NCBI RefSeq assembly: GCF_009749525.1
Contig: NZ_WOAC01000032.1
Location: forward strand, 1 to 44,053
Direction: 5' to 3'
From: Mesorhizobium xinjiangense
GTDB lineage: Bacteria > Pseudomonadota > Alphaproteobacteria > Rhizobiales > Rhizobiaceae
DNA length: 44,053 bases
Shown here: positions 1-44,053 of the stretch, one piece after another
How positions within the stretch are numbered: position 1 is the stretch's first letter
How the letters are laid out: each line of letters starts with the position of its first letter
Translations under genes and position numbers: made by a program
The notes under the pieces: generated by a model
What the model saw: only the letters and a program-made list of their open reading frames with translations
Database searches by the model: none
What the model was told of the DNA's origin: nothing

Positions 1-2
1 CA

Positions 3-101
3 TCGCAAGGATCACGTAAAGACACGCCAGAAAACGCCCATCAAAGAAATGCCGGCAAAATTGGCGGCTTCTTCAGCAACCTGCTAAAGCAGGGAGTATG
101 A
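3..101 (+). CDS. 3' end of an unrecognised upstream gene
   Basis: An open frame enters from the left edge and stops with TGA at 99-101, giving a 32-residue tail that ends KIGGFFSNLLKQGV. It overlaps the next start by ATGA (98-101), which is the usual sign of translational coupling and is why I prefer this frame to the other frame open from the edge, which ends at a TAA around 85-87. The tail is basic and then amphipathic. It is too short to assign to a family, and no function is proposed. Confidence 0.4.
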   Translation, partial: SQGSRKDTPENAHQRNAGKIGGFFSNLLKQGV

Positions 102-535
102 CGCTCAATCTGGTAAAGCTCTGTGTCGGCGCCGATAGCATCGAGGATCTCGAGGCCTGGATCGATTTCCGCCGCGCGGAGATGCGCCGCGCCGGCGTGA
201 CGCCGGAGCATTTCCACACGACGCGCATGATCCCCAAGCGGCGCGATGCACTGCTTGACGGCGGCTCGCTCTACTGGGTGATCAAAGGAAACGTCCAGTG
301 CCGGCAGCGGCTCATCGACATTCGCCCGTTCACCGACGAGGAGGGGATTTCGCGCTGCCGCCTGGTCTTCGAGCCCGAAGTGGTTCCCACGCAATGGCAG
401 CCGCGCCGCGCCTTCCAGGGCTGGCGCTATCTCAAGGCCAGCGAAGCGCCGGCCGATATTGCGTCCGCAGATGCCGGCCTGCAGGCCCTTCCGCCGGAGT
501 TGCGTCAGGAACTGGCCGACCTGGGGCTTCTTTGA
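98..535 (+). CDS. DUF1489 family protein
   Basis: This 145-residue protein matches, from memory of the family, the small alphaproteobacterial DUF1489 proteins. It begins MTLNLVKLCVG and has a central basic segment (FHTTRMIPKRRDALL) followed by a GSLYWVIKG motif that is typical of the family. Its biochemical role is unknown. The ATG at 98 follows an AGGGAG ribosome binding site at 91-96 and overlaps the stop of the preceding frame. No signal peptide or membrane segment is visible, so it should be cytosolic. The next gene begins 49 bases downstream on the same strand. Confidence 0.85.
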   Translation: MTLNLVKLCVGADSIEDLEAWIDFRRAEMRRAGVTPEHFHTTRMIPKRRDALLDGGSLYWVIKGNVQCRQRLIDIRPFTDEEGISRCRLVFEPEVVPTQWQPRRAFQGWRYLKASEAPADIASADAGLQALPPELRQELADLGLL

Positions 536-584
536 GCCCCGCCGGGACTTGCGCATCTGCGAATTGCGCCACATCTTTTCCAGG

Positions 585-1331
585 ATGAAACAGAGCAAGA
601 CACCGGCCACACGGACCGACGCCAAGCCGGCCCAAAAACCGCGTTCGAGCACCGGCGACGTCGAGGCGTTTCTGGAGAAGGCCAGATCGATCGGAACCGT
701 GGCCGGTGGCGGACACGGCCGTCTCGTGCTTGCCCTCGATGCCACGATGAGCCGCCAGCCGACCTGGGACCTTGCCTGCCGGCTGCAGTCGGAAATGTTC
801 GATGCAGTCGGCCGGGCAGGGGGGCTGCAGGTGCAGCTCGTCTATTTTCGCGGCTTCGGTGAATGCAGGGCTTCGAAATTCGTCACCGATACCGGCGCGC
901 TGACTCGGCTCATGACCGGCATCGAATGCCGTGGCGGACGCACGCAGATCGGCAAGGTTCTCTCCCATGCGATCAAGGAGAACGCGGGTGAGAAGATCAG
1001 CGCGCTGGTCTACATCGGCGATGCGATGGAGGAAGAGATCGACGATCTGGCCGACAAGGCCGGCACGCTCGGCCTGCATGGCGTTCCGGTGTTCCTCTTC
1101 CAGGAAGGCCATGACGGTGTTGCCGAGCAGGCCTATCGCGAGATCGCGCGGCTTTCGCGCGGAGCCTGGTTCCGCTTCGACCGGCAATCCGCTGCCACGC
1201 TGGCACGGCTCCTGTCTTCCATCGCGGTCTATGCGACCGGCGGCTTCAAGGCGCTGGAAACACGCAACCGGCCCGAGGACCGGCTGATGCTGGAGCACAT
1301 GCGCGGCGGAAAGCAGGATCGCGGTAGATGA
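585..1331 (+). CDS. VWA-like domain protein paired with a J-domain protein
   Basis: The 248-residue protein has a lysine- and proline-rich N-terminus (about residues 1-25) and then a Rossmann-like VWA fold. The segment LVLALDATMS (D52, S56) resembles the DxSxS metal-ion site of VWA domains, and later strands read QLVYFRGFGE, ALVYIGDAM and VPVFLFQEG. I start it at ATG 585; an in-frame extension upstream overlaps DUF1489 and is unlikely. The gene ends ATGA-overlapped with the J-domain gene at 1328, so the two are probably made together. VWA domains usually mediate protein contacts, so a role as client adaptor or partner of the neighbouring cochaperone is possible, but this is inference. Confidence 0.7.
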   Translation: MKQSKTPATRTDAKPAQKPRSSTGDVEAFLEKARSIGTVAGGGHGRLVLALDATMSRQPTWDLACRLQSEMFDAVGRAGGLQVQLVYFRGFGECRASKFVTDTGALTRLMTGIECRGGRTQIGKVLSHAIKENAGEKISALVYIGDAMEEEIDDLADKAGTLGLHGVPVFLFQEGHDGVAEQAYREIARLSRGAWFRFDRQSAATLARLLSSIAVYATGGFKALETRNRPEDRLMLEHMRGGKQDRGR

Positions 1332-2023
1332 CATTCGCCTTTTATGCCGTCGCGGTCCTGCTCATTCTGTTCTTTGCCACACTGGCATTCGTGCGCAGCA
1401 GTCCCGCCCGGATCGTCGACGTCGTGCAGACCGCCGGGCCGATCGCCCTCATTGTGGTTGCGGCCGTCATGCTTCTCATTGGTCGGGTCGGGCTGGCCGG
1501 CGTTGCGTTTTCGGCCGGCCTGGGCTGGTGGATGTCGACACGGGCGCGCCGTGCCGCCCGCCCGACGCCCGGCAAGGTCTCAACGGTGCGTACCGCGGCC
1601 CTGGAAATGGAACTCGACCACGAGAGTGGGCGGTTGGAGGGCATCGTCCTGGCCGGCCGCTTCGAGGGGCGCACGCTCGACGATCTCAGTGTCGCGGAGC
1701 TGAGTGAACTGCGCGAGGCGCTCGAAGGCGACCTGGAGAGCCTGCAGCTATTGGAGACTTATCTTGACGGCCGCGCGCCCGGTTGGCGAGACGACGCGAA
1801 GGCTGACACGGGCGAGCGGCATAGAAGCGCGCCAAGCTCGGGCGCCATGACCGAGCAGGAGGCCTACCAGATCCTTGGTCTTGAAGCGGGAGCCAGCCCG
1901 GCCGAAATCCGCAATGCGCATCGCCGCCTGATGCAGCGACTGCACCCCGACCTCGGGGGAACCTCCTTTTTGGCTGCCCGCATCAACGAGGCCAAGGACG
2001 TCCTGCTGTCTGGTCATGGTTGA
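1328..2023 (+). CDS. membrane-anchored J-domain protein (TIM14/DjlA-like architecture)
   Basis: This 231-residue protein has two hydrophobic segments near the N-terminus (about residues 3-22 and 37-68), a charged middle region, and a C-terminal J domain. The J domain contains the diagnostic HPD triad at residues 206-208 (LHPDLGG). J domains stimulate the ATPase of DnaK-type Hsp70. The order of membrane anchor first and J domain last resembles mitochondrial TIM14/PAM18 and its alphaproteobacterial relatives, which places the J domain on the cytosolic side. Its ATG overlaps the stop of the VWA-like gene (ATGA, 1328-1331). It converges on the carboxypeptidase gene across two palindromic elements. 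Confidence 0.85.
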   Translation: MTFAFYAVAVLLILFFATLAFVRSSPARIVDVVQTAGPIALIVVAAVMLLIGRVGLAGVAFSAGLGWWMSTRARRAARPTPGKVSTVRTAALEMELDHESGRLEGIVLAGRFEGRTLDDLSVAELSELREALEGDLESLQLLETYLDGRAPGWRDDAKADTGERHRSAPSSGAMTEQEAYQILGLEAGASPAEIRNAHRRLMQRLHPDLGGTSFLAARINEAKDVLLSGHG

Positions 2024-2056
2024 GGTCTCCGTCGACACGATACTGATCCCGGGAGG

Positions 2057-2107
2057 CTAGAACATGTCCCGCTCAAACGGAATCGTTTGAGCGAAAGGTA
2101 CATGTTC
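2057..2107. repeat. nested palindrome, GAACATGT/GCTCAAAC type
   Basis: Outer arms GAACATGT (2060-2067) and ACATGTTC (2100-2107) enclose inner arms GCTCAAAC (2071-2078) and GTTTGAGC (2085-2092), with a GGAATC loop that contains a GANTC site. The left edge carries CTAG (2057-2060). It lies between convergent genes and is immediately followed by a second nested palindrome. With no T-rich tail it is not a classical terminator, though the stem could act as one in both directions. Confidence 0.75.
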
Positions 2108-2122
2108 CAACATATTGATCTG

Positions 2123-2173
2123 GCGCGCATATCTTTGCTTCAAATGTTTCCGTTTGAAGCGAACGCGCGCTAG
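2123..2173. repeat. 51-bp nested palindrome, copy 1 (second copy at 15978)
   Basis: GCGCGC arms (2123-2128 and 2165-2170) enclose GCTTCAAA (2137-2144) and TTTGAAGC (2153-2160), and the element ends in CTAG. It aligns without gaps to 15978-16028, with about five differences in 51 bases. Some of the differences keep the stem paired or fall in the loop. Two dispersed copies of this quality mark a repeat family, not chance hairpins. Confidence 0.85.
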
Positions 2174-2182
2174 CCTTCGCCG

Positions 2183-3526
2183 CTATTGCTCGACCGCGTA
2201 GCATGCGATCTTCTTCTTCTTCAGGGCCGAACAGGCATCCCATGCCGCCGTCTTCGTTTCGAAGCCACTGTAGCGGGCGCGATGAAAGGTCGTTCCGTCC
2301 TTTTCGAACACCACCGTAAAAGGCGAAGCGTTGGCCAGAATGGGCCCGGCGGTCTCGCTGGTCCGCTCAAGCACGGACAGCGCATCCTGCTTTGTGGGTG
2401 TCGAGGCGACCTGCACGACCCAGCCCTTCATGTCGGTCGATGCCGTTTGAACCGGGTCGACGGAGCCTTGCGCGTCCTCGGTCCCCGCGGCGATGGCCTG
2501 GAGCGCCGGCCGGGCATCGGGCTGCGGGGCGTAGGCGGTCTGTATGCTCGCTGCCGCGTCGTCCGCGATCTGTGGCCGCGTGGCCGGTGTCGGGATGTCG
2601 CGGCGCGGCAGATTGGCCGCGGCAACAGCAACCGCATTGCTCGGCGAGATGACGCGTTTGGCCACCAGCGGACCGCTGTCACGTCTCGACGCCTTGGGCA
2701 GGGTGCGCTGAATGAGGTCGGCCATGTGCGCGTCTCGGCTGCGGCCGGTCTTGCCGCCCATGACCACAGCCACGATGCTGCGCCCGTCGCGCTTGACGGA
2801 GGCGACGAGATTGAAGCCGGCGGCACGGATATAACCTGTCTTGATGCCGTCGACGCCCTTTACGCGCCCCAGCAGCTTGTTGTGGTTGCCCATGCGTCGC
2901 TTGCCGAAGGTGTAGGAGCGGGTGGAGAAATAGGAGTAATACTGCGGAAAGTGCTCACGCAGCGCCAGGCCGAGCGTCGCCATGTCGCGCGCGGTGGTCT
3001 TCTGCGCGGAGTTGGGAAGGCCCGAGGCGTTGCGGAAGGTCGTGTGCTTCATGCCGAGGCTGTGGGCCTTGCGCGTCATCATGCGGGCAAAGCCGCTTTC
3101 GGTCCCACCCAGATGCTCGGCCACGGCGGCCGCGGCGTCGTTGGCCGATTTGGTCACCAGCGAATAGATCGCCGTTTCGACCGTGATCGATCCGCCGGCG
3201 CGCACGCCCAGCTTCGTCGGCGGCTGCGCTGCGGCATGAGGCGAAAAGGTGATGCGCGTATCTTTCTTGATGCGGCCGGCCTGCAGCGCCTCGAAGATCA
3301 TGTAGAGCGTCATCATCTTGGTCAGCGAGGCCGGATAGCGGTACTCGTCGGCCTGATCGGAGTAGAGCGTCTCGCCGGTATTGGCATCGATCACGAAGCC
3401 TGCATATTTCGCGGCCTGGGCGGGTACGGCGGCCAGCATCGCGACCGCGCATAGGAAAGCGATGAAAGACCTGGCGACCGCCTGCCGAACCTTGAAGCTC
3501 AAAATGTTCGCCTTACGCACTGTCAC
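2183..3526 (-). CDS. D-alanyl-D-alanine carboxypeptidase with SPOR domain (peptidase S11)
   Basis: This is a 447-residue penicillin-binding protein of the DacA/DacC type, which trims the terminal D-Ala of peptidoglycan stem peptides in the periplasm. A signal peptide (about residues 14-39, cleavage near AQA-AK) precedes the S11 catalytic domain. The three active-site motifs are present: S67-LT-K70, S127-A-N129 and K229-T-G231. After a proline/alanine-rich linker (about 280-365) the C-terminus (about 368-447) has the shape of a SPOR domain, which binds denuded glycan strands at the division site; this combination is common in rhizobia. The start taken is GTG at 3526, behind a weak AGG; a second GTG two codons later is also possible. 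Confidence 0.9.
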   Translation of the reverse strand: MTVRKANILSFKVRQAVARSFIAFLCAVAMLAAVPAQAAKYAGFVIDANTGETLYSDQADEYRYPASLTKMMTLYMIFEALQAGRIKKDTRITFSPHAAAQPPTKLGVRAGGSITVETAIYSLVTKSANDAAAAVAEHLGGTESGFARMMTRKAHSLGMKHTTFRNASGLPNSAQKTTARDMATLGLALREHFPQYYSYFSTRSYTFGKRRMGNHNKLLGRVKGVDGIKTGYIRAAGFNLVASVKRDGRSIVAVVMGGKTGRSRDAHMADLIQRTLPKASRRDSGPLVAKRVISPSNAVAVAAANLPRRDIPTPATRPQIADDAAASIQTAYAPQPDARPALQAIAAGTEDAQGSVDPVQTASTDMKGWVVQVASTPTKQDALSVLERTSETAGPILANASPFTVVFEKDGTTFHRARYSGFETKTAAWDACSALKKKKIACYAVEQ

Positions 3527-3775
3527 ACCTGCTCAAAATTGGATCCGCTGCGGACCGGCTCTCTCATTCCAGCCCATACAAGGCCGGAACGTTAGATGCA
3601 GCAGCGTTACCAATCCGTTTATGGTTGTCGGTCTGTTCAGCATTTCTGCCGGGTTTGATGCAAGTTTTATCCGACCGGCCGATTCGACGCTGTTGCAATT
3701 TTGTGCACTGCACACTAGTGTTATGCATCGCACAACGCGTTGCTTTCCCCTCAACCAGATGCAAGGTCGCACATC
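3527..3775 (+). promoter_or_regulatory. intergenic region upstream of the phasin with TGC-rich dyads
   Basis: These 249 bases separate the divergently read carboxypeptidase and phasin genes and hold no convincing gene. About 50-100 bases before the phasin start the sequence is AT-richer and contains TGCACTGCA flanked by TTGCAA and a later TGCATCGCA. Phasin genes in alphaproteobacteria are commonly repressed by PhaR/AniA, which is known to bind TGC-rich dyads, so this is a plausible operator. No clear -35/-10 pair could be fixed. Confidence 0.35.
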
Positions 3776-4105
3776 ATGATGCAGTCATTCGAAGAAGCCT
3801 CGAAAGCCGGCAAGGAATTCGTCGACACGAGCCTCAAGAGCGCCGCCGCCCTGTCCAAGGGTGCGCAGGCCATCGCCGTCGAGACGACGGAGTATACCAA
3901 GAACAGCTTCGAGGCCGGAACCAGCGCGCTTGAGAAGATGTTCGCCTCCAAGTCGCTCGAGAAAGCCCTTGAGGTTCAGACCGATTACGCCAAGCAATCC
4001 TACGAAGGCTTTGTCGCGGAGGCCACCAAGATAGGTGAACTCTACGCGGACATGGCGAAGGACGCTTGCAAGCCGTTTGAATCGGTGATGGCAAAGTCCG
4101 AATAG
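3776..4105 (+). CDS. phasin family protein
   Basis: This 109-residue, highly charged and alanine-rich helical protein is of the Phasin_2 type. Phasins coat polyhydroxyalkanoate granules in the cytoplasm and control their number and size. The run from SFEEASKAGKEFVD to the end is a continuous amphipathic helix pattern, with no signal peptide and no membrane segment. ATG 3776 is preferred over the adjacent ATG 3779 because AAGG at 3763-3766 lies 9 bases upstream. The gene stands alone and is followed by a strong terminator at 4181. No PHA synthase is visible in the window. Confidence 0.8.
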   Translation: MMQSFEEASKAGKEFVDTSLKSAAALSKGAQAIAVETTEYTKNSFEAGTSALEKMFASKSLEKALEVQTDYAKQSYEGFVAEATKIGELYADMAKDACKPFESVMAKSE

Positions 4106-4180
4106 ACGACCATATAAACGAAATGTGACCGGGCGGGGACCGGTTACAGCGTTTCGTTAGCGGGCAGGCGCCTGCGCACG

Positions 4181-4214
4181 AACCCGGCTGCGCCCTTTGC
4201 ATGGCCGGGTTTTT
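4181..4214 (+). terminator. rho-independent terminator after the phasin gene
   Basis: AACCCGGC (4181-4188) pairs with GCCGGGTT (4204-4211) across a 15-base loop, and the stem runs into a T tract. It lies about 75 bases past the phasin stop on the plus strand. Confidence 0.75.
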
Positions 4215-4273
4215 GTTTGCCTGCGTCGAAGTGATGAAATTTGACGCGGATGTCGTCCAACGGAACGACGTGC

Positions 4274-4352
4274 AAGTGGAGCTTTGGAATTTGACATTCG
4301 ATCGCGGAGACGACATCGGGTGAGGTGTCGAATGTCAAATTCGTTCCACTAG
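4274..4352. repeat. nested palindrome sharing arms with the element at 16025 (degenerate left edge)
   Basis: GAATTTGACATTCGA (4287-4301) pairs with TCGAATGTCAAATTC (4328-4342), followed by GTTCCACTAG (4343-4352). The same arms and the same outer CTAG end occur in the element at 16025-16103. Here the left outer arm is decayed to AGTGGAGC. An additional inverted pair, GATGTCGTC near 4248 and GACGACATC near 4309, overlaps it. The element occupies the gap between the phasin terminator and clpS. The rest of 4106-4462 shows no gene, only a small AGTGCC/GGCACT hairpin at 4395-4413. Confidence 0.8.
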
Positions 4353-4462
4353 CCATATTGTCAGGAAGCCAGAAGGCCTTAAAATCTCCATGTAAGTGCC
4401 TACATTCGGCACTCTGGTTTCGGGAAGCAAGGACGGTGGATTTGTACACGGGTGGGGTTGCC

Positions 4463-4813
4463 ATGCAGGACTACGCAAGGCGCATGCAGGGCGATTTCGA
4501 AGGCGGCAAGGAGAACGGTCGCGGTACGGCCGTCATCACGCGCACCAAGCCCAAGACGAAGAAACCGAGCTTGTATCGTGTCCTGATCCTCAATGACGAC
4601 TACACGCCGATGGAATTCGTGGTGCATGTTCTGGAGCGCTTTTTCCAGAAGGACCACGAGGCGGCGACCCGCATCATGCTGCATGTTCACAATCACGGCG
4701 TCGGCGAATGCGGGGTCTATACATTCGAGGTGGCCGAGACCAAAGTGTCGCAAGTGATGGACTTTGCCCGTCAGCATCAGCACCCCTTGCAGTGCGTGAT
4801 GGAAAAGAAGTGA
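4463..4813 (+). CDS. clpS: ATP-dependent Clp protease adaptor ClpS
   Basis: ClpS (116 residues) delivers N-end-rule substrates to ClpAP. The first ~35 residues form the flexible basic extension that inserts into ClpA. The folded domain follows, with N44-D45-D46 of the NDDYTPMEF motif and H76 (LHVHNHG), which correspond to the residues that grip the N-terminal residue of the substrate. The start is ATG 4463, preceded by GGGTGGGG; upstream in-frame sequence lies in the palindromic repeat region and is not credible. clpA follows 8 bases after the stop, so the adaptor and its unfoldase are co-transcribed, as in most proteobacteria. Confidence 0.95.
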
Positions 4814-4821
4814 GGTACTGA

Positions 4822-7290
4822 ATGCCGGCTTTCTCCCAAGGCCTAGAGCGGGCGCTGCACCAGGCGCTGACATTTGCCAATGAGCGTCACCATGAATATG
4901 CGACGCTCGAGCATCTCTTGCTCGCCCTGATCGAGGATCAGGATGCGGCCGCGGTCATGCGCGCCTGCAATGTCGACCTCGATGAGTTGAAGCAGACGGT
5001 GCTGACCTATATCGACACCGAGCTCGACAATCTGGTCACCGGATACGACGAGGACTCCAAGCCGACGGCCGGCTTCCAAAGGGTTATCCAGCGCGCCGTG
5101 ATTCATGTTCAATCCTCGGGTCGCGAGGAGGTCTCGGGGGCCAACGTGCTTGTCGCGATCTTCGCCGAGCGCGAGAGCCATGCCGCCTATTTCCTGCAGG
5201 AACAGCAGATGACGCGCTACGACGCGGTCAACTACATCAGCCACGGCATTGCCAAGCGTCCCGGCGCGACGGAAGCGCGGCAGCCGCGCGGTGCCGAAGA
5301 GGAACCCGGCCAGGCGGGCGGCGGCGATGCCGAGGAGAGCGGCAAGCGCAAGCAGCAGCAGGATGCCCTGACGGCCTATTGCATCAATCTCAACACCAAG
5401 GCCAAGGCCGGCAAGATCGATCCGTTGATCGGCCGCGAGAGCGAGATCAGCCGCACCATCCAGGTGCTGTGCCGGCGCTCCAAGAACAATCCGCTTTATG
5501 TCGGCGACCCCGGCGTCGGCAAGACGGCGATCGCCGAGGGGCTGGCCAAGCGCATCGTGGAAGGCGAAGTGCCGGAGGTCCTGGCCGAATCGACCATTTT
5601 CGCGCTCGACATGGGCACGCTTCTCGCGGGCACGCGCTATCGCGGCGATTTCGAGGAACGGTTGAAGCAGGTGGTCAAGGAACTCGAAGACTATCCGGGC
5701 GCCATTCTGTTCATCGACGAGATCCACACCGTCATCGGCGCAGGGGCCACCTCAGGCGGTGCGATGGATGCCTCGAACCTGTTGAAGCCGGCGCTTTCGT
5801 CGGGGGCCATCCGCTGCATCGGGTCGACGACCTACAAGGAGTTCCGCCAGTTCTTCGAGAAGGACAGGGCGCTTGTCCGCCGCTTCCAGAAGATCGACGT
5901 CAACGAGCCTTCGGTCGACGACGCGATCGATATCATGCGCGGCCTGAAGCCCTATTACGAAAAGTTCCACAAGGTGAAATACACCAACGACGCCATCAAG
6001 GCGGCGGTGGAACTGTCGGCGCGCTACATCAACGACCGCAAGCTGCCCGACAAGGCGATCGACGTGATCGACGAGACGGGCGCCTCGCAGCTTCTCCTGC
6101 CGCAGGCGCGGCGCAAGAAGACGATCAGCGTCAAGGAGATCGAAGCGACGATCGCCACCATGGCGCGCATCCCGCCGAAGACGGTATCGGCCGACGACGA
6201 GAAGGTGCTGGCCAATCTGGAGGCCGAACTGAAGAGCGTCGTCTACGGCCAGGACAAGGCGATCGAGGCGCTGGCCTCTTCGATCAAGCTGGCGCGTGCC
6301 GGCTTGCGCGAGCCCGAAAAGCCGATCGGCTGCTACCTCTTCTCCGGCCCGACCGGCGTCGGCAAGACGGAAGTGGCGCGCCAGCTTGCCTCTTCGCTCG
6401 GCGTGGAACTCCTGCGCTTCGACATGTCGGAATATATGGAGCGCCACACGGTGAGCCGCCTGATCGGCGCGCCGCCCGGTTATGTCGGATTTGACCAGGG
6501 CGGTCTTCTGACCGACGGCGTCGATCAGCATCCGCATTGCGTGCTCCTGCTCGATGAGGTCGAGAAGGCGCATCCGGACCTGTTCAACATCCTGTTGCAG
6601 GTGATGGACCACGGCAAGCTCACGGACCACAACGGCAAGCAGATCGATTTCCGCAACGTCGTTCTCATCATGACGACCAATGCGGGTGCGTCCGACATGC
6701 AGAAGGCCGCCATCGGCTTCGGCTCGTCGAAACGCGAGGGCGACGACGTGGAGGCGATCAACCGCATATTCACGCCCGAGTTCCGCAACCGTCTCGATTC
6801 GGTCATCCCGTTCGGTTCGCTGCCGGTGCCGGTGATCCACAAGGTGGTCCACAAGTTCGTCATGCAGCTCGAGGCCCAGCTTTCCGAGCGCGGCGTTACC
6901 TTCGACCTGTCGGAGGAGGCCGTCGCCTGGCTGGCCGACAGGGGCTATGACGAGCGCATGGGCGCCCGTCCGCTCGGCCGAGTCATTCAGGAGCACATCA
7001 AGAAGCCGCTGGCCGAAGAGGTGCTGTTCGGCAAGCTGAAGAAGGGCGGCACCGTCAAGGTTACCGTCGAGACGAAGGACGACGGCACGACCGGCCTGAA
7101 GCTTGAGGTCCTGGCCGACGAAGTTCCGGTGAAGCCGAAGAAGGAAACGCCGGCCCGCAAGGCCGCCAGGAAACCCGCTGCCGGAAAGTCCAAGGCGACG
7201 AAGACCGGCGCGGCCAAGGCGAAACCGGCACCGAAGGGCACGAGCGGACCCAAGCGCAGCCTTGTTCCGCAATTGCCACGCAAGGGCTGA
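4822..7290 (+). CDS. clpA: ATP-dependent Clp protease ATP-binding subunit ClpA
   Basis: This 822-residue AAA+ unfoldase threads substrates into ClpP. An N-terminal Clp-N domain (about 1-150) binds ClpS, and a glutamine- and charge-rich linker follows. The first AAA+ module has Walker A GDPGVGKT at 228-235 and Walker [11 protein letters not shown]. The second has GPTGVGKT at 509-516 and [11 protein letters not shown]. The protein is about 60 residues longer than E. coli ClpA because of a lysine/alanine/proline-rich basic tail from about residue 770. It is the second gene of the clpS-clpA pair and is followed by a hairpin at 7297. Confidence 0.97.
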
Positions 7291-7296
7291 TGGGCC

Positions 7297-7332
7297 GCGC
7301 CTTGCCGTCCCTGATCCGGGAGGGCAAGGCGC
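7297..7332 (+). terminator. hairpin after clpA
   Basis: GCGCCTTGCC (7297-7306) pairs perfectly with GGCAAGGCGC (7323-7332). The following bases are only modestly T-rich (CCCCTCATTTCATT), so termination may be partial. It starts seven bases after the clpA stop. Confidence 0.6.
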
Positions 7333-7413
7333 CCCCTCATTTCATTCCTTGGTGCAACGATTGGTCGAACAATGGCCGTCGCCAAGCGGCGTCCGGCATG
7401 TTACGGCCAACGC

Positions 7414-8163
7414 ATGTCTGACCCGCTGAGTCCAAAGGCGTCCGGCACGCGCTCAGGCGCCTGGCGTTGGTTCGGGCGCGGCGCCGGTGCGGCGTTCTCC
7501 ATTCCCGGTTTGATCCTTGCCAGTGCTTTTGTCGGCTTTGCCGGCCTGGCCAAGGAGGCCGGTCTGACCGTCGTGCAGACCGTCTTTATGGTCGGCGTGG
7601 TGTGGGCGCTGCCGGCAAAGGTCGTTCTGGTCGGCGCGATCCTGTCGCACGCCTCGCTGCCCGCCGCCGCCTTCGCGGTATCGCTTTCTTCCGTCCGCCT
7701 GATGCCGATGGTCGTCGCGATCGTGCCCGAGATGCGGACGCCGAAGACCCGCAAATGGGTGCTTTACGCGCTCTCCCATTTCGTGGCGGTGACATCATGG
7801 GTGCTTGCGCTCGACCGCTTCAGGCATGTGCCGCGCGACATGCGCACCGCATTCTATGCCGGACTGGGCGGCACGCTGGTGCTGGCCAACATGGCGGTGG
7901 TGACGATCGTCTACATCGCTGCCGGGCGACTGCCGCCGGCGGCTTCGGCCGCGTTGTTGCTTCTCACGCCGATGTATTTCCTGACCTCGCTGTGGGGCTC
8001 GGCGCGCGAGCGCGCGTCTCATGTCGCGATGGTCCTCGGATTGGCCCTCGGCCCCGTGTTTCATCTTCTCGTGCCGGAAATCGACCTGCTGGCTGCCGGG
8101 GTGGTCGGAGGCGTCGCCGCCTATGCGTGGCACGTCATCGCCGCGCGGAGGCGGCGGACATGA
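7414..8163 (+). CDS. azlC: AzlC family branched-chain amino acid exporter subunit
   Basis: This 249-residue polytopic membrane protein is of the AzlC/YgaZ family, which pairs with a small AzlD/YgaH subunit to export branched-chain amino acids or related substrates. The features seen are several hydrophobic helices and the family-like segments SVRLMPMVVAI and LTPMYFLTSLWGSA. ATG 7414 (MSDPLSP) is taken as the start; an upstream in-frame ATG at 7372 would add 14 basic residues, and neither has a strong ribosome binding site. The stop overlaps azlD by ATGA at 8160. Confidence 0.85.
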   Translation: MSDPLSPKASGTRSGAWRWFGRGAGAAFSIPGLILASAFVGFAGLAKEAGLTVVQTVFMVGVVWALPAKVVLVGAILSHASLPAAAFAVSLSSVRLMPMVVAIVPEMRTPKTRKWVLYALSHFVAVTSWVLALDRFRHVPRDMRTAFYAGLGGTLVLANMAVVTIVYIAAGRLPPAASAALLLLTPMYFLTSLWGSARERASHVAMVLGLALGPVFHLLVPEIDLLAAGVVGGVAAYAWHVIAARRRRT

Positions 8164-8510
8164 GCTTCGATGCATTCGACGCCTGGTGGTGGCCCTATCT
8201 GTTCATTCTCGCCGCAGGATGGCTGGCGACCGATCTGTGGCGCTTTCTCGGCGTCATGCTGGGCGGACGCATTTCGGAAGAATCCGACGCCCTGGTGCTG
8301 ATCCGCTCGATCGCCACCGCACTTGTCGCGGCGGTCATCGCCAAACTGATCGTCTTTCCGGGCGGAGCGCTGGCCGCCACGCCGCTGGCCCTGCGCCTTG
8401 CCGCGGCCGGGATCGGATTCGTCGCCTATCTCCTGGCCAGAAAGCGCGTCATCGTCGGTATCCTGGTGGCTGAAGCCGTGTTGCTTGTCGGAATGCTGCA
8501 GTTCTATTAG
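8160..8510 (+). CDS. azlD: AzlD family transporter small subunit
   Basis: This 116-residue protein is mostly four hydrophobic helices, with the AzlD pattern WPYLFILAAGWLATDLWRFLG near the N-terminus and a conserved IRSIATALVA stretch. AzlD proteins work as the obligate small partner of AzlC in the inner membrane. Its ATG overlaps the azlC stop, so the pair is translationally coupled. It ends 52 bases before the PAP2 gene. Confidence 0.85.
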   Translation: MSFDAFDAWWWPYLFILAAGWLATDLWRFLGVMLGGRISEESDALVLIRSIATALVAAVIAKLIVFPGGALAATPLALRLAAAGIGFVAYLLARKRVIVGILVAEAVLLVGMLQFY

Positions 8511-8562
8511 CACTATCTTAGAAATATGGCTGTTAAACCTTTACCGGGGTGGGAGGTCAGCC

Positions 8563-9495
8563 ATGCAACTTCATCCGGGCGAGCGTATTGCCGCGATCAT
8601 CATCGTACTGCTGCTGGTTCTTGATCTGACCATGATCCTGCATGCCGGTCAGGCGGTCGACTGGATCGGATATGCCAGCGCAGGCGCAATGGGACTCGCA
8701 GTCTTCGGCATTGGCCAGGTCTATCGCTTCGTTGGGCGTGACGAACGCATCGCCATGACCGCGACGGCGGCGGGGCTGTTCATCCTCTTCACTCTCGTTG
8801 CTTCGTTGTTCAACTACCTGCTTCTGCCCGTCGGCGGAGAGCGCATTGATACGCTACTCATCGCAATCGACACCCGTCTCGGCTATTCGTGGCCGGATCT
8901 CGTCGCCGCGGTAACGCAGGTCCCGCCTCTGGGATCCGTTCTGCGGTTCGTCTATCTGAGTTCGCTGCCGCAACTCGTCGTCGTCATCCTGGTACTCGGC
9001 TTTGCCGGCAGACGAGACCAACTGCACCGATTCTTGCTGACAGGACTCCTTGGGGCGATCCTGACGATCGGCATCTGGACGATCGCTCCGAGTTCAGGAC
9101 CGTCGGCCTATTACGACCTGCCGGAACACGTCGAAAGCGCACTTGGTATCGTGGTTGGCTCGGACTACGGCGCGGAGCTAAACAGGTTGATGGCAAACGG
9201 CTCGAGCCGAATCTCACCGAAAGACGCACTTGGTCTCATTGCCTTTCCATCCTTCCATACGGTGATGGCGCTGATGTCAGTTTGGTTCATGGCGTCCGTA
9301 AGACCGCTGTTCCCCTTGTTCCTGTCGGTGAACCTCTTGATGGTTCCGGCGATACTCGTCCATGGCGGGCATCACCTCGTCGATCTTGCCGGTGGCGCCG
9401 TGGTCTTCGTGCTCGGCCTCTACGCATCGCGCAAGATTCTGGCGGTGCCGTATTTCGCTACGGGCTCGCGCGCCATGGGAATTCAGGACGCCTGA
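8563..9495 (+). CDS. PAP2 superfamily (AUR1-like) integral membrane protein
   Basis: This 310-residue protein has about eight membrane segments and the split phosphatase signature of the PAP2 superfamily. PSSGPSAYYD is followed by FPSFHTVMAL (the SxH part), then HGGHHLVDLAGG with the catalytic histidine and aspartate. This arrangement resembles PAP2_3/inositol phosphorylceramide synthase-like enzymes that act on lipid phosphates or transfer phospho-headgroups; the substrate cannot be read from sequence. The start is ATG 8563 behind a strong GGGAGG (8551-8556). Codon use is slightly less GC-biased than in its neighbours. It converges on the HIT gene with only 19 bases between stops. Confidence 0.8.
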   Translation: MQLHPGERIAAIIIVLLLVLDLTMILHAGQAVDWIGYASAGAMGLAVFGIGQVYRFVGRDERIAMTATAAGLFILFTLVASLFNYLLLPVGGERIDTLLIAIDTRLGYSWPDLVAAVTQVPPLGSVLRFVYLSSLPQLVVVILVLGFAGRRDQLHRFLLTGLLGAILTIGIWTIAPSSGPSAYYDLPEHVESALGIVVGSDYGAELNRLMANGSSRISPKDALGLIAFPSFHTVMALMSVWFMASVRPLFPLFLSVNLLMVPAILVHGGHHLVDLAGGAVVFVLGLYASRKILAVPYFATGSRAMGIQDA

Positions 9496-9514
9496 ACCAG
9501 ACCGCGACGGCGGT

Positions 9515-9940
9515 CTAATCCAGCGCCGCCCGGATCGCCTCGGCATTGGCGGCGAGCACTTCCGGCTTTTCCATCGGACCGCCCGGCGGATCGAGCTTTA
9601 CGCCCTCGAAGCGCGGCAGGACGTGGACATGCAGGTGGAAGACGATCTGCCCGCCGGCCGGCTCGTTGAATTGCTGGATCGTCACGCCGTCGGCATCGAA
9701 TGCTTTCATCACTGCCCGGGCCAGCTTCTGCGTCGTGCGCATGACTGCGGCAAGGCTGTTGTCCTCGACGTCGAGCAAATTGCGGGCAGGGCGCTTCGGG
9801 ACGACCAGGCAATGGCCCTTGCCGCGCGGCATGATGTCCATGAAGACGAAGGTATCGTCATCCTCATAGACCTTGTGCGCCGGCATCTCGCCGCGCAGGA
9901 TCTTGGCAAAGACGTTTTCGGGATCGTAGGCCGTGGTCAT
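9515..9940 (-). CDS. HIT family nucleotide-binding hydrolase
   Basis: This 141-residue histidine-triad protein has the motif HLHVHVLP near residues 96-103, where the HxHxH core binds and hydrolyses nucleotide phosphoramidate or related bonds. The N-terminal FAKILRGEMPAHKVYEDDD and FMDIMPRGKGHCLVVPK are typical of the Hint branch. The start is ATG 9940 because AGAGGA lies 5 bases upstream; a longer in-frame version would add seven residues without a better signal. It is read in the same direction as the acyltransferase gene, separated from it by a nested inverted repeat. Confidence 0.92.
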   Translation of the reverse strand: MTTAYDPENVFAKILRGEMPAHKVYEDDDTFVFMDIMPRGKGHCLVVPKRPARNLLDVEDNSLAAVMRTTQKLARAVMKAFDADGVTIQQFNEPAGGQIVFHLHVHVLPRFEGVKLDPPGGPMEKPEVLAANAEAIRAALD

Positions 9941-9962
9941 GGCATCCTCTCTGTCGAGCAAA

Positions 9963-10036
9963 TAGCGAGTAGTGAACAGCGGGCAGGGTCGTCAAGACTG
10001 CATCGCTGCAGTCTTCATTTCATACCCTACTCGCTA
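9963..10036. repeat. nested inverted repeat between the acyltransferase and HIT genes
   Basis: Outer arms TAGCGAGTAG (9963-9972) and CTACTCGCTA (10027-10036) enclose a perfect 9-bp inner stem, AAGACTGCA (9994-10002) and TGCAGTCTT (10007-10015), with a TCGC loop and a short T-rich tail. The inner stem could act as a terminator for the minus-strand acyltransferase gene, which ends at 10038. The two-tier structure matches the style of the other small palindromes in the window, but with unrelated sequence. Confidence 0.65.
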
Positions 10037-10037
10037 C

Positions 10038-11291
10038 TTACTCGCCTTTCCTGAACGGTCCGCGCTCCTGCAGGATTTCCGAAACCTGCTCCACCTCGTC
10101 GCGCTCGTGCTCGAGATAATCGGCGATGGCGTGGCGCAGGCCGGGATGGGCGACATAGTGGGCCGAGTGGGTCGTCACCGGCATGTAGCCGCGCGCCAGC
10201 TTGTGCTGGCCCTGTGCTCCCGCCTCGACCGTCTTCAGTCGGCGTTCGATCGCGAAGTCGATCGCCTGATGATAGCAGATCTCGAAGTGCAGGTAGGGAT
10301 GGTCTTCGATGCAGCCCCAGTGCCGCCCGTAGAGGGTCTCGGAACCGATGAAGTTGATGGCGCCGGCGATGTAGCGACCATTGTGCCGCGCCATGACCAG
10401 CAGGATGTCGTCGGCCATGCGCTCCCCGATCAGCGAATAAAAGCGCCGGTTGAGATAGGGCCGGCCCCATTTGCGGCTGCCCGTGTCCATGTAGAAACGG
10501 TAGAAATCGTCCCAGACGGCCTCGGTGAGGTCGCTGCCCGTCAGCCACTCGATCGTCACACCTGAGGCCATGGCCTCGCGGCGCTCCTTCTTCAGCGCCT
10601 TGCGCTTGCGCGATGCGAGAGTGGTGAGAAAATCATCATACGAGCGGTAGCCCTCGTTGAAGAAATGGAACTGCTGGTCGGTACGGCGCAGAAAGCCTGC
10701 TTCCTGCAGGCTTTCTGCCTCGGCCTGCGGCGCAAAGGTGACATGCGCGGAGGAAACGCCGAGCCGTTCGGTGAGCGTTTTGAGCCCGCCGGCGAGCGCC
10801 GCGCGGACGGTTGCGGCATCTGCGCCGCGCGCGACGAGCATCCGCGGTCCCGTCGCCGGGGTGAAGGGAACCGAGGCCTGCAGCTTCGGATAATAGCGCC
10901 CGCCGGCGCGCTCGAAGGCGTCGGCCCAGCCATGGTCGAAGACATATTCGCCCTGGCTGTGCGACTTCACATAGCAGGGAACGGCGCCCAGGAGCGACCC
11001 GTCAGGGGCTTCCAGACGCAGATGCTGTCCCAGCCAGCCGGTCTGGCGCACGGCGCAGCCCGACTCTTCGAGAGATTTCAGGAAATCGTATGAAATGAAT
11101 GGGTTGTATGGAGAATCGGATTCAGCAAGCGAAGTCCCTGAATCAAATTCTGAGCGCGTTGCACAGTGGCGCGAGGCACCCGACAGGCCGGCCCATTCCC
11201 TGGCCGTAAACGCCTCCAGTGAAGGCGCGACCCGCATCAGGAACCCGTCGCCTTCGCTTTGTCCGCGGCCGCCGCCTTCACTCACATTCAT
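10038..11291 (-). CDS. GNAT-type acyltransferase (DUF482/peptidogalycan family)
   Basis: This 417-residue protein belongs to the DUF482 family, which has a double-GNAT fold and is often annotated as peptidogalycan or peptidoglycan biosynthesis; the substrate is unproven. Family landmarks are YNPFISYDFLKSLEESG, VFDHGWADAFERAGG, FASRKRKALKKERR-type basic residues and the C-terminal AGAQGQHKLARGYMP. The segment about residues 47-61 (SEFDSGTSLAES) is encoded by a 40-bp palindrome that looks inserted in frame just before YNPF. The start taken is ATG 11291; a later methionine at residue 19 (MRVAPSLEAF), which is where relatives usually start, is an alternative. Confidence 0.8.
   Translation of the reverse strand: MNVSEGGGRGQSEGDGFLMRVAPSLEAFTAREWAGLSGASRHCATRSEFDSGTSLAESDSPYNPFISYDFLKSLEESGCAVRQTGWLGQHLRLEAPDGSLLGAVPCYVKSHSQGEYVFDHGWADAFERAGGRYYPKLQASVPFTPATGPRMLVARGADAATVRAALAGGLKTLTERLGVSSAHVTFAPQAEAESLQEAGFLRRTDQQFHFFNEGYRSYDDFLTTLASRKRKALKKERREAMASGVTIEWLTGSDLTEAVWDDFYRFYMDTGSRKWGRPYLNRRFYSLIGERMADDILLVMARHNGRYIAGAINFIGSETLYGRHWGCIEDHPYLHFEICYHQAIDFAIERRLKTVEAGAQGQHKLARGYMPVTTHSAHYVAHPGLRHAIADYLEHERDEVEQVSEILQERGPFRKGE
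11112..11151. repeat. 40-bp palindrome inside the acyltransferase gene, rich in GANTC
   Basis: The left arm runs AGAAT, two bases, GATTCAG (11112-11125). The right arm runs CTGAATC, two bases, ATTCT (11138-11151). Twelve of 14 arm positions pair around a 12-base loop. The element is AT-richer than the surrounding gene, is read through in frame, and contains GANTC methylation sites at 11113, 11119 and 11140. Confidence 0.7.
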
Positions 11292-11348
11292 GCCCCGAAA
11301 GATAAGCCATGCTGCAATGCAAACAAGTCTTCTTCTGACATCACCTTG

Positions 11349-12077
11349 TCAGGCCGTGGCAGGCGCCGGCTCGAAGCCTTCAAATGTCATCTGATCAACA
11401 TGGGCGAATGTCCGCTCCACGTCGCCCTGTTCGCGGACGGTCCACGAGATCACGGGCATGGAGAGTTTTTCGCGCACGAACCGGACGAAGGGATTGGGGA
11501 GATCGAAGACGCCATAGGAAACGAAGTCGATGTCGTGGGCGAGCATCGAGAAATGGGCCTCGATCTCCTCGGTATTGCTGCCGCAGGCGGTCAGACCCGC
11601 CGGAATGCCGGGCGCCTGTGCGGCAAACTGCCGGATCAGCCAGTGATCGAACGACATGATTGCGGCCTTGCCGTCATAGTCAGACAGGTGGCGGGCCACG
11701 ATCGCGACCAGTCCCTCGTCGAAGCCCCGGCACCCCTTCAGTTCGACGACCAGCGGAACGCGGCCGGCCACGAGGTCCAGCATTTGCTGCAGGGTGGGCA
11801 CGTGGTCGACCGTGCTGCCGATGGTCAGCGCACAAAGGTCCTCGCACGCCATGTCGCGGACAAGCCCGTCGCGTCCAGTCAGGCGCTTGAGATCGGGATC
11901 GTGGAAGACGACCGGGACGCCGTCCTTCGTCAGCCGCACGTCGCATTCGATCGCATAGCCGCGCTGCGCCGCCGCCTCGAATGCCGGCAACGTGTTCTCC
12001 CATCGTGCCTTGTTCATGTCGTGAAGGCCGCGATGGGCGATCGGGCGGGCGGTCAGCCAGGAAAGATCGCTCACCAT
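11349..12077 (-). CDS. glycerophosphodiester phosphodiesterase
   Basis: This 242-residue GDPD-family TIM barrel hydrolyses glycerophosphodiesters to glycerol-3-phosphate and an alcohol. The two catalytic motifs are AHRGLHD (H15, R16) with NTLPAFEAAAQRGYAIECDVRLTKD-like spacing, and VVFHDPDLKRLTG. VVELKG supplies the next metal ligand. There is no signal peptide, so it acts in the cytosol. The start is ATG 12077 (MVSDLSW); longer in-frame sequence upstream belongs to RidA. It begins four bases after the RidA stop, forming a two-gene minus-strand operon. Confidence 0.9.
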   Translation of the reverse strand: MVSDLSWLTARPIAHRGLHDMNKARWENTLPAFEAAAQRGYAIECDVRLTKDGVPVVFHDPDLKRLTGRDGLVRDMACEDLCALTIGSTVDHVPTLQQMLDLVAGRVPLVVELKGCRGFDEGLVAIVARHLSDYDGKAAIMSFDHWLIRQFAAQAPGIPAGLTACGSNTEEIEAHFSMLAHDIDFVSYGVFDLPNPFVRFVREKLSMPVISWTVREQGDVERTFAHVDQMTFEGFEPAPATA

Positions 12078-12081
12078 GGCC

Positions 12082-12546
12082 TCACGCGATCTCGAAAACG
12101 GCTTCGATCTCGACCGGCGCATTGAGCGGCAACGACGCCGTCCCGACGGCCGAGCGGGCGTGCTTGCCGGCTTCGCCGAGCGCCGCCGCAAACAGGTCCG
12201 ATGCGCCATTGGCGACGAGATGCTGCTCGGTGAATTCGGGCACGGAGGCGACGAAGACGCTGATCTTGACCAGTTTCCCGATCCGCTCGAGATCGCCCAG
12301 CGCCGCCTTTGCCTGGGCCAGCACGTTGATGGCGCAACGGCGCGCCGCCTTCTGCGCCGTCTGGGTGTCGAGATCCCGCCCGACAAGGCCCGTGGCGACA
12401 AGCTTTCCGCTCTCCAGCGGCAACTGGCCGGCGGTGAACAGCAGCTTGCCCGATACCTGGTAGGGAAGATAGTTGGCGGCGGGTGCGGCCGCGGCGGGCA
12501 GGGTGATGTCCATGGCGCTCAAACGCGCCTCGACTGTGTCGCTCAT
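12082..12546 (-). CDS. RidA family protein (YjgF/YER057c/UK114)
   Basis: This 154-residue protein is of the RidA superfamily, whose best known members hydrolyse reactive enamine/imine intermediates of amino acid metabolism. The family segments are seen: LLFTAGQLPLESGKLV, AINVLAQAKAALGDL, LVKISVFVASVPEF and the C-terminal PLNAPVEIEAVFEIA. It is of the longer subgroup with an arginine-poor active site, so deaminase activity is not assured. The start is ATG 12546 with AAGGAG six bases upstream. It heads the operon with the glycerophosphodiesterase and diverges from eipB. Confidence 0.88.
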   Translation of the reverse strand: MSDTVEARLSAMDITLPAAAAPAANYLPYQVSGKLLFTAGQLPLESGKLVATGLVGRDLDTQTAQKAARRCAINVLAQAKAALGDLERIGKLVKISVFVASVPEFTEQHLVANGASDLFAAALGEAGKHARSAVGTASLPLNAPVEIEAVFEIA

Positions 12547-12678
12547 GACGGCTCCTTTCTGCTTCGCGCGGCAATCTGCTATTTTCGCCTCGCTTCCGCC
12601 ACGACTTTTTTAATAGTGTGGCGCAGAATCGAAGCCGGCGCACGGACGTCCGCCAGAGTGAACGAATGGGAGAACTAT

Positions 12679-13503
12679 ATGCGCGCTGCGCGCCTATTTT
12701 GCATCGCCTCCGCGGCAACCCCGCTGCTCGCCGCCATTCCCGCCTTGGCCCAGCCGCTGCTCGTGCCGCACAGGGCGGTCTACGACATCGTGCTCGCCGA
12801 CGCGACGGAGCGCTCCGGCATTACGGGCATCAACGGCCGCATGGTCTATGAGTTCAATGGTTCGCCCTGCGAAGGCTACACCGTGAGCTTCCGCTTCGTC
12901 ACCCGGATCGAGACCGCCGAGGTCTCGCGCGTCACCGACCAGCAGACCACGACATATGAGGACGCCGAGGGCAAGACGTTCAATTTCGTCACAAAATCCT
13001 ATGTCGACCAGACGCTCGACCGCGAAATACGGGGCAAGGCGACGCGTCAGAAGAACAAGACGATGGTGGAACTCGACGAACCCGAGGAAACCGATGTCCA
13101 GCTTGCTGCGACACAGTTTCCCACGCAGCACCTGTACGAGCTCATTTCCAAGGCCGAGGCCGGCGAGACATTCTATGAGACGACGCTGTATGACGGGTCC
13201 GACGAGGCCGATGAGGTGATGACGACGAGCGTGGTCATCGGCAAGGAACGTGAACCCATGCCCGGGGACGCGGAATTTCCCACTGCAAGAACGATCAAGC
13301 CGGAAACCTTCTGGCCCGTTTCCATCGCCTATTTCGATCAGGTTGAAGAATCAGGCGAGGTTGTTCCCGACTACCGGATCAATTTCAAGCTGCACGAGAA
13401 CGGCATCACGCGCGATCTCACCATGGATTACGGCGACTTTTCGATGAAGGGAAAGCTGGTTGACCTTGCGATCTTCCAGGATGCCGAAGCCTGCAAGAAG
13501 TAG
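12679..13503 (+). CDS. eipB: cell envelope integrity protein EipB (DUF1849)
   Basis: This 274-residue periplasmic protein is of the DUF1849 family. Its Brucella member EipB is known to form a beta-spiral with a conserved disulfide and to be needed for envelope integrity. A signal peptide ends near ALA-Q (residue 24). Only two cysteines remain after cleavage, C64 (GSPCEGY) and C272 (third from the end), which match the known disulfide pair. The start is ATG 12679, with GGGAGA upstream. It diverges from the RidA gene; no clear promoter boxes could be assigned in the 130 bases between them. Confidence 0.9.
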   Translation: MRAARLFCIASAATPLLAAIPALAQPLLVPHRAVYDIVLADATERSGITGINGRMVYEFNGSPCEGYTVSFRFVTRIETAEVSRVTDQQTTTYEDAEGKTFNFVTKSYVDQTLDREIRGKATRQKNKTMVELDEPEETDVQLAATQFPTQHLYELISKAEAGETFYETTLYDGSDEADEVMTTSVVIGKEREPMPGDAEFPTARTIKPETFWPVSIAYFDQVEESGEVVPDYRINFKLHENGITRDLTMDYGDFSMKGKLVDLAIFQDAEACKK

Positions 13504-13511
13504 GCCGCGCA

Positions 13512-13844
13512 TTGGCGGTCTATGTCGATAATGCGATCTGGCGCTTCGCCGGCCGGCGCTGGTGCCACCTGATGGCCGATGATACCGCCGAGTTGCACCG
13601 CTTTGCCGCCAAGCTCGGCATCACGCGGCTGTCCTATCAGGGGCCGCCAAAGACATCGGCGCCGCATTACGATCTCACCGGTTTCGAGCGCAGCCGCGCC
13701 ATCGCGCGCGGCGCGATACCCTGCGGGCGCGAGGAGATCGTGGCCATCTTCCGCCGCGTCAAGGTGCCCAACGGCAAACGTGTTGCCGGTGAGCGCAAGG
13801 GCCAGCAGGCCGGGAAGGGAAGGGACCTCGGCGCAGCCGGCTGA
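13512..13844 (+). CDS. DUF4031 domain protein
   Basis: This small protein of 110 residues matches the DUF4031 family in its first ~80 residues: VYVDNAIWRFAGRRWCHLMADD, YQGPPKTSAPHYDLTGFERSRAI and GAIPCGREEI. The function is unknown. It starts with TTG at 13512, the only start that gives the conserved VYVDDA-type N-terminus, and lies eight bases after eipB, so the two are probably co-transcribed. The last ~25 residues are basic and glycine-rich and unlike the family core. Confidence 0.8.
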   Translation: MAVYVDNAIWRFAGRRWCHLMADDTAELHRFAAKLGITRLSYQGPPKTSAPHYDLTGFERSRAIARGAIPCGREEIVAIFRRVKVPNGKRVAGERKGQQAGKGRDLGAAG

Positions 13845-13887
13845 AGCCGCGAGATGCCGACGATGCGGGCGCGCTGCCGACCTTGCG

Positions 13888-13916
13888 CTTGCATTGCCGT
13901 GCGAAATCCACTATGT
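13888..13916 (+). promoter_or_regulatory. candidate sigma-70 promoter of rpsB-tsf
   Basis: CTTGCA (13888-13893), a 17-base spacer, and CTATGT (13911-13916) fit the alphaproteobacterial housekeeping pattern CTTGAC-N17-CTATAT well. The leader that would follow, about 120 bases, has a CCGGCGG/CCTCCGG hairpin near 13965 and no gene. Ribosomal protein S2 leaders are often autoregulated, but no known motif was identified. Confidence 0.55.
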
Positions 13917-14044
13917 GCGCGCTCATTCCACACACGGGCTTTGGTGGCCGACCGGGAGAAATCCGGCGGAAACCTCCGGTGGCGGGATCGGATGGTCCGA
14001 TTGCGCCGTGGCCCGTGGAGGCTTGAACCGGAAAGGAAATGACG

Positions 14045-14914
14045 ATGGCTCTGCCCGATTTCAGCATGCGCCAGCTTCTCGAGGCTGGTGTTCACTTCGG
14101 CCACCAGACGCACCGCTGGAACCCGAAGATGGCGCCCTATATCTTCGGCGTCCGCAATCACGTTCACATCATTGATCTGTCGCAGACCGTGCCGCTGCTG
14201 CACCAGGCGCTGAAGGTCGTGTCCGACACCGTGGCTGGCGGCGGCCGTGTGCTGTTTGTCGGCACCAAGCGCCAGGCGTCCGATCTCATTGCAGATTCGG
14301 CGCAGCGCAGCGCGCAGTACTACGTCAATTCGCGTTGGCTGGGCGGAATGCTCACCAACTGGAAGACGATCTCGCACTCGATCCAGCGCCTGCGCAAACT
14401 CGACGAGCTTCTCGCCGCCGATGCTCAGGGCTTCACGAAGAAGGAGGGTCTCAATCTCGAGCGCGAGCGCGACAAGCTCGAAAAGGCGCTTGGCGGTATC
14501 CGGGACATGGGCTCCACGCCCGACCTGATGTTCGTCATCGACACCAACAAGGAAGCGATCGCCATCCAGGAGGCCAAGCGTCTCGGCATTCCGGTCGTTG
14601 CGATCGTCGATTCCAATTGCGATCCCGACAAGGTCGACTATCCGATCCCCGGCAATGACGACGCGGCGCGGGCCATTTCGTTCTACTGCGACCTGATCGC
14701 CAAGGCGGCGATCGACGGCATCGCCCGTCAGCAGGGCGCCCTCGGCGTCGACGTCGGAGCTTCCGAGCAGGCTCCGGTCGAGGCGGCCATCGAGGAGCCG
14801 GCGGTCGCCGAAGCGCCCGCACCTGAGGCGCCCGCACCTGAAGCGCCCGCACCTGAGGCGCCTGCATCTGAGACGCCTGCATCAGAGGCGCCTGCGTCCG
14901 ATACGCAGGCCTGA
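14045..14914 (+). CDS. rpsB: 30S ribosomal protein S2
   Basis: S2 (289 residues) binds the small subunit between head and body and is needed to recruit S1. The N-terminal [19 protein letters not shown] and the motifs [12 protein letters not shown] and VDSNCDP are universal. ATG 14045 is chosen over ATG 14039 because AAAGGA ends seven bases upstream. The last ~50 residues form a low-complexity tail of PEAPA repeats, encoded by near-identical 12- to 15-base units at about 14815-14890; such tails are common in alphaproteobacterial S2. Confidence 0.98.
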
Positions 14915-14930
14915 AACGCGTCTTAATATC

Positions 14931-14954
14931 GGCGTCGCACGAATCTGCGACGCC
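14931..14954 (+). promoter_or_regulatory. rpsB-tsf intergenic hairpin
   Basis: GGCGTCGCA (14931-14939) pairs perfectly with TGCGACGCC (14946-14954) around CGAATC, 16 bases after the rpsB stop. It lacks a T tract, so it is more likely a processing or attenuation structure that sets S2:EF-Ts ratios than a full terminator. The loop contains a GANTC site. Confidence 0.5.
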
Positions 14955-15044
14955 CGCGACGTGTAGGAAAGACAACGGAATCGGACGGCCGGCGGCGCTC
15001 GGGGCGCAAGGTCCGGCCGCTTCCGCAAGAAAGATGAGGCAAGC

Positions 15045-15968
15045 ATGAGCATATCTGCAGCACAGGTCAAAGAACTCCGCGACATGACCGGCGCGGGCAT
15101 GATGGACTGCAAGGCGGCGCTCAAGGAGACCGATGGCGATCTCGAGGCGGCGGTCGACTGGCTGCGCAAGAAGGGCATCGCCAAGGCCGACAAGAAGGCG
15201 GGTCGCACGGCGGCCGAGGGCCTGATCGGCACGGCGTCGCAGGGCGCAAGCGCAGTCGTGGTCGAGGTCAATTCCGAGACCGACTTCGTCGCCCGCAACG
15301 AGGCCTTCCAGGAGATCGTGCGCAACATTGCGGCCGTGGCACTGACGACGGACGGCTCAACCGAGGCCGTGGCAGCCGCCACCTATCCGGGCTCCGAAAA
15401 GAACGTCGCCGACACCATCAAGGACGCCATCGGCACCATCGGCGAGAACATGAGCTTTCGCCGCTCGGCCAAGCTGACTGTCGCCTCCGGAGCGGTCGCA
15501 ACCTATGTGCACAACGCGGTTTCCGACAATCTCGGCAAGCTCGGGGTGCTGGTCGGCATCGAGACCACCGGCGACGCCGAGGCCGCGCGCGCCTTTGCCC
15601 GCCAGGTCGCCATGCATGTCGCCGCGACCAATCCGCTGGCGTTGACGCCGGAAGAGGTCGATCCGGTCGCCGTCGAGCGCGAGAAGGCGATCTTCTCCGA
15701 TCAGGCGCGCGCCTCGGGCAAGCCCGAAAACATCATCGAGAAGATGGTCGAGGGACGCCTGCGCAAGTTTTATGAGGAAGTGGTGCTGCTCAAGCAGTCC
15801 TTCGTCATCAATCCCGACCTGACGGTCGAGCAGGCGCTCAAGGAGGCCGAGAAGGAGATCGGCGCCCCGGCCAAGCTGACCGGTTTCGTGCGCATGGCAC
15901 TCGGCGAGGGCATCGAGAAGGAAGATACCGATTTCGCTGCCGAAGTCGCTGCAGCAGTCAAGTCCTGA
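15045..15968 (+). CDS. tsf: elongation factor Ts
   Basis: EF-Ts (307 residues) is the nucleotide exchange factor for EF-Tu. The N-terminal UBA-like region has the signature [16 protein letters not shown], followed by the core contact [14 protein letters not shown]. The length is normal for alphaproteobacteria. ATG 15045 follows GAGG at a 6-base spacing. It is the second gene of the rpsB-tsf pair. A 310-base palindrome-filled gap separates it from pyrH, so pyrH may have its own promoter. Confidence 0.98.
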
Positions 15969-15977
15969 TTGTGTCGG

Positions 15978-16028
15978 GCGCGCATATCTTTGCTTCAAAC
16001 GGTTCCGCTTGAAGCGAATGCGCGCTAG
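15978..16028. repeat. 51-bp nested palindrome, copy 2
   Basis: GCGCGCAT (15978-15985) pairs with ATGCGCGC (16018-16025), and GCTTCAA (15992-15998) pairs with TTGAAGC (16009-16015). It is the near-identical partner of 2123-2173. Its terminal CTAG (16025-16028) is shared with the next element, so the two abut exactly. Confidence 0.88.
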
Positions 16029-16103
16029 TGGAACGAATTTGACATTCGATACCCACTCGACGTCGACCCCGAGATCGAATGTCAAATTCAAAAGTTCCAC
16101 TAG
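16025..16103. repeat. 79-bp nested palindrome with CTAG ends
   Basis: Outer arms CTAGTGGAAC (16025-16034) and GTTCCACTAG (16094-16103) are directly followed inward by 16-base arms, GAATTTGACATTCGAT (16035-16050) and ATCGAATGTCAAATTC (16074-16089). The arms are perfect. The same inner arms and one outer arm recur at 4287-4352. Confidence 0.9.
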
Positions 16104-16116
16104 AATCATAAAGTTG

Positions 16117-16194
16117 CTAGTGGTTCTTTTGTTTCCAACATTTGCCCTCGGGGCCGATACAAAAGGGATGCAAATGTTGGAAACGAACCACTAG
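16117..16194. repeat. 78-bp nested palindrome with CTAG ends, different core
   Basis: Outer arms CTAGTGGTTC (16117-16126) and GAACCACTAG (16185-16194) enclose GTTTCCAACATTTGC (16131-16145) and GCAAATGTTGGAAAC (16170-16184), all perfect. The layout and CTAG ends match the preceding element, but the core sequence differs. The remaining ~85 bases before pyrH hold nothing else recognised. Confidence 0.9.
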
Positions 16195-16278
16195 CCTGAA
16201 CGGGGCGCCGCGTGACATCGCGGTGCCCTTCGTGTATCGCAAATCTGCTTTCATTTCTCAGACCCTGTGAGGTTCACC

Positions 16279-17001
16279 ATGTGCGCCAAGCCGCTCTTTC
16301 GCCGTGTCGTGCTGAAGGCCTCCGGCGAGGCGTTGATGGGCGAGCAGGGGTTTGGAATCGACGTTTCTGTGGCCGACCGCATCGCTTCCGACATTGCCGA
16401 AGCCCGCGAAATGGGGGTCGAGGTCGGTGTCGTGATCGGCGGCGGTAACATCTTTCGCGGTGTCGCCGTCGCCTCGAAGGGCGGCGATCGTGTCACAGGC
16501 GACCACATGGGCATGCTCGCCACCGTCATCAATTCGCTCGCGCTCAGGACCTCGCTCGTCAAGATCGGCGTCGATGCCGTGGTGCTGTCGGCGATTGCCA
16601 TGCCCGAGCTGTGCGAAAGCTTCTCCCAGCGCCAGGCCATGGCCTACATGAATGCCGGCAAGGTCGTCATATTCGCCGGCGGTACCGGAAATCCCTTCTT
16701 CACCACGGATTCGGCGGCAGCGCTGCGGGCGGCCGAAATCGGCGCCGATGCACTTTTCAAGGGCACCCAGGTCGATGGCGTCTATTCCGCCGATCCCAAG
16801 AAGGATCCCGATGCCCGCCGCTACGACCGCATCAGCCACAATGACGTGCTGCAAGACGGGCTGGCGATCATGGACGCCGCCGCAATTGCCCTTGCGCGGG
16901 AAAACAACATACCGATAATCGTCTATTCCATTCACGAGAAGGGCGGTTTCGGAGCAATTCTCAAGGGAGAAGGCCACTGCACGATTGTCGCCGACGGTTA
17001 G
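16279..17001 (+). CDS. pyrH: UMP kinase
   Basis: UMP kinase (240 residues) phosphorylates UMP to UDP in pyrimidine nucleotide synthesis and is of the hexameric bacterial amino-acid-kinase type. The motifs seen are [33 protein letters not shown] for the nucleotide and phosphate sites, and [19 protein letters not shown] 16279 (MCAKPLFRR) has GTGAGG six bases upstream and is preferred to the in-frame GTG at 16267. frr follows after 34 bases. Confidence 0.97.
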
Positions 17002-17035
17002 GCGCTGTTATGTGGCCCGAGAAGGAGTAGCAGAG

Positions 17036-17596
17036 ATGAGTGGTGTATTCGACATCAAGGACCTTCAGCGGCGAATGGATGGCGCGATCAACGCCTTCAA
17101 GCACGATCTGGCGTCACTGCGCACGGGGCGCGCCTCGGCCAATCTGCTCGACCCGATCCATGTCGATGCCTATGGCTCGAGCGTTCCCGTCAACCAGGTG
17201 GGCACGGTGAGCGTACCGGAGCCGCGCATGATCCAGGTTTCGGTCTGGGACAAGCAGTTGGTCGGTGCGGTCGACCGCGCGATTCGCGAATCCAATCTCG
17301 GTTTCAACCCGATCGTCGACGGAACGACGCTGCGCATCCCGCTGCCCGAGCTCAACGAGCAGCGGCGCAAGGAACTCGTCAAGATTGCGCATCAATATGC
17401 CGAAAGCGCCCGCGTCGCCGCCCGTCACGTTCGCCGTGACGGCATGGAAAGTCTCAAGAAGTCCGAAAAGGACGGCGAGTTCAGCCAGGACGACGCGCGC
17501 GCCAAATCCGACCGGGTGCAAAAGCTCACCGATGATACGATCGCTTCCATCGACAGCATTCTGGCGGAGAAGGAAGCGGAGATCATGCACGTCTGA
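17036..17596 (+). CDS. frr: ribosome recycling factor
   Basis: RRF (186 residues, the usual length) splits post-termination ribosomes together with EF-G. The conserved [35 protein letters not shown] and the C-terminal three-helix bundle segments are present. The start is ATG 17036 behind GAAGGAG. It lies in the pyrH-frr-uppS series, with 30 bases to uppS. Confidence 0.98.
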
Positions 17597-17626
17597 CCGA
17601 ACGGCGACGGTTCCTGAAAGGGTTCA

Positions 17627-18343
17627 ATGACCAAGCCTTCGCATATCGCGATCATCATGGACGGCAATGGTCGATGGGCCAAGGCGCGCGGCCTGCCGCG
17701 TGCGGCCGGGCATCGGGCCGGAGTGGAGGCGTTGCGTCGCACGGTGCGGGCCGTAGGAGAGCAGGGCGTCGCCTGGCTGACCTGTTACGCCTTTTCCTCG
17801 GAAAACTGGTCGCGGCCGCAATCCGAAGTCAGCGACCTGTTGGGGTTGCTCAAGATCTTCATTCGCCGTGACCTGGCCGAATTGCACCAGAACGGCGTGC
17901 GGGTGCGCGTCATCGGCGACCGCAAGGGACTGAAATCCGATATCCGTACGCTTCTGGAAGAGGCGGAGGCGCTGACGGCCGACAATGACGCGATGATCCT
18001 CATCATCGCCTTCAATTACGGCTCGCGCGACGAGATCGCGCGAGCCGCGGCCAAGATCGCCCGCATGGCGGCCAACCAGGAAATCTCGGCCAGCCAGATA
18101 ACGCCGGAGACGTTTGCCGCCTTTCTCGACACCGCCGGCGTGCCCGATCCCGATCTCATCATCCGCACCGGCGGCGATCAGAGGCTGTCCAACTTTCTCC
18201 TTTGGCAGGCTGCCTATGCCGAACTGGTCTTCGCCCCCTGCTTCTGGCCGGATTTCACCGAATCGGATCTGGTGGCGGCGATCGAGGAGTTTGGGGGCAG
18301 GGATCGCCGCTTCGGCAAGGTCGCCGCGGACGCCGTGTCGTGA
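17627..18343 (+). CDS. uppS: undecaprenyl diphosphate synthase
   Basis: UppS (238 residues) is the cis-prenyltransferase that makes the C55 lipid carrier for peptidoglycan and O-antigen. The N-terminal [14 protein letters not shown] motif carries the catalytic aspartate D12. YAFSSENW and [16 protein letters not shown] complete the active site; the usual GGE of the last motif is GGD here, a conservative change. ATG 17627 follows AAAGGG. cdsA starts 39 bases after the stop. Confidence 0.97.
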
Positions 18344-18382
18344 CAGCCGTGCACGAGTGTGTCGCGCAGGCGAGGGCGCGGC

Positions 18383-19198
18383 ATGAGTAACCTGCAACTG
18401 CGAATCGTTTCGGCGCTTATCCTCATTGCCGTCGTGCTGGCACTGACAATCGTCGGCGGCGTGGCATTTCGGGCGTTTGTCGGCGCAATGGCGCTGGCAA
18501 TCTTTTACGAATGGGCGACGATGACCGGGCTTGCGCGTGAACGTGCGGCGCTCGCCATCAACGTTGTGCTGCTTTTGATTCCGTTGGCGCTACTCCTGGG
18601 CGGACTCGGTGCCATGACCGTGTTTGGCGCGGCGCTGTTTGCCATAGTCGCGTCCCTGGTCCTCGCGCTCCTCTTGCGCCAGGTGCGCACCGGCCCGCTC
18701 GGGATCGCCTATGCGGCGTTGCCGGCGATTGCGCTGGCATTCATTCGCGGCAACGACACGCCTGGCCTCGTGGCGACCCTATTCCTGTTCGCCGTCGTCT
18801 GGGCGACCGATATCTTTGCCTATTTCGTCGGCCGCGCGGTTGGTGGACCGAAGCTCGCGCCTGCGATTTCGCCGGGCAAGACTTGGAGCGGCGCCGTCGG
18901 CGGGATGCTGTGTGCCCTGGCGGCCGGATGGGCCGTGGCGGCCCTGGCCGGGGCGCCGACGGGCTTGGTGCTGATTGCCACTGTTGCTCTCCTGTCGATT
19001 GTTTCGCAGGTGGGGGATCTGTTCGAATCGGCGGTCAAGCGGCGCTGCGGCGTGAAGGACTCCTCCAACCTCATTCCCGGACATGGCGGAGTGATGGATC
19101 GCGTCGACGGGCTTGTCGCCGCCGCTTTAGGTCTATACGTGATCGGGTGGCTGATGTCCGGCCCGGATGCTCCGTCTTCCGGCTTGTTCGGCATGTGA
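18383..19198 (+). CDS. cdsA: phosphatidate cytidylyltransferase (CDP-diglyceride synthase)
   Basis: CdsA (271 residues) makes CDP-diacylglycerol from phosphatidate and CTP in the inner membrane. About eight hydrophobic segments precede the C-terminal signature SAVKRRCGVKDSSNLIPGHG followed by GVMDRVDGLV. ATG 18383 (MSNLQLRIVSA) follows GAGGGCG; an in-frame GTG at 18359 would add eight residues. In many alphaproteobacteria dxr lies between cdsA and rseP; here it does not, so isoprenoid synthesis must be encoded elsewhere. Confidence 0.95.
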   Translation: MSNLQLRIVSALILIAVVLALTIVGGVAFRAFVGAMALAIFYEWATMTGLARERAALAINVVLLLIPLALLLGGLGAMTVFGAALFAIVASLVLALLLRQVRTGPLGIAYAALPAIALAFIRGNDTPGLVATLFLFAVVWATDIFAYFVGRAVGGPKLAPAISPGKTWSGAVGGMLCALAAGWAVAALAGAPTGLVLIATVALLSIVSQVGDLFESAVKRRCGVKDSSNLIPGHGGVMDRVDGLVAAALGLYVIGWLMSGPDAPSSGLFGM

Positions 19199-19297
19199 CA
19201 TCGGCGGTGGCATGCGGCGCTTTGCGCCATGCCCCTGCGGGCAATCGTGCTGCACAGTTCGGCAGCGGCGGGCAATGACGGTCTCAGAGGACGAGTC

Positions 19298-20437
19298 TTG
19301 GGCGATATTCTGACTTCCATCTTCAGCACCGAAGGGATTCTGATCGGCACGATCGTTCCGTTCGTTTTCGTGCTGACAATCGTCGTTTTCGTTCACGAGA
19401 TGGGTCACTATCTCGTTGGCCGCTGGTGCGGCATTGGGGTGCAAGCCTTCTCGATCGGCTTCGGGCCGGAACTCCTTGCCTTCAACGACCGGCGCGGGAC
19501 GCGCTGGAAAGTCTGCGCGATTCCGCTCGGCGGCTACGTCAAGTTCCTCGGCGACATGAACGTCACCAGCACGCCGGATGCCGACAGCGTGGAAAAGTTG
19601 AGCGAGGCCGAGCGCAAGCACGCTTTCCATCTGCAGCCTGTCTGGAAGCGGGCGGCGACCGTGGCCGCTGGTCCGATCTTCAATTTCCTTCTGACGATTG
19701 CCGTCTTTGCGGTCATGTTTTCTCTGCACGGCCGCTATGTCATGGAACCGATGGTGGCCGAGGTACGCGCCGACAGCCCGGCCGAGGCGGCCGGTTTCCT
19801 GCCTGGAGACCGATTCGTCTCCGTGGACGGAGCGCGGGTCGATACGTTCGGCGACGTACAGCGTTATGTCTCCGGGCGCGCCGGCGACCGGATCGAATTC
19901 GTCATGTCGCGCGACGGCAAGGAAGTCGCGTTGACGGCGACGCCGGAACTGATCGAGCAGAAGGACGCGCTCGGCAACGACATCAAGATCGGCGTCATCG
20001 GCGTGGTCAACAACCAGGATATGGGCCAGCCGCGGCTGATCGAATACGGACCCGTGCAGGCGCTGGGCGAGGCTACCGCCGAGACGGGCCACATCATCGT
20101 TCGCACCGGACAATTTTTGCGCCGCTTTGTCGTTGGACGTGAGGATCGCTGTCAGCTCGGCGGGCCGGTGAAGATCGCCGACATGGCCGGAAAGGCGGCC
20201 AGCAAAGGGTTTGACTGGCTCGTGCAACTGATCGCCTTGTTGTCGGTCGGGATCGGCGTGCTCAACCTGTTGCCGATTCCGCCGCTCGATGGTGGTCATT
20301 TGGCGTTTTATGGGGTTGAAGCCCTCACGGGAAAACCTGTATCAGAGCGCGTGATGGATCTGATTTACAGGGCCGGTCTGCTCATGGTCTTGGCATTCAT
20401 GGGCTTTGTGTTCTGGAATGATATTTTCGGATGCTGA
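19298..20437 (+). CDS. rseP: RIP metalloprotease RseP
   Basis: RseP (379 residues) is a site-2 intramembrane zinc protease that cleaves anti-sigma factors and remnant signal peptides. The first membrane segment holds H33-E34-x-x-H37 (FVHEMGHYLVGR). A single recognisable PDZ domain follows (about 125-200), and the C-terminal NLLPIPPLDGGH supplies the third zinc ligand. I choose TTG 19298 because AGAGGA lies about six bases upstream and the product then begins at the usual position; ATG 19229 would add 23 residues with no ribosome binding site. It precedes bamA, as in many relatives. Confidence 0.93.
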   Translation: MGDILTSIFSTEGILIGTIVPFVFVLTIVVFVHEMGHYLVGRWCGIGVQAFSIGFGPELLAFNDRRGTRWKVCAIPLGGYVKFLGDMNVTSTPDADSVEKLSEAERKHAFHLQPVWKRAATVAAGPIFNFLLTIAVFAVMFSLHGRYVMEPMVAEVRADSPAEAAGFLPGDRFVSVDGARVDTFGDVQRYVSGRAGDRIEFVMSRDGKEVALTATPELIEQKDALGNDIKIGVIGVVNNQDMGQPRLIEYGPVQALGEATAETGHIIVRTGQFLRRFVVGREDRCQLGGPVKIADMAGKAASKGFDWLVQLIALLSVGIGVLNLLPIPPLDGGHLAFYGVEALTGKPVSERVMDLIYRAGLLMVLAFMGFVFWNDIFGC

Positions 20438-20500
20438 CAGAGGGGTGGGGGATTCGGCAGGTCGTTGAATTGACGTCTTATTTACCATGCGCCGGGAATT

Positions 20501-20520
20501 GCGTGGCCATATGGTCACGC
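20501..20520. promoter_or_regulatory. 20-bp imperfect palindrome in the rseP-bamA gap
   Basis: GCGTGGCCAT followed by ATGGTCACGC is a dyad with one mismatched pair, centred on CATATG, about 130 bases before the bamA start. Together with the AT-rich stretch that follows (20520-20560), it suggests a regulated promoter for bamA and the lipid A genes. No family of regulator can be named. The rest of 20438-20652 shows no gene. Confidence 0.4.
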
Positions 20521-20652
20521 GCCAAGGATTAGTAAACGCAAATTAACCAGAAGCCTTGCGTGTATGGAATTTCCGGGTAATAGGGTATCGGTCATGTACG
20601 ACACATCCGGTTTCTCGCCGTGGGGACTACGAGAACAAGGTAATTTAGCCCG

Positions 20653-23040
20653 ATGAAGGCACGCAGTAATTTTCTGAGCGCGGTGTCCGCCGCCGCCCTG
20701 ATGGCAGCCATGGCGACGACCGGATCGGTTGCCGTTCAATTGGCCGCCACGGCAGTGGCGCAGGCCGCGGTCGTCAACAGCATCGATGTGCGCGGCAATC
20801 GCCGGGTCGAAAGCGAAACCATCCGCAACTACGTCAACATCAAGCCGGGGCAGAGTTTCTCTCCCGCTGATGTCGACGAGGCGGTCAAGAGCCTGTTCGG
20901 AACCGGGTTGTTCTCCGACGTGCGGATCAACCAGGCCGGCTCGACGCTTGTCGTGCAGGTCGAGGAATATTCGATCGTCAATCAGGTGATCTTTCAGGGC
21001 AACAAGAAGATCAAGGATGCCACCCTCGCACAGGGCGTTCAGCTGAAACCGCGCGGGACCTTCTCCAACACCACGCTCGATACCGACGTCGCCGCCATCC
21101 GCGAATCCTACAGCCGCATCGGGCGCGACGATGCCGTGGTCAACGCGCAGGTCGTCGACCTGGGCGAGAATCGGGTGAATGTCGTCTTCGAGATTCAGGA
21201 AGGCGGGCGCACGAAAATCTCGTCGATCAATTTCGTTGGCAACAATGCCTTTGGCGATCGCCGCCTGACCGATGTGATTTCGACCAAGCGTTCGACGATA
21301 TTTTCCTTCCTGTTCCGCGACGACGTCTACGACGAGGACAGGCTGCGCGCCGACGAGGAGGCGCTGCGGCGCTTCTATTACAATCGTGGCTTTGCCGATT
21401 TTCGCATCGTCTCGTCCTCGGCCGAGCTCGATGAGGCGAACAATTCCTACGCCATCACCGTCACGCTCGACGAGGGTGAGCGCTATACCTTTGGCGATGT
21501 GTCGGTCGAGAGCACGATCGAGGGCGTCGATGCGCAATCGCTCAATTCGCTGCTCGAGACGCGCACCGGCAAGGTTTACAGCGCCGAAGACGTCGAGGAT
21601 TCGATCGTCGCGCTGACCGAGCAGGTGGTCGGCCTGGGCTATGCCTTTGCCGAGGTGACGCCGCGCGGCGACCGCAATTTCGAGAACCGTACGATCTCTG
21701 TCGTCTACCAGATCGATCAGGGCGCGCGGACCTATATCGAGCGGATCGAGATTCGCGGCAACAGCCGCACCCGCGACTTCGTCATTCGCCGCGAATTCGA
21801 CATCAGCGAGGGCGACGCCTTCAATCAGGTGCTGGTCCAGCGGGCCAAGCGCCGCCTGGAAAGGCTTGATTACTTCACCACGGTCAATGTTTCGACCGTA
21901 CCGGGCTCGCAGCCCGACCAGGTCTATCTTGTGATCGACGTGGTGGAGAAGGCGACCGGCGAGTTGTCGATCGGCGCCGGTTACTCGACGGGCGAGACGG
22001 CCAGCAGTTCCGGCGGCGTGTCGGTCGAGGGCTCGATCGGCGAACGCAATTTCCTGGGCCGCGGCCAGTACATCAAGGTGTCGGTCGGTGGCGGCGAGGA
22101 TTCGCGCGACTACTCCTTCTCCTTCACCGAGCCCTACTTCCTTGGGCGCAGGATCTCGGCCGGCTTCGACATCTACCGCCGCACGCGCGAATATGACTAC
22201 TATGAAGCGGCGTCGACCGGTGCCACCGTGCGCTTCGGCTTGCCCATCACCGAGGCTCTGACGACGCAGTTGGCCTACAACTACGTCCAGGAAGAGTATG
22301 AATACGACGACAGCATCGACGGTGATGAATGTCCCGGCATTCCAGGGTCGATCTCGAGCGGTTTCTGCCCCGTCTCGTCAGCCATCCAAAACGCGATCGA
22401 GGAAAGCCCGTGGGTCAAGTCCTCGGTCAGCGGCAGCCTGATCTACAACACGCTCGACGACTTCAAGATGCCGCGCGAGGGCATCTACGCCAACTTCACC
22501 ACAGAGGTGGCAGGCATTGGCGGCGATGCGCAATGGGTGAAGCTCACCGGCCGCGCGAACTACTATCATCTCCTTTCGGAGCAGTATGATATCGTCGGCC
22601 TGCTGTCGGGCGGTGCGGGGCATGTCATCGACACCGGCTCGGGCCTGCGCGTCTTCGACCAGTTCATGAACAACGATCGCATGATTCGCGGCTTCGAGGT
22701 CGGTGGCATCGGACCAACCTCCAGCCAGATCGCCACCGACCATCTCGGCGGCGAAACCTATTTCAACGCCACGGCCGAGGCGCAGTTCCCGATCCCGGTC
22801 GTGCCGCCGTCGCTCGGCCTGCGCGGCGCGGTGTTCGCCGACGCGGCGACACTCTACGGCAATGAAGTGGAGGGTGTTGATCCCAACACGACCGATATGG
22901 AATGGCGCGCATCCGTGGGTGTGAGCCTGTTGTGGGCGTCGCCCTTCGGGCCGCTGCGCATCGACTATGCCGTGCCTGTGAAGAAGGAACCCACGGACGA
23001 GGTGGAAAACTTCAACTTTGGCATTTCGACCCGCTTCTGA
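20653..23040 (+). CDS. bamA: outer membrane protein assembly factor BamA
   Basis: BamA (795 residues) folds and inserts outer membrane beta-barrels. A signal peptide ends near VAQA-AV (about residue 37). Five POTRA repeats follow (about 38-430), each ending in a strand such as RIEIRGNSRTRDFVIRREF. The 16-strand barrel begins near GELSIGAGYSTGE and ends with the terminal phenylalanine (NFGISTRF) used for recognition by the BAM machine. The start is ATG 20653. lpxD follows, with a short hairpin between them. Confidence 0.97.
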   Translation: MKARSNFLSAVSAAALMAAMATTGSVAVQLAATAVAQAAVVNSIDVRGNRRVESETIRNYVNIKPGQSFSPADVDEAVKSLFGTGLFSDVRINQAGSTLVVQVEEYSIVNQVIFQGNKKIKDATLAQGVQLKPRGTFSNTTLDTDVAAIRESYSRIGRDDAVVNAQVVDLGENRVNVVFEIQEGGRTKISSINFVGNNAFGDRRLTDVISTKRSTIFSFLFRDDVYDEDRLRADEEALRRFYYNRGFADFRIVSSSAELDEANNSYAITVTLDEGERYTFGDVSVESTIEGVDAQSLNSLLETRTGKVYSAEDVEDSIVALTEQVVGLGYAFAEVTPRGDRNFENRTISVVYQIDQGARTYIERIEIRGNSRTRDFVIRREFDISEGDAFNQVLVQRAKRRLERLDYFTTVNVSTVPGSQPDQVYLVIDVVEKATGELSIGAGYSTGETASSSGGVSVEGSIGERNFLGRGQYIKVSVGGGEDSRDYSFSFTEPYFLGRRISAGFDIYRRTREYDYYEAASTGATVRFGLPITEALTTQLAYNYVQEEYEYDDSIDGDECPGIPGSISSGFCPVSSAIQNAIEESPWVKSSVSGSLIYNTLDDFKMPREGIYANFTTEVAGIGGDAQWVKLTGRANYYHLLSEQYDIVGLLSGGAGHVIDTGSGLRVFDQFMNNDRMIRGFEVGGIGPTSSQIATDHLGGETYFNATAEAQFPIPVVPPSLGLRGAVFADAATLYGNEVEGVDPNTTDMEWRASVGVSLLWASPFGPLRIDYAVPVKKEPTDEVENFNFGISTRF

Positions 23041-23058
23041 TCGGGTTGGCCCCGATGG

Positions 23059-23077
23059 CCCGGGTCTGTGACCCGGG
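23059..23077 (+). promoter_or_regulatory. compact hairpin between bamA and lpxD
   Basis: CCCGGGTC (23059-23066) pairs with GACCCGGG (23070-23077) across a 3-base TGT loop, 18 bases after the bamA stop. There is no T tract. It may protect the 3' end of the bamA message or reduce readthrough into lpxD. Confidence 0.45.
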
Positions 23078-23124
23078 TGCATCCTGGAAAGCATGATGTC
23101 TGCTTACAGCCGGACGCCGCGTCC

Positions 23125-24177
23125 ATGACCGAGCCGCAATTCTTCGTGCCAGCAAGACGGCTCACGGTCGGTGAGATCGCTGCGCTGACGGGTGCCGAAT
23201 TGCTGCGCCCCGAGCAGGCGGCGATGGTCGTCGACGGCGTGGCCGCTGCAACCGATGGCGGAGCGGGCAAGCTCGTCTTCGTCGATGGGCCGAAACACGC
23301 CGCGCCGCTTGCCGAACTCGACGCCGCCGCGATCCTGTGTCCTGCGGGGCTGGCCGATCGCGTGCCCGAGCGCGTTGCCGTCATCGTGACAGGGACGCCG
23401 GCGCAGGCTTTTTCGGAAGTGGCCAGGCTTCTCTATCCCTCGGCGGTCAGGCCGGCTGCGCTGACCGGTGAAACGAGCGTTTCGGCTGCCGCCCATATCG
23501 CACCGGATGCGCATATCGAGGACGGGGCCATTGTCGAAGCGGGAGCCGTCGTCGGTCCGCGTGCCTCGGTCGGTGCGGGGGCGGTGATCGCGCCCAATGC
23601 GGTGATCGGATCGGACTGTCAGGTCGGCCGCGACAGCTATGTCGGGCCCGGAGCTTCGATCCAGGCAGGATTTCTGGGCAGCCGCGTCATCATTCATGCC
23701 GGCGTGCGGATCGGCCAGGACGGGTTCGGATTTCTGCCCGGTCCGAGCGGTTTGGCGAAGGTGCCGCAGATCGGCCGCGTGATCGTCCAGGACGACGTGG
23801 AGATCGGGGCCAATACGACGATCGATCGCGGAGCGCTCGGCGATACGGTGATTGGCGAGGGAACGAAGATCGATAATCTGGTCCAGATCGCCCACAATGT
23901 ACGCATCGGCCGCCATTGCGCCATTGCCGGCCATGTCGGCATTTCGGGCTCGGTGACGCTTGGCGACGGCGTTCTGCTCGGCGGCCGGGTGGGGATTGCG
24001 GATCATCTCACAATCGGTGACGGGGCGCAGCTTGCGGCGTCGAGCGGTGTCATGCATGACGTGCCCGCAGGGGCGCGGTGGGCAGGGGCCCCGGCCCGGC
24101 CGATGAAGGATTTTTTTCGGGAAGTCGCGGCAATCCGGCGGATGGTCGGTGCCAGGAAGTCGGCAGGAGAGGAATGA
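23125..24177 (+). CDS. lpxD: UDP-3-O-(3-hydroxymyristoyl)glucosamine N-acyltransferase LpxD
   Basis: LpxD (350 residues) adds the second acyl chain in lipid A synthesis. The N-terminal uridine-binding domain ([20 protein letters not shown]) precedes a left-handed beta helix of hexapeptide repeats ([20 protein letters not shown] onward). The catalytic histidine lies in [12 protein letters not shown], followed by [15 protein letters not shown] 23125 gives the family N-terminus, though its ribosome binding site is weak; earlier in-frame starts fall in the intergenic hairpin region. The stop overlaps the fabZ start. Confidence 0.96.
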
Positions 24178-24647
24178 TGTCGGAGACCGGGACGGCGCAG
24201 CTTGGCGCTGTCGATATTCAAGGCATGATGGCGCTGCTGCCGCATCGCTATCCGTTTTTGCTCGTCGACAAGATCATCGAGATCGACGGCGACAGTTCTG
24301 CCATCGGCATCAAGAACGTGACTATGAACGAGCCGCATTTCATGGGCCATTTTCCCGGTCAGCCTGTGATGCCCGGCGTGCTCATCATCGAGGCGATGGC
24401 GCAGACGGCTGGCGCCATCTGCATCCGCAACACCGGGATGGACAAGCCCAATCTCGTCTACTTCATGACAATCGACGGCGCGAAGTTCCGCCGTCCGGTG
24501 GTGCCGGGCGACCAGCTTCAAATTCATGTCAGGAAAGTCAAGCAAAGGGGCAATATCTGGCGCTTTGCCTGTGAGGCGACGGTGGAGGGTGCGAAGGCCG
24601 CCGAAGCCGAGATATCGGCCATGATGTCGCCCAAGCCGGATGTCTGA
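24177..24647 (+). CDS. fabZ: 3-hydroxyacyl-ACP dehydratase FabZ
   Basis: FabZ (156 residues) dehydrates 3-hydroxyacyl-ACP in fatty acid synthesis and competes with LpxA/LpxD for the same substrate pool, which explains its place among lipid A genes. The hot-dog fold active site shows H58 (FMGHFPG) and E72 ([11 protein letters not shown]). ATG 24177 is preferred to ATG 24174 because AGGAG at 24165-24169 is then seven bases upstream. It overlaps lpxD at its start and lpxA at its end. Confidence 0.97.
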
Positions 24648-25491
24648 TGTGCCTCCAATGACTGGGAATGAAACCACGATCCACCCGTCCGCCGTTGTCG
24701 AGCCCGGCGCGCAATTGGGTACGGGTGTGCGGATCGGGCCGTTCTGCCATGTTGGTCCAGACGTCGTCGTGGGTGACAATTGCGAGCTTGTCGGCCATGT
24801 CTCGGTGACGGGCAAGACGACGATCGGCAAGGGTGCGGTCATCCATCCGCAGGCCGCTCTCGGCCGACCGGCTCAGGATGCCAAGCACAAGGGCGCAAAG
24901 ACCGCGCTGGAGATCGGTGAGAACTGCATCATCCGCGAATGCGTGACCATGCATTGCGGATCCGATGCCAGCACCGGCCGCACCGTGATCGGCGACGACG
25001 GCTTTTTCCTCGCCTATTCCCACGTGGCGCATGATTGCGTGGTCGGGCGCAACGCCGTGTTTGCCAACGGGGCCACATTGGGCGGGCACTGCCAGATCGG
25101 CGATTTCGTCTATATTGGCGGTCTGACCGCCGTGCACCAGAACGTGCGCGTCGGCGACCGCGCCTTTCTCGGCGGATGCTCCGCCGTCGTTGGCGATGTG
25201 ATTCCGTACGGCATGGCTGCCGGCAACAGGGCCAAGCTGCGCGGCTTCAACGTCGTCGGCATGCGCCGCCAGGGCATGGCGCGAGCCGACATTATGCGCA
25301 TGCGGGAGGCCTACCGCGTCATTTTCGATCCCCAACGTCCGCTCAAGGAGAACCTGGAAATTGCCGCGCGCGACTTTGCCGACACGCCGCTGGTCGGCGA
25401 GATCGTTGGCTTCATGAAGCAGGGCGGCAAGCGCTACTTTATCGTTCCGCCGTTGAAGGGCGATGCCGATGAAGGCGACGAAGCCGTCTAG
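24640..25491 (+). CDS. lpxA: UDP-N-acetylglucosamine acyltransferase LpxA
   Basis: LpxA (283 residues) transfers 3-hydroxyacyl from ACP to UDP-GlcNAc, the first step of lipid A synthesis. The protein is a hexapeptide-repeat beta helix with the family motifs [25 protein letters not shown] and [11 protein letters not shown], the last holding the catalytic histidine pair. The C-terminal helical region contains [12 protein letters not shown]. Its ATG overlaps the fabZ stop by eight bases and its end overlaps lpxI, so translation is coupled through the cluster. Confidence 0.97.
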
Positions 25492-26365
25492 TGACGAGAT
25501 CACGCGCATTGCGGCGCCCGGCAGCCGCATAGCGATCATTGCCGGAAGCGGTTTTCTTCCGGTCGAGGTCGCGTCGAGCCTGGTCGCCGCCGGACAACGG
25601 CCCGCCGTCGTCGTCGTCGAAGGCGAGGGGGTTGATCCAGACGATTTCCCGGGCTGCGACATGGGCTCGATCAGGATCGAGCAATTTGCCGATCTGGTGA
25701 AGGTGCTGCGCGGATTTGGCGCCACCCATGTGGTGCTGGCCGGCGGTATTGCGCGACGTCCGTCGCTCGGCGCCGTGCCCTGGAGCCTGGGGCTCCTGCG
25801 TCTCCTGCCACGGGTCGTTGCGGGCCTGCGCAAGGGTGATGACGGCCTTTTGCGCGCACTGGTCGGACTGATCGAGGAAAGAGGCATCAAAGTGGTCGGC
25901 GCACACGAAATCGCGCCCGACCTTTTGGCGACCGAAGGTGCTATGGGCAAGGTCCGTCCGACAGCGGCGGACGAACGCAACATCGAAGCCGGCATCAAGG
26001 CCGCGCGCGCCATCGGTGCTCTCGATATCGGCCAGGCGGCGGTCGCGATCGGCGGCAGGGTGGTGGCGCTCGAGGGGGTGGAAGGCACCGACGGCTTGCT
26101 TGAACGGGTACGCGAACTGCGCTCCAATGGGCGCATCAAGGCGCATCGCCGCGGCGTCCTGGTCAAATGCGCCAAGCCCGGCCAGGAATTGCGGGCCGAC
26201 CTCCCGGCGATCGGTCCGCAAAGCGCCGACGCGGTGCATGCCGCCGGGCTGGCGGGGATCGCTGTCGAGGCAGGGCGCTCGCTCGTTCTGCAGCACAAGG
26301 CGCTGATCGAGCGGGCGGATGCGCTGGGCCTGTTCGTGGTCGGTTTCTCTCAGGAGCGCATGTGA
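25469..26365 (+). CDS. lpxI: UDP-2,3-diacylglucosamine pyrophosphatase LpxI (DUF1009)
   Basis: LpxI (298 residues) hydrolyses UDP-2,3-diacylglucosamine to lipid X, replacing LpxH in alphaproteobacteria. The N-terminal domain has RIAIIAGSGFLPVEVA and VLAGGIARRPSL. The C-terminal catalytic domain has EGTDGLLERV and VKCAKPGQELRADLPAIGP, which are diagnostic for the family. Of the two close starts, ATG 25469 has AAGGG eight bases upstream and is preferred to ATG 25463. Both overlap lpxA. The stop overlaps the lpxB start by one base. Confidence 0.95.
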   Translation: MKATKPSSDEITRIAAPGSRIAIIAGSGFLPVEVASSLVAAGQRPAVVVVEGEGVDPDDFPGCDMGSIRIEQFADLVKVLRGFGATHVVLAGGIARRPSLGAVPWSLGLLRLLPRVVAGLRKGDDGLLRALVGLIEERGIKVVGAHEIAPDLLATEGAMGKVRPTAADERNIEAGIKAARAIGALDIGQAAVAIGGRVVALEGVEGTDGLLERVRELRSNGRIKAHRRGVLVKCAKPGQELRADLPAIGPQSADAVHAAGLAGIAVEAGRSLVLQHKALIERADALGLFVVGFSQERM

Positions 26366-27531
26366 TGGCCGGCGGCACTCCATTGCGCGTCGCCATCGTG
26401 GCCGGGGAGGAATCGGGCGACCTGCTCGGCGCCGACCTCGTCGATGGCCTCATCGAGGCGACCGGCCGACCGGTGGAACTGATCGGTGTCGGCGGTGCAC
26501 ATCTGGCGGCTCATGGCCTTGACAGCCTGTTCGATCCCGGCGAGATCGCGCTGATGGGCGTGACACAGATCGTCGCGCGGCTGCCGCAGCTCATGCGCCG
26601 CATATCGTCCACCGCCGCCGCGATTGCGCGCGCCAGGCCCGATTGCCTGATCACCATCGACAGCCCCGATTTCAGCCTGCGTGTGGCGCGCAAGGTGAAG
26701 GCGGCCTGTCCGGACTTGCCGGTGATCCATTATGTCTGTCCCAGCGTCTGGGCCTGGCGGCCGGAACGCGCGCGCAAGATGGCGGCCTATGTCGACCGGG
26801 TGCTGTGCATCCTGCCTTTCGAGGCCGAGGCGTTGAAACGGCTCGATGGGCCGCCGGGAACCTATGTCGGCCACAGGTTGGCCGGCCGGGCGGAACTGAC
26901 CGCGGCATCACAACGCCAGCGCAACAGGCTGCCGCGCACAGCGGGTGATCCTTTGACGCTTCTCCTCCTGCCGGGATCGCGGCGCAGCGAGGTGCGCGCG
27001 CTGATCGATCCGTTCCGCCAGAGCGTGGCGGCGCTCGAACGGCGCGGGTATACGGTGCGGCTTGTCCTGCCGACGGTCGAGCATGTGCGTGGACTGGTCG
27101 AAGAGGCGACGGCCGATTGGAGCATCCGGCCCGAAATCGTCACGGGCGTGGCGGAGAAATATGCCGCCTTCGGCGCGGCCGATGTCGCCCTGGCGGCCTC
27201 GGGTACGGTCTCGCTCGAATTGGCCCTGGCGCGGGTGCCGACGGTGCTGTGCTACAAGGCCGATTTCCTCGGGCGGCTGCTCTACCGGATGATCACCGTC
27301 TGGTCGGCCGCATTGCCGAATCTTATCGCCGACCGCCCGGTTGTGCCGGAATTCTTCGACCAGTTCGTGCGGCCGGAGATGATCGCCCGTCATATCGAGC
27401 AGCTTGCCCGGGACAGCCACATGCGTGCGGCGCAACTGGAAGGTTTCGATGTCGTGCGTTCGACGATGGAGACCGACCGTCCATCCGGCGTGATTGCCGC
27501 TGAAGCCGTCCTGTCGCATCTCGACGCTTGA
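26365..27531 (+). CDS. lpxB: lipid A disaccharide synthase LpxB
   Basis: LpxB (388 residues) is the GT19 glycosyltransferase that joins lipid X and UDP-diacylglucosamine. The motifs are VAGEESGDLLGADL at the N-terminus, IDSPDFSLRVA, HYVCPSVWAWRPERARKM, LLPGSRRSEV, and ASGTVSLELALARVPTV at the UDP site. The start is ATG 26365, with AGGAG eight bases upstream. It is the last gene of the plus-strand lipid A cluster and converges on gltA. Confidence 0.97.
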   Translation: MAGGTPLRVAIVAGEESGDLLGADLVDGLIEATGRPVELIGVGGAHLAAHGLDSLFDPGEIALMGVTQIVARLPQLMRRISSTAAAIARARPDCLITIDSPDFSLRVARKVKAACPDLPVIHYVCPSVWAWRPERARKMAAYVDRVLCILPFEAEALKRLDGPPGTYVGHRLAGRAELTAASQRQRNRLPRTAGDPLTLLLLPGSRRSEVRALIDPFRQSVAALERRGYTVRLVLPTVEHVRGLVEEATADWSIRPEIVTGVAEKYAAFGAADVALAASGTVSLELALARVPTVLCYKADFLGRLLYRMITVWSAALPNLIADRPVVPEFFDQFVRPEMIARHIEQLARDSHMRAAQLEGFDVVRSTMETDRPSGVIAAEAVLSHLDA

Positions 27532-27588
27532 GCCACGCGCGCCCTGCTGTCGGATAGGCCATATCCGAGACGTCCGGACAAAAAGAAA

Positions 27589-27610
27589 GCGGCGCCCCGA
27601 AAGACGCCGC
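27589..27610 (-). terminator. rho-independent terminator of gltA
   Basis: Read on the minus strand, GCGGCG and CGCCGC arms flank a 10-base loop and lead into TTTCTTTTTG (27588-27579). It lies 22 bases past the gltA stop. The convergent lpxB transcript would also traverse the stem. Confidence 0.8.
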
Positions 27611-27632
27611 GAAATGCTTGCCGGATGCCGGT

Positions 27633-28922
27633 TCAGCGCTTGGCGATCGGCACATAGTCGCGCGTGGTCGCGCCGGTGTAGAGCTGACGCGGACGGCCGA
27701 TCTTCTGATGCGGGTCTTCGACCATCTCCTTCCACTGGGCGATCCAGCCGACCGTGCGGGCGAGTGCGAACAGGACGGTGAACATCGTGGTCGGGAAACC
27801 GAGCGCCTTCAGCGTGATTCCCGAATAGAAGTCGATATTGGGGTAGAGTTTCTTCTCGATGAAATATTCGTCGGTAAGAGCGATCTTCTCGAGTTCCATT
27901 GCCACGTCGAGCAGCGGATCGTCCTTGATGCCGAGCTCGCCCAGCACCTCATGCGTCGTCTTCTGCATGATCTTGGCGCGCGGATCGTAGTTCTTGTAGA
28001 CCCGGTGACCGAAGCCCATGAGACGGAATGGATCATTCTTGTCCTTGGCGCGGTCGATGAATTCGGGGATCCGGTCGACTGAGCCGATTTCGGCCAGCAT
28101 GTTGAGGGCTGCTTCGTTGGCGCCGCCATGGGCAGGGCCCCACAGGCAGGCGATGCCGGCGGCGATGCATGCAAAGGGGTTGGCGCCCGACGAGCCGGCA
28201 AGCCGCACGGTCGAAGTGGATGCGTTCTGCTCGTGATCGGCGTGCAGGATGAAGATGCGTTCCATGGCGCGCGCCAGCACCGGATTGACGTTGTATTCCT
28301 CGCACGGAACCGAAAAACACATGTTCAGGAAGTCGGCCGCATAGCCCAGATCGTTGCGCGGATAAACGAAGGGCTGTCCGATATGGTACTTGTAGGCCAT
28401 GGCCGCGATCGTCGGCATCTTGGCGATCATGCGGATCGAGGCGACCATGCGCTGGTGCGGATCGGAAATGTCGGTTGAATCGTGATAGAAGGCCGACAGT
28501 GCACCGACGACGCCGCACATCACCGCCATGGGATGGGCGTCGCGGCGGAAGCCGGTGAAGAAGCGCGACATCTGCTCGTGCAGCATCGTGTGATGCGTCA
28601 CGCGATGGTCGAAATCGTCCTTCTGCGTCTTGGTCGGAAGGTCACCGTACAGCAGCAGATAGCAAACCTCGAGGAAATCGCCATGCTCGGCGAGCTGCTC
28701 GATCGGATAGCCGCGATGCAGAAGAACACCCTTGTCGCCGTCGATATAGGTGATCTTGGATTCGCAGCTCGCCGTGGAGGTGAAGCCCGGATCATAGGTG
28801 AAGGCGCCGGTCTTGCCATAAAGCGACGCGATATCGATCACCTGCGGGCCCACCGAGCCTTCGCGCACGCTCAATTCCAGCTCCTGCCCGCCATACACCA
28901 GCTTTGCAGTTGAATCGGTCAT
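27633..28922 (-). CDS. gltA: citrate synthase (type II)
   Basis: Citrate synthase (429 residues) condenses acetyl-CoA and oxaloacetate to start the TCA cycle. The catalytic residues are visible in [24 protein letters not shown] and NIDFYSGI. The NADH-sensitive hexameric type II enzyme of Gram-negative bacteria also has this length and the N-terminal extension. ATG 28922 is preceded by AAGGAG. Longer in-frame sequence upstream falls over the promoter region. It lies downstream of gltX on the same strand but has its own promoter. Confidence 0.97.
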
Positions 28923-29006
28923 CGGTATCTCCTTCTTCGATCTCTCCGGACGGGCAGGGGGGCAAGTCCGGAGGCGGCGCCTGCGGACAAGAGAAATGTG
29001 CGCCTT

Positions 29007-29035
29007 AGCTAGCCGATTTCGTACCCCGTGCCAAG
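29007..29035 (-). promoter_or_regulatory. candidate sigma-70 promoter of gltA
   Basis: On the minus strand, CTTGGC (29035-29030), a 17-base spacer and CTAGCT (29012-29007) match the alphaproteobacterial pattern CTTGAC-N17-CTATAT closely. It lies about 85 bases before the gltA start. The remainder of 28923-29177 shows no gene or tRNA. Confidence 0.55.
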
Positions 29036-29177
29036 TTGGTCCAATGGTTATGTTGCATCGCAAAACCCTGATCCCGCCATCGACGTCTATGTGCCTGAAC
29101 CCGGCAGACCGCCCACTGGACTGCTGAAACGATTGAATGGCAGCGAGGAGGCAACGCCACTGGCCGAGGCCTGCCGT

Positions 29178-30602
29178 TTATCGTGCCTGGTCGCGGATCC
29201 GGCCCAATGATTCGTCGCGTCCGAGAACGCCCAGCACGTCGAAGACGCCGGGCGAGGTCGCGCGCCCGGTCAATGCCGCGCGCAAGGGTTGCGCAACCGC
29301 GCCGAGCTTGAGGTCCGTTTCGCCGACATAGGCACGAACGGCCGCTTCGGTGCTCTCTGCGGTCCACGGTTCACTGATCGCTTCGAGGGCGCCCAACGCC
29401 CCGCCGAGAACGGTACGTGCGTCGTCGCTGAGAATCTTCTGCGCCTTTTCATCGAGCGCAAGCGGACGTTCGGCAAACAGATAACCCGCACTGCCAATCA
29501 GTTCGACGAGAGTCTTCGCGCGTTCCTTCAAGCCAGGCATGGCCGCGAGAAGCATCGCCTTCTTGTCCTCGTCCAGGCGTTCGGCCAGTTCCGCTCCGCC
29601 TTCCAGGTAGGGAAGCGACGCGAGAAGGATGTCGACCAGGTCCTTGTCGGCCGTCTGGCGCATGTGAACGCCGTTGACCGCCTCCAGCTTCTGGAAGTCG
29701 AAGCGGGCCGCACCCTTGTTGATGTCTTCGATCTCGAACCAGCCGATCATGTCGGCGGTCGACATGATCTCGTCGTCGCCATGGCTCCAGCCGAGCCTGG
29801 CCAGATAGTTGCGCAGCGCTTCGGGCAGGTAGCCCATGGCGCGGTAGGCCTCCACGCCCAGCGCGCCGTGCCGCTTGGACAGCTTGGCGCCGTCCGGGCC
29901 GTGAATGAGCGGGATATGGGCCATGACCGGCACCTCCCAGCCCATCGCCTGATAGATGATTGTCTGGCGCGCGGCATTGGTCAGATGATCGTCGCCGCGG
30001 ATGATGTGGGTGACGCCCATGTCGTGGTCGTCGACGACGACGGCATGCATGTAGGTCGGGCCGCCGTCGGAACGCAGGATGATGAAATCGTCGAGATCCT
30101 TGTTGGGAAAGCGCACCTCGCCCTGGACCTTGTCATGCACCACCGTCTCGCCCTCGCGCGGCGCCTTGACGCGCACGACCGGCTTGATGCCGGCAGGGGC
30201 TTCCGAGGGGGCACGGTCGCGCCAGCGTCCGTCATAGCGCGGGGGACGGCCTTCGGCGCGCGCCTTTTCGCGCATCTCCTCCAGTTCCGCCTGCGAAGCG
30301 TAGCAATAGTAGGCCTGGCCCTTGGCCACGAGCTCCTCCGCCACGGCACGGTGGCGCTCGGCGCGCGCAAATTGCGACACGGGCTCGCCGTCCCAGTCGA
30401 GGCCCAGCCAGGACAGGCCGTCGAGGATGGCTGCCGTCGCGGCCTCGGTGGAGCGCTCGCGGTCCGTGTCCTCGATCCTGAGCAGCATCTTGCCGCCCGT
30501 ATGGCGGGCATAGAGCCAGTTGAACAGCGCCGTGCGCGCGCCGCCGATATGCAGATAGCCGGTCGGTGAGGGCGCAAAACGGGTTACGACGGGTTTGCTC
30601 AT
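29178..30602 (-). CDS. gltX: glutamyl-tRNA synthetase
   Basis: GluRS (474 residues) is a class I synthetase. The HIGH-type motif is [15 protein letters not shown] and the KMSKS-type motif is AKLSKRHGA. The KLSKR form and the catalytic segment [11 protein letters not shown] are typical of bacterial discriminating or semi-discriminating enzymes. ATG 30602 ([15 protein letters not shown]) is the natural start; an in-frame TTG two codons earlier is less likely. It diverges from comEC. Confidence 0.97.
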
Positions 30603-30740
30603 GGTCAATCCAGGAATTTTGGCGGCGCCCGGACGTGGGCCGGCGTTCGCCGAGGTGCATTTGTGTTGCGCTCATGTATCATAGGATCGTTGCGGCGCAA
30701 GCATTTCGGGGACGACGATCGGGGCGGGGACACATTGCCC

Positions 30741-33089
30741 ATGGACAATGCCGGGCGCGAAAACCCCGATGAGCGGGGGATGATGCGCTTCAGCGAGCGC
30801 AACGGCGGCGAGGCCGACGTTGACTTCGAGACAACGCCGGGCGCGCGATCTCCGTCGGGGTTGCAGGCCTCGATTGCGGTGTCGGCGTCACCGTCGTGGC
30901 TGGCGCGTATTCGACCGGTTCTCGCGGCCGCCATGCGCGAGGAGGGCGAGCGCGGTACCCTCTTTCTCTTTATTCCCGTCCTGTTGGCGCTGGGGGCGGG
31001 CATCTACCTGGCGCTGCCGATCGAGCCGGCATGGATTGTCCTGTTGCCGGTCGCCTTCGCATCGGCCCTGGTCCTTCTCGCCGGCCGTCGCCGGACCGTC
31101 CCGCGGCTATTGAGCGCCGGCTGTCTCGTCGTCTTTCTCGGCGCAACGGCCGCCAAGCTCGAGGCCTGGCGGGCCGACACGCCCATGCTCGGGGCAACGG
31201 TCTCGAGCGTCGTCACGGGTCGGATCATCGCAACCGAACGACGTCCAGACGGGCGCATCCGGCTCACACTCGACATTCTGGCCACCGAGCGACCCCATCT
31301 GCGCTACGCGCCGGACCGCATCAGGGTGACGACGCGCACCGTGCCCGAGGCGGCAGCGCCGGGCGCGGTGGTCAGTGCCGTGGTTCGGCTGTTTCCGCCT
31401 TCGGGACCGGCACGGCCCGACGGTTATGACTTCTCATTTGAAAGCTACATGGACGGGCGCGGGGCGACCGGCTTCGTCATGGGGGATGTGCGTCTTGTCG
31501 ACATGGAGGATGCAACGACAGGACGCATGGAACGCCTGGCGGCGCGGATCGCGACCATGCGACAGACGTTGGCCGACCGCGTCAGCGGGCGGATCGGAGG
31601 GGCGGAAGGCGAGATCGCCGCGGCACTGGTCGCCGGTACGCGCGGCGGCATTCCCGAAGAGGTCAATGAAGCGCTGCGCAAGACGGGGCTTGCCCATGTC
31701 TTGTCGATCTCCGGTCTTCATATGGCGCTCGTCGCCGGCACGGTGATCTTCGGCCTGCGTGCCGCGTTCGCATTTGCGCCGGGATTCGCCTCGCGCCATC
31801 CCGTGCGCAAATATGCCGCGATCGCCGGTCTCGCGGCCGCTGCGTGTTATCTTCTCATTTCGGGCGCGGCGGTGGCGGCGCAGCGCAGCTTCATCATGAT
31901 CGCGGTCATGCTGGTCGCGCTCCTCTTCGACCGTGCCGCGCTGACCATGCGCAATCTGGCAATCGCCGCCATCATCGTCATCGCCATTGCGCCCCATGAG
32001 GTGGTCGGGCCGAGCTTCCAGATGTCGTTTGCCGCGACCGCGGCTCTGATCGCCTTTTATGGCTGGTGGTCGGAGCGTTCGGCGCGGCGCTGGGCTCAAG
32101 GCGCCCCCACCGAACGATCGCTGCCCTCGCGGCTGGCGCGCGGCATCGTCTTCTATGGCGCCGGCATTGCGGCGACGTCGCTCGTCGCCGGTGCCGCCAC
32201 CGCACTTTATGGCGTGTGGCATTTTCACCGTCTGGCCCCGCTCGGCCTGTTGGCCAATCTCGCCGCGATGCCGATCGTGTCGGCCGTCGTCATGCCGTCA
32301 GCCGTGGTGGCGGGCCTCCTGATTCCGTTCGGGCTGGAGGGGCCGGCGCTCGATGTCATGGGACGGGGGATCGCGATCGTCATCGGCATCGCCCAATGGC
32401 TGGCGGCGCGCTCGCCGCTCGATGCCGTCGGCGCCATTTCCGGAGCGTCGGTTCTCACGCTCACCGCGGCGCTGGTGCTGCTCACCTTGCCCGCGACACG
32501 GCTGCGCCTGTCGGCGCTGCCGGTCGCCGCGGCCGGCATGGTGCTGCTTTTGACCGGCGAGCGGCCCGCCGTCCTGATTTCGGAGGATGCCCGCCTGGTG
32601 GCTGTCCGGCTCGAAGACGGACGGCTCGCCGTCAACCGGACACGGCCGAACGGGTTCGTCACCGGCATCTGGATGGACGCCGCGATGGCAACCAGCCTGA
32701 AGAAGCCGGAACATGCCGACATGGTCGCCCCGGCCGGCCTCGGCGGACCGCAAGGCTTTGTCTGCGACGACACGCTCTGCCTGTTGCGCCACGAGAGCGG
32801 CGCGGTGGTCGCCTGGGCCGAAGACGGCGCGGCAGGGCGGCGTGCCTGCGCCATGGCGAGCGTGCTCGTCATCGACGATGCGACGGTTGCGAATCCGTGC
32901 GGAGGCGGGGTCCTCATCCTGACCAAGCGCGACCTGGCGCGCCGCGGCAGCGCCGAAATCCGGTTGGGAGAAGGGGACAAACCGCGGGTCCGCTTCTCCA
33001 TTGCCGAGCCCTATCGCCCCTGGCATGGGCATCGGCAATATTCACGCGAGGCGCGGGGGTTGGCGCCCTGGCGGCGTGATAAGCAATGA
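30741..33089 (+). CDS. comEC: ComEC/Rec2-family DNA uptake channel protein
   Basis: This protein of about 782 residues has an N-terminal charged region, membrane segments, a DUF4131 oligonucleotide-binding-like domain (about 110-230) and the Competence domain. The competence signature HVLSISGLHMALVAG is followed by many hydrophobic helices to about residue 620, and then a soluble C-terminal domain. It lacks the HxHxDH motif of the metallo-beta-lactamase domain seen in Firmicute ComEC, as is usual in alphaproteobacteria. ComEC forms the inner-membrane channel for transforming DNA. Start choice is uncertain: ATG 30741, or ATG 30780 or 30783, which have a GGGGG run upstream. Confidence 0.88.
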   Translation: MDNAGRENPDERGMMRFSERNGGEADVDFETTPGARSPSGLQASIAVSASPSWLARIRPVLAAAMREEGERGTLFLFIPVLLALGAGIYLALPIEPAWIVLLPVAFASALVLLAGRRRTVPRLLSAGCLVVFLGATAAKLEAWRADTPMLGATVSSVVTGRIIATERRPDGRIRLTLDILATERPHLRYAPDRIRVTTRTVPEAAAPGAVVSAVVRLFPPSGPARPDGYDFSFESYMDGRGATGFVMGDVRLVDMEDATTGRMERLAARIATMRQTLADRVSGRIGGAEGEIAAALVAGTRGGIPEEVNEALRKTGLAHVLSISGLHMALVAGTVIFGLRAAFAFAPGFASRHPVRKYAAIAGLAAAACYLLISGAAVAAQRSFIMIAVMLVALLFDRAALTMRNLAIAAIIVIAIAPHEVVGPSFQMSFAATAALIAFYGWWSERSARRWAQGAPTERSLPSRLARGIVFYGAGIAATSLVAGAATALYGVWHFHRLAPLGLLANLAAMPIVSAVVMPSAVVAGLLIPFGLEGPALDVMGRGIAIVIGIAQWLAARSPLDAVGAISGASVLTLTAALVLLTLPATRLRLSALPVAAAGMVLLLTGERPAVLISEDARLVAVRLEDGRLAVNRTRPNGFVTGIWMDAAMATSLKKPEHADMVAPAGLGGPQGFVCDDTLCLLRHESGAVVAWAEDGAAGRRACAMASVLVIDDATVANPCGGGVLILTKRDLARRGSAEIRLGEGDKPRVRFSIAEPYRPWHGHRQYSREARGLAPWRRDKQ

Positions 33090-33213
33090 TTGTCGTGACA
33101 CGGGCCAAGCGGATTGCATCGCCTCGGAGCCTTTTGCGGCGCCCGGCATTTTGAAATCCACGCGCCGCGAAAATCGATTCCTGTTCTCGGACCGATGCAG
33201 TAGGAGTTGCCGA

Positions 33214-33657
33214 ATGATTGAGTTTCGTCCTTCCACCGCCCAAGATGTCGTCCGCGTCATGGAAATTTGGCGCAAGGCCGTCGATGCAACCCACCATTTT
33301 CTCGCCCCGGGAGATCGCGTGGCGATCGAAAAGGAGCTTTCCGTTTTCATTCCGAAGATCGAAATGATGCTGGCAGTCGATCCGTCAGATCGGCCTGTCG
33401 GATTCATGTACTTGCATGGCGGGCATTTGGAGGCCTTGTTTGTCGACCCCAATCAGCACGGACAGGGCGTCGGCAAAGCCCTTGTCCATTCCGCGCTTTC
33501 CTTGCATCCGAGATTGACGACTGACGTGAACGAACAGAACACGCAGGCTCTCGGATTCTATGAACGCATCGGTTTTGAGCGCACCGGACGATCTGCTGTT
33601 GACGACCAGGGGCGACCGTATCCGCTCATCCACCTGCGATTCCGAAACGTGAGCTAG
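33214..33657 (+). CDS. GNAT family N-acetyltransferase (YjaB-like)
   Basis: This 147-residue acetyltransferase opens with IEFRPSTAQDVVRVMEIWRKAV followed by DATHHFLAPGD, as in the YjaB branch. The acetyl-CoA loop is VDPNQHGQGVGKALV (Q/RxxGxG/A pattern), and the C-terminal ALGFYERIGFERTGRS is conserved. The substrate is unknown. The start is ATG 33214, with TAGGAG seven bases upstream. It sits between comEC and the convergent lexA. Confidence 0.88.
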   Translation: MIEFRPSTAQDVVRVMEIWRKAVDATHHFLAPGDRVAIEKELSVFIPKIEMMLAVDPSDRPVGFMYLHGGHLEALFVDPNQHGQGVGKALVHSALSLHPRLTTDVNEQNTQALGFYERIGFERTGRSAVDDQGRPYPLIHLRFRNVS

Positions 33658-33723
33658 CTAAACCGCAGGCAGACGGCCGCTACCGTCTTGCAAGAGAGTC
33701 CGCCGGACGCCGCGGAACAGCCG

Positions 33724-34482
33724 TCAATACCGCCGGATCAACCCGACGAGCCGGCCCTGCACCTTTACCCGGTCAGGCCCGAATATGCGCGTCTCGTAGG
33801 CCGGATTAGCCGCTTCCAGCGCAATAGAGGCGCCCTTGCGGCGGAAGCGCTTCAACGTCGCTTCCTCCTCGTCGACCAGCGCCACGACGATGTCGCCTGG
33901 ATTGGCCGTCTGGGCGTCTCGTATGATGACCGTGTCGCCATCGAAGATGCCGGCCTCGATCATCGAATCGCCTTTGACCTCGAGCGCATAGTGCTCACCA
34001 CCCGAGATCATGTCGGGCGGCACCGAGACGGAGTGCGTCTGATGCTGGATGGCGTCGATCGGCACACCGGCGGCGATGCGGCCCATCACTGGAATGGACA
34101 GGGCAGCAGCCGCTTCGTCATTGCTGGCGGTCCGGCCAGGCGGCGAAGCCGGTTTGCGTCCGAGACTGCCTTCAATGACGCTGGGCTCGAACTTGCGTGG
34201 CCCGCCCAGTCCAGGCCCGCCCAGTCCAGGCCTGCCCAGTCTAGGCGCGCCCAGTCCAGGCGCGATCGAGTCGGGAAGACGCAGAACCTCCAGCGCCCGT
34301 GCCCGGTTGGGCAATCGTCGAATGAAGCCGCGTTCCTCCAACGCCGTGATCAAACGGTGGATGCCGGATTTCGATGCGAGGTCCAGTGCCTCCTTCATCT
34401 CGTCGAACGAAGGTGGAATGCCGGTTTCCTTCATCCGTTCGTGGATGAAGAGAAGCAGATCATGTTGCTTGCGTGTCAGCAT
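33724..34482 (-). CDS. lexA: SOS repressor LexA with an expanded hinge
   Basis: LexA (252 residues) represses SOS genes and self-cleaves when RecA is activated. The N-terminal winged helix (1-70) reads [19 protein letters not shown]. The cleavage site is A138-G139, the catalytic serine S173 (GDSM) and the lysine K211. Between the domains, residues 75-95 form four 5-residue repeats of the type PGLGG encoded by tandem 15-bp units. ATG 34482 gives the rhizobial N-terminus and has GAGGG at good spacing; ATG 34488 is too close to that site. Autoregulation is supported by the operator at 34533. Confidence 0.96.
34202..34261. repeat. four tandem 15-bp repeats in the lexA hinge region
   Basis: Copies lie at 34202-34216, 34217-34231, 34232-34246 and 34247-34261. 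The first two are identical (CCGCCCAGTCCAGGC) and the others differ at one to three positions. The unit is a multiple of three, so the array stays in frame and encodes PxLGx units in the linker between the DNA-binding and protease domains. Confidence 0.92.
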
Positions 34483-34525
34483 CGCCATCCCTCAAGAATC
34501 ATCAGCAAACAAAACCAGAACAAAC

Positions 34526-34552
34526 ACTATATGTTCCATTCTTGTTCCGCAA
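34526..34552 (-). promoter_or_regulatory. lexA promoter with SOS box
   Basis: GTTC (34533-34536), seven bases, GTTC (34544-34547) is the alphaproteobacterial LexA operator GTTC-N7-GTTC. On the minus strand it lies between a TATAGT -10 (34531-34526) and a TTGCGG at 34552-34547 that could serve as -35, about 50 bases before the lexA start. This is the arrangement expected for autorepression. Confidence 0.85.
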
Positions 34553-34829
34553 CCGATAAATTCCGGTAAAGCGCTATGGGGCCGAAAATTATTTGGCACT
34601 GGGCAGGAGTGCGATCCATAATTGTTCCCCGTTCCCCCGTCGGTTGAACGTCACTGTTTTTATTGATGTTTCCGATCTGTGGCAGGGTTCCCAATTTGCC
34701 GTGGCTTGTTCCTAATTCGTGCCCAACGACAATTAATTATAGGTCGTTGAAATTACGCCGGATAATAGGGAACCGGGAACCAAAGCGCTCCAAACCGTGC
34801 CGGAATAGGGAACAGAATTAGGAATAGGT
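34553..34829. repeat. putative left end of the Mu-like element with clustered GTTCCC/GGGAAC sites
   Basis: This gene-free stretch holds three GTTCCC copies (34624, 34631, 34687) and three GGGAAC copies (34768, 34775, 34808). Two of each form 13-base doublets at 34624-34636 and 34768-34780, which are inverted repeats of each other with one mismatch. TTCCTAATTC (34709-34718) is likewise inverted at 34815-34824. Clustered, oriented sites outside the repressor gene are what transposase or repressor binding sites at a Mu-like end look like. The exact terminal base could not be fixed without the right end or an empty-site genome. Confidence 0.6.
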
Positions 34830-35315
34830 CTAAGGGTTATCCGACTCAGCCAAGAACACGTCTAACGCATGCGCGACTGAGGGGAGACCGCCCCTTTCGA
34901 TGAGTGTGCGGATCATCTCCGCCATCGTAAAGCTATCCTGGGAGACAAAGCCAATCTTGCGGATGGCATCAGTGATTTCGCCCTCACAGTGCAGAAATGC
35001 TTGCGACCATTTCAGGTATCGATCCCGATTCTCGACTGGATCGCAGCGCCCCTTGTTTGCATCGTAGAGGCTCAAGAACACTGCCAAAATAGCCTGTCGC
35101 TCTCGACTGGTATGGGCATATCGGAATTCGTTGCTAAACGATGCCTCCGGTCCGAGTTCGTCGGCCAGCCGTAGTTCTACGGATAGCGGGACGTTTCCCC
35201 TTCTGCGCCATGTCGAAATTGTCTGCTTTGCGACCCCAATTCTCTCGGCGAGCTGCACGTCACTGTTGACGCCTGTCAGCTGTTTCAGCGTGTCTAGATA
35301 TTCGTTGACGTGCAT
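34830..35315 (-). CDS. Mu-like prophage repressor (CI-type helix-turn-helix)
   Basis: This 161-residue protein has an N-terminal helix-turn-helix (VQLAERIGVAKQTISTWRRRG, about residues 21-41) like CI-type phage repressors, then a helical C-terminal region that contains no LexA-type Ser-Lys protease motif. It is divergent from the ner-transposase operon, the position of the c repressor in transposable phages. ATG 35315 (MHVNEYLDTL) is taken as the start; an in-frame TTG 11 codons earlier would run into the operator region. By analogy it should silence the early promoter and bind the repeats beside its own 3' end or the 53-base divergent gap. Confidence 0.75.
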   Translation of the reverse strand: MHVNEYLDTLKQLTGVNSDVQLAERIGVAKQTISTWRRRGNVPLSVELRLADELGPEASFSNEFRYAHTSRERQAILAVFLSLYDANKGRCDPVENRDRYLKWSQAFLHCEGEITDAIRKIGFVSQDSFTMAEMIRTLIERGGLPSVAHALDVFLAESDNP

Positions 35316-35368
35316 ATCGGCGGTTTGGCCAGTTGACGTTGTCTTCAAAGTGCGTACTCGTATGCAGA
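35316..35368. promoter_or_regulatory. divergent early control region of the Mu-like element
   Basis: The 53 bases between the repressor and the Ner-like gene must hold the early promoter and operator. A TTGACG at 35333-35338 is a good -35 on the plus strand, but the matching -10 is poor. No dyad was clear enough to call an operator. Confidence 0.35.
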
Positions 35369-35593
35369 ATGAATACTATTGACCTCAGCCTATCACAATT
35401 CGACGCCGGACCAAGCCTGCTAATTGCGGTGCGCGCTGGCTTCGTGGCCTCCGGCAGTTCGCTCAACCGTTGGTGCATGGAGCACGAAGTCTGCCGGATG
35501 TCGGCTGTCTTCGCGCTGACAGGCAAACGTAATGGACCGAAGGCTATTGCCCTTCGGGCGCAGCTGATCCGCGAAAGCGGAATTGCCACATGA
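35369..35593 (+). CDS. small Ner-like DNA-binding protein
   Basis: This 74-residue protein resembles the short phage proteins that precede MuA in rhizobial and Rhodobacter Mu-like phages. It has a helical core RAGFVASGSSLNRWCMEHEV followed by VFALTGKRNGPKAIALRAQLI, a helix-turn-helix-like pattern. By position it fills the role of Ner, a negative regulator of early transcription. The ATG at 35369 is followed by MNTIDLSLSQ; the stop overlaps the transposase ATG (ATGA, 35590-35593). Confidence 0.65.
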   Translation: MNTIDLSLSQFDAGPSLLIAVRAGFVASGSSLNRWCMEHEVCRMSAVFALTGKRNGPKAIALRAQLIRESGIAT

Positions 35594-37611
35594 AGGCATG
35601 GTTGACTACAACCGAGTTTGCTTCTCTGGCGGGCATGTCAAAGCGCAGGGCGCGGAAGATATGCCAGCAGATCGGGGACGGGCATCGGTTCCATTGGGAC
35701 GGCGCAGCTCTAGAAGTCGGTGTAATTCACGGCCGGCCGGGACGAAGTGGCAAGAATTACATCGTCAAGGCATGCAGCCTTCCCGACTATCTCCAGGAGC
35801 GTTTGAAGGCCTCTCAAGCGGCGCTTGAAGGCCGCTCATTGACCATTTCCGGCAGCCCCGCAGCGCGTGAGCGGACATGGTGGCTGCATATTCTTGGTCC
35901 TGCGCTGGAGCATCCGAAGGGATCGGCTGAGCGTAAGGCTGCGCTCGACGCCATCGCGGCCGTCAGGCATCTGGACTGGCATGGCCGGCGCATCCCGATC
36001 AGCCTGCGTACCTTACAGCGCCGGCTTGCACGCATGGAAGGCGAGGGGAGTATCGGCCCACTTGCCCGAGCCGGCCGGGCCGACAAAGGCAAGAAGCGCG
36101 TTGTCGTCTCCCGCGCCTGGGACAAGGCAGTCCCCTTCGACGACGCCACCAAAGCCAAACTGGCGGAGAATCTTCGCCAGCACATACGCGGCCTGATCAA
36201 GGCCGGCATGAAGGGCAAGAACCTGTGCTTCTTCGCGAGCAAGTATCTCCGCGAAATGACGGAAGCCCACGGTTTCCGACCGAACGATGAAGCCGTGTTG
36301 ACGCGCGCCTGCAAGGTTCCGACGCATCTTTGCGATGCGGAGGCTATCTACAAGAAGGTTCACCGCCACCGCACCGACCGCAAGGCGAGCGTCGACGCTG
36401 GTCCACACATCACGCGCACGACTAAGGGTTTGCGGCCGATGGAATGGGTGGTTGCGGACGTTCACCATTGCAATGTGCTGGTCGAGAAGGAAAGCGGCCG
36501 TCTCGGTACCGCAAAGGCGATTTCTTTCCTGGACGTGGCGACCCGCCGCGTGTGGACCGATCTCGTGTTCTTCGATGGCAGGGGCGGCGTCCGCAATATC
36601 GACGTCATCGAGACGTTCAAAGGCATGGCGGCCGATCCAGCATTCGGCCTCCCGGAGTTGATCTATTTCGACAACGGCAAGGAGTACAACTTTGCTGATT
36701 TCCTTGACGACGCGCTTCAACTCGCCATACCGCTTGCCGGCGGCGACGGCCGCCAGTCCCGTATCGTCCGCGCACAGCCATACAACGCCAAGGCCAAGCC
36801 GATCGAGGCATGGTTCGGCCATTTCGAGCAGCAATACTTGTCTCTGTGCCAGGGCTATCGCGGCGACGATATCGTCAACCCGAAGCGGCCGGCTCTCGGC
36901 AAGCTTCCCGCGCCCTATCTTGGTGGTTTCGATGCCTTCCGTACCCGGTTCTTTGGGCTTCTGAAGGGATATGAGCACATTCCGCAGAGGGGTGATCTCG
37001 CCGGCCGAAGCCCTGCGGAAGCATTTGCCGAGCATGTGAACACCGGTTGGTCGGCGGCGGTCGCCGAGCCTGCACACCTCAATTCGGTGTTCGCCCGGCC
37101 TGTCACGCGCAGGCTGGTCGGCGGCCGTTTCGAACTGGATGGGCGCAAGGGCGGCTGGAACTGCCCTGCGTTGGACCGCTACCTCGGCGATACGATCGTC
37201 GTCCGCGTGCCGATCTACCACGCCTACAACGAGGTGAACGTTTATACGCCGGAAGGTGCCTTCATCGGGATTGCGAGCCCGGAGGAAGTTTATTCCTTTG
37301 GCGATCCACGCGGCGCTCGGCATTCAGCCCGCCGCAAAAAGGAGCACGCCGCCGCCCTTCGCCGGCTTGAGAAATCGGCCCCTACCATCGACGCAGCCGC
37401 GCTGATCGTGGCCCACGGCGAAGAACAGATGCCGATGCTTCCTAATGCGCCCCGCGCGGTCGTTTCCGTGACGACGGGCGAACGCACCGCCAACGTCATC
37501 GTGCCGGAAGGCAAGCCACAGTCACCGGAACAGGCACTGCGTGAGGAACGCCGGGAAATCCAGAAGCTTCGGGAACAGGTTGCAGCCAACCTCAAGAGGG
37601 CGGCATCATGA
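35590..37611 (+). CDS. Mu-like transposase (MuA, DDE family)
   Basis: The transposase (673 residues) has an N-terminal winged-helix Mu-type domain (WLTTTEFASLAGMSKRRARK). The DDE catalytic triad reads D290 (VVADVHH), D361 (YFDNGKEYN) and E406 (KPIEAWFGHFEQ), in the order and approximate spacing of Mu D269, D336 and E392. A Mu-type C-terminal barrel and a basic C-terminal tail for contact with MuB follow. All three catalytic residues are intact, and the length is close to Mu A (663), so the protein may be active. It is coupled by overlap to the ner-like gene and to muB. Confidence 0.95.
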   Translation: MKAWLTTTEFASLAGMSKRRARKICQQIGDGHRFHWDGAALEVGVIHGRPGRSGKNYIVKACSLPDYLQERLKASQAALEGRSLTISGSPAARERTWWLHILGPALEHPKGSAERKAALDAIAAVRHLDWHGRRIPISLRTLQRRLARMEGEGSIGPLARAGRADKGKKRVVVSRAWDKAVPFDDATKAKLAENLRQHIRGLIKAGMKGKNLCFFASKYLREMTEAHGFRPNDEAVLTRACKVPTHLCDAEAIYKKVHRHRTDRKASVDAGPHITRTTKGLRPMEWVVADVHHCNVLVEKESGRLGTAKAISFLDVATRRVWTDLVFFDGRGGVRNIDVIETFKGMAADPAFGLPELIYFDNGKEYNFADFLDDALQLAIPLAGGDGRQSRIVRAQPYNAKAKPIEAWFGHFEQQYLSLCQGYRGDDIVNPKRPALGKLPAPYLGGFDAFRTRFFGLLKGYEHIPQRGDLAGRSPAEAFAEHVNTGWSAAVAEPAHLNSVFARPVTRRLVGGRFELDGRKGGWNCPALDRYLGDTIVVRVPIYHAYNEVNVYTPEGAFIGIASPEEVYSFGDPRGARHSARRKKEHAAALRRLEKSAPTIDAAALIVAHGEEQMPMLPNAPRAVVSVTTGERTANVIVPEGKPQSPEQALREERREIQKLREQVAANLKRAAS

Positions 37612-38375
37612 ACACCAATTTCGTTGAAATCTCCGCCGTCAGGATCATCCACACTGCGATCGACCGCGCGATGGCATGGCAATATCCTTCGCGCGTGATC
37701 AGTTGTCCCGGCATGGGAAAGACTACGGCGTTAAGGCATTTCGAGCGCGAGTTGGGTGCTGTCTATTGCCTGGTCAAAGCCCAGCACAAGGACACGGCCG
37801 GCATGTATCTCATGCTGCTAGAAGCCTACGGGCTACGCCGCCATGGGAAGACCGCCCGCGACGACGCCAATCAGGTTTATCGCGAACTCGCCCGCACGGA
37901 ATTCGTCCAGGACACATTTCAGCTTGTCCAGCATGAGCGGCCGCTTCTGGTGGACGAGTACCAGACCCTTGAAGCGACCGCATTGCGCGAACTGCTCAAC
38001 ATCGTTGAGGAATGCCGCATTCCACTTGTCCTGTGTGGTAACGGAGAACGGCTCGCAAAAGAGCGAAAGGCTGATCGTGCGGCGCTGGAGCAAGTGTGGA
38101 ACCGCGTTCGACCCACTTATCGCGTCGATCCTCCCGACGCCGATGACTGCCGCTCCATTGCCATTGAATTCGACGTCGAATTTGACCGCGCCACCTATGC
38201 GGCCCTCGCAGCCTACGGCAGTCGGTCCAGCTTGCGCGATCTCGTTTGCCTGCTGGGCGAGGCGAGGGCCGTCGCCGGCGCGGGTGTCCTCAAGCTTCAC
38301 CATATCGAGACAGCCGTGCTGACTATTCATGACAGCCGAGACGCACTCAAGCGCCTTGCCCCGGCTCATGCCTGA
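37608..38375 (+). CDS. MuB-like ATP-binding target selection protein
   Basis: This 255-residue AAA+ ATPase has Walker A CPGMGKTT (G35-T40) and Walker B LLVDEYQT (D116, E117). MuB proteins form filaments on target DNA, deliver it to MuA and give target immunity. It lacks the N-terminal helix-turn-helix domain of phage Mu B (312 residues), like the shorter B proteins of D3112-type phages. Its ATG overlaps the transposase stop (37608-37611). Confidence 0.92.
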   Translation: MNTNFVEISAVRIIHTAIDRAMAWQYPSRVISCPGMGKTTALRHFERELGAVYCLVKAQHKDTAGMYLMLLEAYGLRRHGKTARDDANQVYRELARTEFVQDTFQLVQHERPLLVDEYQTLEATALRELLNIVEECRIPLVLCGNGERLAKERKADRAALEQVWNRVRPTYRVDPPDADDCRSIAIEFDVEFDRATYAALAAYGSRSSLRDLVCLLGEARAVAGAGVLKLHHIETAVLTIHDSRDALKRLAPAHA

Positions 38376-38453
38376 ATTTGCTTACCGAGACCCCAATCTG
38401 CGCATTTGTATCGTGTTGCGCTGGCTCAACCCTTGAGACTAGGAGACCGAAAC

Positions 38454-38906
38454 ATGCCAGACACCAACGCCGTAGAATTCAACGTTGTCGAGACGTTCGA
38501 CGCCTTGGGGAACACAGCCGACATGCTTCGGGCGTTGGGCGTCATGATGACGTATACGGTGCGTTCTGGCGACGATGTGAGCGAAATCAGCGACGGCATG
38601 ATGCGGCTGATCGACCAGCAATGCGATGACCTGAAGAACATCGACCGGGCATTGCGCCGGCAATACCGCGACATAAAGGAGAACAAGCTCGCAATCAGGG
38701 ATTTGCGACTGGTTGCAGAATGGAGCGGGACGTCTCCGAAACTCGCGGCAAAGGTCATCAACATCGCGACGGGCATCGATCTTGATCCCGCCTCAGCAAT
38801 GGCAGAAATGCTCAAGTCTGCCCGGCGGGAAGAAGCGGAGGGGCGCGAGTTCAACGAGACGTTCGGCTTCGATATCGCGCACCCAAGCGCAACCGCCAAC
38901 GGATAG
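38454..38906 (+). CDS. unrecognised early protein of the Mu-like element
   Basis: This 150-residue protein has no motif I can name. Residues about 1-45 read as helices (ETFDALGNTADMLRALGVMM), the middle is a charged helix (DDLKNIDRALRRQYRDIKENK), and the C-terminus has a possible HTH-like stretch (WSGTSPKLAAKVINIATG). The start is ATG 38454, with AGGAGA eight bases upstream. It lies between muB and the gp16-like gene, where transposable phages carry variable early genes; no Gam or DUF3164 homologue is seen. Confidence 0.75.
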   Translation: MPDTNAVEFNVVETFDALGNTADMLRALGVMMTYTVRSGDDVSEISDGMMRLIDQQCDDLKNIDRALRRQYRDIKENKLAIRDLRLVAEWSGTSPKLAAKVINIATGIDLDPASAMAEMLKSARREEAEGREFNETFGFDIAHPSATANG

Positions 38907-38910
38907 GGCC

Positions 38911-39351
38911 ATGACGAGACAATCTCGCCGGAGCGGGCACCTGCCCGCCAAGAGGATTGCCGTTATCCATGTCGCAAGAAAGCAACTGGGGCTGGACGAT
39001 GAGTCCTATCGAGACATTTTGCATCAGTACGGCGGCGCTCGCAGCGCTGCCGAGCTCGATATTCTAGGCTTTGAGAATGTGATGAGCCGGTTCGAGCGGC
39101 TTGGATTTCGTTCAACCTGGACCAAGCGGACATTCGGCAATCGAGCGGGCATGGCCAGCCCGGCACAGATTGAATACATGCGCCACCTCTGGTGTCGTTA
39201 TGACCCCGACGATGTAAACGATGCGCATCTGAATGCTTGGTTGTTCAAATACCATCACGTTTCGGCGCTGCGCTTCATCAGTGCCGAGAAGGCGGAAAAG
39301 GTCATTCCCGCGTTAAAGGCAATGGCGGGCCGCAAACAGGATCAAATTTGA
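38911..39351 (+). CDS. Mu gp16-like regulatory protein (DUF1018/GemA)
   Basis: This 146-residue protein matches the gp16/GemA family of transposable phages. It has the core IAVIHVARKQLGLDDESYRDIL and the tail pattern GMASPAQIEYMRHLWCRY. Members are reported to modulate host gene expression and lie directly upstream of mor, as here. ATG 38911 follows the previous stop by four bases, so the early genes from ner to this one could form one operon. Confidence 0.85.
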   Translation: MTRQSRRSGHLPAKRIAVIHVARKQLGLDDESYRDILHQYGGARSAAELDILGFENVMSRFERLGFRSTWTKRTFGNRAGMASPAQIEYMRHLWCRYDPDDVNDAHLNAWLFKYHHVSALRFISAEKAEKVIPALKAMAGRKQDQI

Positions 39352-39723
39352 GGGGGTTTCAAAGCCCGCTGACGCGCGTTTCGCCCGCTCCGCGTATGGC
39401 TGACTATACGTCGCCATCGCGCGCCCTGTGGCGCTTCTGGACGTTGATCTAGGACGCTGCCTGAACTAGATATTAGCGGCGGGTGAATCATAGCCTCCGG
39501 GCTCCGCTCGGCCACCTTGTGCTGGCGAGGGATGTAGCGGCCCTCCACCCGTAGCTTCAAATCTCTCGTGAAACGTGCAATACCGCGCTTGGGTGCGAGC
39601 CATTTCCGTTTCCCCGGGACGGTTTCACCGGCCGGATCCGCGAGGGAGTGACGACCCTCCGCACCCGCTTATCTCCTCCATCCCGTTACCCTGACCACGT
39701 CAGGATCATGACATCGTCACTAC
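39352..39723. promoter_or_regulatory. 372-bp gap between gp16-like and mor genes, with a dyad
   Basis: No convincing gene is seen on either strand. A perfect 6-bp dyad, CCTGAC (39690-39695) and GTCAGG (39699-39704), lies 20 bases before the mor start and could be an operator for the middle promoter. Short minus-strand frames (about 39342-39560) lack start signals and family resemblance; they may be decayed genes. Confidence 0.4.
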
Positions 39724-40167
39724 ATGCCTAATCTCGCCCGAGACCAAAACGGCTCTCCGGTGATGATGAATAGCAGCTCCGACTTCAGCAGGGACATACT
39801 TGGCGAGATCGAAGAAGTGGCGGGCCTCAACGCCGCGCTGAAACTGGCGCGCCTGCACGGCGGGACTTCGGTCAGCATTCCGCACAAATGCCCCGACGAT
39901 CATTGGCTGGTGGATGCGGTCGGCCGCGAAGCTGCCGACGCCATCTGCGACCATTTTGCCGTCGGCAACACCGGCGCTCGCATCATCATGCCGATGGGCG
40001 TGGAATTCTCCAGGCACGCCAAGCGCATGGAGATCATCAAGCTGATCCAGCAGGGCCATTCCGCAGACCAAATCGCGAAGGCCGCAGGAGTCCACGTCAG
40101 GACGGTTTATCGCCACAGGGCCAACTTCAAACGACGGCTGAAGAGGCTCGGGATCAAGGCGGCCTGA
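39724..40167 (+). CDS. mor: Mor-family middle transcription activator
   Basis: This 147-residue activator is of the Mor/C family. The dimerisation region (about 25-90) includes HGGTSVSIPHKCPDDHWLVDAVG and the family strand ARIIMPMG. The C-terminal helix-turn-helix is SADQIAKAAGVHVRTVYRHR (about residues 112-131). In Mu, Mor turns on the middle operon, whose product C then turns on the late genes. Here the next genes are already structural, so this protein may drive them directly. The start is ATG 39724. Confidence 0.88.
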   Translation: MPNLARDQNGSPVMMNSSSDFSRDILGEIEEVAGLNAALKLARLHGGTSVSIPHKCPDDHWLVDAVGREAADAICDHFAVGNTGARIIMPMGVEFSRHAKRMEIIKLIQQGHSADQIAKAAGVHVRTVYRHRANFKRRLKRLGIKAA

Positions 40168-40168
40168 T

Positions 40169-40261
40169 ATGGAAACTTCTCTTCTCATTCGGCATGTCGA
40201 TCGCGCGCCGGCACATGCCAGTGCCCAAACTGGTCATTGCCGCGAAGGGGGCGACCAGTGA
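40169..40261 (+). CDS. possible 30-residue junction peptide
   Basis: An ATG one base after the mor stop opens a 30-codon frame that ends by GTGA overlap with the gpI-like gene. The frame (METSLLIRHVDRAPAHASAQ...) has no recognisable family. Its continuity and the coupled end fit a relict formed when genes between mor and gpI were deleted, but a chance frame is equally possible. Confidence 0.25.
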   Translation: METSLLIRHVDRAPAHASAQTGHCREGGDQ

Positions 40262-40854
40262 GCACCTCCGAGAAGCCGAACCTGTCTATTCCGATGTGGG
40301 GCCATCTTCTCCCTGCGGGGCCGCAGATCGAGGCACGCGATGGACGAAAATGGACCTTTGACGCTGCTGAGATTGTTGCGGCCTTCCGAGCAAACGGAGC
40401 GTCATTGCCGGTTGATTACGAGCATGGCCAGGACCTGGCCGCGCCAAAGGGGCTGCTCGCGCCCGCTGCCGGCTGGATCGAGGACGTGGACGTCAGGGAC
40501 GGAGCGATCTGGGCGCAGATTGAATGGACCGAGCGCGCCGCAAAGCTGATCACAGACCGAGCATATCGCTTCCTGTCGGCCAGCATGCGAACGACCTCTG
40601 ACAATCGCGTCCTTTCGCTGCGCGGTGCCGCGCTGGTCAACCGTCCAGCGCTCAGGGTGGAGCCGCTTCAGACAGAGCCGGACGAGGCCGAGACGGCCCG
40701 CGAAGCCTCACAGTTGATCTGTCTCGCACGTGAGCATCTGGCGGATCAAACCGCCCTGGGCCGCAAGCTCACTTTGACGGACGCAATCCTTAGCGTGCGC
40801 GATGGCGCGCATGGCCTTCCCCACCTTCCACAAGACCGAAAGGAAACCCAGTGA
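40258..40854 (+). CDS. short Mu gpI-like capsid protease/scaffold
   Basis: This 198-residue protein matches the N-terminal protease part of Mu gpI: HLLPAGPQIEARDGRKWTF, the conserved LPVDYEHGQDL, APAAGWIEDVDVRDGAIWAQIEWTERA, and YRFLSASMRTTSDNRVLSLRGAALVNRPAL. Full gpI proteins are about 350 residues because of a C-terminal scaffold; here only ~50 residues follow the protease core, so most of the scaffold is missing. I choose GTG 40258 because AAGGGGG lies six bases upstream. The stop overlaps the capsid start. Confidence 0.85.
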   Translation: MSTSEKPNLSIPMWGHLLPAGPQIEARDGRKWTFDAAEIVAAFRANGASLPVDYEHGQDLAAPKGLLAPAAGWIEDVDVRDGAIWAQIEWTERAAKLITDRAYRFLSASMRTTSDNRVLSLRGAALVNRPALRVEPLQTEPDEAETAREASQLICLAREHLADQTALGRKLTLTDAILSVRDGAHGLPHLPQDRKETQ

Positions 40855-41828
40855 CCGATGCCAATCGTCCTTTTCCAACCGATGCGACCCTGACGGCGAT
40901 CGCCATCGGCTACAAGAACCGCAGCCACGAGATGATCCATAAACAGGTGCTCCCCGAAGTACCGGTGCTGTCGGAGCGCTTCAGCTGGTTGAGCTACCCC
41001 ATTGCCGAGGCCTTCACCGTGCCTGAAATGGAAGTCGGCCGGCGCGGCCGGGTGAACGAAGTGGAGTTCACCGCAGTGGAGCACGAAGGCAAGGTCCGGG
41101 ACTACGGCCTCGATGACGTGATCCCGATCACGGATATCGATGAAGCGGCGCGCGCTCGCAAAGAAAAGCGCGCCTCCTACGATCCCGAAGCGGCGGCTGT
41201 CGAAGGACTGACCAACCTGGTCGAGCTCGGACGGGAAATCCGCGCCGCTCGATTGGTCCAAGATGCCGACAATTACGATGCAGGAAGACGGCTCGTCATC
41301 GCAACGGCAACCGACAAGTTCTCGGATTTCGCGAACTCCGATCCATTCGAAGTCCTCAATGCCGGCATTCGCAAGCCGCTCGTCCACCGAGCAAACACCG
41401 TCTCCATGGGCGAGGAAGTATGGGAGACGCTGAAGCGCCATCCGAAGCTGATCAAGGCCGTGAAAGGCGGACAGACCGAAGATGGTGCGATCAGCCGCGC
41501 CCAGTTTGCCGAACTCATGGAGATTGACCCGGAACGTCTGCTGATCGGCGTTTCTATGGTCAACACGGCGCCGAAGGGCAAGCCGGTCAGCCTGACCAAG
41601 GTTTGGGGCAACTCAATCCAGATGCACTACGTCGATGAGGTCAAGCGGTCGCCCGAAGACAACGTGCTGACGTGGGGCTTTACGGCGAAGCTCGGTCAGC
41701 GTCTTGCCGGCAAGATCGATGCGCCCGAGGTCGGCCTGAAGGGTGGCAGACGCGTGCGCGTCGGTGAGAGCGTCACCGAGGTCGTTTGCGCCAGCTCGCT
41801 CGGCTACATCATCGAAAATCCGATCTAG
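40851..41828 (+). CDS. phage major capsid protein (Mu-like element)
   Basis: This 325-residue protein resembles major capsid proteins of transposable phages of the Rhizobiales and Rhodobacterales. It starts MTDANRPFPTDATLTAIAIGYKNR and contains PIAEAFTVPEMEVGRRGRVNEVEF, the helix-rich middle with AARLVQDADNYDAGRR, and the end strand CASSLGYIIENPI. Its neighbour is the gpI protease, the expected order. It starts with GTG 40851, with AAAGGA upstream, overlapping the gpI stop. After it one expects tail genes (J, K, L); instead a defence-type gene follows. Confidence 0.82.
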   Translation: MTDANRPFPTDATLTAIAIGYKNRSHEMIHKQVLPEVPVLSERFSWLSYPIAEAFTVPEMEVGRRGRVNEVEFTAVEHEGKVRDYGLDDVIPITDIDEAARARKEKRASYDPEAAAVEGLTNLVELGREIRAARLVQDADNYDAGRRLVIATATDKFSDFANSDPFEVLNAGIRKPLVHRANTVSMGEEVWETLKRHPKLIKAVKGGQTEDGAISRAQFAELMEIDPERLLIGVSMVNTAPKGKPVSLTKVWGNSIQMHYVDEVKRSPEDNVLTWGFTAKLGQRLAGKIDAPEVGLKGGRRVRVGESVTEVVCASSLGYIIENPI

Positions 41829-42052
41829 CGATTTGACGCTGCCAGTCCGAAATCTATCTGGGGCGGAGCTTTCGCGTTGATCTCACTGAGGCGGGCGGGC
41901 ACGAACGATACAGAGCCGACGTTCAATGTGTTTTCTCCATAGCGGCACTTCGATGAGGGCTTCTCAACTCTTGCCCATGCTGATGATTGCTTAATAATGT
42001 AGGCAAACGATGCGTTGGGCCGCGAGTCAAGGAACATTGGAGGACGGGGGAA
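41829..42052. other. AT-shifted gap between the capsid and SIR2 genes
   Basis: In these 224 bases composition shifts from GC-rich to AT-richer, most clearly after about 41930, which marks the boundary of the acquired cargo. No copy of the left-end GTTCCC doublet is seen, so this is not obviously the right end of the element. A promoter for the SIR2 gene probably lies around 41980-42010 (TTGCTTAATAATGTAGG), but no clean -35/-10 pair was found. Confidence 0.5.
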
Positions 42053-44053
42053 ATGTCTTTACCAGAGGCGTCACAAATTGAAGCAGGCACGGCAATCCTC
42101 TTTCTTGGAGCTGGCTTCTCTGCAGAAGCAACGAACATAAACGATGATAAGATAAAGGACGTCCAAGGTCTTGTTAAATTTCTACTGGAGGAAATCGGAG
42201 AAACGTCCATTGAATGTTACGATCTTGAGACGGCTGCCGAAGAATATCAACAATTCCATGGCAAGAGCGGAGTTGAGAAGTTAACTGCTGCCCTGCACGC
42301 GAATTTCCGCTCAAAAACACCAACAGAAGATCAAAGGGTTATTGTCTGTCAGCCATGGTATAGAATATACACCTCGAATTACGACGATGTAGTCGAGAAT
42401 ATCTGCTTTGAGGAAAAGAAACCGATCACAACTAGAGAGGTTACGGATCCCGTCTTCCCGCCAATGCCTGACACGACCCAGCTCATTCACATCTATGGAA
42501 ACATCACCCGAGCAGCGGCCGATGAGTTTAGGAAGCACTTTCTGCTAACGGAAAGTCAGAGGGACAATTCCCCGTTTATCAAGTCGCCATGGATGCGACG
42601 GTTTCACGACGATGTCCTAACTGCAAGTAGCGTCGTCTTCGTTGGTTTCTCGTTGAATGATATTGATATTCGACGACTCCTTGGCTCACTGCCAAGAGAA
42701 GTTCTCAGCAAGGTACATTTCGTTACCAGCCCGTCCACAAGAAAGCCTGTCATCACTCGCATGAGCAAGTACGGTTCTGCGCATCCTATCGGTATGGCAG
42801 CATTCGCAACGTGCTTGGGATCGAAGAGAACCGGGGCTCCGGCTCGGGAGTACACTGCATTGCCGATGTCCCTTCAGGAACTGGAGTTTTCTCCGGCGCT
42901 TAAGGCATCTGTGGCATCCCGGGACATCGAGAATCTCATGATCTCGGGCGATATCGACCTTGACAAATTGTCCAATGCCGACATTTCAGGCGAGCCTGGC
43001 GGATACACGATCACTCGTAGTCTAAACTCATATACTAGGGCGATTCAAAACTCCTCTGGAGAGCGACCGATTCTTGTCCACGGTGATATAGGCAACGGTA
43101 AGACTGTCTTCGCATACCAGCTCGCATATCATTTTTCCCAGAAGAATCATCGGATATTCAAGGTTCGGCGTGAGCCAGAGAACACAGGAGATGTTCTGAG
43201 TTATCTTCAGGCGCTGGATAGTCCCGCATTGGTGGTATTTGACGACGTAATGCGCTTTCCGAAGCTTCCCTCCGCAATTGTCGCCATGCAGCGCAAAGAT
43301 ATCACTGTACTCGCCACTGTACGGTCAATAGTCGTAGATACTGCGCACGACAGGGTTCGCGCACGTCTGGGAAACGCTACGCCGATCGAGATCGATCTGA
43401 ACATGCCCCTAAAGGACGAAAACCACAGGATAGTGCGCTATTTGAATGAGAATGGCCTCTGGGGTACCCAGTCCGACTTGACAGAGTCTGAGAAACTAAA
43501 CCTCGTAGAGAAAAAGTGCGGCGGTCAGCTTCGCGATGTAGTCCTAACTCTTTATCAGACCGGTTCGCTTCACAAGCGAGTGGAAGAACTCCTTCTAAAT
43601 CTTCAGGGTATAGACAATTCATCGCGAGAAGTAATTGCCTTCAGCGCTCTTCTAAGTTATGCTGATTTCGAACACTTATGTAGATTCTTAGATATTGCAG
43701 ATCTCGTAAATTACTCTGGTATACTTGAAGAGCTTAGAGAAACATTGGTAGAGAATGAACTTGGAACGTTGGTCCGACTTGAGACAGGGGACCTAGTCGT
43801 CCGCTCTCCAGCTCTGGCCCAGTTCATCCTTGTTCGCGTTTTTGGGCTCGAAGCTGTACTACACGTTGTCAAACGGGCACTGGGTACTCTCGATCGATAC
43901 TATACCGACGAAGCGGATTTCGTGAGGCTCGGAAAGGCCTTGCTGAAATTTTCCCTATATGGCCCCCTAAGGCCTGTTGAGATTCAGGATTCCACCCGCG
44001 GCTTGAACATGATTCAAGCTTCGGATGGAACGATTCGTACTGACGGACGCCCA
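42053..44053 (+). CDS. SIR2-STAND NTPase, Avs5-like antiphage protein (3' end beyond window)
   Basis: The frame runs 667 codons from ATG 42053 (GGAGG upstream) to the window edge without a stop. The first ~230 residues are a SIR2 domain: L18-GAGFS-23 for NAD binding, T107-SNYDD-112, H146-IYGN-150 with the candidate catalytic histidine, and VGFSLNDIDI. A P-loop NTPase follows, with Walker A G344-DIGNGKT-351 and Walker B ALVVFDDV (D397, D398), then a helical region of STAND type. This is the architecture of SIR2-STAND (Avs5) proteins, which sense a phage product and then deplete NAD. Codons are distinctly AT-richer (AGA, ATA, TTA, CTA) than in all neighbours, implying separate acquisition. The C-terminal sensor domain is not visible. 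Confidence 0.88.
   Translation, partial: MSLPEASQIEAGTAILFLGAGFSAEATNINDDKIKDVQGLVKFLLEEIGETSIECYDLETAAEEYQQFHGKSGVEKLTAALHANFRSKTPTEDQRVIVCQPWYRIYTSNYDDVVENICFEEKKPITTREVTDPVFPPMPDTTQLIHIYGNITRAAADEFRKHFLLTESQRDNSPFIKSPWMRRFHDDVLTASSVVFVGFSLNDIDIRRLLGSLPREVLSKVHFVTSPSTRKPVITRMSKYGSAHPIGMAAFATCLGSKRTGAPAREYTALPMSLQELEFSPALKASVASRDIENLMISGDIDLDKLSNADISGEPGGYTITRSLNSYTRAIQNSSGERPILVHGDIGNGKTVFAYQLAYHFSQKNHRIFKVRREPENTGDVLSYLQALDSPALVVFDDVMRFPKLPSAIVAMQRKDITVLATVRSIVVDTAHDRVRARLGNATPIEIDLNMPLKDENHRIVRYLNENGLWGTQSDLTESEKLNLVEKKCGGQLRDVVLTLYQTGSLHKRVEELLLNLQGIDNSSREVIAFSALLSYADFEHLCRFLDIADLVNYSGILEELRETLVENELGTLVRLETGDLVVRSPALAQFILVRVFGLEAVLHVVKRALGTLDRYYTDEADFVRLGKALLKFSLYGPLRPVEIQDSTRGLNMIQASDGTIRTDGRP

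Follow-up and report, generated by a model that had tools for sequence, protein, structure and literature searches.

A broken Avs5-like SIR2-STAND gene, probable cargo of a compact Mu-like element beside lexA in Mesorhizobium xinjiangense

Between the SOS box of lexA and moeA, the genome of Mesorhizobium xinjiangense carries a compact Mu-like element, at whose right end lies an Avs5-like SIR2-STAND gene that was probably acquired from elsewhere as cargo and has since been inactivated. The gene is split by an IS5-family element, continues on another contig and contains an in-frame TGA there. The defence gene itself is of a known kind and one more broken member of a known group; the element that carries it matters more. 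The window, i.e., the whole stretch of DNA analysed (44,053 nucleotides), is one contig of the assembly (C26) from end to end, and its features are collected in Table 1 together with a gene of related loci.

Table 1. Features of the window and positions of a small gene in related loci
Feature	Sequence	Position	Strand	Remarks
lexA (host), left flank of element	window	33724..34488	-	LexA chains in PDB, E 9e-31
SOS box GTTC-N7-GTTC	window	34533..34547		sole one in the 44-kb window; element starts ~27 bp to the right
Left end of Mu-like element	window	34575..34830		starts TATGGGGCCGAAAATTATTT; exact end base placed by eye
CI-like repressor gene	window	34830..35348	-	PF07022, 41.3 bits
MuA-like transposase	window	35590..37611	+	phrog_310, E 1.3e-45
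MuB-like AAA ATPase	window	37608..38375	+	phrog_296, E 3e-21; PF13401
Small conserved ORF	window	38406..38906	+	common to related elements; start uncertain; no family match
GemA-like gene	window	38713..39351	+	PF06252, 81 bits, domain in residues 94-207; start uncertain
Mor-like late activator	window	39724..40167	+	phrog_836, E 7.6e-22; PF08765
Mu I-like head maturation protease	window	40237..40854	+	PF10123, 127 bits, profile 2-144 of 330
Major head protein gene	window	40851..41828	+	phrog_1005, E 5.4e-86
Avs5-like SIR2-STAND gene, 5' part	window	42053..43966	+	638 codons: SIR2, NTPase, start of C-terminal part
Left end of IS5-family element inside SIR2-STAND gene	window	43967..44053		target C-TA-G; IS proper from about 43970; contig end
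Small conserved right-end gene	L066	16858-17181
Small conserved right-end gene	L068	16579-16938
Small conserved right-end gene	L070	17036-17431
Small conserved right-end gene	L073	17726-18043
Small conserved right-end gene	L079	17621-17905

Domains and composition of the SIR2-STAND gene

The frame opens with ATG at 42053 behind the ribosome-binding stretch GGAGGACGGGGG, the gene's own binding site that the first-pass annotation had noted, and the 638 codons of its SIR2 and NTPase part are free of stops. The SIR2 motifs GAGFS (residue 19), SNYDD (108), HIYGN (146), and GFSLND (198) are followed in the same frame by Walker A GDIGNGKT (344, with K350) and Walker B VFDD (395), all of them as first described. 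In the profile searches that had been suggested as a check, Pfam places SIR2_2 (PF13289) at the N-terminus with 52.6 bits against a cut-off of 24.5, and nSTAND_NTPase5 (34.4 bits against 34) and nSTAND3 (27.8 against 27.2) lie just above their cut-offs. The best structural relative, the solved SIR2 protein 9jap_A, covers query residues 9–641 with an E-value of 5e-39; this near full-length match and the domains support the original identification as a SIR2-STAND protein of the Avs5 kind. With E values up to 1 allowed, the PADLOC Avs5 model, with which comparison had also been proposed, gives no hit to the window protein. It matches one of seven homologues (E up to 0.01), and thus covers part of the group only.

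The protein shares with Avs5 (AVAST type 5; PaAvs5, EfAvs5) the SIR2 domain of PF13289, an nSTAND3-type NTPase and a C-terminal part with the W-x-Q of its relatives; it departs from Avs5 in having Tyr in place of the catalytic His or Asn, in its broken gene and in escaping the PADLOC model. The 9jap_A chain, annotated as a SIR2-like domain-containing protein, has 869 residues and an NG motif, whereas the window protein has YG and is interrupted. An 849-aa protein from a Duffyella plasmid matches this chain closely along the whole length (1763 bits), and we take 9jap_A to be, probably, EfAvs5 of Wang et al. 2025.

As had been claimed, the gene lies directly behind a Mu-like capsid gene, the gap being 224 bp, and its codons are atypically AT-rich: the third-position GC (GC3) of the window part is 0.505, against 0.74–0.85 for ten host genes and 0.62–0.78 for eight genes of the Mu part. 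A promoter-like site occupies 41971–41998, ahead of the gene. Relatives are scattered, occurring in five of 61 related genomes (the window's own included), in eight of 385 genomes of the class (own included; six of the other seven matches are weak) and in 22 plasmid records, and the window protein is about 22–36% identical to the homologues found. The phage collection contained no relative, scanning viral sequences and genomes for the SIR2 protein gave none, and no SIR2 homologue was matched in the stretches compared of 26 related element loci. The scatter of relatives, the lack of a match in these stretches and the gene's own base composition suggest that the element acquired it separately. 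The open-licence literature yielded no report of SIR2 genes as cargo of Mu-like prophages. A homologue on a Providencia plasmid (L034, 3893–4867) is annotated as short and stands just before ISEcp1 and a carbapenemase gene.

The catalytic position

The first-pass annotation had suspected a variant NADase pocket. The pocket is variant; however, the residue concerned is Tyr148 of IHIYG, with which the canonical catalytic His aligns in alignments to solved relatives, and not His146, which lies two residues before the catalytic position; of the seven relatives with HG or NG, six also have a His at that earlier place. The catalytic motif thus reads YG here, and by eye HG in three and NG in four of the seven homologues; a change from His or Asn to Tyr is possible by one base change. 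Muralidharan et al. (2026, PMC12931631) give HG and NG as about one to one among Avs5. They also report for PaAvs5-1 that the catalytic Asn changes N153A and N153Q abolish defence, that N153H retains part of it, and that deleting at least 17 C-terminal residues abolishes it. Judging from these mutants and deletions, Tyr148, the TGA, and the IS would each make activity unlikely.

Interruption of the gene and its continuation on a second contig

The gene had been read as open to 44053, the end of the contig; its coding part ends at 43966 and is followed by IS sequence, i.e., the gene is interrupted and not merely unfinished. The final 87 bases of the window, which the genome repeats with 100% identity at seven further sites, form the end of an IS; residues 640–667 of the open frame are accordingly IS sequence. 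Left ends were located at eight genome places, all starting CTAAGGCCTG, and the matching plasmid copy is annotated as an IS5 family transposase. The right end has eight matches in the genome, one of them at a contig start without a flank; among the seven readable flanks, six have the end CAGGCCTTAG, as does the plasmid copy, and the remaining one has CAGGCCTTAA. On both sides, the IS ends fit a C-TA-G target with TA duplicated. The gene-breaking IS is multicopy in this genome (contigs C26, C37, C40, C44, C53, C25, C47, and C22); one copy has an internal deletion, which causes the IS sequences to branch 87 bp inside the element.

The flanks were tested with a profile built from seven homologues. 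Contig C17 alone among the seven right flanks continues the frame with the expected domain, and the other six flanks supplied 69 control segments. The window part matches profile positions 22–627 (E 1.7e-88) and the first C17 fragment positions 638–714 (E 2.4e-19), and the best control segment reaches E 3.4. An in-frame TGA stands at C17 350–352, 88 codons past the IS split; the second fragment, behind this TGA, matches positions 730–782 with E 0.05, below the inclusion threshold, and because this match is weak, the TGA could be near the natural end of a shorter gene. GC3 is nearly equal in both gene parts (0.505 in the window, 0.495 on C17). Extension of the contig, which had been proposed as a way to reach the C-terminal domain, therefore did lead to it, on C17, split off by the IS and with a TGA in frame: the C-terminal repeat sensor is not part of the same polypeptide, being encoded on C17, separated by the IS, and cut by the TGA. 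Before the insertion, the gene would have had a C-terminal repeat sensor domain.

As the contigs end inside the IS, we infer the junction that joins C26 to C17 across it. Downstream on C17 follow moeA, moaC, trpC, and trpD (named by eye). In a genome of the same genus (G002), lexA adjoins moeA at a distance of about 110 bp, as would be expected if C26 and C17 were the two sides of one insertion; in two others (G001, G003), moeA was not found within roughly 1.5 kb beyond lexA, and the lexA–moeA order is therefore seen in one of three same-genus genomes. A search of the genome for a second copy of the SIR2-STAND gene returned one match, the gene itself; hence, the gene is most likely dead.

The Mu-like element

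Host genes on C26 include clpA, rpsB, bamA, gltX, comEC, and lexA, named by eye, lexA having also been tested. The 16-mer CAACGACAATTAATTA of the left end (34724–34739) recurs at the right end, at C17 864–879; the longest run common to both ends in 200 shuffles was 11. The SIR2-STAND gene is thus flanked by the element's end at lexA and, ahead of moeA, by an end sequence that matches it, which supports the reading of the gene as cargo of the Mu-like element. A 5-bp target duplication with TG...CA ends was searched for at the element ends and not found, AGCGC occurs by eye at both junctions, and as inverted repeats the ends score no better than shuffles (score reached by 234 of 300).

The major head protein is 57.8% identical to the capsid protein of Ochrobactrum phage POA1180, and the head maturation protease is short, with 205 aa against 193–343 aa in six related loci (five above 300). 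Neither Pfam nor phrog profiles recognised terminase, portal, or tail genes among the ORFs of the element, and the terminase, head morphogenesis, and tail proteins of POA1180 as queries found no match in it. The statement of the first-pass annotation that the defence gene lies where tail genes are expected is therefore misleading. MuA has distant matches in the phage collection (two records, 23.6%), and a viral scan with it gave no match.

Proposed history and its alternatives

We propose that an Avs5-like gene was separately acquired and came to be carried at the right end of the Mu-like element. By analogy with its family, the intact protein would have sensed a phage protein through its C-terminal repeat domain, as in Avs5, assembled under the drive of the STAND NTPase, and hydrolysed NAD+ through the SIR2 domain, thereby ending infection. 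An IS5-family insertion at codon 639 would then have inactivated the gene, with the TGA 88 codons on and the Tyr in place of the catalytic His/Asn as further lesions. Of the original suggestion that the gene is cargo by which the element protects its host, the cargo part stands; present protection is unsupported in view of the IS, the TGA, and the Tyr.

The principal alternative is that the Mu-like element ends before 42053 and that the SIR2-STAND gene adjoining it belongs to the host or to an island. The base composition of the gene is sharply unlike that of the Mu part, no SIR2 homologue was matched in the stretches compared of the 26 related loci or in the phage collection, and neither the window part nor C17 1–1000 matches a small gene that eight related loci have close to their right end, all of which would suit such a boundary. 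Against it stand the left-end 16-mer, which recurs behind the SIR2 gene just before moeA and exceeds the shuffle maximum of 11, and the lexA–moeA distance of merely about 110 bp in G002; we hold this alternative to be unlikely.

Cargo since inactivated remains our preferred reading, and the two other alternatives concern its inactivation. That the gene still functions, either because the IS is recent and confined to a subpopulation or because the 638-codon part acts without the sensor, would agree with the long open SIR2 and NTPase part, the good ribosome-binding site, and the promoter-like site, but the lesions other than the IS, i.e., the TGA in the C-terminal part and the Tyr at the catalytic position, count against it, as does the loss of defence in PaAvs5-1 when the last 17 residues are missing or the catalytic Asn is replaced by Ala or Gln (PMC12931631), and we consider it improbable. 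Least credible, to the point of being very improbable, is an intact gene to which IS sequence was attached at 43967 by wrongly joined contig ends: a contig end 87 bp into a repeat is a usual assembly break and the two IS versions diverge exactly there, yet the C17 right flank is in frame and collinear, the IS ends fit the C-TA-G target on both sides, and the TGA is independent of the IS.

Gene content of related elements

Brucella endophytica has a related element at lexA (L066) in which hardly any space for terminase, portal, or tail genes is left between the recognised ones. Since several related lexA elements are similarly compact, the missing late genes are unlikely to be due to a chance deletion in a single Mu prophage. 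Two elements at lexA, L080 and L091, seem larger and are possibly complete phages. The head genes are of different types, namely Mu gpT in G018, G461, and G474, phrog_1005 in the window, and Phage_cap_E in L073; the comparison of loci showed no head gene in the lexA-linked L068 and L070. G474 showed no protease. A protease and a capsid gene without recognisable terminase or portal thus occur in the window as well as in several of its relatives, and the capsid family at this place differs between elements. A capsid gene in such company raises the question of whether these elements are satellites of complete transposable phages.

The region behind the capsid or GemA gene is variable, holding, among others, a DUF2971 protein in L067, a DUF2806 protein in L070, a tape-measure-like protein in G474 and, as weak matches, HEPN (L068) and HNH (L073) proteins; VgrG-like and DUF4123 proteins lie near the element in G018, where their membership in it is putative. 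The small conserved gene near the right end, present in eight of the 26 loci (Table 1 gives five), has about 105–130 codons, often with a CxxCGK start; two versions of it matched no Pfam family. On an IMG/VR viral contig (L049, 4356–6520), Mor, protease, and head genes are packed together in the order of the window; a ParB-like gene precedes them, and MuA has no match within the stretch compared. The head gene of this contig is 63–65% identical to that of the window.

Insertion beside SOS boxes

A MuA alignment scan of 84,980 species genomes yielded 26 loci, of which 21 have at least 3 kb upstream; L072, L075, L083, L088, and L090 have less and were left out of the count. Together with our own locus and G018, G504, G818, G1080, G1104, and G889, these make 28 evaluable loci, each counted once (G461 is L066, G474 is L077, and G888 is L073). 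Weak MuA matches (G481, G004, and G134, the last one partial) stand outside the count, and another, G028, has no lexA. A GTTC-N7-GTTC box adjoins the element in 20 of the 28 loci, many of them from other genera: 17 times at lexA, twice at recA and once in front of a 28-codon ORF (G889, L107). In the scan, lexA is directly upstream in 11 of 21 loci and recA in two (L082, L084); our own locus, G018, G504, G818, G1080, and G1104 are also at lexA. The lexA loci are the window (34533–34575), L066–L071, L073, L077, L079, L080, L091, L096, L097, L108, L109, and G018 in L057. The strong MuA matches G018, G461, and G474 adjoin comEC–lexA in the same orientation and with a similar compact order, and the element also sits between lexA and moeA in L068, L077, L097, and L109. 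The eight loci that are not beside a box comprise L074, L076, L081, and L086 in Mesorhizobium and L078, L085, L087, and L089 in Methylobacterium and Methylorubrum; in L076, the nearest box is about 2 kb off.

Over the 20 loci, the left end lies about 4–45 bp from the box, with ends placed by eye, and starts with TGGAGGCGC or TGGAGGGGC in seven, the rest being looser. In all 20, the side from which MuA is read faces the box. A distance that varies on a side that stays constant suits a mechanism in which the box is recognised and insertion occurs close to it better than it suits site-specific recombination. In the 5.26 Mb of the window's genome, such boxes number 141 and matches to the reversed control pattern 78; assuming about 60 bp on one side per box, random insertion would fall beside a box approximately 0.2% of the time. 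Three loci that were seen after the homing idea had been set down all fit it (two at lexA, one elsewhere).

In the MuA tree, Phyllobacterium L067 groups with Rhizobium L069 (support 100/100), whereas the LexA tree joins L067 to L068 (86/85) and places L069 in a group with three further loci, of which two bear the name Rhizobiaceae (96/96). The conflict for this pair, moderately supported in the LexA tree, favours repeated arrival at one site, and makes a single ancient insertion inherited vertically less likely. Pairwise identities of MuA and LexA correlate (r 0.72 over 78 pairs), and some vertical inheritance may accordingly have contributed.

On balance, we lean towards a compact Mu-like family that homes to LexA operators, whose members would insert on the upstream side of a GTTC-N7-GTTC box, some 4–45 bp off. 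The target would be lexA, recA, or a different SOS gene, the orientation would be constant, and the operator would be left intact. Many members would combine transposition and capsid genes, with no recognisable packaging genes among them, with a cargo slot of variable content, filled here by the Avs5-like gene. The elements could be phage satellites or domesticated elements stationed at the SOS switch. Targeting by the transposase would then be the reason for the site. In the open-licence literature, covered by titles and the starts of abstracts, we found no report of Mu-like elements homing to lexA, recA, or SOS boxes, nor any account of such homing by rhizobial MuA elements; homing to SOS boxes looks new.

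Comparison with known transposition systems

The element resembles phage Mu and transposable phages such as POA1180 in its CI, A, B, GemA, Mor, protease I, and head genes. It differs from POA1180, whose annotation includes terminase, head morphogenesis, and tail genes, in that none of these is recognisable, and from both in ending beside the SOS box of lexA and in having a SIR2-STAND gene behind the head gene. Phage Mu is the classic example of a transposing element that inserts almost at random. Tn5053/Tn402, the res-site hunters, and Tn7 combine a MuA-like transposase with an AAA partner and use fixed sites in one orientation; as in these transposons, insertion here is at a short distance from a recognised sequence and in one orientation, although the recognised site would be a LexA operator. 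If a Mu-type system does select LexA operators, it would offer a handle on how the MuA/MuB pair chooses its targets, and siting at the SOS switch, if true, bears on why an element settles there. The 28-codon ORF of L107 (reverse strand, about 3100–3250) lies behind tandem SOS boxes and may resemble SidA, the SOS-induced division inhibitor of Caulobacter.
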